Positions 1 to 64,000 of a DNA stretch of 64,000 nt are shown here, in pieces (positions within the stretch are counted from its first letter, which is position 1; every line of letters starts with the position of its first letter). The position numbers and the translations under genes are program-made. Under the pieces are notes generated by a model. It was not told the DNA's origin, ran no database searches, and worked only from the letters and a program-made list of their open reading frames with translations. Origin of the DNA: Brevibacillus sp. JNUCC-41. Its GTDB lineage: Bacteria > Bacillota > Bacilli > Bacillales > DSM-1321. The stretch lies in contig NZ_CP062163.1 in the NCBI RefSeq assembly GCF_014844095.1, forward strand, positions 3,195,501 through 3,259,500. The letters are read 5' to 3'.

Positions 1-75
1 TTATGTAAGATATTGGATGTTATATCACGAGAAAAAGTCGAATTTTTATGTTTAATGTTAAAATTGAAATATAAT

Positions 76-119
76 TGTAATATTGTTATTACGCATTTGA
101 CAAAATCTGATGATATACT
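76..119 (+). promoter_or_regulatory. Probable WalR box and extended -10 promoter of cwlO
   Basis: TGTAAT-N5-TATTAC at 76-92 matches the WalR direct repeat TGTWAH-N5-TGTWAH with one mismatch. An extended -10 (TGATATACT) lies at 111-119. Transcription would start near 126, which puts the box around -42, a normal activator position, and leaves a leader of about 175 nt before the CDS. In Bacillus subtilis cwlO belongs to the WalRK regulon and has a long leader. A second -10-like TATAAT at 164-169 has no good -35. No gene is visible in bases 1-301. Confidence 0.4.
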
Positions 120-301
120 ACGACTTAGATGAAAACATAGTAGAGTTTAAGAAATGTATTTAATATAATCACAACGTTAGAAGATTACATAAAGAGTAAA
201 AAAAATAGAGAAGAGTTCCCAGCAATTTATTTTGACTAATGATTTTTCATAGAGAAAAAGAAGTGGGTCGATGGAAATGCAAGGGGAGGAAAGCAGGGGA
301 A

Positions 302-1720
302 ATGAGTTTGAAGAAAAAACTTATCGTATTGAACACTACAATTATGCTTGGATTAGGGAGCGCTTTTGCCATACCGTCTGTAAAAGCTGAATCTATCACG
401 GATATTCAATCACAACGCACGGGAATACAATCAGATATTTCAGAGGCAGAACAAGTTATTCAGGAATTGAAAAAAGAACAAACGAAGATGAATGCCCAAA
501 TTGCCCAGATAGAATCGGCAATGAAAGAAAACGACCAAAAAATCAAAGATACTAAACAAGAAATTAAAGACACCGAAAAAGACATAGATTCTTTAAAGAA
601 AGAAATTAAAGCGTTGGAAGAAAGAATCGCAAAACGCGAGGAAGTCTTGAAAGAGCGCGCGCTTTCATTCCAAGAGAGCGGCGGGGACGTTGAGTACCTG
701 GAAGTTGTTTTAGGTTCTAAAAGCTTTGGTGAATTCGTTAATCGTGTTGGAGCGGTAGCCACCATCGTGGAAGCTGACCAACAGATTCTTAGAGAACAGG
801 AAGCGGATAAAGCTGACTTAGAAAAAAAACAAGCGACTGTTGAGAAAAAATTGCAAAGCCTAAAGGATATGGAAGTAGAACTGAAGGGCATGCAATCTCA
901 AATTAAAGATCAAAAAGCTGAAACTGTCAAAATGAAGGAAATCGTTGGAAAGAAAGAATCGGAAACAAAGGCCCTAAAACAATCTTTAGAGAATAAAGAT
1001 GCCGGTTTAGAAGCACAAATTGCGTCCATTCGTGAAAATATCAAAAAAGAGGAAGAACGTAAAGCAGCAGAGAAAGCGGATCTTGACCGTGCTGCTGAAG
1101 AAGTGAGTTCTTCAAATTCTTCCAATGATGGATCATCAAGTTCTTCCAATGATGGATCATCAAGTTCTTCTAGTAAAGAATCAACAAGTGCTTCTAAAGC
1201 TGAATCGTCAGCATCTGGTTCTTCAAAAGGTGAAGCATCATCTAATTCATCTAAAAGCAGTTCTGTTGATAAACCTGCAGCAGCTAGTAAGCCAGCAGTA
1301 AGTAAAACTGAAACATCAAGCAAGCCTAGCAGTGCAAATACAGGCTCTGCCATTACAGCCGGTTATAAATATATCGGTAACTCCACTTATAAATTTGGTG
1401 GCGGAAGAACGGCATCCGATATCGCTAACGGTCAATTCGATTGTTCAGCATTCGTTGCATGGGCTTATAAACAAGCTGGTGTGAACCTTCCAGCAAGTAC
1501 GGGTGCATTGACGAGTGCAGGACGTCAAGTATCCAAGAGTCAAATGCAACCTGGAGATTTAGTGTTTTTCAATACGTATAAAACTGATGGGCATGTCGGT
1601 ATTTATGTCGGAGGCGGCAAATTTATCGGTTCCCAAAGTTCAACAGGTGTTGCGATCGCCAATATGGAAAGCGGATATTGGGCAAGTAAATTCAACGGCC
1701 GTGTCGTTCGTGTAAACTAA
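302..1720 (+). CDS. cwlO: Secreted D,L-endopeptidase, CwlO-like (coiled coil + NlpC/P60)
   Basis: This is a peptidoglycan hydrolase that should cut the stem peptide between D-gamma-Glu and the diamino acid during cell elongation. I start at ATG 302 (MSLKKKLIVLN...), 12 bases after AAGGGGAGG, because a signal peptide begins there; an in-frame upstream start at 239 would add 21 polar residues. The 472 residues comprise a signal peptide (about 1-30), a long charged coiled coil (about 35-260), a Ser-rich linker (about 265-350) and a C-terminal NlpC/P60 domain. The domain has Cys in DCSAF (about 381) and His in GHVGIYVG (about 431). The usual third His (IH) reads FIGSQ. Length and architecture fit CwlO of B. 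subtilis. It is monocistronic, with a terminator directly downstream. Confidence 0.85.
   Translation: MSLKKKLIVLNTTIMLGLGSAFAIPSVKAESITDIQSQRTGIQSDISEAEQVIQELKKEQTKMNAQIAQIESAMKENDQKIKDTKQEIKDTEKDIDSLKKEIKALEERIAKREEVLKERALSFQESGGDVEYLEVVLGSKSFGEFVNRVGAVATIVEADQQILREQEADKADLEKKQATVEKKLQSLKDMEVELKGMQSQIKDQKAETVKMKEIVGKKESETKALKQSLENKDAGLEAQIASIRENIKKEEERKAAEKADLDRAAEEVSSSNSSNDGSSSSSNDGSSSSSSKESTSASKAESSASGSSKGEASSNSSKSSSVDKPAAASKPAVSKTETSSKPSSANTGSAITAGYKYIGNSTYKFGGGRTASDIANGQFDCSAFVAWAYKQAGVNLPASTGALTSAGRQVSKSQMQPGDLVFFNTYKTDGHVGIYVGGGKFIGSQSSTGVAIANMESGYWASKFNGRVVRVN
1117..1164 (+). repeat. Two exact 24-nt tandem repeats in the Ser-rich linker
   Basis: A 24-nt unit occurs twice head to tail and encodes the repeated SSNDGSSS segment of the CwlO linker. 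Copy number could vary between strains by slippage without shifting the frame. Confidence 0.85.
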
Positions 1721-1732
1721 TCGTTCTTTAAG

Positions 1733-1770
1733 TAAGCAGGGGAGTAAATGCCCCTGCTTATTTTTTTTTG
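1733..1770 (+). terminator. Intrinsic terminator of cwlO
   Basis: A 10-bp stem (TAAGCAGGGG / CCCCTGCTTA) with an 8-nt loop is followed by nine T residues. Confidence 0.95.
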
Positions 1771-1917
1771 AAAAAAATCGAAAAAAATGAAACTTATTTT
1801 GAAATTCAACGTAAATACTATAAGATAAAACAAGGATAGGTGATGTGGACTTTCAGTAAATCTGGGAAAACATTTATAGAATCAACATTCCATACTATTA
1901 AACGGAGGCAAAAAAAC

Positions 1918-2355
1918 ATGATGAAAAAATTTATGGCTGCATTACTTACAATTACACTAGCATTCTCGCCAGTCGGCACTTATGTATTCCAAGATCATTC
2001 GGAGTCAGTCGATGCAAGGGGTTACAAGTCCGGAAAAAGAAGTTTTAACAGCAACAACAATAACAAATCGAATTTCCAAAATAAAGAAACGAAGAAGTCC
2101 GATGCTACTACTGCTAATAAAGCCAAGACTGGAAATACATTCTCAAAAGGCGGCTTAATGAAAGGAATTATGCTAGGTGGACTGGCAGGTTTACTTTTTG
2201 GTAGCCTATTCGCCAATATGGGAGCCCTTGGTTCTATACTTGGTCTATTAATCAACGTGTTAGCGGTCGTTGTATTAATCGTTGTAATCCGTAAAATATT
2301 CACATATTTCAAAGATAAGAAGAAGAAAGAGGATACAAACCCATGGAGAGGCTAA
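1918..2355 (+). CDS. Small membrane protein with signal sequence and Gly-rich membrane segments
   Basis: This 145-residue protein starts at ATG 1918, nine bases after ACGGAGGC; an upstream in-frame start at 1840 lacks a binding site. It has an N-terminal signal-like segment (about 4-25), an Asn/Lys-rich polar region (about 35-80), a Gly-rich segment LGGLAGLLFGSLFANMG, a hydrophobic helix (about 108-128) and a Lys-rich tail. The layout recalls Bacillus proteins annotated as Tim44-like, but I cannot assign a function. The next gene overlaps its 3' end by 13 bases, so the two are translated from one message. Confidence 0.7.
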   Translation: MMKKFMAALLTITLAFSPVGTYVFQDHSESVDARGYKSGKRSFNSNNNNKSNFQNKETKKSDATTANKAKTGNTFSKGGLMKGIMLGGLAGLLFGSLFANMGALGSILGLLINVLAVVVLIVVIRKIFTYFKDKKKKEDTNPWRG

Positions 2356-2642
2356 AGATTTCCGAACAAGATATCATCAATGCGGTTTGTGTTTACATTG
2401 CCCGTAAAAAGCAGGTACAACCCAATGAGGTAGAAGTGGAGTTAATGTTTGATGATGATTATGGCTTTTCGGCAGAAGCGTTCGTCGATGGCCGGAAACA
2501 AGTGTTAATTACCATCAACTTGATAGAGGCGCTTCGCTTATGGCTGGATGAATATCTGAATAAAGATCCATACTCTGGTATTGAACTTGTATTGGATGAT
2601 GAAGAAGGCATAGTCGCTTTAGTAAGTGAAAGTAATAGATAA
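2343..2642 (+). CDS. YxcD-like (DUF2653) protein
   Basis: A 99-residue acidic soluble protein beginning MERLKISEQDIINAVCVY. The helix-beta pattern, with VEVELMFDDDYGFSAEAF and RKQVLITINLIEALR, resembles the YxcD family, whose function is unknown to me. It overlaps the preceding membrane protein gene by 13 bases, which suggests translational coupling. The family call is from memory of the sequence style, not a search. Confidence 0.6.
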   Translation: MERLKISEQDIINAVCVYIARKKQVQPNEVEVELMFDDDYGFSAEAFVDGRKQVLITINLIEALRLWLDEYLNKDPYSGIELVLDDEEGIVALVSESNR

Positions 2643-2650
2643 TAAAAAAA

Positions 2651-2677
2651 GGATGCCGTAACGGCATCCTTTTTTTA
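2651..2677 (+). terminator. Intrinsic terminator
   Basis: The short hairpin GGATGCC-GTAAC-GGCATCC is flanked by an A tract and a T tract, directly after the YxcD-like gene. Confidence 0.9.
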
Positions 2678-2870
2678 TTTAATAAGGCACAGGGCGATCT
2701 ATGCGGAGGAAAAGGATAAAAGAGAAATAGAAAAATAGTAAAGCGAACTAAGCAAAATCCTAGATTACCAACGCTTATTACAAACTCGAAATTATATATT
2801 TTCCATTTGTTGCAAAAAATGGTCCGTGGAAGTAGGATTGATATATGTTCAAGTCAAAGGAGGAGAAAAA

Positions 2871-3845
2871 GTGAAAGGTTATATTGAGGATATCACTTTT
2901 TTAAATGAAAAGGCCATAAAGTTCGGCAATGAAAAAGTGGAAGCGATACTTGCGCCATCTTTGGGAAGCAATCTGCTTTCGTTGAAGTACAAGCACAAGG
3001 ATATTGAGTTGCTGCGCACTCCGGATAGTGTAGAAGAGTATAACAAAGCTCCCATTTTATATGGAATGCCAATCCTGTTTCCTCCTAATCGAATTGAAGA
3101 TGGTCAATTTACATATAAGGGGATTGTATATAAGTTTCCAATCAATGAAATGAAAAAATCCAATCATATTCATGGTTTTTTGCATGACAAGCCGTGGAAA
3201 GTCTGCAAAAAGGAAGTGAACGGGAAAGCGGTCGTCATTAATACTGAATTTTCAAGCAGCGATTTTGATCTAAAAGGCAGCTTTCCACAAGATATCACTG
3301 TGAATATGTCTTTCTCTTTAAAGGCAGAAACATTGGAAATACAATTGGAAATCACTAACAAGGGCATTGAACCCTTTCCATGGGGAGCAGGTTATCATAC
3401 TGTATTCAATTTCCCATTTGGAACAGGGAGTAAATTGGAGAATTGCAGAATATCACTTCCTGTCAATAAACATTGGGAGTTGAATGAAAGGTCATTGCCA
3501 ACTGGTGCAATTCATGAAACGGACAATACATTGGAAATCCAAAATGGTATTAGTTTGGACGGCAGGCTATTTGATGACCTATTTGGCTATGATGAGGAAA
3601 GAGCGCTGGAAAACGAGTGCATACTTACTGACCAAGAGGCTGGAATGCAGGTCATCTATCATGTCGATCGACATTTTAAGTTTTGGGTATTGTTCAACCA
3701 GGAGGGGTTTGTCTGTCCTGAACCATATACATGGGTAACGAATGCTCCTAATTTGGATTTGTCTGCAAAAATGACTGGATTGCGGGAGTTATGCTCAGGG
3801 GAAACGGTTCAGCTGAAAACTAGATTGATTATGAAAGATATATAA
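2871..3845 (+). CDS. Aldose 1-epimerase (galactose mutarotase-like) family protein
   Basis: I choose the GTG start at 2871 because AAAGGAGG lies seven bases upstream; an alternative start at 2826 has no such site. The 324-residue beta-sandwich protein carries the family hallmarks SNHIHGFLHDKPW (about residue 97) and GAGYHTVFNFPFG (about 173), which supply the two conserved His residues. Family members interconvert alpha and beta anomers of hexoses or bind related sugars. No sugar-catabolic gene lies alongside, so the substrate is open. A shared bidirectional terminator separates it from the converging antiporter gene. Confidence 0.8.
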   Translation: MKGYIEDITFLNEKAIKFGNEKVEAILAPSLGSNLLSLKYKHKDIELLRTPDSVEEYNKAPILYGMPILFPPNRIEDGQFTYKGIVYKFPINEMKKSNHIHGFLHDKPWKVCKKEVNGKAVVINTEFSSSDFDLKGSFPQDITVNMSFSLKAETLEIQLEITNKGIEPFPWGAGYHTVFNFPFGTGSKLENCRISLPVNKHWELNERSLPTGAIHETDNTLEIQNGISLDGRLFDDLFGYDEERALENECILTDQEAGMQVIYHVDRHFKFWVLFNQEGFVCPEPYTWVTNAPNLDLSAKMTGLRELCSGETVQLKTRLIMKDI

Positions 3846-3850
3846 AAAAA

Positions 3851-3880
3851 ACACCTTGGCACTTATGGATGCCAAGGTGT
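3851..3880. terminator. Bidirectional terminator
   Basis: An 11-bp perfect stem (ACACCTTGGCA / TGCCAAGGTGT) has an A tract on its left. It lies between convergent genes: the T run is good for the minus-strand gene and weaker for the plus-strand gene. Confidence 0.85.
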
Positions 3881-3886
3881 TTAAGG

Positions 3887-5275
3887 TTATGCTTTTTTTC
3901 TCATCCACAATGGGTATAGGACGATTCCGAATACATATAAGGCTATGCCAAGTATGAATGTATTCATATCAGCTGTACCTGTCTTGATGACCCAGATCGA
4001 GTAAATTAACGCCAGGATGGTAATGATGCCATCACGTACCCTTGAGCCTTTCATGATGTCATAGGTTTCCCCAGTCATGACTAACTTCAATTGATACAGA
4101 ACCGAAGCAAGATACGGGATCAAGTAAGCGAGTGTAGCGACGATCATCGAGAATTGATAAGCTTCCAAAATCGTACCCGAAATAGTGGAGAATAAGAATA
4201 TCTGTGTCATGATATTTGTTATTGTCATAGAACGGACGGGTGTGCCATTTTTGTTCGCTTTCGCAAAATAGGCCGGAAACAGGTCTGATTTCGCTGCCTG
4301 GTAAGGAACCTCTGATGCAACGACAATCCATCCGATTGTAGATCCCAATAAGGAAATGACGGCAAGAGCAGCCATTAAATACGTACCGCTTGAACCAACT
4401 ACAGCTTGCAATGCGTCAACAAGCGGTTTTTGAGATATTTTCAAATCGTCTTGCGATATGGCACCCATCGTCAATAAAGTAATGCCGATATAAATGGCAA
4501 CAGCGATAAGTAAACCTAGGATCGTCGCTTTCTTTACATCATTTTGTGACTTGGCGCGGTTTGACAGCATGACGGCAGCTTCAATACCGATGAAAGCCCA
4601 TAATGTTGAAATTGCAGCAGCATTCACTTGATCACCTAAAGAGATTGCAGATCCCGCCTTATCATAAAATTCAGCCCCGTTCCCTAGGTTGGAAGTATCG
4701 AAGATGAAAATCGTGATAATGATGAAAAATAAGAATCCAAGCACTTTGGTAACCGTAGCAAAAAGATTCATTTTCCCAGCGCTGTTAAAACTTCTTACCA
4801 AGATTGCCTGAATCCCCCAAAGGGCAATGGAACATACCGCAAACGTTAATGCTTTACCTAGTTCAAGTTGAAACGAACCGGCTGTATAAATTACTTTCGC
4901 ACTATGCATCACCGGGAAAAACGTTGATAGGTAACCAGCAAATGAAATGATGACAGAAGCTGTCGCAGCCCAATTCGCAGCCCAATAGCCCCAAGCCATG
5001 CTATACCCTGAAACCCTTCCTTTAGCAGGGGATTTAAATAATGATTGAGCATAACTTTGCGGTCCAGCTTTCAAATCAGGTTTCCGCACTGCCAGGTTAC
5101 CAAACACCAAAGCTATTAGAAAAACTCCCAGTCCAGTAACGATCCATGCCAATGTGGCCCCTAATGGACTGGATACCTGTGCTAATTGAGCAGGGAGCAT
5201 GAAAATTCCGCCGCCGACCATATTCCCAATAACGAATGTGGTCAAAATCAATAAACCCCATTTTTTATTTACCAT
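3887..5275 (-). CDS. APC-superfamily basic amino acid antiporter (ArcD/arginine-ornithine type)
   Basis: A 462-residue integral membrane protein with about 12 hydrophobic helices. The N-terminus carries the helix-1 signature of APC transporters (GNMVGGGIFMLPAQLA), and WAFIGIEAAVMLSNRAK in helix 6 is typical of the basic amino acid/polyamine antiporter group. Members exchange arginine, lysine or ornithine across the cytoplasmic membrane. No arginine deiminase genes are present nearby, so the substrate is inferred. The start at 5275 has AGAAAGG upstream. On the minus strand TATACT, with TTTACC 18 bases upstream, is a possible promoter. It diverges from the putative small RNA. Confidence 0.8.
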   Translation of the reverse strand: MVNKKWGLLILTTFVIGNMVGGGIFMLPAQLAQVSSPLGATLAWIVTGLGVFLIALVFGNLAVRKPDLKAGPQSYAQSLFKSPAKGRVSGYSMAWGYWAANWAATASVIISFAGYLSTFFPVMHSAKVIYTAGSFQLELGKALTFAVCSIALWGIQAILVRSFNSAGKMNLFATVTKVLGFLFFIIITIFIFDTSNLGNGAEFYDKAGSAISLGDQVNAAAISTLWAFIGIEAAVMLSNRAKSQNDVKKATILGLLIAVAIYIGITLLTMGAISQDDLKISQKPLVDALQAVVGSSGTYLMAALAVISLLGSTIGWIVVASEVPYQAAKSDLFPAYFAKANKNGTPVRSMTITNIMTQIFLFSTISGTILEAYQFSMIVATLAYLIPYLASVLYQLKLVMTGETYDIMKGSRVRDGIITILALIYSIWVIKTGTADMNTFILGIALYVFGIVLYPLWMRKKA

Positions 5276-5417
5276 TTATATCGAACCTTTCTTAAATACA
5301 GTGTGTGTTTATACCGACAACTTATACTAAAATAGTATATCTCAAATAGTTTAGTTTGGTAAAGTGGTAAATAAGTAAAATGTAAAACGCAGACTAATCA
5401 GAAAATTATAATTCGTA

Positions 5418-5446
5418 TTGACAAAACGAGGGAATTGGATTATATT
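5418..5446 (+). promoter_or_regulatory. SigA promoter of the putative small RNA
   Basis: TTGACA-N17-TATATT is a near-consensus vegetative promoter at ideal spacing. Its start point would be about 5452-5453, exactly at the base of a 6-bp hairpin. No open reading frame follows before a terminator. Confidence 0.75.
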
Positions 5447-5451
5447 AGTAA

Positions 5452-5592
5452 ATACCAAGTTAGTTGGTAAGAATAATGTGATTTCCCTTTTGATTGTATT
5501 TTTCAATAACATATGCAACTCCTAAATATTGCCGATTAGTCAACTAAAGGCACCCTTACATCTACTTCTGTTAGATGGCGGGTGCCTTTTAC
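5452..5592 (+). ncRNA. Putative small regulatory RNA, about 140 nt
   Basis: The transcript predicted from the 5418-5446 promoter begins with the hairpin TACCAA-GTTAG-TTGGTA (5453-5469). It continues with a pyrimidine-rich unpaired stretch (ATTTCCCTTTT) and ends in a long terminator stem (AAAGGCACCC / GGGTGCCTTT, 5546-5589) followed by T residues. The only ATG-initiated frame is nine codons long without a ribosome binding site. Five-prime hairpin, single-stranded C/U-rich middle and three-prime terminator is the usual layout of Bacillus trans-acting RNAs such as RoxS or FsrA. I do not recognise this one. A terminated leader of a lost gene is the alternative. Confidence 0.55.
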
Positions 5593-5779
5593 CTTTTATT
5601 AGTGAGGGGAGGGGAATCTGGAGTTCCTATTAACTGGTTATTCTTATACGGAAAGTAATGTGAGGATATGATAGGTAAACCAACTTCCTCAAGAAAACAT
5701 GGAAAGCGGGAAGCGTACGTGCGCTTTAAACAGTAGGCATGAAACGAAACTTTATTACCAGTAGTGAAGGGGAGATATC

Positions 5780-5947
5780 ATGGAAAAGAAAGAAGAATTG
5801 AAAATCAGGCATATCATTTCAAGCTTGGAAGATCTGCAATATGGATCCGTGATAATAACCATACATGATGGTGAAATCACACAGGTGGATACAACCGAAA
5901 AGAAACGATTCCCATTAGTGAAGGGCAGGGCAGTTAAATCCAGATGA
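5780..5947 (+). CDS. yezD: YezD-family (DUF2292) small protein
   Basis: A 55-residue protein too short for most gene callers. It starts at ATG 5780 after AAGGGGAG. The core SLEDLQYGSVIITIHDGEITQVDTTEK is cut here to its motifs: LQYGSV, ITIHDGEI and an exit through TEKKRF. This matches the DUF2292/YezD pattern (GLKYGSVTITVHDG...EKIR). The biochemical function is unknown. It stands alone between two terminators. Confidence 0.8.
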   Translation: MEKKEELKIRHIISSLEDLQYGSVIITIHDGEITQVDTTEKKRFPLVKGRAVKSR

Positions 5948-5963
5948 ATATTCCGTTAGTAAC

Positions 5964-5991
5964 GGGGCTTTCGATATGAAGGCTCTTTTTT
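5964..5991 (+). terminator. Intrinsic terminator after yezD
   Basis: GGGCTTTC and GAAGGCTC form an 8-bp stem with G-T pairs around the loop GATAT, followed by six T residues. Confidence 0.7.
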
Positions 5992-6119
5992 ATGCAAAAA
6001 ATTATTGAATTGGCATTTAGAAGAAGATTGTACTGCATTCAACATGGTAGAATAAGTTAGGGGATAAGGGAGTTTTGTATAGAGGTTTACATGATATCTA
6101 AGGGAGGAACAGGAAATAG

Positions 6120-6905
6120 ATGACCTTACAAACTATAGAACATGATATCTTGGCATTAATTGAAACATTTAATGGGAAAATCGCATATAAAATTGAAAAT
6201 GGTCATGGGGAAACGATTGGATACCACGAGAATGAATCCTTTCAATCAGCGAGTCTTATCAAAATACCGATGATCATCGAAGGTTATCGTCAAAGTGAAC
6301 AAAAGGAAATCTATTTGAATCAACCAGTGACCATCCCGCCTAATGAAGTGACAGGGGGATCTGGGGTTCTGCATGTCTTATCGAATAAGGTATTTTTAAC
6401 TGTTGAGGATTTATTGACATTGATGATAACTGTTTCTGACAATACATCCACGAACATGATGATGAACCTGTTGGGATTTGAGGAAATTAATCAATGCATC
6501 AAGGATCTTGGTTTGAAAAATACTGTCCTTGAACGAAAAATGCAGGATTTTAAGGCATTAAAAGAAGGGCGCGACAATACCATATCGGCGGAAGATACGA
6601 TTACCTGCCTGAAAGCGATACATACAGGAAACTTTTTAACGAAAGAAAGCCAAGAAAGAATATTGCGTGTATTTGACAATCAACAATTAAGGGATAAACT
6701 TCCATCACTGATGGGCAAAGGGGTCAAGGTAGCAAGCAAAACTGGCGGAATTCGCGGAGTTTCCCATGATTGTGCAATCATTCGTTCAGAAACACAAACA
6801 GTCTATGCTGCAGTTCTTACTGAAGATATGAAATCAGAGGAAGAGAGCCGTCAAGTAATCAGTAAAATTGGAAAATTGATATATGATGATATTGTTGCAG
6901 AATAA
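6120..6905 (+). CDS. Class A beta-lactamase-fold serine hydrolase, no signal peptide
   Basis: The 261-residue protein has all three active-site boxes of penicillin-recognising enzymes: SLIK (Ser45, Lys48), SDN (106-108) and KTG (207-209). It lacks a signal peptide or lipobox, so it should stay in the cytoplasm. The omega loop reads LERKMQDFKALKEGRDN rather than the canonical ExxLN, so the deacylating Glu166 is not in its usual setting. True beta-lactamase activity is therefore doubtful. It belongs to the Bacillus group annotated as serine hydrolase/beta-lactamase-like. The start is preceded by AAGGGAGG with good spacing. Confidence 0.8.
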   Translation: MTLQTIEHDILALIETFNGKIAYKIENGHGETIGYHENESFQSASLIKIPMIIEGYRQSEQKEIYLNQPVTIPPNEVTGGSGVLHVLSNKVFLTVEDLLTLMITVSDNTSTNMMMNLLGFEEINQCIKDLGLKNTVLERKMQDFKALKEGRDNTISAEDTITCLKAIHTGNFLTKESQERILRVFDNQQLRDKLPSLMGKGVKVASKTGGIRGVSHDCAIIRSETQTVYAAVLTEDMKSEEESRQVISKIGKLIYDDIVAE

Positions 6906-6992
6906 ACAGTCAGTTTGAATATTTTTGGAAGTGCGGGAAGTCTTTCGGGAATTCACGCTCTTCGATTTTGGGTATAGAGGGGTCAGTGAAGA

Positions 6993-7607
6993 ATGTTAAA
7001 TGAAAGGAACATAAAGCGGGGAAAAACCTTGAAAAGCGCGATGAAATTAGGCGTAATGAGTGTTGTTATATTACTGGGGTATTTTGGTTTTTTACACATG
7101 AAAATTCAAGAAAGCATTCACCAGCAAATTCCTGAAAATGCCGATTACCTCATTATTCTTGGAGCAAGGGTCAAAGGTTCGGTTCCATCATTATCCTTAC
7201 AATACCGGATTGATAAGGCTGCAGAATATTTAAAGGCCAATAAACATACGGTGGCCATTGTATCTGGCGGCAAAGGACCGGGGGAAGATATATCGGAAGC
7301 GAAAGCAATGCAACAGGGGCTAATCGCCCAGGGAATTGAAGAAGCGCGCATCATGATGGAAGACAAATCTACAACAACTCACGAGAATATTGTTTTCTCA
7401 AAAGAACTCATTCCTGATACAGCAGCTTCAGGATTGATCGTAAGCAATGACTTTCATATCTACCGGGCAGTTGAAATAGCAAGAAAAGAAGGCTTGGACC
7501 TGAAGGGGATGCCGGCAAAAACACCAAAAGTGTCACTGTTGAAATCATATACCCGTGAATATCTTGCAATTACCAATTACTATTTAACAGAGTTGATTGG
7601 AAGGTAA
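6993..7607 (+). CDS. DUF218 (YdcF/SanA/ElyC-like) membrane-anchored protein
   Basis: A 204-residue protein with one N-terminal membrane helix (about 17-35) and an outside-facing DUF218 domain. Visible family motifs are YLIILGARV (about 52), VSGGKGPGEDISEA (about 91), STTTHENIVFS (about 128) and VSNDFHIYRA (about 151). Family members in other bacteria affect envelope integrity; the reaction is not established. The start has AGAGGGG upstream. It follows the serine hydrolase on the same strand with an 87-base gap and no clear terminator, so co-transcription is possible. Confidence 0.75.
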   Translation: MLNERNIKRGKTLKSAMKLGVMSVVILLGYFGFLHMKIQESIHQQIPENADYLIILGARVKGSVPSLSLQYRIDKAAEYLKANKHTVAIVSGGKGPGEDISEAKAMQQGLIAQGIEEARIMMEDKSTTTHENIVFSKELIPDTAASGLIVSNDFHIYRAVEIARKEGLDLKGMPAKTPKVSLLKSYTREYLAITNYYLTELIGR

Positions 7608-7640
7608 CATCCAGTGGCTAAAGATGGGAGGTTGCTTTCT

Positions 7641-7901
7641 TTACTCAACTTCCACGACAACATTAGGAACTTCCCAAAAGTCTTTCTCTTGATATAGCTC
7701 CTTAAGTGTCTTAAAAACGGGAAAACCCGTATAGGAAATCTCGACTTGTTCATCAGCATCCACTTCTTCCACATCTATATCATCAACAAAACCAAGTTGA
7801 TCATTGCTTTCCATTAAATAATATCCGAGTGCCTCATACCCGCTATAGGCTACAATTACCTTACTGTCAAAACCGTTATTGGATACCTTGTAATATTTCA
7901 T
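7641..7901 (-). CDS. Small acidic protein of unknown function
   Basis: An 86-residue, strongly acidic protein (MKYYKVSNNGFDSKVIVAYS...), with the run DDIDVEEVDADEQVE in the middle. GGAGG sits a proper distance before the ATG at 7901, which supports a real gene. I do not recognise the family. It is soluble by composition, has no signal peptide, and converges with the DUF218 gene. Confidence 0.6.
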   Translation of the reverse strand: MKYYKVSNNGFDSKVIVAYSGYEALGYYLMESNDQLGFVDDIDVEEVDADEQVEISYTGFPVFKTLKELYQEKDFWEVPNVVVEVE

Positions 7902-8179
7902 TGATTGACCTCCTTATTGATCATTCTTGGTTCTGTTTCTTATTACTCTGATATACCCATTTATTAATATCTGAATCATTAAATTGGATAAATAAAGAAA
8001 ATGGGAAGTAGAAAAGAACTGAAGTCTGTTTTTAAAATATCACTGGATAATTTGCTATCTTCATCAATTCATGTTACTCTAATAAAGAATTGTTTTTGAT
8101 TGTGGAAGAGGATATGATTATTTTCCAAATGATTAAAAATAGTAATACAATGTGTGTTATGCACTAGGAGGCAACAACA

Positions 8180-8380
8180 ATGGAACAAGGTACAGTTAAA
8201 TGGTTTAATGCAGAAAAAGGTTTTGGATTTATCGAACGTGAAAACGGAGACGACGTATTCGTACATTTCTCAGCTATCCAAAGCGAAGGCTTCAAATCTT
8301 TAGACGAAGGTCAAAAAGTAACTTTCGACGTTGAGCAAGGTGCTCGTGGAGCTCAAGCAGCTAACGTTCAAAAAGCTTAA
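8180..8380 (+). CDS. cspC: Cold shock protein, CspC-like
   Basis: A 66-residue OB-fold RNA chaperone. RNP1 (KGFGFIE, 14-20) and RNP2 (VFVHFS, 26-31) are intact, and the ends ([21 protein letters not shown]) match B. subtilis CspC as I remember it. It binds single-stranded RNA and DNA and aids translation at low temperature. AGGAGG lies eight bases before the ATG. Codon use is strongly biased, as expected for an abundant protein. It is monocistronic with its own terminator. Confidence 0.9.
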
Positions 8381-8407
8381 TTTCTAAATTAATCGTAATC
8401 GATATGA

Positions 8408-8437
8408 ACAGACTTCCTCGACGGGAGTCTGTTTTTT
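8408..8437 (+). terminator. Intrinsic terminator of cspC
   Basis: AACAGACTTCC / GGGAGTCTGTT forms a stem of about 11 bp followed by T residues. Confidence 0.9.
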
Positions 8438-8504
8438 ATTATGCTAAAAAATGAAAGCGAAAAAAATCCCACTCTGAAATGAGTAGGGTTTTAGTGACTT
8501 GTCA

Positions 8505-8672
8505 TTAAGCTTTTTTTAATTCCTCTTCAAAGAAAAAAGTAGTTGGATGTTCTTTAACAGTGTAAGAATATCTCTTCATGTTTTTTACATATGCCCATTT
8601 ATTAATGGTTACTGATTCATTAGTATCCTGGATAGTTACTGTTTCACCAGTATTATACTTATTGCTTCTCAA
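8505..8672 (-). CDS. Small protein of unknown function (TTG start)
   Basis: I read a 55-residue protein from TTG 8672 (MRSNKYNTGETVTIQ...), preceded by GAGGGTGG. An extended -10 (TGTTATACT on the minus strand, 8695-8703) would start transcription near 8688. This excludes the longer in-frame start at 8729. The protein looks like a compact beta-rich domain (TGETVTIQDTNESVTINKWA). No function is apparent. Confidence 0.55.
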   Translation of the reverse strand: MRSNKYNTGETVTIQDTNESVTINKWAYVKNMKRYSYTVKEHPTTFFFEEELKKA

Positions 8673-8840
8673 TTTAGCCACCCTCTTTATTAATAGTATA
8701 ACATATTTGCGAATGAAAGATGTGTTCAAGATATTCCAATGATATATTGCGGTTGAAAAATCAGGCTATGTATACGGAACTAGTCCAATTACTTTGGCTG
8801 TACAAAAGCTAAAAGCCTGAGGGTGATTATAAAGGTGCAT

Positions 8841-8886
8841 AAAAAAACAGCCACATGTTCCTAAGTAATTCAGGAATCACGCGGCT
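8841..8886 (-). terminator. Intrinsic terminator of the aminopeptidase gene
   Basis: On the minus strand an imperfect stem (AGCCGCGTGATTCCT / AGGAACATGTGGCT) is followed by seven T residues, 33 bases after the stop codon. Confidence 0.8.
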
Positions 8887-8918
8887 ATATATCAGAAGAT
8901 TTCAAGACTGTCAGTTAA

Positions 8919-10154
8919 TTAAAACGCCCAATCCCCATTACGGAAGACAGGTTCGGAAGTGCCGTCCTGTTTGATGCCGTCGATGTTCATTTTCTCTGAT
9001 CCAATCATGAAATCGACATGTGTAAGGCTTTCATTCAGTCCATTTTCTGCAAGCTCTTCTGGACTCATGTTTTTTCCGCCTTCAATACAGAAAGCATAGG
9101 AGCTGCCGATAGCGAGATGGTTTGAAGCATTTTCATCGAATAATGTGTTGAAGAATAAAACATTCGATTGGGAAATCGGTGAGTTGAATGGAACAAGTGC
9201 CACTTCACCAAGATAGTGTGAACCCTCATCCGTTTCAACCAATTGTTTTAGGATTTCTTCCCCTTCCTCTGCTTTTACTTCAATGATCCGTCCTTCCTTA
9301 AAGGTCACGGAAAAATTATTAATGATGTTGCCGCCGTAACTAAGGGGTTTCGTACTGGAAACCGTTCCATTAACACCTGTTTTCAATGGAACCGTAAACA
9401 CTTCTTCGGTAGGCATGTTAGCCATGAATTCATGACCCTGTACGTTGATGCTTCCTGCTCCGACCCATAGGTGTTTCTCGGGTAACTCGATTGTCAGGTC
9501 TGTTCCAGGAGCCGTGTAATGCAATTTTTGGTAATGCTTGTCATTTAAATAATCAACCTTTTCATGCAGGGTATCATCGTGTTTTTTCCAGGCCTCCACA
9601 GGGTCCTTCACATCAACACGAACTGCTTTAAAAATGGCTTCCCATAGCAGATCAACGCGTTTTTCTTCTGCCTCTTCAGGGAATACTTTATCAGCCCAAG
9701 CTTCTGAAGGGACGGCAACGATGGACCAGCTTACTTTATCGGATTGCATATACTGACGCCACTTCTTCAGTGCAGTCCCGGATGCTTTTTGGAAGTTGGC
9801 AATCCTTTCTGGCTTTACACCTTTTAATAAGTCAGGGCTGGAGGAGATGACGGATAGATAGGCAGCTCCGTTTTCTGCAAGTTCGATCGTTTCTTCCGCT
9901 CGCCACTTTGGATACTCTTGGAACACTTCATCCGGAGCCAGTTCATATTTGGTACGTGAAACGATATCGTCATTCCAATTAACGATGACATTACGCGCAC
10001 CGTTCTCATAAGCCTTTTTTACAATGAGACGCACAAGGTCAGCACCCTCTAATGTTGTGTTTACGACCAGGGTTTGATCTTGTTGGATGTTTACACCGAC
10101 TTTTACGGCAAGTTCTGCATATTTTTCTAAATTCGTTTGAAAATCACTCATCAT
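8919..10154 (-). CDS. ampS: M29-family aminopeptidase (AmpS type)
   Basis: A 411-residue cytoplasmic metallo-aminopeptidase that removes N-terminal residues from peptides. Metal ligands of clan MQ are visible in NMPTEEVFT, DEGSHYLGEVALVP, NHLAIG and LTHVDFMIGS. Length and motifs match AmpS of B. subtilis (about 410). The start has AAAAGGAG seven bases upstream; ATG 10151 is an equivalent alternative. It is monocistronic with a terminator downstream. Confidence 0.9.
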   Translation of the reverse strand: MMSDFQTNLEKYAELAVKVGVNIQQDQTLVVNTTLEGADLVRLIVKKAYENGARNVIVNWNDDIVSRTKYELAPDEVFQEYPKWRAEETIELAENGAAYLSVISSSPDLLKGVKPERIANFQKASGTALKKWRQYMQSDKVSWSIVAVPSEAWADKVFPEEAEEKRVDLLWEAIFKAVRVDVKDPVEAWKKHDDTLHEKVDYLNDKHYQKLHYTAPGTDLTIELPEKHLWVGAGSINVQGHEFMANMPTEEVFTVPLKTGVNGTVSSTKPLSYGGNIINNFSVTFKEGRIIEVKAEEGEEILKQLVETDEGSHYLGEVALVPFNSPISQSNVLFFNTLFDENASNHLAIGSSYAFCIEGGKNMSPEELAENGLNESLTHVDFMIGSEKMNIDGIKQDGTSEPVFRNGDWAF

Positions 10155-10457
10155 TCAAAAACTCCTTTTCCATTTTCTACATTTATAATTGTACTTAATT
10201 GTCATATAAAAAAGAAACTTTTTACATCGTTTGTGAAAACTTATAGGTATTAGACGAAGGAGTTCATTATAACCGGCATTGAAATGAATCAGTTAAGGCT
10301 CATTCACTTTAGCACAAACCCCGGCACCATTATCGTATAACCACCTCAAGTAGCAGCCGGTTTGTCTATCTTGCATTCTACCAAAATTATCGAGGGAAAG
10401 ACTATTGAAAAGGTTTGAATAGTTGAATAATTTGATTATTTGGAACAGTGAACAATG
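10155..10457. other. Intergenic stretch with an imperfect inverted repeat
   Basis: No supported gene. Around 10315-10365 the plus strand holds AAACCCCGGC and GCCGGTTT some 25 bases apart, an imperfect inverted repeat of unknown meaning. A minus-strand frame across 10293-10535 overlaps the end of the aldehyde dehydrogenase gene and lacks a ribosome binding site. Confidence 0.4.
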
Positions 10458-10460
10458 GAC

Positions 10461-10494
10461 TGAAAGAAAGAGGGCCTCTTTGAGACCCTCTTTC
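10461..10494 (-). terminator. Terminator of the aldehyde dehydrogenase gene
   Basis: A 9-bp stem (GAAAGAGGG / CCCTCTTTC) is followed on the minus strand by a broken T run. Confidence 0.7.
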
Positions 10495-10509
10495 TTAATA
10501 GTCAAAAAA

Positions 10510-11997
10510 TCACTTACCCAAATTAATCCAGACACTTTTCACTTCAGAATAGTTGTCCAGGGCATAGGATCCCATTTCACGTCCGATTCCGGATTGTTTG
10601 TAACCGCCGAAAGGGGAAGCTGCGTCGAACGCGTTATAACAGTTCACCCATACAGTACCTGCACGGAGTTTTCCTGCAACATAATGGGCATTGGCTATAT
10701 CGCTGGTCCATAAGCCGGCAGCCAATCCATACTCACTTGCATTTGCACGGTTAATGACATCATCTAAATCCTCGAATGGCATTGCCGATATGACCGGACC
10801 GAAAATCTCTTCTTTGGCTATCGTCATATCCTCTTCGACACCAGCAAATATAGTAGGAGAAACAAAGTAGCCTTGTTCACCCGGTTTATTTCCGCCGACA
10901 AGTACTTCCGCACCCTCGTTTTTCCCTTTTTCAATATAGCCCATTACTCGATTTTGCTGCTCCTCGGAAACAAGCGGTCCAATTTGTGTACTTGGATCTA
11001 AACCTACCCCTTGTTTGATGTTTTTTGCATGGCTTGCCATATCGGCAACTACGTTATCATAATGCTTCTTTTGGATATAAACCCTGGAACCGGCACAGCA
11101 TACCTGCCCTTGGTTAAACATGACCCCATTCAAAGCACCAGGGATGGCTTTTGAGAAATCCGCATCAGGCAGGATGATGTTTGGCGATTTCCCTCCTAGT
11201 TCCAATGTGACCCGTTTCAATGAATATGAAGCGGAGCGCATGATCAGTTTTCCAACTTCGGTCGAACCGGTAAATGCAATTTTATTTACTTGCGGATGGT
11301 CGACAAGTGCTTGTCCAGCGGTTTCACCAAAACCGGGAACGATATTGACGACCCCATCAGGGAAACCGGCTTCAGCCAATAATTCAGCCAGGTAAAGCGC
11401 GGAAAGCGGAGTTTGTTCAGCAGGCTTTAATACAACCGTACAACCTGTAGCAAGTGCCGCTCCCAGTTTCCACATTGCCATAAGAAGCGGAAAGTTCCAT
11501 GGGATGATTTGGCCGACAACACCAACCGCCTCGTGTTTTGTGTAGTTAAAGTAATTTCCGCTTACTGGAATGGTCTGTCCGACAATCTTGGTGGACCAGC
11601 CGGCAAAATATCTCATATGTTCTATAGCTAAAGGAATGTCGGCATTGGTAGTTTCACTGATTGGTTTACCATTATCCAACGTTTCCAATTGAGCAAGTTC
11701 GGTTTTATTTTCTTCCATTAAATCGGCAAGTTTATACATTAGCCTACTGCGTGAAGCTGCACTCATTCTAGACCAAGGCCCCTCATCGAATGCTTTGCGT
11801 GCAGCCTTGACGGCTAAGTCGATATCTTCTTTATCAGCTTCATAAACATCGGCAAGTTTTTGTCCTGTAGCAGGATTGGGTGTGGAGAAGGTTTTTTTTG
11901 AAGCACTTTCTACAAACTGACCATTAATATAGAGCTTTTTTGGTCCTGTTAAAAATTTTTGCAGCTTTCCACTTACTTCTAACGTTAGATTTGTCAT
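10510..11997 (-). CDS. dhaS: NAD-dependent aldehyde dehydrogenase, DhaS-like
   Basis: A 495-residue cytoplasmic ALDH-superfamily enzyme that oxidises aldehydes to carboxylates. It shows the cofactor-fold motifs IPWNFPLLMAMWK and FTGSTEVG, the general base Glu in ELGGKS (about 266) and the nucleophile in GQVCCAGSR (about 300). Length equals B. subtilis DhaS, and the N-terminus LYINGQFVESASKKTFSTPN is typical of that subgroup. AGGAGGG precedes the ATG. It stands alone and diverges from niaP, so the physiological aldehyde cannot be told from context. Confidence 0.88.
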   Translation of the reverse strand: MTNLTLEVSGKLQKFLTGPKKLYINGQFVESASKKTFSTPNPATGQKLADVYEADKEDIDLAVKAARKAFDEGPWSRMSAASRSRLMYKLADLMEENKTELAQLETLDNGKPISETTNADIPLAIEHMRYFAGWSTKIVGQTIPVSGNYFNYTKHEAVGVVGQIIPWNFPLLMAMWKLGAALATGCTVVLKPAEQTPLSALYLAELLAEAGFPDGVVNIVPGFGETAGQALVDHPQVNKIAFTGSTEVGKLIMRSASYSLKRVTLELGGKSPNIILPDADFSKAIPGALNGVMFNQGQVCCAGSRVYIQKKHYDNVVADMASHAKNIKQGVGLDPSTQIGPLVSEEQQNRVMGYIEKGKNEGAEVLVGGNKPGEQGYFVSPTIFAGVEEDMTIAKEEIFGPVISAMPFEDLDDVINRANASEYGLAAGLWTSDIANAHYVAGKLRAGTVWVNCYNAFDAASPFGGYKQSGIGREMGSYALDNYSEVKSVWINLGK

Positions 11998-12166
11998 AAT
12001 TACCCTCCTGAATAAAATGATTATCTTGGGCAGAACATGATGACTTATTGTTAACGCTATGATTTATGCCAATTTTTATGATAAATGAAAAAATACGAAT
12101 ATTCAATCTATATCATTCGACATAATATTCAAGATATCTTCATCATAAAAAAAATGAAGTATTATT

Positions 12167-12194
12167 TTGTCATGACATGTGTAAATACTATAGC
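12167..12194 (+). promoter_or_regulatory. Candidate promoter and palindromic operator of niaP
   Basis: TTGTCA-N16-TATAGC could be the promoter. The perfect palindrome TGTCATGACA (12168-12177) overlaps its -35. NiaP genes in Firmicutes are commonly repressed by the niacin-responsive NiaR, so this palindrome is a candidate operator; I cannot confirm the motif from memory. Confidence 0.4.
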
Positions 12195-12268
12195 AAAAAT
12201 GAAAGTTAATAGTTAAAATGAATAAGGATAAAATAACAAGAAGGTCTAAAGTTCTTCAGGAGGAATAT

Positions 12269-13474
12269 ATGGGAAATGATGCGAAAATGATATCGCAACG
12301 TAAGATACTAGGCGTTGCGGGTCTCGGATGGATGTTCGATGCACTTGATGTCGGTATGCTTTCTTTCATCATTGTTGCTTTGAAACAGGACTGGAACTTA
12401 ACCAGTGAGCAGGTTGGCTGGATTGGGAGCATAAACTCTATCGGAATGGCTGTAGGAGCCGTATTCTTTGGTGCGATGGCTGACAGGGTCGGACGGAAGA
12501 ATGTCTTTATCATTACATTATTATTGTTTTCAATCGCAAGTGGCCTGTCTGCAGCAGTCAGTACACTCAGTTTGTTCTTGATATTGCGATTTTTGATTGG
12601 CATGGGACTTGGAGGAGAACTTCCGGTTGCCTCGACATTGGTTTCTGAAAGTGTTGAAGCAAGTAAAAGGGGAAGGGTTGTTGTCCTTCTTGAAAGTTTT
12701 TGGGCGGTTGGCTGGATTTTGGCAGCACTCATCTCCTATTTCATCATTCCGGCTTATGGTTGGCGCGTTGCATTGTTATTGAGCGCAGTTCCAGCTTTAT
12801 ATGCTCTGTATCTGCGCTTGAAACTGCCGGATTCACCGAAGTATACGGAACTAGAAAAAAAGCAGAGGCCATCTGTATTAACCAATATGAAAAGTGTCTG
12901 GAAAAAGGAATACTCCCGTCAGACCCTTGTATTGTGGATTCTATGGTTTTGCGTGGTCTTTTCTTATTATGGGATGTTTTTATGGCTGCCAAGTGTGATG
13001 GTCTTAAAAGGCTTCAGCATGATTCAAAGCTTTGAATATGTTTTGATCATGACGCTTGCACAGCTTCCGGGCTATTTTTCAGCTGCATGGCTGATAGAGA
13101 AGATGGGACGTAAATTCGTTTTGATCACATACTTAATTGGAACGGCCGTCAGTGCCTTTTTCTTTGGATCATCAGAGGGGCTGGCACTGCTGATAGTTTC
13201 CGGGATGTTTCTATCTTTCTTCAATCTGGGGGCGTGGGGTGCACTATATGCATATACACCTGAGCAGTATCCAACAGCAGTTCGTGGTACAGGTGCTGGG
13301 TTAGCTGCAGGAATCGGGAGGATTGGCGGTGTACTGGGTCCGTTGCTTGTAGGGTATTTAGTTGCAGCAGACACCCCTATATCCTCGATTTTTACCATTT
13401 TTACAATCGCTATACTAGTGGGTGCGATTGCCGTAGCTTTTGGGAAGGAAACAAAGAATACCGTTTTGACATGA
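12269..13474 (+). CDS. niaP: Niacin/nicotinamide MFS transporter NiaP
   Basis: A 401-residue, 12-helix major facilitator that imports niacin. I start at ATG 12269 because CAGGAGG is five bases upstream; the longer frame from 12218 has no binding site. SQRKILGVAGLGWMFDALD at the N-terminus, DRVGRKNVFI in the helix 2-3 loop and FSYYGMFLWLPSVM are very close to B. subtilis NiaP (YceI, about 400 residues) as I recall it. It converges with the thiamine operon across a shared terminator. Confidence 0.87.
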   Translation: MGNDAKMISQRKILGVAGLGWMFDALDVGMLSFIIVALKQDWNLTSEQVGWIGSINSIGMAVGAVFFGAMADRVGRKNVFIITLLLFSIASGLSAAVSTLSLFLILRFLIGMGLGGELPVASTLVSESVEASKRGRVVVLLESFWAVGWILAALISYFIIPAYGWRVALLLSAVPALYALYLRLKLPDSPKYTELEKKQRPSVLTNMKSVWKKEYSRQTLVLWILWFCVVFSYYGMFLWLPSVMVLKGFSMIQSFEYVLIMTLAQLPGYFSAAWLIEKMGRKFVLITYLIGTAVSAFFFGSSEGLALLIVSGMFLSFFNLGAWGALYAYTPEQYPTAVRGTGAGLAAGIGRIGGVLGPLLVGYLVAADTPISSIFTIFTIAILVGAIAVAFGKETKNTVLT

Positions 13475-13483
13475 ACAAAAGGA

Positions 13484-13510
13484 AGGGGACTGTAATCAGT
13501 CCCCTCTTTT
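13484..13510. terminator. Bidirectional terminator between niaP and thiE
   Basis: A 9-bp perfect stem (AGGGGACTG / CAGTCCCCT) with a TAAT loop sits between convergent genes. Confidence 0.9.
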
Positions 13511-13512
13511 CA

Positions 13513-14145
13513 TTAAGTAAAGTCTTTTATGATTTTTAAAAGTGATTCGGAGGCGCTCTTCGGACTTTCTGCATTCATGATCGCCGATACGACAGCGGTA
13601 CCTGATAGCCCGCTATCAGAAAGAGCGGATATGTTATCTGCAGTGATACCCCCGATGGCTACGGCGGGAATGGATACGCTGCGGCAAATTTCCTCCAGAT
13701 CCCCAATGGCCATCAGGGTTGCATCTTGTTTGGTCTTTGTAGGGAAAACGGAACCGACTCCGATATAGTCTGCTCCATTTCGTTCGGCTTCGTGAGCTTC
13801 TTCAAGTGTGGAGACAGATACACCGACAATCATATCTTCAGGAACCATTTGTTTGACGACAGTCAGAGGAAGGTCATCTTGCCCAATATGAATTCCGTCC
13901 GCTCCAACCGCAAGTGCTATATCCACCCGGTCGTTGATGATAAGGGGAATGGACAGCTCGTTCAATAACTGTTTCAATGCAGAAGCTTTTTTATAAAAGG
14001 AAAGGGAGGAATTGTTTTTCTCCCTAAGTTGTACGATTGAGACTCCTCCTGAAACCGATTCTGCAATGATTTCGGTCAATTTTTCTAATGCTATGGACTC
14101 TTTCGTAACTAAATACAAGCTTAAATCAATTTGGGACTTCTTCAT
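13513..14145 (-). CDS. thiE: Thiamine-phosphate synthase ThiE
   Basis: A 210-residue TIM-barrel enzyme that joins HMP-pyrophosphate and thiazole phosphate to thiamine phosphate. Signatures are VQLREKN, INDRVDIALAVGADG, HIGQDDLP, GVGSVFPTKTKQDA and PAVAIGGI. It is the last gene of tenA-thiW-thiD-thiM-thiE and overlaps thiM by 20 bases. Its ATG at 14145 has GAGGTGA upstream within thiM. Control is expected from the TPP riboswitch ahead of tenA. Confidence 0.95.
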   Translation of the reverse strand: MKKSQIDLSLYLVTKESIALEKLTEIIAESVSGGVSIVQLREKNNSSLSFYKKASALKQLLNELSIPLIINDRVDIALAVGADGIHIGQDDLPLTVVKQMVPEDMIVGVSVSTLEEAHEAERNGADYIGVGSVFPTKTKQDATLMAIGDLEEICRSVSIPAVAIGGITADNISALSDSGLSGTAVVSAIMNAESPKSASESLLKIIKDFT

Positions 14146-14941
14146 TCATTTTCACCTCATCCATCCAGATTTCCCTATCCATTCTTGATATTGCATCGAT
14201 TAATCGCACACGAAACGTTCCTGTTCCTTCATCTTTTTGAAGGTTTGCAGCAGCTAGTTCCCCTGAAATGCTCATGGTTGAGATTCCGGCAATTGCCGCA
14301 GAATAGAAATCGTCGGTGACTCCGGAAAAAGTGCCGATAAGAGCGGTGGACATGCAACCGGTACCTGTAACATTAGTTAAAAGGAGGTTTCCATTGTCGA
14401 TGATGGACGTATGTTTTCCATCGCTGACTGCATCCTTTGCTCCGCTGACCACGACGATGCTATTCAATTTATTAGCTGCTTGTGCAGCCAGCTCTGCATG
14501 GCTAATCGCTAGTTCCCCCGAATCCACCCCGCGTGTAACGGTATCCCCGCCCATCAATGAAAGAATCTCACTCGCATTCCCGCGAATGATTTGGAAAGTA
14601 ACCTTACTAAGGAGCTCTTTGACCTGCTCTGTACGATAGGGGGTGGCACCAACTCCCACCGGGTCCAAGATGACCGGGATCTCCATGGTATTTGCCGTCT
14701 TACCGGCAATCTCCATTGCTTCCAAGGCTTTATCATCGATCGTACCGAAATTCAAAACCAATGCATCTGCTAATTTGACCATATCCGCCACTTCTCTTGG
14801 GCTCGAAGTCATTACTGGTGAACCACCGATGGCAAGGGTGGCATTTGCACAGTCGTTGACCGTAACAAAGTTGGTGATTTGGTGAATGAGTGGTTTTCTT
14901 TCTTTTACCTTCACGAATAAATCGGCTGCAGAAACCTTCAT
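14126..14941 (-). CDS. thiM: Hydroxyethylthiazole kinase ThiM
   Basis: A 271-residue ribokinase-like enzyme that phosphorylates the salvaged thiazole alcohol. PLIHQITNFVTVNDCANA (about 18), GVGATPYR and NVTGTGCMSTA, with its active-site Cys, are diagnostic. The start overlaps the thiD stop as ATGA, so translation is coupled. With ThiD and ThiE it completes a salvage route from HMP and thiazole to thiamine phosphate. Confidence 0.95.
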   Translation of the reverse strand: MKVSAADLFVKVKERKPLIHQITNFVTVNDCANATLAIGGSPVMTSSPREVADMVKLADALVLNFGTIDDKALEAMEIAGKTANTMEIPVILDPVGVGATPYRTEQVKELLSKVTFQIIRGNASEILSLMGGDTVTRGVDSGELAISHAELAAQAANKLNSIVVVSGAKDAVSDGKHTSIIDNGNLLLTNVTGTGCMSTALIGTFSGVTDDFYSAAIAGISTMSISGELAAANLQKDEGTGTFRVRLIDAISRMDREIWMDEVKMNEEVPN

Positions 14942-15744
14942 ATTAATTCACTCCGTTCTTTTTTTGAAAATGAATGAAAATGATGGACAGGTCCATGACC
15001 TTTACCGATTGAAAAGCTATTGCGTATCGCGTCAGAAATATAGGTCTTGGCCTTTTCGATCGACTCTTGCAATGGCAGCCCATTTGCCAGGTTTGATGTA
15101 ATGGCGGATGATAGGGTACAGCCCGTGCCATGAGTGTTCTTAGTATGAATGCGCTCCCCCTCGATCCATTGGAAGTCAGTCCCATCATAAAAAAGATCAT
15201 TTGGATTTCCAGCTGCATGGCCTCCTTTAAGTAAAACGGCTTTGGGACCCATTTCTTGTATTGAAATGCATGCTTTGTAGAAATCTTGTTCCGTTCGAAT
15301 CGACAAACCAGTAAGTACTTCCGCTTCCGGTACATTAGGGGTTACAAGTGTTGCAAGCGGAAGCAAATCCATTTTTAAGGCAGAGACAGCCTTATCGTCG
15401 AGCAAATGATGACCGCTTTTGGAAATCATGACAGGGTCAAGGATAACGATGGCAGGCAAGAAGGTTTTAAGGGACGCAGCGACAGTTTCCACGATTTCTT
15501 TTGATCCAAGCATGCCTATTTTTACTGCGTCGACAGTAATATCTTCAAAGATAGCTGCAATTTGATCTGATATGATAGCTGTTTCAATTGGCTGTACTGA
15601 ACGGACTTCCATTGTATTTTGTGCGGTTACGGCTGTGATGGCAGACATGCCAAAGACACCATGTGCAGAAAATGTTTTTAAATCCGCTTGGATTCCAGCC
15701 CCGCCCCCTGAATCAGAGCCTGCGATGGTTAATGCTGTTTTCAT
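14938..15744 (-). CDS. thiD: Hydroxymethylpyrimidine/phosphomethylpyrimidine kinase ThiD
   Basis: A 268-residue ribokinase-fold enzyme that phosphorylates HMP twice. It begins with the family signature [18 protein letters not shown] and carries [10 protein letters not shown] and [13 protein letters not shown], with the catalytic Asp region near the C-terminus. The ATG at 15744 lies inside the end of thiW (32-base overlap) with GAAGGGG upstream. It could also serve pyridoxal, as some Bacillus ThiD paralogs do, but the operon favours thiamine. Confidence 0.95.
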
Positions 15745-16237
15745 AAAAAAACCCCTTCATATAAGTATTTTTTAGAAGTATTTTAAGTAATATGAAAGCT
15801 AAAATCGCACCAGCGAATGAACTGAGCATAAAAGCCGGTAAAAAACCAAAAAGAGCAGCTTTTTCTCCCAATAGGAGGAGGGCAAGTGGATAACAGGCTA
15901 GGGAACCGATAATGCCGGTCCCGATCACTTCCCCTAAACAAGCGAATTTTAAGCTTTGTGTTTTTCGATAAAGGATTGCGGCCAAAAGTGCACCGATCAT
16001 GCTACCGGGAAAGGCGAAAATTGAACCGGTACCAGACATGTTTCTAATGATGGAAACTAAAAAAGCTTGTGTCACTGCATAAGCTGGCCCCAATAGAACA
16101 GCCGTCAGGACATTTGCCAGATGCTGAATAGGAAAGACCTTTGCAAATCCTGCAGGAATGAAAATAAATGAACTGGTCAGCGTCGTAATTGCCGTGATCA
16201 TGGCAGTCAACGTCAGTTTCTTGACAGGATTCATCAT
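15713..16237 (-). CDS. thiW: ThiW, S component of an ECF thiamine-precursor importer
   Basis: A 174-residue hydrophobic protein with about five or six membrane helices. [20 protein letters not shown] and [13 protein letters not shown] are typical of ThiW, the substrate-binding part of an energy-coupling-factor transporter thought to take up the thiazole moiety. The shared ATPase and EcfT subunits are encoded elsewhere. It starts directly after the tenA stop. Confidence 0.88.
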
Positions 16238-16927
16238 CTACAGCGGCCAATCTTGCTCATTATGAACCATATCCCAGAATAAATATTCATATCGGGAAGT
16301 AACCAAAAAGTGCTTTTCTAATCTAAGAAGTTCCTTTTCTGGCATGCCTTCCGTCAACTCTTCCAACAAAGCGATCAGCCATTTGTGTGCTTCCCCAAAT
16401 TCAGGAGATGAATAGGACCTTATCCAATCTGAGTAGCGATTGTTTTCCAATGATGCTCCATTTTGTTCTTTTAGTAGCAAACCGATTTCATAATAATCCC
16501 AAGCGCAGGGCAGGAGACAGGCGATCAAGTCTGCCAAAGTCCCATGCTGAGCTGCATTTAGCATGTAGCCTGTATAGGCTAGAGTCGTTGGAGTAGGTTC
16601 TGTATCTTCCAATTCCTTGGAAGTGATCCCGAATTCGGAAGCATAATGCCGATGAATATCCATTTCCACTTGAAGGGTTTCATTTAAAATACTCGCAAAC
16701 TTTGCCATGGTTTCGATGTTATGAGCTTTGATTACACCTAAAGCAAAGAGCTTGGAATAATCCATGAGATAGATATAGTCCTGCTTCAGGTAATAGGCAA
16801 ATTTCTTTTCAGGAAGCGTACCATTTCCAATTGCCTGGACGAAGGGATGTGAATGGTTCCTTTTCCAAATCTCTTTTGACCGTGCATGTAGTCTATCACT
16901 GAATGTTTCTAATTTAACATTCTCCAT
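16238..16927 (-). CDS. tenA: Aminopyrimidine aminohydrolase TenA (thiaminase II)
   Basis: A 229-residue helical enzyme that releases HMP from degraded thiamine (aminopyrimidine hydrolysis). The active-site region LIACLLPCAWDYYEIG supplies the nucleophilic Cys (137, or 141), and EYLFWDM near the C-terminus carries a conserved acidic residue. As first gene of a salvage-only operon (no thiC or thiG) behind a TPP riboswitch, its role in recycling bases fits. AGGAGGA lies before the ATG. Confidence 0.93.
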   Translation of the reverse strand: MENVKLETFSDRLHARSKEIWKRNHSHPFVQAIGNGTLPEKKFAYYLKQDYIYLMDYSKLFALGVIKAHNIETMAKFASILNETLQVEMDIHRHYASEFGITSKELEDTEPTPTTLAYTGYMLNAAQHGTLADLIACLLPCAWDYYEIGLLLKEQNGASLENNRYSDWIRSYSSPEFGEAHKWLIALLEELTEGMPEKELLRLEKHFLVTSRYEYLFWDMVHNEQDWPL

Positions 16928-16964
16928 TGTTCATCCTCCTTTAGAATGGATCCCTTTGTTAATG

Positions 16965-17118
16965 AAAAAACCCCGTTCCTGAATACGGAACGGGGTAGAT
17001 GGATATAGTCTGAAAATGGACGATATCATCCACTTCCCTCCGCCGGTATGAGCCGGTTCAGGTTCAAAGGGTCCGGAACTAATTCCATCTCAGTCTTAAA
17101 AAAAGACTCCCCTAGTGG
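16965..17118 (-). promoter_or_regulatory. TPP riboswitch with terminator, controlling tenA-thiWDME
   Basis: On the minus strand the thi-box elements appear in order: P1 CCACT (17114-17118), AGGGGAGTC, GACTGAGATGG, ACCCTTTGAACCTGAACCGG, ATACCGGCGGAGGGAA and the closing AGTGG (17030-17034). A strong terminator (CCCCGTTCC / GGAACGGGG plus T6, 16965-16995) follows and is expected to form when TPP is bound. It lies about 40 bases before tenA. Confidence 0.95.
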
Positions 17119-17223
17119 TGTGAATTGTATGTAATTACTGACATCATATCAGAAAGACAAGAAAATGCAACCCGCATTTAAAGAGGGACCATTTTGTCCA
17201 GGAAAAAAGGGAGAACCAGGTAA

Positions 17224-17252
17224 TTGACTTTTGATGGTTATTAGGATAAAAT
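17224..17252 (+). promoter_or_regulatory. Promoter of the SAM riboswitch transcript
   Basis: TTGACT-N17-TAAAAT is a good SigA promoter. Its start point (about 17259) lies 20 bases before the S-box aptamer. Confidence 0.7.
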
Positions 17253-17278
17253 CATGTCTACATCATTTATATATCGAT

Positions 17279-17437
17279 TTCTTATCCAGAGAGGTGGAGG
17301 GACTTGGCCCAAAGAAACCTCGGCAGCGGACCCGTTTTGGGAACTGTGCTAAATCCAACAAGCATATGCTTGGAAGATAAGAAGAGCCGTACGGACACTG
17401 TCAGCCTCTTCTTGAATTAGAAGGGGCTTTTATTTTT
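17279..17437 (+). promoter_or_regulatory. SAM-I (S-box) riboswitch with terminator
   Basis: P1 pairs TTCTTATC with GATAAGAA (17279-17286 / 17376-17383). Inside are AGAGGTGGAGGGACTTGGCC, AAACCTCGGCAGCGGACC and ACTGTGCTAAATCC, the conserved S-box blocks including the K-turn. The terminator is a 10-bp stem (17403-17428) plus T run. AAGAAGAG (17379-17386) can instead pair with CTCTTCTT (17406-17413) as antiterminator, so SAM should switch transcription off. The next plus-strand gene, FbpA-like, has its own promoter and is not a usual S-box target. Confidence 0.93.
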
Positions 17438-17452
17438 GGGAAATAACGTTTA

Positions 17453-17515
17453 GTGACATAATAGAAAAGGTATATATAATTTGGTGAAAATAAAACAAGT
17501 TGATAAAGATTAGCT
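17453..17515 (+). promoter_or_regulatory. Promoter and possible Fur site of the FbpA-like gene
   Basis: GTGACA-N16-TATAAT (17453-17480) is a plausible promoter. TGATAAAGATTAGCT (17501-17515) matches the Fur 7-1-7 consensus at about 11 of 14 positions, just downstream of the start point. The evidence is moderate only. Confidence 0.4.
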
Positions 17516-17559
17516 AACTAGAAGCAGGCTCTAGGATGACTAGGAAAGGAGCCATTTAC

Positions 17560-17748
17560 ATGGCAGAATTATTTAAGAGGATCGAACAGAGGAAGGCAAA
17601 GCTTATTGAAGAGTTATTGGCCAATGGAGTATACAAAACCTCTGATGAAAGGCACCTTTATGATGCCCCATTAAAAGTACTTGAAGATGAATATAAGATT
17701 GTTATAAATAAACCAAATACCGAGTCACCTTCTGAATGGATGACATAG
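17560..17748 (+). CDS. FbpA-like small basic protein
   Basis: A 62-residue protein started at ATG 17560 (GAAAGGAG eight bases upstream) rather than at 17536. The pattern KLIEELLANGVYK...HLYDAPLKVLEDEYK matches the Fur-regulated basic protein A family, whose B. subtilis member helps the iron-sparing response run by the FsrA RNA. The exact role is unclear. A Fur-like site overlaps its leader. Confidence 0.6.
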   Translation: MAELFKRIEQRKAKLIEELLANGVYKTSDERHLYDAPLKVLEDEYKIVINKPNTESPSEWMT

Positions 17749-17794
17749 TAAACGATGGACTATAGTTTGGGTTCTTGGATAAGAGATATGATGT

Positions 17795-17830
17795 AAGCAT
17801 TCACAGTCTACACTAGTGGATGCTTTTTTG
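17795..17830 (+). terminator. Intrinsic terminator
   Basis: A 10-bp stem (AAGCATTCAC / GTGGATGCTT, one G-T pair) is followed by T6, 46 bases after the FbpA-like gene. Confidence 0.85.
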
Positions 17831-18000
17831 CGTTTAATAGAAAATGACACAAAATATACATAATTACAGAAATAATAGTCATTTTGTCACATTTAACCTT
17901 TAAAATAACACATTTAATTTCTGAAAAATAGTTGATTTTAACTAGTAGATTCATTATGATGAAAGTGTAAAAAAATTGAATAAATGGGAGGTGGCATATA

Positions 18001-18195
18001 ATGCCTTGCCGTAAGGTAACTATAGAAAAAATAGAAGAGAAAAGAAAAGAAATGATCAACTTGGCAGCAATTTACGGCTTATCAAGTCTGCTAACTGTTC
18101 AAGCAAGTCAAGAATTGGATACGCTATTAAATGCGTTAACAAGTAAAAGAGAGTGTGAACATTTTTACCTCCAGAAAGCATATAGGTATTTTTAA
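18001..18195 (+). CDS. Spo0E-like sporulation aspartyl phosphatase
   Basis: A 64-residue two-helix hairpin protein with the family signature SQELDTLLN (about 36-44). Such proteins dephosphorylate Spo0A-P and so restrain sporulation. ATG 18001 has GGGAGGTGG upstream. Several paralogs are usual in Bacillus genomes, so I do not assign a specific symbol. Confidence 0.8.
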   Translation: MPCRKVTIEKIEEKRKEMINLAAIYGLSSLLTVQASQELDTLLNALTSKRECEHFYLQKAYRYF

Positions 18196-18223
18196 ATTAG
18201 CCAATTCGCACTCGATTAATATG

Positions 18224-18250
18224 AAAAAGCTACTGCTCAAGGCAATAGCT
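18224..18250 (-). terminator. Intrinsic terminator of the acetyltransferase gene
   Basis: Minus-strand stem AGCTATTGC / GCAGTAGCT followed by T5. Confidence 0.85.
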
Positions 18251-18263
18251 CTAAAGAATGATA

Positions 18264-18770
18264 TTACATATCGACACGTTTACCAAGAATGAGCAAATCC
18301 CGCTCGATTCCATCCAACTCGGCAACTTGAGGTAAATGTGCCCATTCTTCAAACCCGAATTTGGAAAAAAGCTTAAGGCTTGGTGTATTGTGGGCGAAAA
18401 TGAAACCCAATAGAGTCTTAACACCTAATTTTGGACTCCATTCAATTGCCTTTTGAATCGAAATTTGTCCGATTCCTTTTCCCCGGAAATAATCATCTAT
18501 ATAAATGCTGATTTCGGCAGTGGAATTATATGCCGGTCGGCCATAGAAGGATTGAAAGCTCATCCATCCAGCAGTTTTCCCTTTTATAGTAATGATAAAT
18601 AGCGGTCTACTTTCTGAATGATGTTCCTCAAACCATTTAACCCTCGATTGGACGGATACAGGCTCCGTATCTGCCGTGACCATTCTTGAAGCAATTGTTG
18701 AATTATATATTTCAACAATTCTGGGTAGATCGGATAGTCCTGCCTCTCTAAACTCTATGAGCTCTTCCAT
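18264..18770 (-). CDS. GNAT acetyltransferase, phosphinothricin acetyltransferase-like
   Basis: A 168-residue GNAT-fold enzyme. It shows [19 protein letters not shown] at the N-terminus, [16 protein letters not shown] (acetyl-CoA pyrophosphate loop, RGKGIG) and [16 protein letters not shown] near the end, as in the PAT/YwnH group that acetylates amino-group substrates such as methionine sulfone or phosphinothricin. The natural substrate is unknown. It is a single gene with its own terminator. Confidence 0.8.
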
Positions 18771-18987
18771 GATTTAAACTCCTAACTATCATTTATTAAA
18801 TCTCCAGAATGAAGGGTAATCCCGTATTTTGTTTTAGGGACGGTGAATGACACCCAAACCATTGAAAGTTTTATATTATCATACACTCTTGAATCTTTAT
18901 ATGACAATTTTTTTATGTTAAGACTGTAGATTTTTTGGGTATGTAAAAGATTAAATACTTCTAGTAAAGAGACAAGAGGGGAACCAA

Positions 18988-19689
18988 ATGAAAAAATTGG
19001 CAGGTTTATTGATTATAGTACTCGTTATATGTTTTGCTGCGTATGAATTTCAGGCCTCGGAGTCGGAAGATGTGCAAAGAGTGATGGCTTTTGGAGATTC
19101 ATTAACCTATGGAAAAGGGGATAAGGATGGGGAAGGATATATAGAAGGCCTTGAGGATGAATTGAATAATCCGCAATCGGAACAAAAAGTGAGTTTTTGG
19201 AATTACGGTATAAAAGGCCAGGAAACGGATGGGGTGATGAAACAGCTTGATGATTACCGCATTAAAACGAAACTTGATGAAGCAGATACTTTCATCGTTT
19301 TTATTGGAACGAATGACTTGATCAATAGTAACGGAGGGGACTTGGAGAAAATAAGTGACCGAAAAATCATTGAGGGGAAACAGGAGTATATCAACCATCT
19401 CAAAAAGATTACATCAACCTTGATAGAGGCAAACGATAAGGCGGATATTCTGGTAGTAGGACTATATAACCCAATAAAAGACAATCAAAAACTTGAAAAG
19501 GACATTCGTGATTATAACCTGTCAATAAAGGGAATAGCGGATAAAGATAAAAGGATGTTATTCATTCCTACAAATGATCTTTTTGAAGATAAAAAGAAAA
19601 CAGAGTATTTCAGTGATAAGTTACATCCGAATGAAAAAGGGTATCAGCTCATTGCGAACCGGGTTTTGGAAAGTTATGATTTCAAATGA
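18988..19689 (+). CDS. SGNH/GDSL-type secreted esterase
   Basis: A 233-residue protein with an N-terminal signal or anchor segment (1-20) and a hydrolase domain. Block I is AFGDSLTYG (Ser38), the Gly/Asn blocks are NYGIKGQET and IGTNDLI, and the His block is DKLHPNEKGY. Such enzymes cleave acyl esters, lysophospholipids or similar at the cell surface. A binding site (AGAGGGGAACC) precedes the ATG. Confidence 0.85.
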   Translation: MKKLAGLLIIVLVICFAAYEFQASESEDVQRVMAFGDSLTYGKGDKDGEGYIEGLEDELNNPQSEQKVSFWNYGIKGQETDGVMKQLDDYRIKTKLDEADTFIVFIGTNDLINSNGGDLEKISDRKIIEGKQEYINHLKKITSTLIEANDKADILVVGLYNPIKDNQKLEKDIRDYNLSIKGIADKDKRMLFIPTNDLFEDKKKTEYFSDKLHPNEKGYQLIANRVLESYDFK

Positions 19690-19693
19690 AAGC

Positions 19694-19726
19694 AAAAATG
19701 CACAGGAAGGCTTCCTGTGCATTTTT
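19694..19726. terminator. Bidirectional terminator
   Basis: A 16-bp near-perfect stem (AAAAATGCACAGGAAG / CTTCCTGTGCATTTTT) lies between the convergent esterase and ABC exporter genes. Confidence 0.9.
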
Positions 19727-19742
19727 GCCCTCCAAGAAGTAG

Positions 19743-21560
19743 CTAGGAATTTGATATCGCTTTAAGTTGAGGGAACTGCAAGTCATGGAGTTGCTTGTAT
19801 CTGCCGTTGTTTAGCAATAACTGTTCATGTGTTCCTTTTTCATGAACCTGCCCTTTTTCCAGAACGATTATTTGATCCGCATCATGAATGGTCGATAAAC
19901 GATGTGCAATTACTATTGAAGTCCGGTTTTTCATTAAACGTGACAATGCTTGCTGGATCAAATGTTCGGATTCTGTATCCAAGGCCGCCGTTGCTTCATC
20001 GAGAATGATGATTTGCGGATTTTTCAAAAGTGCCCTAGCTATGGCAATGCGCTGTTTTTGTCCGCCTGAAAGCTTGACTCCGCGCTCTCCAATCTGAGAA
20101 TCATAACCATCAGGAAAGGCACTGATAAAGTCATGCGCATTTGCCGCTTTGGTGGATTCGATGATTTCAGCATCTGTAGCATCAAGTTTGCCATACACGA
20201 TGTTATCACGAATGGAGCCATTGAATAAAATGATATCCTGGGAAACAATCCCCATTTGTCCCCGTAATGATTTCAGTGACACATCCTTGATATCAAGACC
20301 ATCCATTTTAATCATGCCATCTTGCGGATCATAAAATCGGATCAAAAGGCTCGTGATGGTCGATTTTCCAGCGCCAGAGGAGCCGACCAGAGCAGTTACT
20401 TGACCAGCTTTCATTGACAGGCTTAAATGGCTGAGGACAGGTACACTCTCATCATACGCAAAATCAACACATTGAAATTCAATTTTCCTTTTTATATAAG
20501 GGAGTTCGATGGCATTTTCCTTGTCACTTATTTCAGGTTGGGTTTCCAATATTTCAGTTATCCGCTCAAAGGCCGCGGCTGATTGCTGGACAATGCTGAT
20601 GACCCGGCTAAAATTGCGAACGGGACTCTGCAGTAACCTCAAATAGGCGAGAAAGGCCACGATTAACCCTATTGTGAATTCACCTTCCATCACTTGCCAA
20701 GCACCGAACACAATGACTGCTACAAGACCGATATTGTTCAATAAATCAATTATCGGACCGAACATGGAGCGTAGCCGAACGGACTTAAGGTTTGCAGCCA
20801 TATTTTCCTGATTACGCTCCGCAAACTTCCTTGATTCGAATTCTTCATTTGTAAAAGATTGAATGAGCCGCATTCCTGAAATGGAATCCTGTAACTGGTT
20901 GCTGATGTCTCCTGCGGAACTTTGCACAGACCTAAATGACATCCTGATGCGTTTACCGAATACCCTTGTGATATAGAACATGAAAGGGAATGTAAAAAGA
21001 AGGACAATGGTCAGCTTCCAATTAATGAAAAGCATATATACCGCCACGGCAATGAAAGTCACCGTGTCAGTCAAGACTTGAAGCATGCTTGAAGAGATGA
21101 GCTGCTGCAGTAAATTGACATCATTGGTCAACCGCGACATTAAGTCACCAGTACGGTTTTTATCAAAGAATTTCATATCCAGTGTTTGAATATGGTCATA
21201 CATGCTATTCCGTATATCCGTAATAGCCTTTTGACCGACCTTGGAAACGATATAGCTGTTAAAGTAGTTCAGTAAAGCCAATAAAATGGCAGCACAAAGA
21301 ATACCTGCGCCAATCCAGATTAATGAGTCATATCTTTTTTCGGGAATGATTGTATCAATCGTAAACTGCGTCAACTGGGGGATGGAGAACTCAAGCAATG
21401 AAATGAAAAGCATGATACATAAAACCAAAGTGCAAAACTTCCACTTCGATGGGACCCGATTGAACATTTGTTTGAACATCAACCATATGCTTCCTTTTGA
21501 GGGGATTGCATGCATGGTACTGCGGCCTTTGTGGCTGAATGGAATATGTCCTCCACTCAT
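19743..21560 (-). CDS. ABC exporter, fused membrane and ATPase domains (MsbA/LmrA-like)
   Basis: A half-transporter of 605 residues expected to homodimerise. Six membrane helices (about 40-330) precede the nucleotide-binding domain with Walker A GSSGAGKST (about 391), signature LSGGQ, Walker B IIILDEAT and H-loop AHRLST. I start at ATG 21560, eight bases after AGGAG; an in-frame GTG at 21569 is too near that site. Members export lipids or drugs. It is isolated, so the substrate is unknown. Confidence 0.87.
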   Translation of the reverse strand: MSGGHIPFSHKGRSTMHAIPSKGSIWLMFKQMFNRVPSKWKFCTLVLCIMLFISLLEFSIPQLTQFTIDTIIPEKRYDSLIWIGAGILCAAILLALLNYFNSYIVSKVGQKAITDIRNSMYDHIQTLDMKFFDKNRTGDLMSRLTNDVNLLQQLISSSMLQVLTDTVTFIAVAVYMLFINWKLTIVLLFTFPFMFYITRVFGKRIRMSFRSVQSSAGDISNQLQDSISGMRLIQSFTNEEFESRKFAERNQENMAANLKSVRLRSMFGPIIDLLNNIGLVAVIVFGAWQVMEGEFTIGLIVAFLAYLRLLQSPVRNFSRVISIVQQSAAAFERITEILETQPEISDKENAIELPYIKRKIEFQCVDFAYDESVPVLSHLSLSMKAGQVTALVGSSGAGKSTITSLLIRFYDPQDGMIKMDGLDIKDVSLKSLRGQMGIVSQDIILFNGSIRDNIVYGKLDATDAEIIESTKAANAHDFISAFPDGYDSQIGERGVKLSGGQKQRIAIARALLKNPQIIILDEATAALDTESEHLIQQALSRLMKNRTSIVIAHRLSTIHDADQIIVLEKGQVHEKGTHEQLLLNNGRYKQLHDLQFPQLKAISNS

Positions 21561-21771
21561 AGCGATCACTCCTATTTAGACTAACCTTGGTGTTTTGAAA
21601 GTCATTTGAATTAGATGAATTTTGCCTTTATGACTATCATAGAGCTTTTCAAAAAATAGACAACTTTTAAGCGGTTCATTTCAGTCAAAAAGTATTATTA
21701 TTTTACACGTTCATATAGGACATGGAATAATTAAGGGAGATTAGCGAGGCTGATAAGAGGAGATGCTAAAA

Positions 21772-22254
21772 GTGAATGAAAATGAAAAAGTCAGGGAAGA
21801 ACTTTTAAATGCGGTCATCGGTCTAACGGATGAACAGTTGAACACCCATCCTGAACCAGGAAGATGGAGCATCATGCAGGTTTTGGATCATTTATATTTA
21901 ATGGAGAGGGCCATAACAAAGGGCATTTCCGATAAATTGAAAAGCGATGATAGCATTCCTGCTGTGGATAAACCGATCGAGCTTACTTTAAATCGTGAAA
22001 TGAAGGTCCAGGCCCCGTCCTTTGTCATTCCGTCAGAATCATACCAAACTTTGAGTGAGATTAAGGAAAAGTTGTCCGAATCCCGAAAAGCTTTTGTACG
22101 GGTCGTTGACGATGTAAAGGAAATTGATCTCGAACAAAAATCTTTTCCACACCCTTTGTTTAAAGATTTAAGCTTGAAGCAATGGATCCCATTTGTGGGA
22201 CTGCATGAAAAACGGCATTTATTACAAATTGAAGAATTGAAAGCAAAGTTATAA
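21772..22254 (+). CDS. DinB-fold protein (putative metal-dependent transferase)
   Basis: A four-helix-bundle protein of about 160 residues with the metal-binding His pattern of the DinB/YfiT superfamily: VLDHLYLMER near residue 40 and GLHEKRHLLQIEE near the end. I prefer GTG 21772 because GAGGAG abuts the in-frame ATG at 21763 with no spacer. Relatives include thiol transferases. The substrate is unknown. Confidence 0.75.
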   Translation: MNENEKVREELLNAVIGLTDEQLNTHPEPGRWSIMQVLDHLYLMERAITKGISDKLKSDDSIPAVDKPIELTLNREMKVQAPSFVIPSESYQTLSEIKEKLSESRKAFVRVVDDVKEIDLEQKSFPHPLFKDLSLKQWIPFVGLHEKRHLLQIEELKAKL

Positions 22255-22260
22255 TAGAAG

Positions 22261-22292
22261 AAAAACTCATCCGTCTTTGGTTGAGTTTTTCA
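22261..22292 (+). terminator. Intrinsic terminator
   Basis: AAAAACTCA / TTGAGTTTTT stem directly after the DinB-fold gene. Confidence 0.8.
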
Positions 22293-22328
22293 TTTTCGGA
22301 CAGATATTCGTAAAGGAAGGATTTTTCA

Positions 22329-22868
22329 GTGAAAGCCACTTGGGTAAGGACATGTTTGGTATTGGGCTTTTTCGGATTGATGCTAGGGCTCTTGTTCAAG
22401 TATATGCTTCCGCCTGATCTAGATGAAATCGAACTGACTGACGAGCTGAATCCGATCGTCGCCGAAAAAAAAGACGAGCTCATTCAACTGGCTAATGACA
22501 AAGGCATCCCGATTATCATTACGGCAGGGTTCCGGTCTGTAGCCGAGCAAAATGAACTCTATGAAAAGGGCAGATCAGGCTCGGGCAACATCGTAACGAA
22601 TGCAAGAGGTGGCGAGTCTCTGCATAATTTCGGTTTGGCGATAGATTTTGCCCTCCTTAACAAACAAGGCGAGGCTATTTGGGATATGAATTATGACGGC
22701 AACGATAATGGAAAGCCGGATTGGATGGAAGTTGTAACCATCGCTAAAGGGTTAGGTTTTGATTGGGGTGGGGATTGGGCTGGGTTCAAGGATTATCCGC
22801 ATTTACAAATGACATTTGGCTTGAACCTGCGTGAGCTGCAACAAGGCAAGCGGCCAAAAGCGCAGTGA
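22329..22868 (+). CDS. M15-family peptidoglycan peptidase, CwlK-like
   Basis: A 179-residue protein with a GTG start (AAGGAAGG upstream), an N-terminal membrane anchor (about 8-26) and an M15 D-Ala-D-Ala carboxypeptidase/L-Ala-D-Glu endopeptidase domain. Zinc and catalytic motifs are ITAGFRSVAEQ, GGESLHNFGLAIDFA (His and Asp ligands) and DYPHLQMTFG (second His). The size is near CwlK. It acts on the wall outside the membrane. Confidence 0.82.
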   Translation: MKATWVRTCLVLGFFGLMLGLLFKYMLPPDLDEIELTDELNPIVAEKKDELIQLANDKGIPIIITAGFRSVAEQNELYEKGRSGSGNIVTNARGGESLHNFGLAIDFALLNKQGEAIWDMNYDGNDNGKPDWMEVVTIAKGLGFDWGGDWAGFKDYPHLQMTFGLNLRELQQGKRPKAQ

Positions 22869-23000
22869 TAGTGGATGGTTTCTATGTATGCCGCATAAAT
22901 TTTGACTTAAAGCAGGAAAATAAGCATGTGAATTGCTTTACAGGTAAGAATTCGATAAAGTGGAATAGTGAGAAATCAGACATAAAGGAGTGCAGTCACC

Positions 23001-23543
23001 ATGGAAGAAACAAAATATTGCCGGGACTCTTTGGTCATAAAAACAAGCCTTGTCCTCCCGCCGGATACAAATAATATTGGTACGATGTTCGGAGGCAAAT
23101 TAATGGCATATATTGATGATGTAGCGGCTATATCAGCCATGCGTCATGCGCGAAGCAACGTCGTTACGGCATCAACTGATTCTGTCGATTTCCTGCACCC
23201 TATTCACGAAGGAAATGCAGTTTGCCTTGAAAGCTTCGTGACTTATACGGGCAGAACATCAATGGAAATCATCGTAAAGGTGATTGCAGAGGATTTAGTT
23301 ACAGGAGATCGGAATTTATGTGTCATTTCTTTCTTGACATTTGTTGCCATTAATGAAGAAGGTAAACCAATTCCTGTCCCGCGTTTGGTTCCTGAAACAG
23401 AGATGGAAATGAATTTAAATGAATCAGCAAAACAACGGGCACAAATAAGGAAAAAAAGAAGGGAAGATACACAGTTCATTGCAAGTACTTTCGGTGTGAA
23501 GCTGCCATGGACCGATCAATCGAAGCCTGGATTATATAAATAA
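23001..23543 (+). CDS. ykhA: Acyl-CoA thioesterase, YkhA-like hotdog family
   Basis: A 180-residue hotdog-fold enzyme that hydrolyses acyl-CoA. PDTNNIGTMFGGKLMAYIDD carries the catalytic region and TASTDSVDFLHPIHEG follows, as in YkhA and mammalian ACOT-type thioesterases. Length matches. ATG 23001 is preceded by AAAGGAG. It is a single gene. Confidence 0.85.
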   Translation: MEETKYCRDSLVIKTSLVLPPDTNNIGTMFGGKLMAYIDDVAAISAMRHARSNVVTASTDSVDFLHPIHEGNAVCLESFVTYTGRTSMEIIVKVIAEDLVTGDRNLCVISFLTFVAINEEGKPIPVPRLVPETEMEMNLNESAKQRAQIRKKRREDTQFIASTFGVKLPWTDQSKPGLYK

Positions 23544-23579
23544 GATACGCATTCCTTCAGCCTTCTTATTGATGATTTT

Positions 23580-23608
23580 AGACCAAATTCATTGTGATTT
23601 GGTCTTTT
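23580..23608 (+). terminator. Intrinsic terminator of the thioesterase gene
   Basis: Stem AGACCAAAT / ATTTGGTCT followed by T residues. Confidence 0.8.
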
Positions 23609-23657
23609 ATTAAATGCCATTGGTTTTGGGGCATTATCCGGATGGGAAAGAAACGTG

Positions 23658-23692
23658 AAAAGACGCTTGGATAAGTCCAAGCGTCTTTTTTG
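23658..23692. terminator. Bidirectional terminator
   Basis: A 14-bp perfect stem (AAAAGACGCTTGGA / TCCAAGCGTCTTTT) with a TAAG loop. It mainly serves the minus-strand gene at 23715. Confidence 0.9.
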
Positions 23693-23714
23693 TTAGGTTT
23701 GATCATATCACTTT

Positions 23715-24350
23715 TCAGTCATCGCTTGCTAAAATACCGAAGAAGCGCAAGATGTTAATGAATAGGTTAATGAAATCTAGATATAGATTCAAGGCCATGA
23801 GCGGTACTTCCTCGGCTGTTACCCCGTAATGCTTCATTCGGTTGAAATCATATAAAATATAACCACTGAAAACTAAAATCCCAATAAAGGAAAAGACCAG
23901 CAAGGCTGTAGAGCTTAATGGAGAGAAAATGTTGAAAATGCTAATGACCACTAAAGCTAGCAAGGCTGCAAATAACATTCCGCCCAAGAAAGAAAGGTCC
24001 CTTTTGGTGGTTGTGGCATAAACCGCCAGTCCACCAAATACGACTGTCGTCGTAACACCTGCCAGAATCACCACATTTGCCCCTGCAGCGGCTAGGTAGT
24101 GTGCAATGATCGGATATGTCGTAATTCCTGAAATCAATGTGAAACTATACAAAAATGTATAACCGATGGCTTTTTTCCTCCGCAATATGAATGCTCCAAT
24201 CAACATCGCGATCTCAAGTATCGCTAAGGGAAGAAACAAGGATGGCGGAACAAGTGTGCCGAGAGCCATCCCTAAGACGGAAACGGCAAGTGACATAGCG
24301 AACGTCCGCATGACGGACGGCATATATGTTTGTACAGTTTGTGAATACAT
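23715..24350 (-). CDS. yetJ: Bax inhibitor-1/YccA-family membrane protein (YetJ-like)
   Basis: A 211-residue protein with seven hydrophobic segments. SGYILYDFNRMKHYG and LNLYLDFINLFINILRF carry the two conserved Asp residues of the pH-sensing pair in B. subtilis YetJ, a calcium-leak channel. Length agrees (about 214). AGGTGTTTG precedes the ATG. It is a single gene diverging from the oligopeptide operon. Confidence 0.85.
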   Translation of the reverse strand: MYSQTVQTYMPSVMRTFAMSLAVSVLGMALGTLVPPSLFLPLAILEIAMLIGAFILRRKKAIGYTFLYSFTLISGITTYPIIAHYLAAAGANVVILAGVTTTVVFGGLAVYATTTKRDLSFLGGMLFAALLALVVISIFNIFSPLSSTALLVFSFIGILVFSGYILYDFNRMKHYGVTAEEVPLMALNLYLDFINLFINILRFFGILASDD

Positions 24351-24690
24351 TCAAACACCTCATTATATATTTTCTACCGTTTTCTACGAATCTGTTTTAA
24401 AAAGGTTTCATGCCATTTAATGAAAATAAAGTGTTTTTTTTTTTAGTATTGAAATATATATGAAATAATTACCTGTTTTATGATATCCTAACAAATGTAC
24501 TAACTTTTCTGAAATATCAAAAAAATTCAATTTGAACCATTCTGCGGTATGTAGAACGACAAGGCCAATAAATAGATATGAACGTTAAGGTTATTATCTT
24601 GGAATAGTAAATTAATAATTATTGCTTCTTTACATTTAATCGGACTTCAAAACTTTACTGTATAACCGTTATAAAGGAAACGATTTTTTA
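24351..24690. other. AT-rich intergenic region with a weak CodY-like site
   Basis: No gene. ACTTTTCTGAAATAT (24503-24517) matches the CodY consensus AATTTTCWGAAAATT at 12 of 15 positions. Given the base composition this site alone is weak. Confidence 0.35.
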
Positions 24691-24719
24691 TTGCGGAAAA
24701 TTATTCTTAAAGTTATAAA
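24691..24719 (+). promoter_or_regulatory. Candidate promoter of the oligopeptide operon
   Basis: TTGCGG-N17-TATAAA is at ideal spacing. A second -10 (TATAAT, 24759-24764) lies nearer the gene but has a poor -35. Confidence 0.5.
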
Positions 24720-24791
24720 ATATGAAAAAAATGTGATTATTTTCTATAAAACCTATTGTATAATTGTAAAAAATTGATTAAAATTCTAGAT

Positions 24792-24806
24792 AATTATCAG
24801 AAGATT
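24792..24806 (+). promoter_or_regulatory. CodY-like operator upstream of the oligopeptide operon
   Basis: AATTATCAGAAGATT matches AATTTTCWGAAAATT at 13 of 15 positions, 38 bases before the first ATG and downstream of both candidate promoters. Oligopeptide transporters are classic CodY targets in Bacilli. Confidence 0.5.
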
Positions 24807-24844
24807 AATTATTTTCCCGATAAAATAGTTTAGGGGGAGCAAGA

Positions 24845-25870
24845 ATGAAGAAAGCTATTTTGCAAATAGAGAACCTAACTACCTCATTTCGAATCGGCAA
24901 CAAATATCATGCAGCGGTGGATGATGTTTCGTTTACGGTGAATGAAAATGAAATTGTAGCAGTTGTTGGAGAATCAGGTTGTGGAAAGAGTGCATTGGCC
25001 TTATCTATCATTCAATTACATAATAGGCAGAGAACGAAATCCGAAGGAAATATCAATTATAAAGGTCAAAATCTACTAAAGTTGAATGATGTACAAATGA
25101 ATAAAGTCCGGGGTAAGGAATTGGGGATGATATTCCAGGAACCTTTAACGGCTTTGAACCCGCTCATGACCATCGGAAAACAGATCGAGGAGAACCTTGA
25201 TTACCATACTGAACTCTCAACTGCTGAAAAAAAGAACAGGACGATCGAACTTTTGACACAAGTGGGAATTCCATACCCTGAACGGACGTACAAGCAATAT
25301 CCGCATGAGCTCTCGGGCGGAATGCGCCAAAGGGCAATGATCTCGATTGCCATTGCTTGCAACCCTGCACTGGTCATCGCCGATGAACCCACGACGGCAC
25401 TGGATGTTACGATTCAAGCGCAAATACTTGATCTGCTGAAAGATATCCAGAGCAGGACAAAAATGGGGATCATCTTAATAACACATGATCTGAGCGTCGT
25501 AGCAGAGGTCGCAGACAGGATCGTTGTCATGTATGCAGGTCAGGTAGTGGAAACGGGAAGTGTTAAAGAGATATTCAACAATCCGCTGCATCCATATACG
25601 AGGTCATTATTAAATTCGATACCTTCTGCTGCAAACGAGAAAAACCGTTTGCACGTTATCGAAGGAATCGTTCCATCGATAGCGAAAATGGATCGGATAG
25701 GATGTCGCTTCCAAGATAGGATTCCTTGGATACCTAAACATGCGCATGAAGAGACACCCCGGCTTCACGATGTGGGCAACGATCATTTAGTGCGCTGTAC
25801 CTGCTATAAAGAATTTTATTTTCAAGCTGAAGGAGATGCAACAGCCAATGACATTACTCAAATTAGATAA
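24845..25870 (+). CDS. Oligopeptide ABC transporter ATPase, OppD/DppD type
   Basis: A 341-residue cytoplasmic ATPase. Walker A is GESGCGKSA (about 41), signature LSGGMRQR (about 157), Walker B LVIADEPTTALD (about 177), and the C-terminal oligopeptide extension holds RIGCRFQDRIPW. The extension's Cys residues are partly replaced. The start has GGGGGAGC upstream. It is first in a D-F-B-C-A operon and overlaps the next gene. Confidence 0.9.
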   Translation: MKKAILQIENLTTSFRIGNKYHAAVDDVSFTVNENEIVAVVGESGCGKSALALSIIQLHNRQRTKSEGNINYKGQNLLKLNDVQMNKVRGKELGMIFQEPLTALNPLMTIGKQIEENLDYHTELSTAEKKNRTIELLTQVGIPYPERTYKQYPHELSGGMRQRAMISIAIACNPALVIADEPTTALDVTIQAQILDLLKDIQSRTKMGIILITHDLSVVAEVADRIVVMYAGQVVETGSVKEIFNNPLHPYTRSLLNSIPSAANEKNRLHVIEGIVPSIAKMDRIGCRFQDRIPWIPKHAHEETPRLHDVGNDHLVRCTCYKEFYFQAEGDATANDITQIR

Positions 25871-26774
25871 TCTCAAAGTGCATTTTCCGATAAGGGGCGG
25901 TTTTTTTCGAAGGGTGGTCGATCACGTAAAGGCCGTGGACGGTGTTTCCTTGGAGTTGCAGCAAGGGGAAACATATGGTTTGGTCGGTGAATCCGGAAGC
26001 GGCAAGTCCACGACAGGCAAGGCAGTGGTCAAACTGAATGAGGTGACATCCGGACAAATCCTATTTGAAGGCAGGGATTTAGCCTCTCTAAGTAGAAGAG
26101 AAATTAAACCATTCAGAAAAGATATCCAAATGATTTTCCAAGACCCGTATTCATCATTGAATCCGAAGAAGAGGGTACTGGACATCATTGCCGAACCGCT
26201 GAGGAATTTCGAACGGTTATCCCCTTCAGAGGAAAGGAAAATCGTACAGGACTTCTTGGACAAAGTCGGACTGAGTCCTGAATCGATTTACAAGTATCCT
26301 CATGAATTTTCAGGGGGGCAGCGGCAGCGGATTGGAATTGCCCGATCATTGACATTGAAACCTAAACTGATCATTGCGGATGAACCGGTGTCAGCATTGG
26401 ATGTTTCCGTTCAGGCACAGGTATTGAATTTTCTTCAGGATCTCCAACAAGAGTTCAATTTGACTTATTTATTTGTCGGGCATGATTTAGGCGTAATCCG
26501 GCATATGTGTGACCGGATGGGTGTTATGTATCGCGGTAGATTGGTAGAGGAAGGCAAAAGTGAGGAAATCTATGAAAATCCCCAACATATATACACGAAG
26601 CGCCTGATTGCGGCCATTCCGGATTTAGAGCCGGAAGTTCGCCAAGATAAAGTGCAGCTTAGAAAAAAACTCACCTCGGAATATGAGTCTACCTACTCAA
26701 AATATTTCGATGAGAATGGACGTGCTTACGATTTGAAGCCAATCTCATCAACACATAGAGTCGCAATACAATAA
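25848..26774 (+). CDS. Oligopeptide ABC transporter ATPase, OppF/DppF type
   Basis: A 308-residue ATPase partner, with Walker A GESGSGKST, signature FSGGQRQR and Walker B LIIADEPVSALD. AAGGAG directly abuts an in-frame ATG at 25836, so I prefer ATG 25848 (spacing 12). Either way the start lies inside the preceding gene, which indicates coupled synthesis of the two ATPases. Confidence 0.9.
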   Translation: MTLLKLDNLKVHFPIRGGFFRRVVDHVKAVDGVSLELQQGETYGLVGESGSGKSTTGKAVVKLNEVTSGQILFEGRDLASLSRREIKPFRKDIQMIFQDPYSSLNPKKRVLDIIAEPLRNFERLSPSEERKIVQDFLDKVGLSPESIYKYPHEFSGGQRQRIGIARSLTLKPKLIIADEPVSALDVSVQAQVLNFLQDLQQEFNLTYLFVGHDLGVIRHMCDRMGVMYRGRLVEEGKSEEIYENPQHIYTKRLIAAIPDLEPEVRQDKVQLRKKLTSEYESTYSKYFDENGRAYDLKPISSTHRVAIQ

Positions 26775-26789
26775 GGAGGTGGAAGGACT

Positions 26790-27755
26790 ATGTGGAAGTT
26801 TATATTAAGACGATTATTAGTAATGATCCCGCAGCTCTTTTTATTGAGCATCATCGTTTTCATGATGGCAAAAGCAATGCCCGGTGATGCACTGTCAGGC
26901 CAGGAAATCAATCCTAGGGCCAATCCAGCCGAGCTTGATAGGATCAGGGAAGAACTGGGTTTGAATGACCCTTGGTACCAACAATATTTAAGGTGGGCAT
27001 CCAATGCAGTACAGGGGGATTTCGGTATTTCCTATACACATAAGACGCCCGTCATGGATGTGATCGAAGACAGGCTTTGGAACACAGTGTTCCTGGCGTT
27101 GGTCACACTGATCTTTACATATATGCTTGCTATTCCATTAGGCATACTTAGCGGAAGGTATAACGATACCTGGGTGGATAAAACCGTTACGGGATATAGC
27201 TATTTAGGATTTGGCACGCCGATTTTCATTTTTGCTTTAATCATGTTATTCGTTTTCGGCTTTGCCCTGGATTGGTTCCCGTCTGGGGGCAGTGTCGATT
27301 CAAAAGTGGATGAAGGAACATTCGCCTATGTTGTAAGCAAAATTAATCATTTGATTTTACCAGCTTTAAGTACAGCTTTAATTGCAACAACAAGTACGAT
27401 CCAATATTTGCGTAATGAAATCATCGATAATAAAATCAAGGATTTCGTAAGGACAGCGCGTTCGAAGGGAGTGCCTGAATCAAAAGTTTATTCACGGCAT
27501 ATCCTGAGAAATTCCTTTTTACCGATAGCAGCATTCTTAGGTTATGAAATTACTGGATTGGTCGGCGGCGCGGTCATAATCGAAACCATTTTCAGTTATC
27601 CGGGTCTTGGGCAGCTTTTCCTTAGTTCGGTGAGTCTGCGGGATTTCAGCGTTGTCACGGCCATCGTCATGATGACGGGATTTGCCACTCTGCTTGGCAC
27701 CCTTCTTTCGGACATCATACTTAGTGCGGTCGATCCGCGCATACGGATAGAATAG
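26790..27755 (+). CDS. Oligopeptide ABC transporter permease, OppB/DppB type
   Basis: A 321-residue membrane protein with six helices: an N-terminal helix (8-28), a long extracellular segment, and the core with EITGLVGGAVIIETIFSYPG, the EAA-type coupling loop region seen in OppB. AAGGAGGTGG precedes the ATG. It follows the ATPases by 15 bases. Confidence 0.9.
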   Translation: MWKFILRRLLVMIPQLFLLSIIVFMMAKAMPGDALSGQEINPRANPAELDRIREELGLNDPWYQQYLRWASNAVQGDFGISYTHKTPVMDVIEDRLWNTVFLALVTLIFTYMLAIPLGILSGRYNDTWVDKTVTGYSYLGFGTPIFIFALIMLFVFGFALDWFPSGGSVDSKVDEGTFAYVVSKINHLILPALSTALIATTSTIQYLRNEIIDNKIKDFVRTARSKGVPESKVYSRHILRNSFLPIAAFLGYEITGLVGGAVIIETIFSYPGLGQLFLSSVSLRDFSVVTAIVMMTGFATLLGTLLSDIILSAVDPRIRIE

Positions 27756-27771
27756 GAGCGGGGTGAGTCAT

Positions 27772-28677
27772 ATGGAAATGAAAGTGGAATCCGGAAAGAA
27801 CATACAAGTTAACGATGTAAGCCCTTCAGGAATCAAGATCATCTGGCAGGAAATCAAAAGGGATAAGCTTGCAATGGGCTCCTTGATTACATTGGCTGCT
27901 ATATTGATTTTCGTTTATGGCGCGGCTTTCTTCATGGATGCCAAAGAAATTGCCAAGGTCGATTTCCTCTCCATTTATTTGGAGCCATCTTCAGACTATT
28001 GGCTTGGAACCGATTATGGTGGCCGGGATGTATTCGGCCAACTGATAGTAGGTACCAGGAATTCATTCACGATCAGTTTATTCATTACATTATTCACGGC
28101 TATCATCGGTTTATCATTAGGGCTTCTTGCTGGTTACTTCGGGGGGGCAACCGATAATGTGATCATGCGTATTATCGATTTCGTGATTGCCCTGCCGCAA
28201 ATGATGTTCATCATCGTTGTAGTCACGATTGTGCCGATCTTCAATGTATATGTTTTCATTTTAATCATGACGATGTTTTTATGGACAGGAAAGGCACGGC
28301 TGATTCGTTCTAAGGCTTTGTCTGAGCGTGAGCTGGATTATATCCACGCCTCACAGACACTGGGGACACCACATTGGAAAATCATCCTGTTTCAGCTTCT
28401 GCCCAATGTCAGTTCGTTGATCATCGTCAACTTCATTTTGAACCTTGCAGGCAATATTGGCCTAGAATCCAGTTTGACTTTCTTAGGGTTCGGTCTTCCG
28501 GAGAGCACACCGAGTTTAGGGACGCTCATCAGTTATGCTCGAAATCCAGATGTTCTGGAAAACAAGTGGTGGATATGGGTACCCGCATCACTCATGATTC
28601 TAGTGTTGATGCTGAGTATAAATTTCGTTGGCCAAGCGTTAAAACGCGCCGCCGATGCAAGACAAAGAAGAGGATAA
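27772..28677 (+). CDS. Oligopeptide ABC transporter permease, OppC/DppC type
   Basis: A 301-residue permease with N-terminal cytoplasmic tail, six helices and the coupling motif region ASQTLGTPHWKIILFQLLPN. GGGGTGA five bases before ATG 27772 favours that start; an in-frame GTG at 27763 is possible. WLGTDYGGRDVFGQLIVGTR is the typical OppC periplasmic-side motif. It partners the OppB-type subunit. Confidence 0.9.
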   Translation: MEMKVESGKNIQVNDVSPSGIKIIWQEIKRDKLAMGSLITLAAILIFVYGAAFFMDAKEIAKVDFLSIYLEPSSDYWLGTDYGGRDVFGQLIVGTRNSFTISLFITLFTAIIGLSLGLLAGYFGGATDNVIMRIIDFVIALPQMMFIIVVVTIVPIFNVYVFILIMTMFLWTGKARLIRSKALSERELDYIHASQTLGTPHWKIILFQLLPNVSSLIIVNFILNLAGNIGLESSLTFLGFGLPESTPSLGTLISYARNPDVLENKWWIWVPASLMILVLMLSINFVGQALKRAADARQRRG

Positions 28678-28696
28678 AAAAAGGGGAGTGTAGGAT

Positions 28697-30460
28697 ATGA
28701 AAATCAAAAGCTATAGTAAGGTATTAAGTGCATTGGCCATTTCGTCTCTACTGCTTGCTGCATGTTCGAATGATACGGAGAAATCGTCAACGAAAGAGAA
28801 AAAAGGGAAAGATGTCGAACAGGTCGATACCTCTAAATTCCCGACAAAGACGACAAATCAAGGAGAGCCGATTAAAGGCGGCCATTTGACATATGGCTTG
28901 GTATCCGATACCCCGTTTGAAGGGATATTAAACAAAGTTTTCTATCAAGGCGAACCCGATAATCAAGTTATTACATTCTTTGATGAAGACTTATTGGATA
29001 CAGATGAAAACTACGTATATACGAATGAAGGTGCCGCTTCCTATGAGATTTCAGACGATCATAAAACGGTTACGCTGACGATTAAGGATAATGTAAATTG
29101 GCAAGATGGAAAACCTGTGACAGGTGCCGATTTAGAATATGCATATCTAGTCATGGGAAGCAAAGATTACAAAGGTGTACGCTATGATGAACAAATGGCT
29201 TTAATCGAGGGTATGGAAGAGTATCATGAAGGGAAAGCCGATAAGATTTCAGGCATTAAAGTCGACGGCAAGAAAATCATTTTCACATTCAAAAAAGCGA
29301 ATCCTTCCGTCACGACTGGATTATGGACATACCCGCTTCATAAAGAATACTTAAAAGATGTTCCGATTGCAGAGTTGGAATCTTCGGATAAAATCCGTAA
29401 AAATCCGATTGGTTTTGGACCATTCAAAGTGAAGAAAATCGTTCAGGGGGAAGCGGTCGAATTTGAAGCGAATAAAGATTATTACCGCGGTGAACCTAAA
29501 TTGGACAGTGTCACATTAAAAGTCGTGAATCCGTCCGTTGTCGTCAAGTCACTTGAAAATGGTGACCTCGATGTAGCAGAGGTCCTGGCTGAGCAATATG
29601 ATCAGGCCAAGGAATTGGATAATGTCGAATTATTGGGGAAAGTTGAATTGGCTTATTCCTATATTGGTTTCAATTTCGGCTACTATGATAAAGAAAAAGA
29701 AGAAAATATTATGGATGAGAATCCAAAGTTTGGAGACAAACGCCTTCGTCAGGCGATGGCATATGCCATCAATAATGAAGAAGTTGGCAAAAAGATGTTC
29801 AAGGGCCTTCGCTTCCCTGCCAACTCTGTCATTACACCGAACTTTAAATATAATAATAAAGATGTAAAACCATATGAATATGATCCTGAAAAAGCAAAAA
29901 AACTTTTGGATGAAGCAGGATTTGTAGATACGAATAATGATGGCATTCGTGAAGATGCAGATGGAAAAGAGTTCAAGATCAATTTTGCTTCCATGAGCGG
30001 TTCAGATGTTTCCGAGCCACTTGCAAGATATTATATCCAACAATGGGAACAAGTAGGTTTGGACGTTGAATTGCAGGATGGCAGGCTGCATGAGTTCAAT
30101 TCATTCTATGACCTATTGAAAAAGGATAATGATCAAGTTGATGTTTATTCAGCTGCATGGGGAGTCGCTTCCGATCCGGATCCATCTGGTCTATGGGCTA
30201 GATCTGCGGAATTTAACTATACCCGCTGGGTGAATGAAAAAAATGATGAGCTTCTTGATAAAGGGATTTCAGAGGAAGCTTTCGATGATCAATATCGGAT
30301 CGATACGTATAATGAGTGGCAAGAATTGATCCATGATGAGGTTCCGGTCATTCCGACATTATTCCGTTATCAATTGGCTGGAGTGAATGAACGCGTTACA
30401 GGTTATGATTATCTCGCAGGCCGCCAATATCAGTGGCATAATGTGGGTGTAACGAAATAA
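28697..30460 (+). CDS. Oligopeptide-binding lipoprotein, SBP family 5 (OppA-like)
   Basis: A 587-residue exported lipoprotein. The lipobox LLAAC puts the modified Cys near residue 23, followed by a charged linker and the solute-binding fold (VNWQDGKPVTGADLEYAYL, NPIGFGPFKVKKI, RLRQAMAYAINNEEV). It captures peptides outside the membrane for the OppBC-type channel. It is the last gene of the operon; in the opp operon I know, the binding protein comes first. AGGGGAGTG precedes the ATG. Confidence 0.92.
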   Translation: MKIKSYSKVLSALAISSLLLAACSNDTEKSSTKEKKGKDVEQVDTSKFPTKTTNQGEPIKGGHLTYGLVSDTPFEGILNKVFYQGEPDNQVITFFDEDLLDTDENYVYTNEGAASYEISDDHKTVTLTIKDNVNWQDGKPVTGADLEYAYLVMGSKDYKGVRYDEQMALIEGMEEYHEGKADKISGIKVDGKKIIFTFKKANPSVTTGLWTYPLHKEYLKDVPIAELESSDKIRKNPIGFGPFKVKKIVQGEAVEFEANKDYYRGEPKLDSVTLKVVNPSVVVKSLENGDLDVAEVLAEQYDQAKELDNVELLGKVELAYSYIGFNFGYYDKEKEENIMDENPKFGDKRLRQAMAYAINNEEVGKKMFKGLRFPANSVITPNFKYNNKDVKPYEYDPEKAKKLLDEAGFVDTNNDGIREDADGKEFKINFASMSGSDVSEPLARYYIQQWEQVGLDVELQDGRLHEFNSFYDLLKKDNDQVDVYSAAWGVASDPDPSGLWARSAEFNYTRWVNEKNDELLDKGISEEAFDDQYRIDTYNEWQELIHDEVPVIPTLFRYQLAGVNERVTGYDYLAGRQYQWHNVGVTK

Positions 30461-30474
30461 TTTAATTGATGACT

Positions 30475-30507
30475 ATCGGCTGCCTTTATGGGCGGTCGAT
30501 TTTTTTG
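30475..30507 (+). terminator. Terminator of the oligopeptide operon
   Basis: A 10-bp stem with two G-T pairs (ATCGGCTGCC / GGCGGTCGAT) is followed by T7. Confidence 0.85.
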
Positions 30508-30569
30508 CGTTTCAATGAAGTGGATAAAGGTTATATAGATAATAGTAAGTAATTGGAAGGGTGATATTG

Positions 30570-30758
30570 ATGGAAGTGAGAAATCCTAATGAAACAAAGA
30601 GAGAGTTAGAAATATTGTTTACTGAATCGGTTGGCCGGTTACTGAAGCCTCTTGAAGAGGAAATCATTACTGACATTGTAGCCTATCCAGACGAAAAGAG
30701 AATTGCCTTCTTGGAATATATGAAGGAAATGTCCAACAAACAAAGACAGTTGAAGTAA
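30570..30758 (+). CDS. Small protein of unknown function
   Basis: A 62-residue acidic helical protein (MEVRNPNETKRELEILFTES...). I use ATG 30570, since GGAAGGGTGAT lies before it, rather than the in-frame GTG at 30561. No family recognised. It precedes another short gene by 31 bases on the same strand; the two may be co-transcribed. Confidence 0.55.
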   Translation: MEVRNPNETKRELEILFTESVGRLLKPLEEEIITDIVAYPDEKRIAFLEYMKEMSNKQRQLK

Positions 30759-30789
30759 GTTGAACTTTCATCATGAAGGAGGTTTTTTT

Positions 30790-30927
30790 ATGGGAAACGA
30801 AGAAATGAGCAGATACAAAGTATGGCGCGAAAAGTGGAAAAGAAAAGTTAATATGGAGAATTTAGCATTATATGGGATTTCATCATTAGTTATGGCCATC
30901 TTGCCTGTTCTGGCTCATATGAGTTAA
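30790..30927 (+). CDS. Small single-helix membrane protein
   Basis: A 45-residue protein (MGNEEMSRYKVWREKWKRK...) with a basic N-terminal half and a hydrophobic helix (LALYGISSLVMAILPVLAHM). AAGGAGG is placed seven bases before the ATG and a terminator follows, so expression is likely. Function unknown; the layout recalls small membrane-associated regulators. Confidence 0.6.
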   Translation: MGNEEMSRYKVWREKWKRKVNMENLALYGISSLVMAILPVLAHMS

Positions 30928-30934
30928 ATCGATT

Positions 30935-30960
30935 AAAGGACCGTCTTTTGGCGGTCTTTT
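30935..30960 (+). terminator. Intrinsic terminator
   Basis: AAAGGACCG / CGGTCTTTT hairpin after the small membrane protein gene. Confidence 0.7.
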
Positions 30961-31018
30961 AATATGTTAAAAGTTGCCATGAAAAGATATAATGAACAAG
31001 AGGAAAGGAGAGATATGC

Positions 31019-32065
31019 ATGAGTGTTATCAAAGAGGAAGAAATCGTATCTTACATAAAAGAATTGGTGTCCATACCCAGCCCCTCCGGTTATACAGATC
31101 ATGCCATTAAATACGCGGCCGATTTCATGGAGCAAAGGAAGGTTCCTTACAAGATCACGAATAAAGGGGCATTGCTTGCTTCAATAAAAGGGGAAGATGA
31201 TGGCAAACATCGATTGTTGACTGCCCATGTCGATACTCTGGGTGCCATGGTAAAGGAAATCAAGGCAAATGGCCGCCTTAAATTGACGATGATCGGCGGT
31301 TTTCGCTGGAACTCAGTCGAAGGGGAGTATTGTAAAATCCACACAGCTGACGGAGCAATTATCACCGGGACCATATTAATCAATCAGACCTCTGTCCACG
31401 TATATAAAAATGCCGGGGATGCCAAGCGTGATGATGAGACAATTGAGGTCCGGATAGATGCTGTCGTGAAAACTAAAGCGGAAACTGAAGCGATTGGCAT
31501 TTCTGTTGGAGATTTTGTCTCCTTCGAGCCAAGGGTGGAAGTTACGGATACTGGCTTTTTAAAATCAAGGCATTTGGATGATAAAGCAAGCGTCGGCATC
31601 CTGCTTCATATCATTGACCTCATTTCCGCAGGAAAGATAAAATTGGCATATACGACCCATTTCCTGATTTCAAACAATGAAGAAATCGGCTATGGCGGCA
31701 ATTCCAATATCCCTGAGAAAACAGTCGAATATCTAGCTGTCGATATGGGAGCGATCGGTGACGGACAATCAACGGATGAATTCAGCGTTTCCATTTGTGC
31801 GAAAGACTCCTCGGGTCCTTATCATTATAAATTACGTCAGCATCTAGTCGCCCTTTCCAAAGCAAATGCTGTCGACTATCGCGTCGATATTTATCCATAT
31901 TATGGTTCAGACGCTTCCGCTGCGATCCGGGCAGGATATGATGTCGTACATGGTCTGATCGGACCGGGGATCGATGCTTCACATGCCTTCGAGCGGACGC
32001 ATGTCTCTTCATTAAAGCATACAGCCAATCTGATTTTGCATTATATCCAATCAGAGTTGGTTTAA
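31019..32065 (+). CDS. M42-family metallo-aminopeptidase
   Basis: A 348-residue cytoplasmic di-metal peptidase related to glutamyl aminopeptidase/deblocking aminopeptidase (YsdC, YtoP, FrvX group). Ligands are seen in LLTAHVDTLG, SRHLDDKAS, SNNEEIGYGG (catalytic Glu), AVDMGA and DASHAFERTH. I start at ATG 31019, eight bases after AAAGGAG; an in-frame start at 30992 precedes that site. The peptide substrate is unknown. Confidence 0.87.
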   Translation: MSVIKEEEIVSYIKELVSIPSPSGYTDHAIKYAADFMEQRKVPYKITNKGALLASIKGEDDGKHRLLTAHVDTLGAMVKEIKANGRLKLTMIGGFRWNSVEGEYCKIHTADGAIITGTILINQTSVHVYKNAGDAKRDDETIEVRIDAVVKTKAETEAIGISVGDFVSFEPRVEVTDTGFLKSRHLDDKASVGILLHIIDLISAGKIKLAYTTHFLISNNEEIGYGGNSNIPEKTVEYLAVDMGAIGDGQSTDEFSVSICAKDSSGPYHYKLRQHLVALSKANAVDYRVDIYPYYGSDASAAIRAGYDVVHGLIGPGIDASHAFERTHVSSLKHTANLILHYIQSELV

Positions 32066-32070
32066 TCGTA

Positions 32071-32108
32071 AAAAAGCCCGCACTCATATCAGATGAGTGC
32101 GGGCTTTT
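32071..32108 (+). terminator. Strong intrinsic terminator
   Basis: A 16-bp perfect stem (AAAAGCCCGCACTCAT / ATGAGTGCGGGCTTTT). Confidence 0.95.
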
Positions 32109-32133
32109 ACTGTTTTTTAGCGAAATTTTCATT

Positions 32134-32215
32134 ATACTCGTGAGTTTCTGCGTAATACTCGTGAATTTCGTTGTTTTATTCTTGAATTACGTTCAAATAC
32201 TCGTGAATGACAAAT
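32134..32215. repeat. Four imperfect tandem repeats of about 20 nt (ATACTCGTGAATTTC-like)
   Basis: Units start at 32134, 32155, 32178 and 32197. Three share ATACTCGTGA and one reads ATTCTTGAA. The array sits just after a terminator and touches the ydaG stop codon. It is noncoding and has no CRISPR-type spacers. Confidence 0.75.
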
Positions 32216-32637
32216 TATAATGATAATTCTTGTGGAGGTTCCCCATTGTTGTTCATCAACCGAATGCTTTCCGGTTTAATTTGAAGGATTAAATAATTGG
32301 GATCTTTCGGACCTTCGAACCAATCTTCAAATGATTCATTCCATAATTTATCCTTTAGTTCCTGTGAGTCGTTTATTTTCGAGGTACCTGAGATTTCCAG
32401 GTAGGAATCGCCTAATCCTTCATTATCATAGCCGATCAGAATATGAACATTAGGATTCTTTTCAATTTCATCAATTTTTTCCGTCTTTCCACTCGTTGGT
32501 GTGTATAAAGTTAATTCATCGTTAAAGAATGTCATATAGCGCGAATGTGGTTTGTTGTTTTCAACTGTCGATAAAACTCCTATTTTATGATCACGAATGA
32601 TGTTCAATACTTTTTCTTTTATTTGGGTTTGGCTCAT
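32215..32637 (-). CDS. ydaG: General stress protein 26-like (pyridoxamine-phosphate-oxidase fold)
   Basis: A 140-residue flavin/pyridoxal-type split-barrel protein, the same length as B. subtilis YdaG. NKPHSRYMTFFNDELTLYTP and EIEKNPNVHILIGYDNEG are very similar to it as I recall. YdaG is a SigB general-stress protein of unknown reaction. A SigB-type promoter lies upstream here, which supports the same regulation. AAAAGGAGTG precedes the ATG. Confidence 0.87.
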   Translation of the reverse strand: MSQTQIKEKVLNIIRDHKIGVLSTVENNKPHSRYMTFFNDELTLYTPTSGKTEKIDEIEKNPNVHILIGYDNEGLGDSYLEISGTSKINDSQELKDKLWNESFEDWFEGPKDPNYLILQIKPESIRLMNNNGEPPQELSL

Positions 32638-32671
32638 TTTTGCACACTCCTTTTATTTTTTACTCTATTAC

Positions 32672-32698
32672 TTTTCCTCTTTTTCCTTTAAGTTAAAC
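32672..32698 (-). promoter_or_regulatory. SigB-type promoter of ydaG
   Basis: On the minus strand GTTTAA-N15-GGAAAA fits the SigB consensus (GTTTAA, GGGWAW) with one mismatch, about 35 bases before the start codon. Confidence 0.55.
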
Positions 32699-32814
32699 AA
32701 AATTATGCAGTTTGCCATTTTTATGAATGAAGACTGAAAGAAGTTGCCATACTAGTCATTATGTGTTCTGTTTCATGATGTTAATCAATCCATTTGTAAA
32801 GGTGAGTATGATGA

Positions 32815-33627
32815 ATGAATTGTGGTGAATTACTTATCATTGGAGGGGCAGAGGATAAGTGCCTTGAAGGTGAAGTATTAAATAAATTTGTCGAGCTTGC
32901 AGCCCATAACGACGGCGGAATAGGAATATTGCCTTCAGCAAGTGAAATTCCTGAGGAAGTGAGTGCAGAGTATATCAAGATCTTCAGGGATTTAGGCGTG
33001 AACAGGGTGGAAGTGATCAAGCTGGATTCAAGGCAGGATGCAGACGATCCAGAAATTTGTGAACAGCTGAAATCTTTTTCAGCTATCTTCATTTCAGGGG
33101 GAAACCAAAGCCGATTATCTGAACTGATTGGTAAAACCAAGTTCCACGATGCCCTTTCTAAAGCCTGGCATAAAGGAATGGTGATAGCAGGGACAAGTGC
33201 TGGCGCTTCGATTTTAGGTAAGTATATGATCGTCGCTGCTGACACGATGCTGAATGACAATAAATTAAAGGTTGAAATTGGAGTAGGTTTCGGCTTCCTT
33301 GACGGCCTGATAATCGATCAACATTTTTCCCAGCGTGGCCGCTTTGACCGTCTGTTAAGTGCGATAGCAGGGAAAAAAGAAATTATGGGTATTGGCATTG
33401 ATGAAAATACAGCAATTTTAGTTAAAGACGGTCATTTTGAAGTTGTAGGCCAACATCAAGTATTGGTTCTTGATGGCAGCACCAGTGATTATATCAGTAT
33501 CACAACTTCTGATAATGGCAGTGAAGAGTTGACTCTTTCGGGATTTAACCTTCATGCCCTAACAAGAGGATACCGTTTTGACCTGCTTACCAGGAAATTG
33601 TTGATGAAAAAGGGGATCCAACAATGA
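32815..33627 (+). CDS. cphB: Cyanophycinase CphB
   Basis: A 270-residue serine peptidase of family S51 that degrades cyanophycin to beta-Asp-Arg dipeptides. It shows IIGGAEDK at the start, FISGGNQSRL, the nucleophile in AGTSAGASIL (about 128) and DQHFSQRGR with the active-site His. AAAGGTGAG lies nine bases before the ATG. It has no signal peptide, so it acts in the cytoplasm. The gene overlaps cphA by four bases (ATGA). A dipeptidase completing degradation is not obvious here, though peptidases lie nearby. Confidence 0.93.
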   Translation: MNCGELLIIGGAEDKCLEGEVLNKFVELAAHNDGGIGILPSASEIPEEVSAEYIKIFRDLGVNRVEVIKLDSRQDADDPEICEQLKSFSAIFISGGNQSRLSELIGKTKFHDALSKAWHKGMVIAGTSAGASILGKYMIVAADTMLNDNKLKVEIGVGFGFLDGLIIDQHFSQRGRFDRLLSAIAGKKEIMGIGIDENTAILVKDGHFEVVGQHQVLVLDGSTSDYISITTSDNGSEELTLSGFNLHALTRGYRFDLLTRKLLMKKGIQQ

Positions 33628-36245
33628 AGATCAATCGAGTCCGTTATTTAAAAGGACCTAATTATTTTGCTTATACACCTACGATTTGCATTGAATTGGA
33701 TATAGGGGAACTTGAACAGAAACCATCTGATTCAATACCTGGATTCAATGAAAAATTGTTAAAGACGCTCCCGAACTTGGGAAGCCATACATGTTCAAAA
33801 GGGTATCGAGGCGGTTTCGCCGAAAGGCTGAGAAAAGGAACATGGATGGGACATATATTGGAGCATATGACGATTGAGCTTCAAAACTTGGCCGGAATCG
33901 AAGCCATTCGTGGAAAAACGATAATGATGGAAAAAAAAGGTGTTTATTATGTTACCTTTGACTATCAGGAGCCTCACTCAGGTTTTCAAGCTTTTTTAGC
34001 AGCAAAAGATATCGTGGAAGCCATCCTGAGTGGTGAAAAACTTATAAATGTTCAATCTTATGTAAAACAAATAGAGCAGTTATATTATAAAAATAAACTG
34101 GGGCCAAGTACCGAAGCCATTTTTAAGGCAGCGCAGGCAAAAGATATCCCTGTCGAGCGAATGGGTGATGAAAGCTTACTGCGTTTAGGAACCGGTACAA
34201 GGCAGAAGTATGTCCAGGCAACAATATCTAGCCAAACTTCGAATATTGCGGTTGAGAATTCATGTGACAAATCATTGACCAAATCAATTTTAAGAGGATG
34301 TGGCCTCCCTGTACCTGAAGGGGAAGTTGCCCATTCAATTGAAGATATCTTTGCCTCGGCGGACAGGCTGGGTTTTCCACTGGTCATAAAACCGTATAAT
34401 GGAAGACAGGGGCAAGGTGTCATCACTCATATCAAAAATAAGGATGAGCTATTCAATGTAATTAATTGTTTGGAGTTGCATGTGGAGAAGTACATAGTCG
34501 AACGGCATATTGAAGGACATGATTATCGGTTACTGATAGTCAACGGAGAACTTATCGCCGCTAGTTTGAGGCTTCCTCCCTATGTTATTGGAAACGGTAA
34601 GGAAACGATACGCAGTTTGATAGAAAAGGAAAATTGTAATGAGTTGCGGGGAGAAGGTCATGAAAAGCCGATGTCAAAAATCCCGCTTACACATACCGTG
34701 ACATGCTACTTGGAAAAATCGAATCGGACGCTCGAAACCATTCCGAATCAAGGGGAATTGGTTCAAGTTGTGGGCAATGCAAATCTTTCGACTGGTGGAA
34801 AGGCAATCGATGTAACGGACCAGGTTCACCCCACCATAAAAAATATGGCTGTTGCTGCCGCGAAAGCGATTGGTTTGGATATAGCCGGAATAGATTTTAT
34901 CTGTGAGGATATATCAAAGCCAATCGAACATTCAAGGACTGCGATTATTGAAGTGAATGCTGCACCGGGAATTCGAATGCATCATTATCCGAGTGAAGGA
35001 AAAAAAAGGGATGTAGGCAAAGCCATTGTCGATTACTTATTTCCGACTAGGGAAGAGGCTGCTATACCGATCATCGCAGTGACCGGAACAAATGGAAAGA
35101 CGACAACGACGCGATTGGTTCATTATTTTCTTACTAATGAAAAAACAAAGGTTGGCATGACAAATTCTGATGGAGTATATATCGGCGATGAGGTATTGGA
35201 TCAAGGTGACTGCAGTGGCCCTGTCAGTGCAAGAATGGTATTGGCCCATCCTGAAGTTGATGTAGCCGTATTGGAAACGGCCCGGGGCGGAATTCTGCGT
35301 GAAGGTCTGGCTTTTCGGAAATGTGATGTGGGGATCATCACCAATGTAAGTGAGGATCACCTCGGCCGTGATGGAATCGATACATTGGATGATCTCATAA
35401 AATTAAAGAGGCTGATTGCCGAAGTCGTAATGAAAACAGGTTATTGTGTGCTGAATGCAGATGATCCGAATGTAGCTGCCATGAACGCCTATACAGATGG
35501 GGAGGTCATTTACACCTCTACAGATGCCACCCAGCCTCATGTTAAGGCTGCGATTAATGGTGGATGTAAAGTTTGGTTCGTCAATGAACAAGGCGTGATT
35601 TGTCATTCATCTGATGGAGTCATCCATCCATTCATGGATTGCACCGTTATTCCAATTACGATTTCCGGCATGGCACGTCATAATATCGCCAATTTACTTC
35701 AGGCGTTAGCCGCAGCCGAAACACAAGGCGTTTCAATGGAAGAACTAAGAAGGAAGGCTGCCACATTTATGCCTGATACGAATTTGTCCAAAGGACGTTT
35801 CAATTTAAAGAAGTTGAAAGAGCGCACGATCATCATCGACTATGCTCATAATGAAGCTGGATTGAAGGCTATATTCGAAACGGTCAGTGCCTATAATAAA
35901 AATCGTCTAATCACTGTTTTGGCAGGACCAGGGGATCGTATTAATGAAGAGCTTACCAGGCTCTCCAAGGTGGCGGCCATGAATTCTGATCTATTCATCA
36001 TTAAAGAAGATGATGATTTACGTGGAAGGGAACCGTTCGAAGTAGCCGGGCTGCTTCAGGAAGCTGCCGTAGAAGCTGGGTTACAGAAAAATCGGATATT
36101 CATCGAACCTAATGAATTGGACGCATTCATAAAAGCCTGGGAAACATCACAACCGGGTGACCTATTATTGTTCTTTTACACGGATTTCGAATATGTAGAG
36201 AGTTTTTTCGAAAAGGTTTCAACAAATCCATTGCCGAAGAAATAA
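33624..36245 (+). CDS. cphA: Cyanophycin synthetase CphA
   Basis: An 873-residue enzyme that builds multi-L-arginyl-poly-L-aspartate from Asp and Arg with ATP. It has an N-terminal family domain (about 1-210), an ATP-grasp domain (about 215-475; VIKPYNGRQGQGV, IDFICEDISK, EVNAAPGIRMHHYPS) and a Mur-ligase-like domain (about 480-865) with P-loop VTGTNGKTTTTR. The length is standard for CphA1 and no frame break is visible. Coupled to cphB, it forms a nitrogen-reserve module. Confidence 0.95.
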   Translation: MKINRVRYLKGPNYFAYTPTICIELDIGELEQKPSDSIPGFNEKLLKTLPNLGSHTCSKGYRGGFAERLRKGTWMGHILEHMTIELQNLAGIEAIRGKTIMMEKKGVYYVTFDYQEPHSGFQAFLAAKDIVEAILSGEKLINVQSYVKQIEQLYYKNKLGPSTEAIFKAAQAKDIPVERMGDESLLRLGTGTRQKYVQATISSQTSNIAVENSCDKSLTKSILRGCGLPVPEGEVAHSIEDIFASADRLGFPLVIKPYNGRQGQGVITHIKNKDELFNVINCLELHVEKYIVERHIEGHDYRLLIVNGELIAASLRLPPYVIGNGKETIRSLIEKENCNELRGEGHEKPMSKIPLTHTVTCYLEKSNRTLETIPNQGELVQVVGNANLSTGGKAIDVTDQVHPTIKNMAVAAAKAIGLDIAGIDFICEDISKPIEHSRTAIIEVNAAPGIRMHHYPSEGKKRDVGKAIVDYLFPTREEAAIPIIAVTGTNGKTTTTRLVHYFLTNEKTKVGMTNSDGVYIGDEVLDQGDCSGPVSARMVLAHPEVDVAVLETARGGILREGLAFRKCDVGIITNVSEDHLGRDGIDTLDDLIKLKRLIAEVVMKTGYCVLNADDPNVAAMNAYTDGEVIYTSTDATQPHVKAAINGGCKVWFVNEQGVICHSSDGVIHPFMDCTVIPITISGMARHNIANLLQALAAAETQGVSMEELRRKAATFMPDTNLSKGRFNLKKLKERTIIIDYAHNEAGLKAIFETVSAYNKNRLITVLAGPGDRINEELTRLSKVAAMNSDLFIIKEDDDLRGREPFEVAGLLQEAAVEAGLQKNRIFIEPNELDAFIKAWETSQPGDLLLFFYTDFEYVESFFEKVSTNPLPKK

Positions 36246-36246
36246 A

Positions 36247-36289
36247 AGAACGTGCATTCCGCCCTGCGGAGTGCACGTTCTAATAATTT
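36247..36289 (+). terminator. Terminator of cphBA
   Basis: A 15-bp stem with two mismatched positions (AGAACGTGCATTCCG / CGGAGTGCACGTTCT); the T run is weak. Confidence 0.75.
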
Positions 36290-36313
36290 CCTTCACCATA
36301 TAGTAGAATAAGA

Positions 36314-36493
36314 ATGGCTGCTAGTCTCAGCTTGGTACGTATAGGTACTAAAAGCATTCATAGTTTAAAACAAGAGATCTCAAAAAGTAAGAATGAAGAA
36401 GTACGTTTTTGGGCTAGTTGGGCTTTAGCCATGATTGATTCGAGTGAAATCGATAAAGATTCAATAGCAATCCTAGTCAAGTTCATTAATTAA
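36314..36493 (+). pseudogene. HEAT-repeat protein fragment (plus strand)
   Basis: A 59-codon frame (MAASLSLVRIGTKSIHSLKQ...) reads like one HEAT repeat: TKSIHSLKQEI, NEEVRFWASWALAMID. It has no ribosome binding site and is far too short for a HEAT protein. It meets another HEAT fragment tail to tail at 36473. Confidence 0.45.
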
Positions 36494-36730
36494 CTCAGGA
36501 ACTGCTATAGAGGCTTTTTCTCCTTTTTCTCCTAAAACAACAATTGCCATCGTTTTTAAATCACTGTTTTCATTATTTCTGAGCATTTCTCTTAAGATTG
36601 GAGCTTGTTCTCCCATGGAGCCAATTGTTTGTAAACCTTTTAATGAATCGTGTTGATTAGTACTTATTAAAAGTTGATTTATTTCTGAAGTAATTAGTTC
36701 CTTATTATTATCCCAATTAGATTCTCCTTT
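36473..36730 (-). pseudogene. HEAT-repeat protein fragment (minus strand), start missing
   Basis: An 85-residue open frame contains helical repeats (HDSLKGLQTIGSMGEQAP, NSDLKTMAIVVLGEKGEKAS, IAVPELINELD), as in PBS-lyase HEAT proteins. AAAGGAG lies upstream, but the codon that should follow opens a different frame that stops at once. No in-frame start exists before an internal Met, so a frameshift or 5' loss is likely. Confidence 0.5.
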
Positions 36731-36961
36731 CTAAACTTATATGAAATAATTCGATAAAACTAATACAAAACTTTTAATAGTTGAAATTAGGTAAATAAAT
36801 CGGATACAATCATTTAAATTTCTTTTTTTCATTCATATGTGCAGGCGTCAAATAATCCTTCTTTCTAGTTTAGATCTAAGAGAATGAGACTACTGATATT
36901 GTTATAAAACTCATTAGGTTATAAATGAATGAAGTTGTTATTCACCCAGTAGGACTGTGTG

Positions 36962-37139
36962 ATGCTGAGAATAGTATTTAAAAGAGCAGAGCACTTTGAA
37001 AAGGAATTGGATCAGTATATTTATTACTATAACCACAAACGTATGTAGGGAAAATTAAAAGACCTGAGTCCGATAGAAGATCGAACTCAGGTCTTAGAAG
37101 TTACTTAAACTATATGTCTAACTTTATTGGGTCAGATCA
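36962..37139 (+). mobile_element. Decayed 3' end of an IS3-family insertion sequence
   Basis: The frame from 36962 encodes the C-terminus of an IS3/IS150-type OrfB: FKRAEHFEKELDQYIYYYN, then HKRM, an in-frame stop, GKLKDLSPIEDRTQVL. A hairpin (AAGACCTGAGT / ACTCAGGTCTT) follows. The terminal TGTCTAACTTTATTGGGTCA... (37115-37139) resembles IS3-family right ends. No left end or upstream transposase remains in the window. Confidence 0.75.
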
Positions 37140-37171
37140 GTTTGTCTACAGTCTGAGCTAATCCAAGTGGA

Positions 37172-37957
37172 TTAGCTTTTTTTGATAACCGTTTCATTTG
37201 CAGCCGGGACAGCGGCATGGTCTTTTTTATATATTCGCTGAAGCACGATTGACTGAACAATCATGAATATACCTCCGATCGACCAATACAGCGGCAATGC
37301 AGCAGGAGCAGAGAAAGAAATGAATAAAATCATTGCTGGTGAGAGCAGGCTCATCAGCTTCATTTGTTTCTGCTGTTCTTCCGGCATTTGTCTCATGGAA
37401 ATGACCGATTGGAAGTAATAAATGACACCAGCAATAATCGCCATGGCAATATTCGGCTGGCCAAGACTGTACCAAAGGAAATTATGGGTCGCAATTTCAT
37501 GGGAACCTTGAATGGCATAATAAAAGCCCATTAGAATCGGCATTTGAATCAAGAGCGGCAGGCATCCCATGTTTAAAGGATTGACTCCATGCTTTTGGTA
37601 AAGCTGCATCATTTCCTGTTGAAGGGCCTTTTGTTTAGCTGGATCTTTCGTCTCTTTGATTTTCTGCTGGATTGCTGTCATTTCCGGTTTCAGCCCATTC
37701 ATCTTCGTTTTCATGCTAAGCTGTGTTTTATATTGCTTGGCAGTCAGTGGAAGCAAGACAAGGCGAATCAAAAATGTCATCATGATGATGCTTAAACCGT
37801 AGTTGCCATTAAACAAATGAGCATTAAATTCTAGCATTTTTGTCATCGGGTTAACCAATGCAGTATGAAATGGCCCGCTCGTTGCTGCTGAGCAACCTGT
37901 CAAAAGGGTGGTTGCCAAAAATAGGACGGCAATTAAAAGCATGTTTTTCTTATTCAA
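37172..37957 (-). CDS. yidC2: Membrane protein insertase YidC2 (OxaA family)
   Basis: A 261-residue Sec-linked insertase. A lipoprotein signal (LLTGC, Cys about 22) precedes five helices, the hydrophilic-groove Arg in SIIMMTFLIRLVLLPLT, and the cytoplasmic hairpin rich in Lys/Gln/Glu. It starts at TTG 37957, eight bases from GAGGAGG. That binding site is buried in a hairpin with the end of mifM, so YidC2 synthesis should depend on MifM arrest. The stop codon lies inside a hairpin (37151-37172) whose T run faces the plus strand. Confidence 0.92.
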   Translation of the reverse strand: MNKKNMLLIAVLFLATTLLTGCSAATSGPFHTALVNPMTKMLEFNAHLFNGNYGLSIIMMTFLIRLVLLPLTAKQYKTQLSMKTKMNGLKPEMTAIQQKIKETKDPAKQKALQQEMMQLYQKHGVNPLNMGCLPLLIQMPILMGFYYAIQGSHEIATHNFLWYSLGQPNIAMAIIAGVIYYFQSVISMRQMPEEQQKQMKLMSLLSPAMILFISFSAPAALPLYWSIGGIFMIVQSIVLQRIYKKDHAAVPAANETVIKKS

Positions 37958-37965
37958 TATAATTT

Positions 37966-38004
37966 CCTCCTCGAATTGTTATTGTTTAAACAACGAGAAG
38001 GAGG
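37966..38004 (-). promoter_or_regulatory. Hairpin hiding the yidC2 ribosome binding site
   Basis: On the minus strand CTCC-TT-CTCG-TTGTT (within the last codons of mifM) pairs with AACAA-TT-CGAG-GAGG, the yidC2 Shine-Dalgarno. The loop contains the mifM stop codon. A ribosome stalled before the end of mifM would hold the 5' arm open and free the site. Confidence 0.8.
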
Positions 38005-38273
38005 CTTGGCTCATCGGAATCATCTGGTGAATCCTTGTGCCGGATAAATGTGAAAAAGCGCTGTGCACCGCGCCAGTCAAAAATGTTGCCTTTCTGAACT
38101 GGGGATTTACTTTTATCTGTATGGACGGAAGCTTGATATTTGTCGTTCAAGAGTGATTGCTTTTTATTTAAGAAGTAAAACGCAGCCAGTGGAAAGACAA
38201 AGGTAAATAAGTAACCTGCCCATACCGCATGGCGAACGGTCTGATAATCGAATTCTAATAATAATTCCCACAT
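37986..38273 (-). CDS. mifM: MifM-like arrest peptide sensing membrane insertion
   Basis: A 95-residue protein, the size of B. subtilis MifM, lying 28 bases before yidC2 as MifM does. VRHAVWAGYLFTFVFPLA gives one N-terminal membrane helix. The C-terminal segment QRFFTFIRHKDSPDDSDEPS resembles the MifM arrest region, with an Arg-aromatic-Ile block followed by acidic residues. Low YidC activity prolongs stalling and opens the hairpin so YidC2 is made. The critical Met of the B. subtilis arrest motif is not evident. Confidence 0.8.
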   Translation of the reverse strand: MWELLLEFDYQTVRHAVWAGYLFTFVFPLAAFYFLNKKQSLLNDKYQASVHTDKSKSPVQKGNIFDWRGAQRFFTFIRHKDSPDDSDEPSLLLVV

Positions 38274-38318
38274 AGGAATCCCTCGTTTTTTCTAAGATAA
38301 GAAAATTTAGTTTGGTTG

Positions 38319-38397
38319 GTCCCAAAAACGATTTCGGGACTGGAATAAGTTTAAATCATTAAGAACACTATATCAAATTCTAGTACAAGAATGCCAA
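38319..38397 (-). promoter_or_regulatory. Promoter and leader hairpin of mifM-yidC2
   Basis: An extended -10 (TGATATAGT on the minus strand, TATAGT at 38367-38372) has TTGGCA 19 bases upstream. The leader contains a 9-bp hairpin (GTCCCGAAA / TTTTGGGAC, 38319-38340). Confidence 0.45.
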
Positions 38398-38442
38398 AAA
38401 ATATAGGGATTTTTTCAAAAAATAAACAGGGAATATTTTCTG

Positions 38443-38937
38443 GTGCATCAATTTATGATTAAAGGTCATATAGAACCTGGATTTGAGAGAGAAGATTTCA
38501 CACATGGTCATTCGTCCACACGGATAAAAGGAGGCTCAATTCATTCGAAAAACAGAACCACCATAACGGTACTGAAAATAATTTATATCAAAATGCACAT
38601 CCCCGAAGCATGGATAATCCATTAAGAAATCAAATAATGGAAGAAAGGATTCTACCTGGCCCGCCTGGTCCGTCCTACAAAGGAGGCCCGCTCATATAGC
38701 TCCGCCTTTATTTATTCCACAACTTCACGATGGAATGTATAAGGCAATTGACGCTGGTTCAATGAATGGGCGCTTTTACCAACATACTTATGTATGGCTT
38801 AAGATTGTCCGCTCATTTTGTTTTTCCCCCAACTTGTCGGTTAAATTCCGTGGCAGGTTATCGATGGTGACGGGGCGACAGCGATGGCCTATTATGGTAC
38901 GGGTGGGCATGAGATACAATCATTTCAATGTTATTAA
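38443..38937 (+). pseudogene. Frameshifted remnant of a Pro-rich small protein gene
   Basis: Pieces of one protein appear in different frames: NPLRNQIMEERILPGPPGP, then MYKAIDAGSMNGRFYQHTYV and WLK, then NSVAGYRW and a final YYG...IQSFQCY before a stop. This order resembles Bacillus proteins that pair a Pro-rich N-terminus with a C-terminal AIDPG...YVW...VG..S..GYRW domain of unknown function. At least three frame changes or stops make it nonfunctional. A further frame at about 39035-39150 (ETLTGLEEFAIPLPNSWLV...) ends in a stop and may be another remnant. Confidence 0.5.
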
Positions 38938-38961
38938 AAAAAAAATCCGCATTTGCGGATT
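38935..38961 (-). terminator. Intrinsic terminator, minus strand
   Basis: AATCCGCA / TGCGGATT hairpin followed on the minus strand by ten T residues. It is the first good terminator downstream of the glycerophosphodiesterase gene. Confidence 0.75.
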
Positions 38962-39166
38962 GTTCAGTCGACAAAGGGGGAGTTTGAAATGGTCTTACCC
39001 CGAACCATGATTATAAAAGAAGACTTGAAATGAAACCCTGACTGGATTGGAGGAATTTGCAATACCCCTACCGAATAGCTGGCTAGTCAAGATCCCGCTA
39101 GATGTTGAAAGGGGAGGAGTTCTTAAATCAACTGGAACGTTTATATAGAAAAACACTTTCAAAGTT

Positions 39167-39988
39167 TCAATCCAAGAAATAATCAGGAAAATCAGAAATG
39201 ATGCCATCTACCTGCATCTTTTTGAACATGCGCATTTGTTTTTTATTGTTGACGGTCCATGTATATACTTTCATACCATGCTTTTGGATTCGCATTTGCA
39301 GCTTCGTACTTAAAATCGTTTGCTTTGGATTCAAAAATGATGCAAATTCGGCAATCTCTTTTAATTTTTCGTCATTAATTCGCCGTTTAATCAAAACGCC
39401 CACTTGTATGTCCGGCATTAATTGATGAAACCTTTTCATGGATTCCATATCGAACGAATGTACCATTATCCTATTTTTACTTGTTGAATATTCTCGGAAT
39501 TTCTCTAATACTTCTGCAAGTTTCTGTTCAATGCCAGGATAAGCAGATGGATGTTTTATTTCGATTAAGATTCCAACTTCTGACCCGAAATTCTCCAATA
39601 CCTCACTCAGTAAAGGAATCCTCTCATTCTTATAGCGAGAATGATACCAGCTTCCTGCATCCAATTCCTTTAATTCGGCTGCCGTGTAATTACGGAGGCT
39701 CCCTTTGCCGTTTGTGGTTCGATCCAGTGTGGGATCATGATGAACCACAAGTACATCATCTTTACTAAGATGGATATCCACTTCCAGGAAATCAGCTCCC
39801 AATTCAATTGCTTTAATATAAGATGCCATTGTATTCTCGGGGCAATATCCAGATGCACCGCGATGTCCAATTTTAAGGGGGGAATGCTGCATTATGAAGC
39901 TTTCAGGGAAATCGTTCTTTGATCTTTTAGCGTAGATAGCGAACAGTACAAGTATGGTTAACAAGATAATAAGAATAAATGCAATCAT
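39167..39988 (-). CDS. Membrane-anchored glycerophosphodiester phosphodiesterase
   Basis: A 273-residue GDPD-family enzyme with an N-terminal helix (1-19). IGHRGASGYCPENT carries the first catalytic His, EVDIHLSKDDVLVVHHDP the metal-binding Glu/Asp and second His, and VYTWTVNN and GIISDFPDY close the barrel. It cleaves glycerophosphodiesters to glycerol-3-phosphate, perhaps from teichoic acids or lipids. AGGAGTG precedes the ATG. Confidence 0.88.
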   Translation of the reverse strand: MIAFILIILLTILVLFAIYAKRSKNDFPESFIMQHSPLKIGHRGASGYCPENTMASYIKAIELGADFLEVDIHLSKDDVLVVHHDPTLDRTTNGKGSLRNYTAAELKELDAGSWYHSRYKNERIPLLSEVLENFGSEVGILIEIKHPSAYPGIEQKLAEVLEKFREYSTSKNRIMVHSFDMESMKRFHQLMPDIQVGVLIKRRINDEKLKEIAEFASFLNPKQTILSTKLQMRIQKHGMKVYTWTVNNKKQMRMFKKMQVDGIISDFPDYFLD

Positions 39989-40203
39989 CTTTTACACTCC
40001 TATTAGGCACATTATTTTAAATATCCTTTACCCAAACTTAAAGAATATAAAGAAGAAGTCAGCAGCTCAGTCTCATTTCATAATTTTACATGTTAGGCAG
40101 GAAAAAATCATGTTTTACACAATGTTATAATCCAGACTTAAAGGATTTATTGGAAAGGTATGGAATACATATAATTTAAGCATCTATAAAGGAGGGAAAG
40201 CGG

Positions 40204-41520
40204 ATGGAATTGCAGGTGAAACCGAAGTCTAAAAAATGGAAGGGGAATTTTGGTTTGTATTTTTCCCTGCCCATTCTCTCTTGGGCGTTTTACGATTTTG
40301 CCAATACGATTTTTTCTTCTAATATCAATACGATTTTCTTTCCATTCTTCCTCCAGGAACAGATTGGGGAAAATGCCGTTCTTGATCAGATTGCAAGTAC
40401 CTTCATCTCCTACGCTAATGCGATTGCCAGTTTGTTTCTTGTTTTATTTTCCCCGCTGTTCGGAGTCATGATCGATCGAACGGGAAAAATGAAAAAATAC
40501 ATTATAATTTTTACACTCATTTCTGTTGTATGTACATTTTTAATGGGAGTATTTGGAGGGGCTCCGTTCGAAGGAAAGCTTCTGGGCATTCCAATTTCTT
40601 TAGCAATCGTCATTCTTTTATTTGTGATAGCAAAGTTTTTCTATCATTCGAGTCTTGTTTTCTATGATACGATGATGAGTGATTTAGGCACGAAACAGCA
40701 ATTGCCGCTTATATCAGGATTTGGAGTGGCGGTAGGCTATCTTGGAACGTTAGTGGGACTGTCGATCTATCCATTCATTAGTAAGGGGAGTTCACATGAA
40801 GCCTTTATTCCGACGGCCATTTTATTTCTGGTTTTTTCCCTTCCTTTATTCTTTTTTTTAAAAGAGACTCCAAAACAACAAAAAGCGAAACAACCTTTTT
40901 TATCAGGTTATAAGGAAATTAAATCAACATTTAAAGAGATGCAATCCTATCGATCGGTTTTTACATTCATGATTGCTTATTTCTTTTTAAACGATGCAAT
41001 TGCAACCACTATCGGCATGATGGCCGTATATGCCAAGACTGTTGTTGGATTTTCCTCAAGCGGATTCATTTTGCTTTACTTGGTATCGACAGTTTCGAGT
41101 ATTGCCGGATCGTTTCTGTTTGGATATATTACGCAGTCGAAGGGTCCGCGACTAGCTGTGACATATGTGGGAGTTCTGCTCTTGGTCGCATTATTTATTG
41201 CAGTCTTCGCACAAACGGCTCTTTGGTTCTGGATTGCAGGGAGTATGTTCGGCATTTCACTAGGTTCGATGTGGGTGACATCACGGACATATATCGTTGA
41301 ATTGACCCCGGTAGGGAAAAGGGGGCAATTTTTTGGACTATTTGCATTTTCCGGAAAAGTTTCTTCCATAATCGGTCCGCTTTTATATGGGACGATAACG
41401 TTGGTATTCCATGACCTCGGTACATTGGCGAGCCGGATGGCATTAGGGTCACTGATCATCATGACAGTAATAGGCCTGGGCTTTCTTTTGAAGCTGAAGG
41501 GATTGGAAGAAGTGAAATAG
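40204..41520 (+). CDS. MFS transporter, UMF1/Atg22-like
   Basis: A 438-residue protein with 12 hydrophobic helices. LSWAFYDFANTIFSSNINT near the N-terminus is the mark of the UMF1 (Atg22-like) group, and TPVGKRGQFFGLFAFSGKVS occurs near helix 11. The substrate is unknown; relatives are linked to efflux or amino acid export. AAAGGAGGG precedes the ATG. Confidence 0.82.
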   Translation: MELQVKPKSKKWKGNFGLYFSLPILSWAFYDFANTIFSSNINTIFFPFFLQEQIGENAVLDQIASTFISYANAIASLFLVLFSPLFGVMIDRTGKMKKYIIIFTLISVVCTFLMGVFGGAPFEGKLLGIPISLAIVILLFVIAKFFYHSSLVFYDTMMSDLGTKQQLPLISGFGVAVGYLGTLVGLSIYPFISKGSSHEAFIPTAILFLVFSLPLFFFLKETPKQQKAKQPFLSGYKEIKSTFKEMQSYRSVFTFMIAYFFLNDAIATTIGMMAVYAKTVVGFSSSGFILLYLVSTVSSIAGSFLFGYITQSKGPRLAVTYVGVLLLVALFIAVFAQTALWFWIAGSMFGISLGSMWVTSRTYIVELTPVGKRGQFFGLFAFSGKVSSIIGPLLYGTITLVFHDLGTLASRMALGSLIIMTVIGLGFLLKLKGLEEVK

Positions 41521-41524
41521 TAAA

Positions 41525-41564
41525 AAGGGAATGGAGCCGGCCTTAATGCCGTATCCATTCCCTT
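41525..41564. terminator. Bidirectional terminator
   Basis: An 11-bp stem (AAGGGAATGGA / TCCATTCCCTT) with a long loop lies between the convergent MFS and ohr genes. Confidence 0.75.
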
Positions 41565-41572
41565 GCATATTT

Positions 41573-41989
41573 TTATACTAAAATCAAGGTGACATCGACG
41601 TTCCCGCGAGTTGCTTTTGAATATGGGCAGGTCATGTGAGCTTTTTTGGCAAAGTCTTCGGCTTCTTCCCTGCTTAGGTCCGGGATCGAAACATCCAACC
41701 TTACAGCCAATTTAAAACCACCGTCTTCCTCATCTTTACCGATCGTAACATTTGCCGTAACGGAAGTATCGACTTTTTTCTTTTCTTTTTGCAGAACAAG
41801 ATTCAAGGCACTGTCAAAACATGCGGCATAACCGGCTGCAAATAGCTGTTCAGGATTTGTAGCACGCTCACCGGAACCACCTAATTCCTTCGGTGACCTC
41901 ACATCGAAATCCAGAATCCCGTCCTCTGATTTTACATGTCCCTCACGACCACCGTGTACGGTAACTGTAGCTGTATATAATGGTTTCAA
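41573..41989 (-). CDS. ohr: Organic hydroperoxide resistance protein (Ohr/OsmC family)
   Basis: A 138-residue thiol peroxidase that reduces organic hydroperoxides. The reactive Cys pair is in YAACFDSALN (about 55) and TCPYSKATRGN (about 120). I start at TTG 41989, nine bases after AAAGGAG, giving MKPLYTATVTVHGGREG; the longer start at 41998 abuts that site. No OhrR regulator lies beside it. It diverges from the GntR operon. Confidence 0.87.
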   Translation of the reverse strand: MKPLYTATVTVHGGREGHVKSEDGILDFDVRSPKELGGSGERATNPEQLFAAGYAACFDSALNLVLQKEKKKVDTSVTANVTIGKDEEDGGFKLAVRLDVSIPDLSREEAEDFAKKAHMTCPYSKATRGNVDVTLILV

Positions 41990-42115
41990 TGAAAACAACT
42001 CCTTTGTTCATTCTTATTATCTTTAGTTCCCTAATGTAAGTCGTGTTAAACAAAATGAAAGCAAATGTATGGATAGTATTGTTTGAAATCGGTTTTAAAA
42101 TGGAAGATATTGTTT

Positions 42116-42146
42116 TATAATGTACTGTATTAGGAGATGTAATACA
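42116..42146 (+). promoter_or_regulatory. Promoter -10 and inverted-repeat operator of the GntR-ABC operon
   Basis: TATAAT (42116-42121) is followed by the perfect inverted repeat TGTATTA-N7-TAATACA (42126-42146), which covers the likely start point. No good -35 is visible at 16-18 bases. The position suits autorepression by the adjacent GntR-type regulator. Confidence 0.6.
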
Positions 42147-42170
42147 CCCATTTGCCAGGAGGGGTTGATG

Positions 42171-42554
42171 ATGTTTGAGTTGGATGTCCAAAGTGGAAAG
42201 CCGATATATGAGCAATTGATGGATAAGTTTAAGGAACTAATGATCAATGAAGTTTTACAGGAACATAATCAGCTTCCATCCATACGAATATTGGCTCAGG
42301 AATTGACCATCAATCCAAATACGATCCAGAAAGCGTACAAGCAGCTTGAATCTGATGGGTTTATATATACATTGCCAGGCAAAGGGAATTTCGTGGCACC
42401 TCCTAAATATTTGAAAAACTCATTAAAAGAAGAAAAGATCAGAAACGAGCTCTCAAAGGTACTCGCTGAAGCTCTGTATATCGGAATCGATAAACATGAA
42501 ATTTATAGATTAATAAAGGAAATCAGCCCATTGGCAAAGGGGGGAGAATCATGA
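42171..42554 (+). CDS. GntR-family regulator, YtrA subfamily
   Basis: A short regulator (127 residues from ATG 42171, or one more from ATG 42168; AGGAGGGG upstream). It has a winged helix (GKPIYEQLMDKFKELMINEV, LPSIRILAQELTINPNTIQK, GKGNFVAPP) and only a short helical tail, as in YtrA. Such regulators control neighbouring ABC transporter genes. The stop overlaps the next start (ATGA). Confidence 0.87.
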   Translation: MFELDVQSGKPIYEQLMDKFKELMINEVLQEHNQLPSIRILAQELTINPNTIQKAYKQLESDGFIYTLPGKGNFVAPPKYLKNSLKEEKIRNELSKVLAEALYIGIDKHEIYRLIKEISPLAKGGES

Positions 42555-43450
42555 TTGAATTAAAACAGGTGAGTAAATTATATGAAGGAAAAGAAGCGAT
42601 CAAAAACGTCACCTTAGTCATACAAAAAGGCTCCATATTCGGGTTATTAGGTTCAAATGGGGCGGGGAAAACGACTTTATTAAAAATGCTTTCAGGCAAT
42701 CTGATACAGGACGCAGGTGAAGTTCTTATTGATCGATCATATGTGTTTGAAAACCGTGTAGTGAAAAATCGTTGTTTCTTCCTTCCTGATACACCTTATT
42801 TTCTGGCTAATTATACGATCATGCAAATGGCAGGTTTTTATAGTCATATTTATAGTGAGTGGAATCAAGAACGTTTCTATCAATTACAGGAAATATTCCA
42901 GATCCCCATCCAATCTAAAATACATAAACTATCGAAGGGGATGCAGAGACAGGTTGCTTTTTGGCTCGCACTCTCGACGATGCCGGAAGTTCTCATCCTG
43001 GATGAACCGTTTGATGGATTAGATCCGGTCATGCGTAAAAATGTGAGACAGTTGTTGATTCAGGATGTCTCGGAAAGGGATATGACGATTTTACTATCGT
43101 CCCATAATCTTCGGGAAATTGAAGATTTAGCCGATCATGTAGGGATTTTACACAAGGGTGAGCTTGTTATCGAGAAGGATTTGGATGACTTAAAAGCCGA
43201 TGTACATAAAGTGCAAATTGCCTTCAAACATAAAATTCCCCACGGATTATATCGCGGAATTCAAATTCTTAACAAGGAAAGACGCGGCAGCGTGATCGTT
43301 TGCATCGTTAAAGGTAAAGAATCCATGATTAAATCGCACTTTAATCAGTTTCAGCCAGAAATATTAGATATTCTCCCACTTACTCTGGAGGAGATATTCA
43401 TTTATGAAATGGGGGATATCGGTTATGTCATCCAGAATAACCTGGTTTAA
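42551..43450 (+). CDS. ABC transporter ATP-binding protein (YtrB-like)
   Basis: A 299-residue ATPase with Walker A GSNGAGKTT (about 35), a variant signature LSKGMQRQ (about 129), Walker B VLILDEPFDGLD (about 150) and H-loop SSHNLREIE. It is coupled to the GntR gene and overlaps the permease gene. With that neighbour it should form an exporter-type complex, possibly for envelope-active compounds as with Ytr in B. subtilis. Confidence 0.88.
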   Translation: MIELKQVSKLYEGKEAIKNVTLVIQKGSIFGLLGSNGAGKTTLLKMLSGNLIQDAGEVLIDRSYVFENRVVKNRCFFLPDTPYFLANYTIMQMAGFYSHIYSEWNQERFYQLQEIFQIPIQSKIHKLSKGMQRQVAFWLALSTMPEVLILDEPFDGLDPVMRKNVRQLLIQDVSERDMTILLSSHNLREIEDLADHVGILHKGELVIEKDLDDLKADVHKVQIAFKHKIPHGLYRGIQILNKERRGSVIVCIVKGKESMIKSHFNQFQPEILDILPLTLEEIFIYEMGDIGYVIQNNLV

Positions 43451-45392
43451 TAGAGAACTGATTATCTATATTTTCAGAACCACTGGCTGGATTGGCTTCC
43501 TGTCTCTCGTAGGCCTCATATTTGCTCTGCCTTTGAAAATGTTAGCGATTATCTTGAATGAGAATAATGAATATGTGGAATTCGAAAACCTTTTTTCCTG
43601 TCAGCAGATGATACAGTTTGTCTTGGTCATCGTTATTCCAGTATTACTTGCCATCTTCCTTTTTCGGTTCTTACAAATGAAACAAGCTTCAGACTTTATT
43701 CATAGTTTACCGATTACTAGACGCAGCATCTACGTTCATATGATTGGGACGGGAATTGGCTTCATGGGTTTGCCGATTTTACTTACAGGTTCAATATTGA
43801 TATTATTTCACTCGGCAATTGATATAGAAAGGCTATATACCATGACGGATATATGGTCTTGGATGGGGACTACATTCATTTTGGAAACTTTGATCTTTTC
43901 TGTTGCCGTTCTTGTTGGAATGGTGACGGGATTATCAGCATTTCAAGGATTGCTGACCTATATTTTTCTTGCTTTGCCGGTGGGGCTGTTTGTTTTGTTT
44001 GCAGCCAATGTGAAGTTTTTGATAGCAGGATTTTCTGCAGATTATTATCTAAGTGCCAATATGAATGGCATCTCCCCCTTATTAGCAGCAACGGAGATGG
44101 ATAAAATCACTTTCTTCTCTATCAATACATTAATTTATAGTATATTAACCTTTCTATTTCTGATCTGCTCTCTTTTTCTCTATGAGAGGAGAAAGCTGGA
44201 GCATGTGTCGCAGGCATTTGTTTACCCGAAGATTAAGCCATTATTTAAATTCGGCCTGACATTATGCATGATGCTGTTTACTGGGCTTTATTTTAGCGAA
44301 ACGACAGGTGAACCTGGGTGGATTTTCTTCGGATATGCTGTCGGTTCTTTGCTTGGATATTATTTAGGGGAAATCGTCCTGCAAAAGACTTGGCGAATAC
44401 GGGTCAACCTGAAAGGTTATGTAGCATTTATAGTGGCTATCATTGTGCTGGCACTCATTATAAGAATAGATCCCCTTCAGTATAAGGCCAAGATACCTGA
44501 TGAAAAGATGATTAGACAAATTTATATTGGCGATTCTCCTTTATTTTTTGAAGATGATGACACGTCGAAAAAAGCTTTCAATCATCTTAAAGAGAAGGAA
44601 AATATAGAAGCGATCAGGTTATTGCATCAGGAAATTATCGATAAGGGTAAAAAGGTTTCCATTGGTGAAGTGAATGATGGACAATCCGTATTTCTGATGT
44701 ATGAACTCAAGAATGGAAAACGGTTAGCAAGAGAGTATCATTTGCAAAATTACGACTCATACATGCCACTGTTGGCGAAAATTTATGAGTCGAATGAATA
44801 TAAAAAAATGGTTAACGAGTTATTGAATGTATCCGCTGTAGACGTTTCTAAAATCAAGATAACGGCGAGCGGACAAGTGGACAAATCAATAACGATCACG
44901 GACGGTCAACAGTTGGAAGCTGCTGTAAAGGCATTGTCGGAGGATCTGAATAATCAATCGTTTACCCAAATGACATCTTCTTTTGGTGATTATGCCTCCA
45001 TCGAAATTCTTTTGAATAATAACAAAACCATTTATATGAATTGGGACTCTTCATATACTCAGTTTTCAAAATGGATGGAAAGTACCGATCAATATGAAAA
45101 AGCGCGGTTAATGGCTGATGATATCTCTTATATCCTGGTTGCGAAAACCGATTCGGAATTTTATCATTCGAAATCTGAAAGTGAACTTGCACAGCAGATT
45201 GAACAACAGCCAAATCGCATGAAAATCAAGACGGCTTTGGAAATCGAGACGGCCATTGATAATGCTCAAATCGATTGGGGCGGAGAGTATTCAGCTGCCT
45301 TTTATTATAAAGAAAGCAGAGATGTGGATATCAAGAGTTTTTCTGGCGAACATGTTCCAGGCTTCATTTTGGATCATTTTAATGAAAGATAA
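43425..45392 (+). CDS. Large ABC permease of the GntR operon
   Basis: A protein of about 655 residues. The N-terminal third to half has about eight to ten membrane helices, followed by a long soluble C-terminal region (about 350-655). GGGGG precedes ATG 43425; an upstream in-frame ATG at 43404 with GGAGGAG is an alternative. It overlaps the ATPase gene. The soluble part (LYHSKSESELAQQIEQQ-like, charged) has no family I recognise. A short terminator follows. Confidence 0.75.
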   Translation: MSSRITWFNRELIIYIFRTTGWIGFLSLVGLIFALPLKMLAIILNENNEYVEFENLFSCQQMIQFVLVIVIPVLLAIFLFRFLQMKQASDFIHSLPITRRSIYVHMIGTGIGFMGLPILLTGSILILFHSAIDIERLYTMTDIWSWMGTTFILETLIFSVAVLVGMVTGLSAFQGLLTYIFLALPVGLFVLFAANVKFLIAGFSADYYLSANMNGISPLLAATEMDKITFFSINTLIYSILTFLFLICSLFLYERRKLEHVSQAFVYPKIKPLFKFGLTLCMMLFTGLYFSETTGEPGWIFFGYAVGSLLGYYLGEIVLQKTWRIRVNLKGYVAFIVAIIVLALIIRIDPLQYKAKIPDEKMIRQIYIGDSPLFFEDDDTSKKAFNHLKEKENIEAIRLLHQEIIDKGKKVSIGEVNDGQSVFLMYELKNGKRLAREYHLQNYDSYMPLLAKIYESNEYKKMVNELLNVSAVDVSKIKITASGQVDKSITITDGQQLEAAVKALSEDLNNQSFTQMTSSFGDYASIEILLNNNKTIYMNWDSSYTQFSKWMESTDQYEKARLMADDISYILVAKTDSEFYHSKSESELAQQIEQQPNRMKIKTALEIETAIDNAQIDWGGEYSAAFYYKESRDVDIKSFSGEHVPGFILDHFNER

Positions 45393-45424
45393 CGTGAATA
45401 TTTTGCTTTTACATATATACAGGG

Positions 45425-45457
45425 AAAGGGGCCGCCCAATATGGCGGCCTCCTTTTG
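45425..45457. terminator. Terminator of the GntR-ABC operon
   Basis: GGCCGCC / GGCGGCC stem with flanking AAAGG and CCTTT; the T run is short. Confidence 0.7.
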
Positions 45458-45491
45458 CATTGCCTATCAAATATGTTTGTGTATCTATGCT

Positions 45492-45695
45492 TTAGAGTTT
45501 TACGACGTTTTTAGCTTGAGGTCCACGGTTTCCTTCTTCGATCTCAAATTCAACCTCTTGACCTTCATCAAGGCTCTTGAAACCTTCTCCTTGAATGGCG
45601 GAAAAATGAACGAAAACATCATCTTCGTTTGGTACTTCGATGAATCCAAATCCTTTGTCACTATTGAACCATTTCACTTTACCTGTTACTGTCAT
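45492..45695 (-). CDS. cspD: Cold shock protein, CspD-like
   Basis: A 67-residue OB-fold protein with RNP1 KGFGFIE and RNP2 VFVHFS. It ends [12 protein letters not shown], close to B. subtilis CspD. AGGAGG lies before the ATG. A long untranslated leader precedes it, as usual for cold-inducible csp genes. It is the second csp gene of the window and clearly different from the one at 8180. Confidence 0.88.
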
Positions 45696-45888
45696 TCGAT
45701 GAATCCTCCTAAAAAGTTAAAAAATATTAATGGTGATGATTTTACCTGGATGGAAAAATCAATTTCACACATTATCCAGCACCCTCATTCAAGTTAAAGT
45801 CATCATTCGAAGATGATTGATAATATGTGAAATCCTGGAAAAAAAGTAATCCACTAACCTCTGGATCAATTTCCAGTTTTTTAGTATA
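45696..45888 (-). promoter_or_regulatory. Long cold-shock leader and -10 of cspD
   Basis: TATACT on the minus strand (45883-45888) would start a leader of about 180 nt. The leader opens with the hairpin CTGGA-N6-TCCAG (45861-45876) and includes further complementary stretches. No upstream frame is evident. Leaders of this size control csp mRNA stability and translation. The -35 is weak. Confidence 0.45.
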
Positions 45889-46140
45889 TACCCACCTTTA
45901 TAAAGGATAAAACAAATGGAAGCAAATTATACATTCCCGTTTAGGGAAAATAATTTTAGTAAGGTTTAATAAGGGGAAGCATAACGGTATTGCCGTGCAG
46001 GAATTTCCTCGATAGAAATTTGACAGGGTTACCATGTCCAAGAACAGTAGCCTTGATAAGTTGAAATCAGGAAAACTATTTGGCATTAAGTTTTTCACGA
46101 AAATAATCGGGTATAGGTTAAGAAAGAAAGGACTGATGAA

Positions 46141-46254
46141 ATGAAGAAATTATTAAAAAAGGCCCTTATTTTTGCTGCTCCCATCATATTCAAGGAAGTA
46201 AAAAAACGCTGGAAGAACAAGCGGAATCAAAAAGCGATTAAAACTGCAAGGTAA
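46141..46254 (+). CDS. Very small basic membrane-associated protein
   Basis: A 37-residue protein (MKKLLKKALIFAAPIIFKE...), with one short hydrophobic stretch and a strongly basic C-terminal half. AGAAAGGA precedes the ATG and a terminator follows within 50 bases, which supports a real transcript. Similar short proteins occur in Bacillus; function unknown. Confidence 0.5.
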   Translation: MKKLLKKALIFAAPIIFKEVKKRWKNKRNQKAIKTAR

Positions 46255-46300
46255 ATGTTAAACGATGAATAAATGAAAGATAACCATATGGATTAAGATA

Positions 46301-46329
46301 AGGGGCGCTGATTAAGCGTCTTTTGTTTT
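46301..46329 (+). terminator. Intrinsic terminator
   Basis: GGCGCT-GATT-AAGCGTC stem followed by TTTTGTTTT, downstream of the 37-residue gene. From here to 46582 I see no further gene. Confidence 0.65.
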
Positions 46330-46582
46330 GCCATCTGAACAAATCCTCTTATGGTGTTTCATTCACCTCTACATCTTTCCTTCATATCGTGTTAAAATAG
46401 AAAGGTTGATTGACAAGAATGAGAGTAGCCAAGGCTCATGCCTTATGATATATTTTTTCTTACATATATTGTGTAGGATCAGGATTTTTGCATGCAAAGA
46501 AAGGTTGCCATACCAATGTAAAAAATACAGTAAACCTCCTATAAATTTTTTTTGATTACTCCAATAATGAAAGGAACATTTT

Positions 46583-48157
46583 ATGACTACATTAAAAGAC
46601 GAGGTTCAATCCCGACGGACCTTCGCAATCATCTCTCACCCGGATGCCGGGAAAACGACTTTGACAGAAAAATTATTGCTGTTTGGCGGCGCGATTCGTG
46701 ATGCCGGAACAGTTAAAGCTAGAAAAACAGGGAAGTATGCAACAAGTGACTGGATGGAGATTGAAAAACAACGGGGAATTTCCGTTACATCTTCAGTGAT
46801 GCAATTCGAATATGATGATTTCCGTGTCAATATTCTCGATACACCAGGCCACCAAGATTTCAGTGAAGACACATATCGCACACTAATGGCTGTTGATAGC
46901 GCCGTGATGATTATCGATTCGGCAAAGGGTATCGAGGATCAGACAGTTAAGTTATTCAAAGTATGCCGGATGAGGGGCATCCCGATTTTCACTTTTATCA
47001 ATAAAATGGACCGACAAGGTAAAATGCCGCTTGAATTGCTTGCCGAACTCGAAGAGGTATTAGGTATAGAAACATATCCAATGAACTGGCCGATTGGGAT
47101 GGGAAAAGACTTCGTAGGCATTTACGACAGGTTCAATAATCGGATTGAACAGTTCAAAACCGAAGGGGAAGAGCGTTTCCTTCCGTTGAATGACGAAGGT
47201 GAACTTGAAGTGGATCATAAACTTAAGGATTCCCAGCTATATGAGCAAACATTGGAAGAAATCATGCTGTTGACGGAAGCGGGTAACCAATTCTCTGAAG
47301 AAAACATTGCGAATGGAAAACTAAGTCCCGTATTTTTCGGAAGTGCTTTAACGACATTCGGTGTTCAGACGTTTTTGGATGCTTATTTGAAATTTGCACC
47401 AGCTCCACAAGCTCGGATGACGACGTCTGGCGAAATGGACCCTGTGAGTCATGATTTTTCTGGCTTCATTTTCAAGATCCAAGCGAATATGAACCCAAAA
47501 CACCGTGACCGGATCGCTTTCCTTCGTATCTGCTCCGGTAAATTCGAGCGTGGAATGAGCGTAAACTTAAGCAGGACAGGGAAACCGATTAACCTGTCTT
47601 CTTCTACCCAATTCATGGCTGATGATCGGAACACCGTAAATGAAGCGGTAAGCGGAGATATCATCGGTTTATATGATACCGGTAACTACCAGATTGGAGA
47701 TACGATCACAACAAGCAAAGACATGTTCCAGTTTGAAAAGCTGCCTCAGTTTACACCGGAACTATTCATGAGGGTAACAGCTAAAAACGTCATGAAACAG
47801 AAACATTTCCATAAAGGAATTAACCAACTTGTACAGGAAGGGGCAATACAGCTCTTCAAAACGGTTCGGATGGAAGAATATCTGCTTGGTGCGGTTGGGC
47901 AACTTCAATTCGAAGTATTCGAGCATCGAATGAGGAACGAGTACAATGTTGAAGTCGTGATGGAGCGCATGGGCAGTAAGATAACACGTTGGGCTGAAGA
48001 TGAAAAGCTTGATGAAAACCTTCATAGCTCAAGAAGCATTCTTGTTAAAGACCGGTTCGACAAATATGCATTCTTATTTGAAAATGAGTTTGCACTACGT
48101 TGGTTCCAAGATAAAAATCCTGACGTGGAATTATATAATCCAATGGATTTGAAATAA
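46583..48157 (+). CDS. prfC: Peptide chain release factor 3 (RF3)
   Basis: A 524-residue translational GTPase that recycles RF1/RF2 after termination. G1 is [16 protein letters not shown]3 [12 protein letters not shown] and G4 FINKMDRQ, and the C-terminus [11 protein letters not shown] is typical of RF3 rather than EF-G. AAAGGAAC precedes the ATG. It is a single gene with a strong terminator. RF3 is not universal among Bacilli. Confidence 0.95.
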
Positions 48158-48162
48158 TGGAG

Positions 48163-48190
48163 AAGCCCGTGTAATATACACGGGCTTTCA
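48163..48190 (+). terminator. Intrinsic terminator of prfC
   Basis: An 11-bp perfect stem (AAGCCCGTGTA / TACACGGGCTT) with an ATA loop. Confidence 0.9.
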
Positions 48191-48647
48191 GTTTGTAGAC
48201 AGAAGGGTTTCGGAATGGTCTCATTCGGAAACCTTTTTGATTTTTTAATGTACTTGAAGCGGTTACACAGAATATTTGACCTCTTCGATATTTAGATCAT
48301 ATTTCCCTCTCGCGAAGTACAGTTTGACCATCTTTTTCCGTAAAGAAAGGCTACATGATCCTGATCCATCATGATGAGAAAAAACTGTTCATTAGTTAAC
48401 GAAGAACGATGTGACAACCAATGGCTTTCAATTAGCCCAGATAATGATTGAATCACATAAAAGTCTTTTTAGAGAAATATCATTGGAAAGATCAATATCT
48501 ACCAAATTATTCCTTTGACAATCTCCTTAAACTCCTTTATATTTAGCTAGTACTTTAGTGCTTAAAAGCGTTTCAGTAATTATGAGGGGTGAAAAGGTCC
48601 AATCCTTACCTCAGAGAATATACAACATGAAAGCGGGGAAATACATT
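48191..48647. other. Intergenic region without a recognisable gene
   Basis: No supported gene on either strand. In-frame start codons upstream of nhaC (48558, 48582, 48627) have no clear ribosome binding site and probably belong to the leader. Confidence 0.5.
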
Positions 48648-50027
48648 ATGCGTCTTGAAGATGCAAAGCTGAAACTTTCCTTACCTGAAGCAATTGGGGT
48701 TTTGGCCGTTCTATTCTTTATTATTGCAACTGGTATCATACATTATGGACTTGCCCCCCATATTCCAATTATAGCGGCAATCCTATTTCTATTTGTCTAT
48801 GGAAAGATCAAGAAGCTTCCATTTTCAATTATGGAGTCAGCTATGGTCAAAGGTGCAGTTTCTGGTATGGGAGCCATCTATATATTCTTTTTCATTGGAA
48901 TGTTGATTTCCATCTGGATGGCAAGCGGGACGATCCCTACCATCATGTACTATGGGTTTGACTGGATTTCTGGTGAATATTTCTATGCGATCACATTTCT
49001 GGTGTGTTCGCTAATAGGGCTCTGCATCGGGAGTTCACTTACAACATCAGCCACAATCGGCGTTGCTTTAATAGGCATGGCGGCTGCGATGGATTTATCG
49101 TTGGCGATCACAGCCGGTGCAATCATTTCCGGTGCATTTCTTGGGGATAAAATGTCTCCATTATCCGACTCGACCAACCTTGCATCGGGAACGGTTGGAG
49201 CATCATTATTTGAACATATTAATAATATGCTTTGGACAACGATTCCAGGTTTTTTAATATCACTTATCAGCTTTTACTTCCTTTCACCGAATGTCAAAGT
49301 GGCTCGTGTTGAGGAAATCGAAGCCATGACCAAAGCCCTGGAAATGGAGACGAATATAAGCATATGGAGTTTGATTCCGTTTGTCATCGTTCTAGTCATG
49401 GCTTTGAAAAAGGTGTCGGCGATTCCGACATTGTCAGCAGGAATCATTTCGGCGGCCGTGGTTGCTTTCATACAAACGCCGAGCTTGACCGTTGCAAAAC
49501 TAGCGGATATCTTATACGGGGGTTTTGTACTGAAGAGTGGAATGGATCAACTTGACTCAATCCTATCGCGGGGCGGCATTGAAAGTATGATGTTCTCCGT
49601 TTCGATGGTGTTGTTGGCATTGGCGATGGGCGGACTATTGTTCGAATTGGGAGTCATCCCTTCTATTTTAAAAGCGGTCCAGGATTCATTGACGAGTGTA
49701 GCGAAAGTGATTTCCGCTACTGTATTTGCAGGAATCAGCGTGAATTTCCTGGTGGGTGAACAGTATTTGTCAGTTATACTGCCTGGGAAGGCCTTTCAGC
49801 AGAAATATGAAGATTTAGGCTTACAGCCCAAAACGCTTGCGAGGGTACTTGAAGATGCGGGAACAGTTGTGAATCCTCTGGTTCCTTGGGGTGTCTGCGG
49901 TGTATTCCTGACACAGGTATTGGGTGTTTCAACCCTTGAATATGCCCCATTTGCATTCTTCTGCTTACTTTGTCCTTTGCTCAGTCTGATTTCTGGCTTT
50001 ACGAAAATCGGTATCCATTATAAATGA
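48648..50027 (+). CDS. nhaC: Na+/H+ antiporter, NhaC family
   Basis: A 459-residue, 11-12 helix antiporter that exports sodium in exchange for protons. SSLTTSATIGVALIGMA and GAFLGDKMSPLSDSTNLAS are family hallmarks, the latter with the ion-site Asp residues. I use ATG 48648 (MRLEDAKLKLSLPEA), which gives a length near B. subtilis NhaC. GGGG about 12 bases upstream is a modest binding site. It may extend up to 30 residues further upstream. Confidence 0.87.
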   Translation: MRLEDAKLKLSLPEAIGVLAVLFFIIATGIIHYGLAPHIPIIAAILFLFVYGKIKKLPFSIMESAMVKGAVSGMGAIYIFFFIGMLISIWMASGTIPTIMYYGFDWISGEYFYAITFLVCSLIGLCIGSSLTTSATIGVALIGMAAAMDLSLAITAGAIISGAFLGDKMSPLSDSTNLASGTVGASLFEHINNMLWTTIPGFLISLISFYFLSPNVKVARVEEIEAMTKALEMETNISIWSLIPFVIVLVMALKKVSAIPTLSAGIISAAVVAFIQTPSLTVAKLADILYGGFVLKSGMDQLDSILSRGGIESMMFSVSMVLLALAMGGLLFELGVIPSILKAVQDSLTSVAKVISATVFAGISVNFLVGEQYLSVILPGKAFQQKYEDLGLQPKTLARVLEDAGTVVNPLVPWGVCGVFLTQVLGVSTLEYAPFAFFCLLCPLLSLISGFTKIGIHYK

Positions 50028-50065
50028 AAAAAACAGGCGGTCGGTTTCGACTGCCTGTTTTTTTA
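50028..50065 (+). terminator. Intrinsic terminator of nhaC
   Basis: AAAAAACAGGCGGTCG / CGACTGCCTGTTTTTT, a long stem with one mismatch, followed by T residues. Confidence 0.9.
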
Positions 50066-50082
50066 TATGAACTTCAATAGGG

Positions 50083-50120
50083 AAAACCCCCTGAAATGAA
50101 CAGAAATGTCAGGGGGTATA
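50083..50120 (-). terminator. Intrinsic terminator of the SEDS gene
   Basis: Minus-strand stem ACCCCCTGA / TCAGGGGGT followed by TTTTCC. Confidence 0.75.
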
Positions 50121-50131
50121 GGATTTAACGT

Positions 50132-51337
50132 TTATTTTGAAGACGCAATCTCATCCTTTGGGATGGACACGACCTTTTCTTTCTGTTCAAGTAAGTTCAT
50201 TCGCATGACGACATTTTGGAATATGCCCATTGAAAGCATGAGCAGCAGTAAGGAAGATCCTCCATAACTGATGAATGGAAGGGTGATCCCTGTAATTGGG
50301 ATAAGTCCAGTCACTCCGCCTACGTTAATGCCAACTTGAATGCCGATCATGGATGAGATGCCGATCAATAAAAGACTTCCAAAAGGATCTTTGCATTTTG
50401 CGGAAAGCACATATCCCCTTAGGACGATAAAACCTAGTGTCAATAGAACGAACCCGACTCCGAATATCCCGAGTTCTTCTGCAATGACGGCCATGATGAA
50501 ATCAGTATGTGATTCAGGTAGGTATCCGTATTTTTGTACACTGTCACCAAGTCCCACTCCAGTAAGGCCACCGGATCCTATCGCGAATAATGAATTGACG
50601 AGTTGATACCCGCTTTCTCCTGCCGTTCCAAATGGATCGGCAAACCCCGTAAAACGAGACACCTTATTTTGAGAGAAGACGGATGAGAAATTACCTGTCA
50701 CGAGTACCCCTAATGCGAATATCGCAACGAATATCGCAGTGATCAATGAAAGTTTGAATATGCTCTTAAAAGACATCCCGGATGAAATGATCATGGTACT
50801 TGAAATCAGGAAAATGACCGCTGCCGTTCCATAGTCAGGTTGTATCCCGATTAAAAAACAGATGAATACCAGAAAGAAAATCGGGGGGATGACGGCTTTA
50901 TCAATACTATTGATTCGATCCTGCCTTTTTCCGTAAATGGCTGCCAGATAAATGATCATCGCCAATTTGGAAAATTCCGCGGGTTGGATCGATTTTGTCC
51001 CTAACTTGAACCAGCTTGTGGCATTTCCAGCTGTATGGCCGAAGATAAATAGCATCAAAAGGATACCGGCCATTCCAAACATCATAGACATCAAGAACAT
51101 TTTGTTTTTGTACATCTTATAAGGAAGAATCATCGTGACGATCATTGCCAGGAATGAAATGAGAAAGGCCGTTTTTTGTTTCTCAAAAAAGAAATCCATG
51201 GGCTGACCGTATCGAGCAACAGCAGTAATCATGCTCGAACTGTAAATCATGACTAAACCAAACAAACAGAGTAATACGACAGCGATGAAAATAGGGAAGT
51301 CGTATGCTTTAATTATTCTTTTCACTTGTGCGCTCAC
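50132..51337 (-). CDS. FtsW/RodA/SpoVE-family peptidoglycan polymerase
   Basis: A 401-residue SEDS glycosyltransferase with ten membrane helices. WFKLGTKSIQPAEFSKLAMI, IGIQPDYGTAAV (with the catalytic Asp loop nearby), SHTDFIMAVIAEELG and LPFISYGGSSLLLL are diagnostic. Length suits FtsW. It stands alone, away from division or pyc genes that flank ftsW in other Bacilli, so it could be a paralog. No paired class B PBP gene is nearby. Confidence 0.87.
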   Translation of the reverse strand: MSAQVKRIIKAYDFPIFIAVVLLCLFGLVMIYSSSMITAVARYGQPMDFFFEKQKTAFLISFLAMIVTMILPYKMYKNKMFLMSMMFGMAGILLMLFIFGHTAGNATSWFKLGTKSIQPAEFSKLAMIIYLAAIYGKRQDRINSIDKAVIPPIFFLVFICFLIGIQPDYGTAAVIFLISSTMIISSGMSFKSIFKLSLITAIFVAIFALGVLVTGNFSSVFSQNKVSRFTGFADPFGTAGESGYQLVNSLFAIGSGGLTGVGLGDSVQKYGYLPESHTDFIMAVIAEELGIFGVGFVLLTLGFIVLRGYVLSAKCKDPFGSLLLIGISSMIGIQVGINVGGVTGLIPITGITLPFISYGGSSLLLLMLSMGIFQNVVMRMNLLEQKEKVVSIPKDEIASSK

Positions 51338-51779
51338 CTCAAATATGTATGCGCGAAAAAATCGCCTTCTTATATAGTAACGGAAAATCGGTTATATAGA
51401 TAATAATTTATATTAGATAATATGAATTTATCCTCCATTACCCAATATTAAACACTAAAACCGATAAACTAGTCTCCCGGATTTCCTTTTAGCTTAAGGC
51501 CGAATTTGGATTCCTAATATATTACCTTCGATGGCAAACGTGAATACTCCTTTTAAAATCGGAAAATTTTTACTATATATTCCATTTCACCGGTGCTATA
51601 GAGATTCCTATTCAAGGTTATTGATGACTGGGATGCAGTTCATGGGTTTCACCAAATGAGTTGTAAAACGTGATGTGATGTTGCGGATACTGTAAACGAA
51701 TTTGTTAAAGGACTAACTCATCTTAAGAGGTATACTTATATTAGCCCCGATTATATTGCAGGGAACAAACAGGGGTTTT
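51338..51779. other. Intergenic region without a recognisable gene
   Basis: No supported frame, RNA motif or strong hairpin. AT-rich with scattered promoter-like sequences. Confidence 0.5.
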
Positions 51780-52004
51780 ATGGAGAGAGGGTTACGGTTG
51801 TTAACTTGGTTTCAATCGATTATATTATATAGGCTGCTACGTCTCTGGCATTATATTAAGAGGGTTCAGGAAAAACCTCGTATGTTCAGTGAAGTTTATG
51901 AACTGTTTAAGAAAAGTAGTCAGGTGCTCTTATCAAACCATCCTGGGAAATCAAGGAGTGGAATTGAAGCGCTATTTTACTTTCACTTAGAAAGGGATTT
52001 TTGA
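51780..52004 (+). CDS. Doubtful small ORF
   Basis: A 74-codon frame (MERGLRLLTWFQSIILYRLL...) with a weak site (AGGGG) four bases before the ATG. It starts hydrophobic and ends charged (FYFHLERDF). I recognise no family; it may be chance or a remnant. Confidence 0.25.
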   Translation: MERGLRLLTWFQSIILYRLLRLWHYIKRVQEKPRMFSEVYELFKKSSQVLLSNHPGKSRSGIEALFYFHLERDF

Positions 52005-52132
52005 CAGACAGCACTTCAGCCGAGAAGTTTTGCTGCATTTCATTGAAGGTATTACTCCTGGGTAGATTTTTATTCAAGGATAAAAATGATATGGAGTACC
52101 AATAAAAATAAAGTAAAGCAAGGGGAGTAGTT

Positions 52133-53692
52133 ATGGAAGAAATACATGACAAGTTGGAAGTGTTTTCTCCGGCAACAGGTGAGAAGATTTCGGAAATCGT
52201 CCCAACGCCATTGAAGTCGATTCCTCATATATATAAGAAATCAAGACATGCGTTCCAATCATGGTCGAACCTTCCCATCAAGGAACGGCTGCACTATTTA
52301 AAACGGCTTCGTTTATTGATGGTTGAAAAAATGGATGAAATAGCTGAAGTCGTTTCAAAAGATACGGGAAAAGTGAAAATTGAAGCGCTGGTTGCCGACA
52401 TCATGCCAACGATTGATGCAATCAAGCATATCGAGAAACATGCCGTGAAGACCCTTTCCGGACAGAAGGTCACCACCCCACTCATGTTAATTGGTAAAAA
52501 ATCTTATATTCATTATATGCCCCGTGGAACGATTCTCGTCATTTCACCATGGAATTATCCGCTGCAGCTTTCCATGGTACCCATTCTTAATGCTTTAGCA
52601 GCGGGAAATACAGTCATCGCCAAGCCATCAGAGGTAACTCCTTTAGTTGGAGTGTGCATCGAAAATCTGTTTCTTGAAGCTGGTTTCCCAGAAGGGACTA
52701 TACAGTTTGCCCATGGAGGGAAAGAATTGGGTTCGGCATTAACTGAACAAAAACCAGATTATATATTTTTCACTGGATCTGTAAGGACTGGAAAAATGAT
52801 TGGTGAGGTCGCAGCAAAACACCTGATCCCTACGACTCTGGAGCTTGGCGGTAAGGATCCGATGATCGTTCTGCGAGATGCTAACTTGGAGCGTGCTGTG
52901 AACGGGGCTCTATGGGGAGCTTTCACAAATAGTGGGCAGGTGTGCATGAGTGTTGAAAGGGTTTATGTGGAACGTCCTGTTTATAAGCAGTTCCTCATGC
53001 TTCTTAAAGAAAAAACGAAGTCCATGAGGCAGGGAGTGCAATTGAACGATGATATCGGTTCAATGACTTTCCCGGCACAAGTTGATATTGTGGCTGGACA
53101 CCTGGAGGATGCACTGAATAAGGGGGCCGTTCTTGAAACCGGTACACCTCCGAAAGAGTGGGAAATGGGACAGACCCATTTCATTCCGCCGACAATTCTG
53201 TCCAATGTCGATCATTCCATGAAAATCATGAAAGAAGAAACGTTCGGTCCTGTGTTGCCTGTTATACCTTTCGATACGGAGGAAGAAGCGATCTCCCTGG
53301 CAAATGAAAGTGAGTATGGACTAAATTCCAGCGTTTGGACGATGGATAGGGAAAAAGCAAGCAGGATTGCGACACGGTTAGTAACCGGGGCGGTGACGAT
53401 CAATGATGTGCTGATAACGGTTGCTAATCATCATTTACCATTTGGCGGTGCCAAACAAAGTGGGGTTGGCCGCTATCATGGCGAGCATGGATTGAAGATT
53501 TTCTGCCATGAAAAAGCGATCATGATCGATAAAGGTAAAAACAATACAGAAATACAATGGTATCCATATGAAGGGAAATACACGAGTTTTTTATCGCTGT
53601 TTCAGAACTACTTTTCTGCCAAACCTAACTGGATTCGTTTCGGCAAAGAATATTTGCGATTGATTAAATTATCAAAAGGGAATCGAAAATGA
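52133..53692 (+). CDS. Aldehyde dehydrogenase family protein with C-terminal extension
   Basis: A 519-residue NAD(P)-dependent ALDH. ISPWNYPLQLSMVPI, FTGSVRTGKMIG, Glu in TLELGGKDP (about 237) and the nucleophile in NSGQVCMSVERV (about 270) are intact. HLPFGGAKQSGVGRYHGEHG is near the end. The tail of about 50 residues (QNYFSAKPNWIRFGKEYLR) resembles membrane-proximal fatty-aldehyde dehydrogenases. AAGGGGAG precedes the ATG. It differs from the DhaS-type enzyme at 10510. Confidence 0.87.
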   Translation: MEEIHDKLEVFSPATGEKISEIVPTPLKSIPHIYKKSRHAFQSWSNLPIKERLHYLKRLRLLMVEKMDEIAEVVSKDTGKVKIEALVADIMPTIDAIKHIEKHAVKTLSGQKVTTPLMLIGKKSYIHYMPRGTILVISPWNYPLQLSMVPILNALAAGNTVIAKPSEVTPLVGVCIENLFLEAGFPEGTIQFAHGGKELGSALTEQKPDYIFFTGSVRTGKMIGEVAAKHLIPTTLELGGKDPMIVLRDANLERAVNGALWGAFTNSGQVCMSVERVYVERPVYKQFLMLLKEKTKSMRQGVQLNDDIGSMTFPAQVDIVAGHLEDALNKGAVLETGTPPKEWEMGQTHFIPPTILSNVDHSMKIMKEETFGPVLPVIPFDTEEEAISLANESEYGLNSSVWTMDREKASRIATRLVTGAVTINDVLITVANHHLPFGGAKQSGVGRYHGEHGLKIFCHEKAIMIDKGKNNTEIQWYPYEGKYTSFLSLFQNYFSAKPNWIRFGKEYLRLIKLSKGNRK

Positions 53693-53770
53693 AATCCATT
53701 TATAAAAAAGATTGTTATTTTCATAACTCGCGCGTATACTATTAATATACTTAATAACTGATTTTCCTTT

Positions 53771-53900
53771 CAAAGGGGAGTAGCGTTAGGGTTCGCCCTA
53801 AAACAAAGTCGTCATTACGTGGATGTTGAACATTCATCGGCTTTGTTGACATGTTTTCATGTTCAGCAAGACCTTTGCCTATATGGCAGAGGTCTTTTTA
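53771..53900 (+). promoter_or_regulatory. yybP-ykoY (Mn2+-sensing) riboswitch with terminator
   Basis: The conserved blocks are CAAAGGGGAGTAGCG (53771-53785), GTCGTCATTACGTGGATG, CATCGGCTTTGTTGACATG and GTTCAGCAAGACCTTTG. P1 (CAAAGG / CCTTTG) competes with a 12-bp terminator (AAGACCTTTGCC / GGCAGAGGTCTT plus T5). Bound Mn2+ should stabilise P1 and allow transcription of the TerC-family gene 50 bases downstream. Confidence 0.93.
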
Positions 53901-53950
53901 TTTTGCCAATGCCAATAGGAAGGAAATACTAACTATTGGAGGTTGAATGG

Positions 53951-54733
53951 ATGGAAGCATCAATATTATTGGAATATGGCTGGGTCCTTCTTATCTTGGT
54001 TGGATTGGAAGGGATACTTGCTGCGGATAATGCAGTCGTCATGGCTGTCATGGTTAAGCATTTGCCAAAAGAACAACAGCGAAAAGCCTTGTTTTATGGT
54101 CTGATGGGAGCTTTTGTTTTCCGCTTTGCAAGTTTATTCCTTATTTCCTTTCTTGTCGATGTGTGGCAGGTTCAAGCAATCGGTGCGATTTATTTACTTT
54201 TCATTGCTTTTCAGAACATTTATAAAAAATACGCTGGTAAAGGTGAGAAGGAAATCACGAAACCCAAAAAGCAATCGGGCTTCTGGATGACCGTGGTAAA
54301 GGTTGAAGCGGCAGATATAGCTTTCGCAATCGATTCCATGTTGGCTGCCGTCGCACTGGCTGTTACACTTCCTGCAACAGGCTGGATGAAAGTCGGCGGT
54401 ATTGACGGAGGGCAATTCGCTGTCATGTTCCTCGGAGGTTTGATCGGATTGGTCATTATGCGATTTGCAGCAACTGCATTCGTGAAGTTGCTTCATCAGC
54501 GTCCTTCACTTGAAATGGCGGCATTTTTGATTGTGGGTTGGGTTGGAGTGAAATTGGCGGTACACACACTCGCACACCCTTCACTGGCTGTCATCGATCA
54601 TCATTTCCCTGAATCAACTCTTTGGAAATCGATTTTCTGGACTGTATTGATTGGAATTGCAGCAGGTGCATGGATCATCTCAAGCAAAAAAGAAAAAAAA
54701 GAAAAAGAAGAGGAAAAAATACAAGGAGCTTAA
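53951..54733 (+). CDS. ykoY: TerC-family Mn2+ exporter YkoY (MeeY-like)
   Basis: A 260-residue protein with about seven helices. The acidic membrane motifs GLEGILAADNAVVMAVM and EAADIAFAIDSMLAAVA mark TerC proteins thought to move Mn2+. ATG 53951 lies eight bases after GGAGG, so a TTG at 53936 is not needed. It is directly controlled by the yybP-ykoY riboswitch, and it precedes sigI as in B. subtilis. Confidence 0.92.
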   Translation: MEASILLEYGWVLLILVGLEGILAADNAVVMAVMVKHLPKEQQRKALFYGLMGAFVFRFASLFLISFLVDVWQVQAIGAIYLLFIAFQNIYKKYAGKGEKEITKPKKQSGFWMTVVKVEAADIAFAIDSMLAAVALAVTLPATGWMKVGGIDGGQFAVMFLGGLIGLVIMRFAATAFVKLLHQRPSLEMAAFLIVGWVGVKLAVHTLAHPSLAVIDHHFPESTLWKSIFWTVLIGIAAGAWIISSKKEKKEKEEEKIQGA

Positions 54734-54768
54734 AAAAACAGGCGTGTTGGGCACGCCTATTTTTTTTG
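54732..54768 (+). terminator. Intrinsic terminator of ykoY
   Basis: AGGCGTG / CACGCCT stem flanked by A7 and T8. Confidence 0.9.
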
Positions 54769-54914
54769 CTTTTTAATGTATTTATGGAGATGACCCTCAA
54801 AAGCACAGGTATGTTTACGTATGATATGTTAAAAGATGTGAATATTAAATTCCGGTTATAAAAATGACAATTGTCCCATTGTATTGGACGAAAATCTGGA
54901 AAAAGTTAATTTAC

Positions 54915-54931
54915 TGTAATTGCACTGTAAT
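54915..54931 (+). promoter_or_regulatory. WalR box upstream of sigI
   Basis: TGTAAT-TGCAC-TGTAAT is a perfect TGTWAH-N5-TGTWAH direct repeat, 157 bases before sigI. sigI-rsgI is a WalRK target in B. subtilis. The promoter itself is not clear from sequence. Confidence 0.7.
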
Positions 54932-55087
54932 AAACGAGAAAAAACTAAGTATTTTATCATGTTGATATATTATGTGATTTCATTTAAATCGCAAAAATAG
55001 TTCTTTTGGTACTGTCTTTTAGACTCCCTCCGCTTAAGATAAGTATGTTGATGCGTATTTTATGTTCAACAGGAGCGAGGTGAGCAA

Positions 55088-55831
55088 ATGCTTGGATTGT
55101 TGTTTACAGCATTCAAAAAAAAGCGTTCTTTAGAAGAAACCGTATTGAAAATTCAACAAGGCGATATTAGCCTTCGAAATGATACTATAGAGTCATTCAA
55201 ACCTTTTATTGCGAAAACCGTCTCGTCGGTTTGCAAACGTTACATATACGAATCGGATGATGAATTCAGTATTGGTATGATTGCTTTTAACGAGGCAATC
55301 GATAAATATTCCCCGGAAAAAGGCCGTTCTTTATTGGCATTTGCCGAAACCCTCGTTAAACGAAGGGTTATAGATTATTTAAGAAGCCAATCCAAACAAA
55401 AAGAAGTACTATTGGATTTATCACTGAATGATGATAATGATCGAAGCCATATATATATCGATAATGAAAATTCGATCAATGAGTACGAGAAGCAGAAGGA
55501 ATCGGAAAGAAGAAAAGAAGAAATTCAGCTTTATATTAGCCATCTACAGGATTTTGGTCTGTCATTTGAGGATTTAGTTGAAAACTCTCCCAAACATGCA
55601 GATGCAAGGAAGGGAGCTATCATGATCGCTAAATTGTTAATGGAAGATGACGAACTGAAAGAAACACTGTTTGCAAAAAAGCGGCTGCCCGTAAAACAGC
55701 TTGAGGGAAAAGTGGAAGTAAGCAGAAAAACGATTGAACGGAACAGAAAATACATCATTGCTGTGGCAATCATAATAAACGGAGATTTTTTGTATTTGAA
55801 TGATTATATAAAAGGGGCTATCGATGGATGA
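55088..55831 (+). CDS. sigI: RNA polymerase sigma factor SigI
   Basis: A 247-residue sigma factor of the heat- and envelope-related SigI group. The sigma-2 region (SIGMIAFNEAIDKYSPEKG, LAFAETLVKRRVIDYLRSQS) lies at about 60-120, and the C-terminal DNA-binding region (LPVKQLEGKVEVSRKTIERN) at about 200-222 is the divergent SigI type. AGGAGCGAGGTG precedes the ATG. It is coupled to its anti-sigma factor gene by a four-base overlap. Confidence 0.93.
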   Translation: MLGLLFTAFKKKRSLEETVLKIQQGDISLRNDTIESFKPFIAKTVSSVCKRYIYESDDEFSIGMIAFNEAIDKYSPEKGRSLLAFAETLVKRRVIDYLRSQSKQKEVLLDLSLNDDNDRSHIYIDNENSINEYEKQKESERRKEEIQLYISHLQDFGLSFEDLVENSPKHADARKGAIMIAKLLMEDDELKETLFAKKRLPVKQLEGKVEVSRKTIERNRKYIIAVAIIINGDFLYLNDYIKGAIDG

Positions 55832-57150
55832 AAAAAGGAGTTATTCTTTCAGTTAATAAGCGATATGTAACCCTATTGACCCCCGAGGGTGAATTTCTGA
55901 AAACCAAAAGGCAGGAACGGGTATATGAAGTGGGCGAGGAAATCACTTTTTCACCTGCTAACCAAAGGTTCACTTTAGCTTTTTCAAATTTTCATTCATC
56001 TTTCAAAAAAACGGCTCTGCTAAGCATTGCCTCTACTTTCTTGATACTCTTTTCTATTCTTCCTTCTTATTTTTCCGGTCATGTGTCGGCATATATGACG
56101 ATAGATGTGAATCCAAGCATTGAATTGGAGCTTGACGATGATTTAGAAGTTCTCGAACTTACCGGTTTAAATGAAGACGGCAAGCTTGTGATTGATCATC
56201 TAAAGGACTGGAAAGGCAAGAATATAAAGACTGTTACAAATCGGATCGTTGAAACGACGAAGCAACTTGGGTATATGAAAGGAAATAAACAAATAGTCGT
56301 TTCCACAACGTTATTGGAAAAAAATAAAGAACTGGATAAGCATTTAAAAAAAGAAATAAAAGAAATATCTGAGCAGGATAATGTTTCTGATACAAGAATG
56401 AAAGTGATCCAGGCAACAAAAAGCGATCGGAAGCAAGCAAGGGAACAAGGCATATCCACGGGTAGATATCTCGAAAAGAAGTTGAATGAAGATAAAGGAA
56501 AGGTAAAAGTCAATAAGAGGGAGTCTGCTCCAGCACCGGATAAAAAAATAGAGGAAAAAGTTGTTATTCCGAAAGAGAAGGGCGTAACGCTGGGTACGGA
56601 AAACAAATCGGATGGGGAAAAGAAAAAAGAGAATGATGCAATTGAAATAAAGAAAAAGCCAGCCAATGAAGCCAAACCGACTGAAAGGAAAGGACCGGGA
56701 ACACAATTTACCAAAACTAAGGAACAAACTGAACAGGTAGATACAATTGGAAAACGGAATGCCATAAATGTATACAAGGAAAAAAGCAACAAGTCAAAAG
56801 GAAAATCGGATAGCGATCACAGCAACCAATCAAAGAACAAGCAGAAAAATGATAAGAGTAATAAAAAGTTCGATGTGAAAAAAGTTCCATCAGCCAAAGA
56901 AAAGAATAATAACGATCAAAAAAGGCACGACAGGCATGATAATCAGGACAAGCAGAAAAACCAGGACAAGCAGAATAACCAGGGCAAGCAGAATAACCAG
57001 GGCAAGCAGAATAAACAGGTTAGGCAGGATACACATGGTAAGCAATATAACCACCATGATAAGCAGCAAAATAAACAAGATAAGAATGATTGGGACAAGT
57101 CGAAATGGGGTAAAGGCAATAATGGAAACGGAAATGGACATAATGAATAA
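55828..57150 (+). CDS. rsgI: Anti-sigma-I factor RsgI with long low-complexity tail
   Basis: A 440-residue single-pass membrane protein. The N-terminal RsgI domain (1-55; MKKGVILSVNKRYVTLLTPEG cut to its motif YVTLLTPEG) binds SigI in the cytoplasm. A helix at about 62-80 is followed by the conserved outer segment YMTIDVNPSIELELDDD (about 89-105). From about 190 on, the extracellular tail is Lys/Asn/Gln/Asp-rich with four tandem 6-residue repeats and no carbohydrate-binding domain. The start overlaps the sigI stop. Confidence 0.92.
   Translation: MKKGVILSVNKRYVTLLTPEGEFLKTKRQERVYEVGEEITFSPANQRFTLAFSNFHSSFKKTALLSIASTFLILFSILPSYFSGHVSAYMTIDVNPSIELELDDDLEVLELTGLNEDGKLVIDHLKDWKGKNIKTVTNRIVETTKQLGYMKGNKQIVVSTTLLEKNKELDKHLKKEIKEISEQDNVSDTRMKVIQATKSDRKQAREQGISTGRYLEKKLNEDKGKVKVNKRESAPAPDKKIEEKVVIPKEKGVTLGTENKSDGEKKKENDAIEIKKKPANEAKPTERKGPGTQFTKTKEQTEQVDTIGKRNAINVYKEKSNKSKGKSDSDHSNQSKNKQKNDKSNKKFDVKKVPSAKEKNNNDQKRHDRHDNQDKQKNQDKQNNQGKQNNQGKQNKQVRQDTHGKQYNHHDKQQNKQDKNDWDKSKWGKGNNGNGNGHNE
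56944..57015 (+). repeat. Four tandem 18-nt repeats in rsgI
   Basis: Four near-identical 18-nt units encode NQDKQK-, NQDKQN-, NQGKQN- and NQGKQN-type hexapeptides in the extracellular tail. Copy changes keep the frame. Confidence 0.85.
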
Positions 57151-57180
57151 AAAGAGTCCAGCATACAGCTGGACTCTTAG
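57150..57180 (-). terminator. Terminator of the SASP gene
   Basis: An 11-bp perfect stem (AAGAGTCCAGC / GCTGGACTCTT). The T run is on the minus strand; it also lies at the end of rsgI. Confidence 0.85.
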
Positions 57181-57206
57181 CCATGGATATTTAATTGTAA
57201 TAAGAA

Positions 57207-57398
57207 TTATTGACCTTTAAGTTGAGATTGTGCTTGTTGTACAAGACGTTTCGTGATTTCTCCGCCAACTGAACCATTGGCACGTGCTGAAGTATCGGAA
57301 CCTAATTGTACACCGAATTCAGATGCAATTTCATATTTGATTTGTTCTAATGCTTGTTCGATTCCAGGAACAAGAAGGTTGTTACTGCTGTTAGCCAT
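57207..57398 (-). CDS. sspD: Small acid-soluble spore protein, alpha/beta type
   Basis: A 63-residue DNA-binding spore protein. [10 protein letters not shown] carries the germination protease site, and [16 protein letters not shown] is the conserved C-terminal half. It coats spore DNA and protects it from UV and heat. Position next to rsgI equals sspD of B. subtilis. GGGGAG precedes the ATG. TATACTA on the minus strand about 50 bases upstream could be a SigG -10, but no convincing -35 is seen. Confidence 0.92.
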
Positions 57399-57641
57399 TT
57401 GAATCTCCCCTTTACTTTTTCAACGGCTTTTGCCGCTGTAATGATAGTATAAGTAGAATGTGGAGTTTTACTTATATGAGCTGCATCAAACTTATTGGTA
57501 AACCTACCTATTTGTTGTAAGTAAGTCAGTTTTAAAAGAGAATGGAAAAAAGAATGAAAAAAGGATGAAAAAAGGGTAAACTAGATTTTTAATGGTTATG
57601 TGATTCGCATAACTATAAAGGAGTAAGAAAGGAAACTCTTT

Positions 57642-58994
57642 ATGTTTGCTATCAAAAAAATATTATCAAAGTTAACACCCGCTCAGCTTATCGTCGGTTA
57701 TTACTTCTTGGCCGTAAGTATCTCGACCATACTGTTGAGTCTGCCTGTTGCTCTTAAGCCAGGCGTGGAATTTAAATTCATGGATGCATTATTCACAGCC
57801 GTAAGTGCAGTTAGTGTGACAGGTCTAACAGTTGTTAGTTTACCTGAAGTGTATAATGAGGTAGGCTATTTCATTCTAATGTTTGTTCTCCAATTTGGCG
57901 GTATTGGCATTATGACACTTGGAACGTTTTTCTGGTTGATTGTGGGTAAGAAAATCGGTTTGAAGGAAAGACAATTGATCATGACAGATCAAAACCAATC
58001 GAATCTTTCGGGGCTTGTTAAATTATTGATTCAAATCATTCAGATATTTGTCGTAATTGAAATGATTGGCGCTCTAGTTTTAGGCATTTACTTTCTGAAT
58101 TATTTTCCAAGCTGGCAAGAGGCCTTTTTAAATGGCTTGTTCTTAGCCATAAGTGCCACCACGAATGCAGGTTTTGATATCACCGGTATTTCAATGATTC
58201 CATTTAAAGACGATTATTTTGTACAGTTCATCACGATCATCCTGCTTACCCTTGGAGCTATCGGGTTTCCTGTCTTGATTGAGTTGAAAGAGTTTTTATC
58301 CAATAAAGCCCGTACTTATAAGTTTCATTTTTCTTTGTTCACGAAGCTGACATCAGTCACTTTCTTTTCCCTTATCATTGGGGGAACGATCCTGATTTAC
58401 TTGCTGGAAATGAACGGGTTTTTTAAAGGTAAGAACTGGCATGAATCTTTTTTTTATTCTCTTTTTATGTCATCGAATACGAGAAGTGGTGGCCTTGCAA
58501 CGATGAATGTGGGCGATTTCTCGGAACCGACCCTTTTATTGCTGAGCATTTTGATGTTCATTGGAGCATCCCCAAGTTCAGTCGGGGGAGGGATACGGAC
58601 AACGACTCTGGCCATCATGATTCTATTTTTATGGAATTTCATGAGGGGAAGGCGTTCCATTAAAGTGTTCAAGCGGGAGATTCATCCCGATGATATTCGA
58701 AAGGCGACAGCAGTTATGATCATGGGATCGCTCCTTTGCATAATCGCGGTCTTCATTTTATCGATTACTGAGAATTTTACTTTGATGCAAATCATTTTTG
58801 AAGTATGTTCGGCTTTTGGTTCAGTCGGTCTTTCGATGGGAATTACACCTGAACTCAGCAATACCGGTAAAATTGTCATTATGATCATTATGTTCATTGG
58901 CCGTGTCGGGATAACGTCCCTCCTGTATATCATTGGCCATAAAGAAGTTACGGAAAATTTCCATTACCCTAAAGAACGCGTCATCATTGGATAA
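57642..58994 (+). CDS. ktrD: Potassium uptake channel subunit KtrD (KtrB/TrkH family)
   Basis: A 450-residue membrane protein with four M1-P-M2 repeats. The selectivity-filter loops are SVTGLTVV (about 60), TTNAGFDI (about 179), NTRSGGLA (about 283) and FGSVGLSMG (about 397). Length equals KtrD. The regulatory partner KtrC is not in the window. AAAGGAG is some distance (about 17 bases) upstream, with GGAAAC nearer. A terminator follows. Confidence 0.9.
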   Translation: MFAIKKILSKLTPAQLIVGYYFLAVSISTILLSLPVALKPGVEFKFMDALFTAVSAVSVTGLTVVSLPEVYNEVGYFILMFVLQFGGIGIMTLGTFFWLIVGKKIGLKERQLIMTDQNQSNLSGLVKLLIQIIQIFVVIEMIGALVLGIYFLNYFPSWQEAFLNGLFLAISATTNAGFDITGISMIPFKDDYFVQFITIILLTLGAIGFPVLIELKEFLSNKARTYKFHFSLFTKLTSVTFFSLIIGGTILIYLLEMNGFFKGKNWHESFFYSLFMSSNTRSGGLATMNVGDFSEPTLLLLSILMFIGASPSSVGGGIRTTTLAIMILFLWNFMRGRRSIKVFKREIHPDDIRKATAVMIMGSLLCIIAVFILSITENFTLMQIIFEVCSAFGSVGLSMGITPELSNTGKIVIMIIMFIGRVGITSLLYIIGHKEVTENFHYPKERVIIG

Positions 58995-59014
58995 GTGATT
59001 AAAGTAGAACAGTG

Positions 59015-59042
59015 ACCTTTCCGTCGAGGAAAGGTTTTTTGT
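59015..59042 (+). terminator. Intrinsic terminator of ktrD
   Basis: ACCTTTCC-GTCGA-GGAAAGGT stem followed by T6. Confidence 0.9.
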
Positions 59043-59194
59043 TTTGTTTGCAGGAATCATGGACAAAATGTTGAAATTTACCTATAAGTGAGAGTTTTCA
59101 ACCATTTAAACATACAAAAATATGCTTAATTTGCCCCCTTACTTTGAGTTCATTCGGATGAAGTATAAATCATTTTGGTGAGGAGGTGGAAGAA

Positions 59195-60517
59195 TTGAAG
59201 AAATATACTGGAAGGTTCTTTGTCCCTGCCCTTTTCTTCATATTGATATTACCCTATATAGGGTGGCTTGGGCATGAAGAACGAGGATTTTCCGCCTTTT
59301 CAGGAATATATGTAATCGTAATTTTAACCATTGCCTGGTGTTTGGGTGCCATCTTCGATCATAACCGGAAAACGATTGCTTTGTTGCAGGATAGCGAAGG
59401 GCGTTATCGCATTATCTCCAATTATTCTAAAGAATTGATCAATAGCTTCAATGAAGTCGTTTTCCTAACGGATGAGAAAGGGAAATGGTTGTATTTAAAC
59501 CCGGCCTGGAAATCGATGAGTGGTGCAACCGTGAATGAATCCCTGGGGCTTCACTTTTCCAAACATATGGATAACGCTTCTTATCAAGACCTATTAAAGA
59601 CCTTTGAGGACTCCTTTCATCGAGGGGACAAATATTTTCGTGCGGACATAAAACTGAATACGAAAAAGGGAACAAGTTGGGTTGAAGCTTTCGTTAAACT
59701 AATTTACGATGACGATGGGAAATTCATCGGGACGGCGGGCATATTATCGGAGATCAATGAACGTAAACATGCTGAGGAAAAGCTTGTGAGCCTAAACGAA
59801 CACCTGGCAATCACATCAAGCAAATTATCAACGGCAGCCCAACTTGCGGCAGGGATTGCACATGAGGTCAGGAATCCGATGACAGCGATAATGGGATTCG
59901 TGAAGTTGATTAAAGATGGCGGTTCCGAAAAGCAGGAATACTATGATATTATTTTTTCGGAAATAAATCGAATCGAGCAAGTGCTGAACGAACTCTTGCT
60001 GCTATCGAAACCTGCTGAGGCGGTTTTTCTTGAGAAGGATTTAAAGGAAAGCTGCAACCATGTCGTAACGCTGTTGCAGACAAATGCCGTACTGAACAAT
60101 ATTCAAATTCATAAAAATTATGATTCAGAACCTATTTTTATGTACTTTGATGAAAACCAAATCAAGCAAGTATTAATAAACATGATAAAAAATTCCATAG
60201 AATCGATGCCGAACGGCGGCAATATTTTTGTAGGCATAAATGAAAAAAATGGGGAAGTTTTTTTGAGCATTTTGGATGAAGGGGAGGGTATCCCGGAAAA
60301 CTCCCTTCAAAAAGTAGTAGAACCATTTTTCACTACAAAAACATCAGGAACGGGATTGGGTCTTTCCGTTTGTTTTAGAATCATCGAAAAGCACGGCGGA
60401 AAGGTTTTCATCACAAGTGAACTGAAAAAAGGTACGAAAATAGTTTGTATCTTTCCAACCGTCCAACAAAGAGAAAATAGTGAGAACGAAAAGGTCTGGA
60501 TGCATGGCCGCGAATGA
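59195..60517 (+). CDS. PAS-domain sensor histidine kinase, KinE-like
   Basis: I start at TTG 59195, eight bases after AGGAGG; the GTG at 59186 lies within that site. The 440 residues comprise two membrane helices (about 8-24 and 34-53), a PAS/PAC domain (about 70-192), HisKA with the phosphorylated His in AAGIAHEVRNP (His223), and an ATPase domain (INMIKNSIESMPNGG, LDEGEGIPE, GTGLGLSVC). Orphan kinases of this build feed the Spo0A phosphorelay. Its place after ktrD corresponds to kinE. No response regulator adjoins. Confidence 0.85.
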   Translation: MKKYTGRFFVPALFFILILPYIGWLGHEERGFSAFSGIYVIVILTIAWCLGAIFDHNRKTIALLQDSEGRYRIISNYSKELINSFNEVVFLTDEKGKWLYLNPAWKSMSGATVNESLGLHFSKHMDNASYQDLLKTFEDSFHRGDKYFRADIKLNTKKGTSWVEAFVKLIYDDDGKFIGTAGILSEINERKHAEEKLVSLNEHLAITSSKLSTAAQLAAGIAHEVRNPMTAIMGFVKLIKDGGSEKQEYYDIIFSEINRIEQVLNELLLLSKPAEAVFLEKDLKESCNHVVTLLQTNAVLNNIQIHKNYDSEPIFMYFDENQIKQVLINMIKNSIESMPNGGNIFVGINEKNGEVFLSILDEGEGIPENSLQKVVEPFFTTKTSGTGLGLSVCFRIIEKHGGKVFITSELKKGTKIVCIFPTVQQRENSENEKVWMHGRE

Positions 60518-60539
60518 CAAGAAAATAATGATTTAATCG

Positions 60540-60599
60540 TTGAAAAAATCAGAATATTATGTATATAATTTAAGAGTAATAACATACTAACCGGTTAGT
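60540..60599 (+). promoter_or_regulatory. Promoter and TetR-type operator of the acyl-CoA operon
   Basis: TTGAAA-N18-TATAAT (60540-60569) is a good SigA promoter. The perfect palindrome ACTAACCGGTTAGT (60586-60599) lies just downstream of the start point and extends imperfectly on both sides. Position and symmetry suit a TetR-family acyl-CoA-responsive repressor, which is not in the window. Confidence 0.65.
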
Positions 60600-60621
60600 T
60601 AGTTTAAAAGGAGGAATTCAT

Positions 60622-61851
60622 TTGAACTTTGAACATACTCAAAAGGTGAAAGATCTGGAAAAGAAGTTAACGGAATTCATGGAAAAGCACGTCTATCCAA
60701 ATGAATCAATATACAAGAAGCAGCTCGCAGCACAGGAGAGCCGCTGGAGTGAAATACCCCCGATATTATCTGAATTGACGACAAAAGCAAAAGAAGCAGG
60801 ATTATGGAATTTATTTTTGCCTGATAGCGGTTATGGCGCGGGTTTAACAAATCTAGAATATGCCCCTCTTTGTGAAATCATGGGTAGGTCGACGATAGGG
60901 CCTGAAATCTTCAACTGTAATGCGCCGGACACTGGTAATATGGAAGTGTTGGTGAGATACGGTTCAGATGAACATAAAGAACGCTGGCTGAAGCCCTTGC
61001 TTGCTGGGGAAATCCGCTCATGCTTCTCGATGACAGAACCGGAAGTGGCGTCCTCCGATGCGACCAATATCGAATGCAGGATAGAAAAGACGGGTAATGA
61101 GTATGTCATAAACGGCCGAAAATGGTGGTCATCAGGAGCAGGCGATCCCCGATGCAAGATTGCCATCGTCATGGGTAAGACGGATCCTGAGGCGTCCAAG
61201 CATGAACAACAGTCAATGATTCTTGTACCGCTGGATACACCGGGCGTCAAAATCGAGAGAATGCTCCCTGTGTTCGGTTATGATCATGCCCCGCATGGCC
61301 ATGCCGAAATCACTTTTGAAAATGTGAGGGTCCCGGCAACGAATATTCTATGGGGTGAAGGCAAAGGATTTGCGATTGCCCAAGGAAGGCTCGGACCTGG
61401 AAGGATACATCATTGCATGAGGCTGATCGGCGCTGCTGAAAGAGCTCTTGAAGAATTATGTAAGCGCATTCAAAAACGTGTCGCTTTTGGTAAAACATTG
61501 GCGAGACAAGGTGTGATCATGGAGTGGGTTGCTGATTCACGCATTGAAATCGAACAAGCAAGACTTCTGACCTTAAAAGCTGCTTATATGATGGATACTG
61601 TCGGGAACAAGGAAGCGAAGGCGGAGATTGCCATGATAAAAGTGGTGGCACCGAATATGGCCTTGAATGTGCTTGACAGGGCCATCCAAGGCTTTGGAGC
61701 TGCTGGGATTTCCGATGATTTCCCTTTTGCTGCACATTGGGCGAATGCACGGACTTTAAGGCTTGCTGATGGTCCCGATGAAGTTCACCGCTCACAAGTT
61801 GCCAAGATAGAACTTCGAAAATACCAACAAAAGCATGAGGTGAAAATATGA
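60622..61851 (+). CDS. Acyl-CoA dehydrogenase
   Basis: A 409-residue flavoprotein that introduces the alpha-beta double bond into acyl-Co[45 protein letters not shown] and the C-terminal [13 protein letters not shown] are ACAD hallmarks of the ACAD10/11-like group. It uses TTG 60622, eight bases after AAAGGAGG. It is first in an operon with an SDR and an acyl-CoA ligase and overlaps the SDR start by four bases. Confidence 0.92.
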
Positions 61852-62621
61852 AAGTTACCGACTTATTCGATTTAACTGGAAAGACGGCGATCATAACCGG
61901 TGGAGGAAGAGGATTGGGAGCACAAATAGCGACCGGCTTTGCCGAAGCTGGGGCAAATGTCGTTCTTTGTTCGCGGAAGAAGGAGGCATGCGACGAAGTT
62001 GCTTCACAAATCGAAAAGCTTGGAGTCAAGACGCTTTCCCTGAAGTGTGATATCACCAATCCGTCAGATGTACAGGAAGTTGTTAACGAAACGTACCGTG
62101 AATTTGGCGCCATCGACATTTTAGTAAACAATAGCGGGGCATCCTGGGGGGCACCAGCCATCGACATGCCCCTTGAAGCATGGCAGAAGGTGATGAATGT
62201 CAATATAACCGGAACCTTTATCATGAGCCAGACAACAGGCAGGGTCATGATTGAACAGGGACATGGGAAAATAATAAATATTGCTTCCGTTGCCGGATTA
62301 GGGGGAACCGACCCGAGGGTGCTCGATACGGTCGGATATAATACGAGTAAAGGGGCCGTCATTACTTTAACGAAGGATTTAGCTGTTAAATGGGGTCAGC
62401 ATAATATCAATGTTAATGCAATCGCACCCGGTTTCTTTCCTACAAAAATGACGAAAGGTGTTCTTGAGCAAGGAAAGAATCCTATCTTGGATTCCACGCC
62501 GCTAAAAAGATTAGGGAGTGATGATGATTTGAAAGGGGCAGCGGTTTTCCTGGCCTCAAAGGCATCCGATTTTGTGACTGGAAATATCTTGATTGTCGAT
62601 GGGGGTTCACATGCAAAGTAA
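61848..62621 (+). CDS. Short-chain dehydrogenase/reductase
   Basis: A 257-residue classical SDR. The cofactor motif [12 protein letters not shown] (about 17) is followed by NNSGAS and the catalytic Ser/Tyr/Lys in INIASVAG and YNTSKGAV. The C-terminus [15 protein letters not shown] is typical. In this operon it may act as a 3-hydroxyacyl-CoA or related alcohol dehydrogenase. Its start is coupled to the dehydrogenase gene (ATGA). Confidence 0.9.
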
Positions 62622-62655
62622 TGAAAGATAAGTAAATATGGCTGGAGGGTATGAA

Positions 62656-64000
62656 ATGATGAATGAAAAAAAATGGCTTTCCGTTTATCCTGATTCAATT
62701 TCAAAGGAAATAAAAGTCCCTGAGTTTCCGATGCAAAGGATTCTTCAAAATGCATGTCAGTCCTATCCAAACAATACAGCTATTACTTTTTATGACCGAA
62801 AGATATCCTATCAGGAGCTTTTTCATGCATCGCAAGCCTTTGCTTCAGCCCTGCAAAAAAAAGGTGTTCAAAAAGGCGATCGTGTCGCCATCATGCTGCC
62901 TAACTGTCCGCAATACGTTATAGCTTACTATGGATCGTTAGCAACAGGAGCCATTATCACCCAAATCAACCCAATGCTGGTTGAAAGGGAGCTGCAGCAT
63001 ATTTTACAGGACTCAGGTGCAGAAACGATCGTTGTATTGGATGGATTATACCCGAAGGTGAAAAGTGTGCAGCAACACGCAAATCTGAAAAATATCATCG
63101 CCGTAAGCCTTCAGTCTTCGGATGCAGATTTCCAGCCTGATGCTTCCTTTGACCAATTCATGAAGACAGGGGACGGGAATATCAATCACGTATCAATCGA
63201 TCCGGAAAATGATATAGCCGTTCTTCAGTATACAGGAGGAACGACCGGCCGTTCAAAAGGGGCGATGCTGACTCACAGGAATATTCTGGCCAATGTCATT
63301 CAATCGTATGAATTCTTCAAGCATGAATTAAAAATGGGCTCTGAAAGAACGCTGTCGGTCATCCCGCTTTTTCATGTTTTTGGAATGACGTCCGCAATGA
63401 ATTTATCCGTGTATATCGCGGGTGATTCCATCATGCTGCCACGATTTGAAATAGAAGAAGTGCTGGAAACGATTAAGCGTGAACAGCCGACCACTTTTCC
63501 TGGTGTACCGACCATGTATGTAGCGTTGACGAATCATCCAAAGGCAGAAGAATATGGAATGGGCTCAATTCGGGTCTGTAACAGCGGAAGTGCACCGATG
63601 CCTGTGGAACTGCTGCGTGAGTTTGAACGAAAATCAGGTGCGAAAATATTGGAAGGCTACGGTCTTACGGAAGCTTCGCCAACAACTCATTGTAACCCGG
63701 CATTTGCAAAAAGGAAGCCTGGGAGCGTCGGGATTGGTTTCCCATCGACTGAATATAAAGTGATGGACCTGGGGGACGGGACTAAGGAAATGCCCCCTGG
63801 CGAATTGGGGGAATTGGTCGTCAAAGGACCTCAAGTGATGAAAGGTTACTGGAATATGCCGGAGGAAACGGCGGTGACCCTTCGGGATGGTTGGCTTTAT
63901 ACGGGTGATATCGCCAAAGTTGATGAAGACGGTTATCTCTATATTGTCGACAGGAAAAAAGATTTGATCATCGCAAGTGGCTATAATATTTATCCGCGAG
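62656..64000 (+). CDS. Long-chain acyl-CoA ligase (AMP-forming), cut by window end
   Basis: ATG 62656 (or 62659) after GGAGGGT opens a frame that runs past base 64000, giving 448 codons so far. The adenylate-forming motifs are QYTGGTTGRSKGAMLTH (A3), EGYGLTEASP (A5), YTGDIAKVDEDGY (A7) and DRKKDLIIASGYNIYPR (A8). The C-terminal subdomain with the A10 Lys is missing only because the window ends. It should activate the fatty acid used by the dehydrogenase and SDR. Confidence 0.93.
   Translation, partial: MMNEKKWLSVYPDSISKEIKVPEFPMQRILQNACQSYPNNTAITFYDRKISYQELFHASQAFASALQKKGVQKGDRVAIMLPNCPQYVIAYYGSLATGAIITQINPMLVERELQHILQDSGAETIVVLDGLYPKVKSVQQHANLKNIIAVSLQSSDADFQPDASFDQFMKTGDGNINHVSIDPENDIAVLQYTGGTTGRSKGAMLTHRNILANVIQSYEFFKHELKMGSERTLSVIPLFHVFGMTSAMNLSVYIAGDSIMLPRFEIEEVLETIKREQPTTFPGVPTMYVALTNHPKAEEYGMGSIRVCNSGSAPMPVELLREFERKSGAKILEGYGLTEASPTTHCNPAFAKRKPGSVGIGFPSTEYKVMDLGDGTKEMPPGELGELVVKGPQVMKGYWNMPEETAVTLRDGWLYTGDIAKVDEDGYLYIVDRKKDLIIASGYNIYPR

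Follow-up and report, generated by a model that had tools for sequence, protein, structure and literature searches.

A probable Peribacillus orthologue of the arrest peptide MifM encoded ahead of yidC2

The window analysed here, a stretch of 64,000 nucleotides, carries a 95-codon upstream open reading frame (uORF) that is very probably the Peribacillus orthologue of MifM, the monitoring substrate controlling yidC2, the gene of a backup membrane-insertion factor. MifM is the model for how a nascent chain senses membrane insertion, and in the publications consulted the rules of its arrest come from B. subtilis. Our comparison points to Met80 as nearly a genus-level feature, to the occurrence of conserved MifM-like ORFs alongside a ribosomal protein uL22 with Gln90, and to a near-fixed distance between the arrest core and the yidC2 Shine-Dalgarno sequence (SD). 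The layout of the window's MifM is ordinary for the wider family, and stalling, force sensing and YidC dependence would be expected of it from homology. The locus comprises the following features (window coordinates):

37986-38273, minus strand: mifM-like uORF, 95 codons, ATG to TAA (ORF call and profile homology)
38169-38225, minus strand: predicted transmembrane (TM) segment, residues 17-35, followed by NKK (hydropathy)
38007-38060, minus strand: arrest-like tail, residues 72-89 (RFFTFIRHKDSPDDSDEP), with the acidic core D84-D85-S86-D87-E88 (pN/pS and family alignment)
37989-38004, minus strand: 5' arm of a hairpin (CCTCCTTCTCGTTGTT), within codons 90-95 (RNA folding)
37966-37984, minus strand: 3' arm of the hairpin, with the yidC2 SD AGGAGG at 37966-37971 (RNA folding)
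37172-37957, minus strand: yidC2, 261 aa, TTG start at 37957-37955, YidC/Oxa1 family (PF02096, E 3e-45)

The original observation of a 95-residue ORF before yidC2 with a single membrane helix and an arrest-like tail was borne out at 37986-38273 (minus strand), where residues 17-35 form the sole hydrophobic stretch (Kyte-Doolittle maximum 1.74) and the tail (QRFFTFIRHKDSPDDSDEPSLLLVV) contains the acidic core. The charge pattern suggests an N-out/C-in topology of the uORF product. Between the uORF stop and the TTG of yidC2, both on the minus strand, lie 28 nt. The window's yidC2 shares 97-98% identity with its counterparts in three P. frigoritolerans records (L034, L039, L043) and 97% with that in one P. 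simplex record (L041), and we therefore assign the window to Peribacillus (frigoritolerans/simplex group), a soil relative of Bacillus. One further YidC is encoded in the genome about 110 nt behind an rnpA gene (PF00825, E 3.7e-33), a position that we take to be the setting of spoIIIJ.

We consider the uORF a MifM homologue because one and the same leave-out profile, made of 32 rows without any from Peribacillus or Bacillus sensu stricto, matched the window ORF (E 1.7e-5) as well as a B. subtilis-type MifM (L185; E 3.1e-6) and none of the decoys up to E 10; these E values are slightly favourable, given that the rows had been aligned jointly before removal. The same profile reaches E 0.01 for 30/30 ORFs of Bacillus sensu stricto and 27/30 of Peribacillus, and together with the second YidC in the genome this homology upholds the MifM-yidC2 identity that had been proposed from the window's letters. 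No MifM model of Pfam or NCBIfam matched the uORF. A single-sequence search found the uORF in 32 of 61 genomes. Of these, 30 belong to Peribacillus, out of 36 genomes of the genus and with the window's own genome counted. Among the remaining six, two carry a yidC2 with a more divergent uORF and four (G002, G019, G024, G032) have a single YidC and no uORF match. Of the genomes sampled across the order, 83 of 219 match the profile, as do 45 of 100 genera. In one of the two Peribacillus genomes with a more divergent uORF (G015; L206, L207), yidC2 is split over two frames of 101 and 134 aa, by frameshift or assembly error, and is preceded by an intact divergent uORF.

Fujiwara et al. 2024 describe a MifM homology group of 572 sequences from 592 Firmicutes genomes, chosen by clustering together with an acidic window, namely as yidC uORFs with an N-terminal localisation signal, no fewer than 30 aa ahead of the arrest site and a 5-aa window of negative charge within residues 70-100 (PMC10987492). 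The window ORF shares with this group its position as a yidC uORF, homology and an N-terminal TM segment, and four of the five residues of D84-D85-S86-D87-E88 are acidic (5-aa window, residues 70-100); about 53 aa, judged by hydropathy only, separate its TM segment from codon 88, compared to a published median of 54 (PMC10987492). Its likeness to the MifM-YidC2 system of B. subtilis, as described in PMC4423224 and PMC6037786, comprises gene order, two YidC genes, 95 codons and one N-terminal TM segment, and extends to an acidic C-terminal core, an SD-burying hairpin with its 5' arm in the last codons and profile homology. It differs from the B. subtilis peptide by the lack of Met at the M80 column, by R72-F73 where the commonest form has W-I, by DDSDE for DEED and by a uL22 with Gln90 for Met90. 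CliM of Clostridia and ApcA of Actinobacteria are likewise yidC uORFs with a TM segment and a C-terminal arrest region, and CliM also has an SD-masking stem-loop (PMC13183943, PMC7897499, PMC10987492), but by eye neither of their reported arrest motifs (KYxIW; RAPG) is found in the window ORF. Before CliM, MifM was the sole arrest peptide shown to monitor YidC, according to PMC13183943, and our literature search found no published account pairing MifM with Peribacillus.

For B. subtilis MifM, the residues reported as critical for arrest are R69, I70, W73, I74, M80, N81 and DEED at 86-89 (PMC4423224), and the arrest consensus is given as RIxxWIxxxxxMNxxxxDEED (PMC7897499), which the window ORF does not literally match. 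It had been proposed that the window's tail may define a variant arrest motif, and this candidate was ruled out by the family alignment, which places K80, D81, P83, D84 and D85 among the common forms of the order. Over 147 distinct tails, R (90) leads at the column of window residue 79 and K (79) at that of residue 80, and M stands at column 79 in 20 and at column 80 in 4; we report both columns because the placement of M80 is ambiguous by one position, with M80 opposite K80 in a P83-anchored alignment and opposite residue 79 when W-I is also kept. As 123 of the 147 tails have no M at either candidate column, the literal consensus does not define the MifM group. By column, 20/20 and 2/4 of the Met-bearing tails (22/24) belong to Bacillus sensu stricto, the others being L077 and G039. 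The noted absence of a Met80 counterpart is thus real and at the same time ordinary, since M is nearly limited to Bacillus sensu stricto.

At the other columns of the same 147 tails, P occupies column 83 in 84, D column 84 in 73 and column 85 in 123, D or S column 86 in 93 or 20, W or R column 72 in 88 or 22, and I or F column 73 in 69 or 26. The window's K80, P83, D84 and D85 are the commonest residues, and its D81 ranks second to E; the window departs from the commonest form by R72-F73 versus W-I and by H79 versus R. The Ser-interrupted acidic run that had been singled out as distinctive does exist, but it is a habit of Peribacillus, where residue 86 is Ser or Pro (PDDSDEP, PDDPDEP, PDDSDGP). 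In more distant Peribacillus orthologues, with an overall identity of 40-51%, the tail is mostly preserved (RRKESPDDSDEP, RRKQAPDDSDEP, RRKESPDDSDGP), and divergent forms are found in L024 and L025 (RQRSAPDDSDK) and in L031 (RIKQTPGDPDD). The uORF of L021 (genome G006) has an in-frame two-residue insertion in its tail (RQKQKDSLDDSDEP) and a change of P83 to L.

The uORF tail is under purifying selection. Over 19 distinct coding sequences, all from the close clade L003-L023 and with L021 left out for its two-codon insertion, pN/pS amounts to 0.053 for residues 1-37 (the TM part), 0.246 for residues 38-66 (the spacer), 0.051 for residues 67-89 (the tail) and 0.359 for residues 90-95. The relaxed codons 90-95 would fit a stretch where the RNA counts more than the amino acids.

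In line with the claim that the last codons form the 5' arm of a hairpin burying the yidC2 SD, folding of positions 37950-38012 pairs the arm CCTCCTTCTCGTTGTT with the SD region at a minimum free energy of -16.2 kcal/mol. Its fold energy by itself makes the hairpin no more than a modest outlier, because an 86-nt fold of -16.4 kcal/mol (z -1.84) is equalled by 13 of 200 shuffles; the comparative evidence is stronger than the fold energy. Among 28 distinct Peribacillus loci, a set without L032 whose uORF runs past the SD, the predicted probability of an unpaired SD is at most 0.007 in 27, the exception being L019 with 0.168. When the last six codons are randomly recoded with synonymous codons, at most 1.3% of 300 versions do as well in 26 of the 28 loci (exceptions: L024 with 5.3%, L019 with 23%), and codon choice favours SD pairing in Peribacillus. 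We also modelled a stalled ribosome with its P site at codon 88 by removing the RNA up to 15 nt ahead, upon which the predicted probability of an unpaired SD in the window rises from 0.001 to 0.79 and reaches at least 0.65 in 25 of the 28 loci, with partial release in L015 (0.49) and L031 (0.44) and no release in L026 (0.057). The B. subtilis-type L185 has a like layout with predicted values of 0.20 when free and 0.71 when stalled, so that the Leu/Val C-terminus that doubles as anti-SD, though present in the window as had been noted, is not a new trait: the anti-SD end of L185 is also Leu-rich. In a rough family-wide check, 30 loci were taken and 26 measured (no SD was detected in L049, L054 and L108, and L064 had no acidic match), of which 14 have an SD unpaired below 0.1 and 7 are released above 0.5. 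We prefer the Peribacillus set because some SDs of the family-wide check were wrongly picked (L094, L105, L051).

Across the family, the SD core starts a median of 49 nt after codon 85 (IQR 46-52, sd 6.8; 128 distinct uORFs), and the distance from uORF stop to SD has an sd of 41.2 in the same 128. These derive from 191 uORFs examined, of which 174 were measured and 17 were not, with kinship uncorrected. L103 is misaligned in this set, and initially no uORF was obtained from L053, L078, L099, L102, L109 and L110; what lies upstream in L099 and L110 is an rnpA-like ORF, while L102 and L109 had failed the acidic regular expression and were then added by hand. The window's own value is 46 nt from codon 85. 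Long exceptions are the B. licheniformis group, with 69-77 nt and, in L057 and L061, an additional hairpin between core and SD, plus a few others. Where the uORF reads past the SD (n=40), core and SD are 49 nt apart (IQR 46-50, sd 2.9, range 45-58) and the stops lie 16-110 nt beyond the SD (spread 94 nt, sd 17.8). Where it ends before the SD (n=88), the median distance from core to SD is 48 nt with an sd of 7.9, hardly tighter than the stop-to-SD sd of 8.7. What the spacing can tell thus rests on the 40 SD-spanning uORFs, because the other 88 barely separate core from stop, and it suggests that the position of the SD may be set by where the ribosome stops. A near-constant spacing of about 49 nt looks new to us: no description of it was found in the MifM literature searched, which is no proof of its being unpublished. 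The SD-spanning uORFs (40/128; L060, L065, L068, L073, L075 and other Oceanobacillus/Virgibacillus-type loci) often read the SD as R-G-G, and many enter the yidC2 start region in another frame. Within Peribacillus, the uORF of L032/L202 (genome G020) is missing its usual stop and runs for 135 aa past the SD into yidC2.

The window genome's uL22 has Gln90 (RFRPRAQGRAS), which is neither Met90 nor hydrophobic. As reported for B. subtilis MifM in PMC4423224, hydrophobic or aromatic residues at this position are tolerated, K90 weakens stalling most, and efficient stalling was argued to be improbable with R, Q, K or H. Of 37 genomes searched with a codon pattern for Gln90, 23 matched. Among the 24 of 36 Peribacillus genomes where uL22 was read, the 18 with the uORF comprise 12 with Gln and 6 with Met, and the other six have Met; the four genomes with a single YidC and no uORF match all have Met90 (4/4). 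More widely, Gln90 occurs in the first set in 39 of 80 distinct genomes that have a uORF, and in the second set in 18 of 73 genomes (16/69 without four repeats), from which we conclude that a conserved MifM-like tail coexists with uL22 Gln90, a pairing that looks new. It is possible, though we lean against it, that Peribacillus MifM stalls Gln90 ribosomes through lower-tunnel contacts unlike those of B. subtilis MifM, with R72-F73...F76-I77 proposed to replace W73-I74 and no Met80. If this were true, the rule of species specificity at uL22-90 would apply to a single peptide and not family-wide.

A covariation of uL22-90 with MifM residues 79-80 was rejected, as it failed in a second sample under every count. 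In the first sample, 53 of 61 genome entries combined either Met90 with R79-K/R80 or Gln90 with a different pair; these entries include some genomes reached twice and were examined while the idea was being formed, and the ribosomal-protein tree has only 4 changes at uL22-90, leaving too few independent pairs for a test. For the second sample, 75 of the 83 profile-matching genomes of the order were searched for uL22 and 73 were read (all except G051 and G293). Among genomes with Met90, 20 had and 31 lacked R-K/R-(D/E), compared to 11 and 7 of those with Gln90, which runs opposite to the first sample (Fisher p 0.17); four further Met90 genomes with the Bacillus RM form were left out of this test. 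Without the four genomes repeated from the first set (G197, G244, G267, G326), the counts are 19/30 versus 10/6 (p 0.15), and with G236 moved to absent they are 19/30 versus 9/7 (p 0.26), as this genome had first been scored present from an upstream RKD and its core reads KKYERDGDDD.

By extension from B. subtilis MifM, prompt insertion of the TM segment by YidC (SpoIIIJ) would exert a pull that frees the nascent chain, and the released ribosome would reach the stop so that the hairpin refolds and yidC2 stays off. If insertion failed, the acidic core at codons 84-88 would hold the ribosome near codons 88-90, its footprint would melt the 5' arm at codons 90-95, and the SD 46 nt downstream of codon 85 would be freed for YidC2 to be made. 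A simpler coupling would need no arrest of the nascent chain: passing ribosomes would melt the hairpin, yidC2 expression would track uORF translation, and the tail would be conserved for some other reason. The overlap of the hairpin with the last codons indeed means that any translating ribosome opens it, and for uORFs that end before the SD the spacing cannot tell core from stop. However, tail codons 67-89 match the membrane segment in constraint, unlike the spacer, the SD of the SD-spanning class (n=40) varies little in position relative to the acidic core (sd 2.9 nt) but much relative to the stop (sd 17.8 nt), and the uORF is homologous to a peptide reported to stall (PMC6037786, PMC4423224), so that we regard coupling of this kind as improbable.

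Even less credible to us is a degenerate MifM that would have lost stalling through uL22 Gln90 and the missing key residues of B. subtilis, with the ORF persisting as a hairpin carrier only. In its favour are the presence of Gln90, the absence of Met80 and the argument of PMC4423224 that efficient stalling is unlikely with such residues at uL22-90. Against it, a decaying peptide would not hold its tail at a pN/pS of 0.05, and the pair of Gln90 and uORF is widespread, as seen in 39/80 first-set and 16/69 further distinct genomes. An intact MifM orthologue that would respond to failed membrane insertion is the reading that we favour for the window.

A promoter scan gave 7 hits compared to 4.5 +/- 2.5 in shuffles, and we claim no promoter; two Rfam matches near E 0.8 were far under the gathering scores and were dismissed. 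Just past the 3' end of yidC2, on the opposite strand, lies the remnant of a transposase end (about 36971-37105, plus strand) with an rve_2 match of E 1e-10 and an X at an internal stop. A short ORF at 36314-36493 (plus strand) with a weak HEAT-repeat match below the cut-off (PF13646, E 4e-4) adjoins a cyanophycin synthetase-like gene at 33624-36245. Upstream of mifM on the other strand, positions 38747-38929 (plus strand, approximate) have a fragmented coding similarity, by eye, to an ORF of L202 and look like a pseudogene; the counterpart in L202 is an intact, Gly/Pro-rich ORF of 146 aa at 2834-3274.
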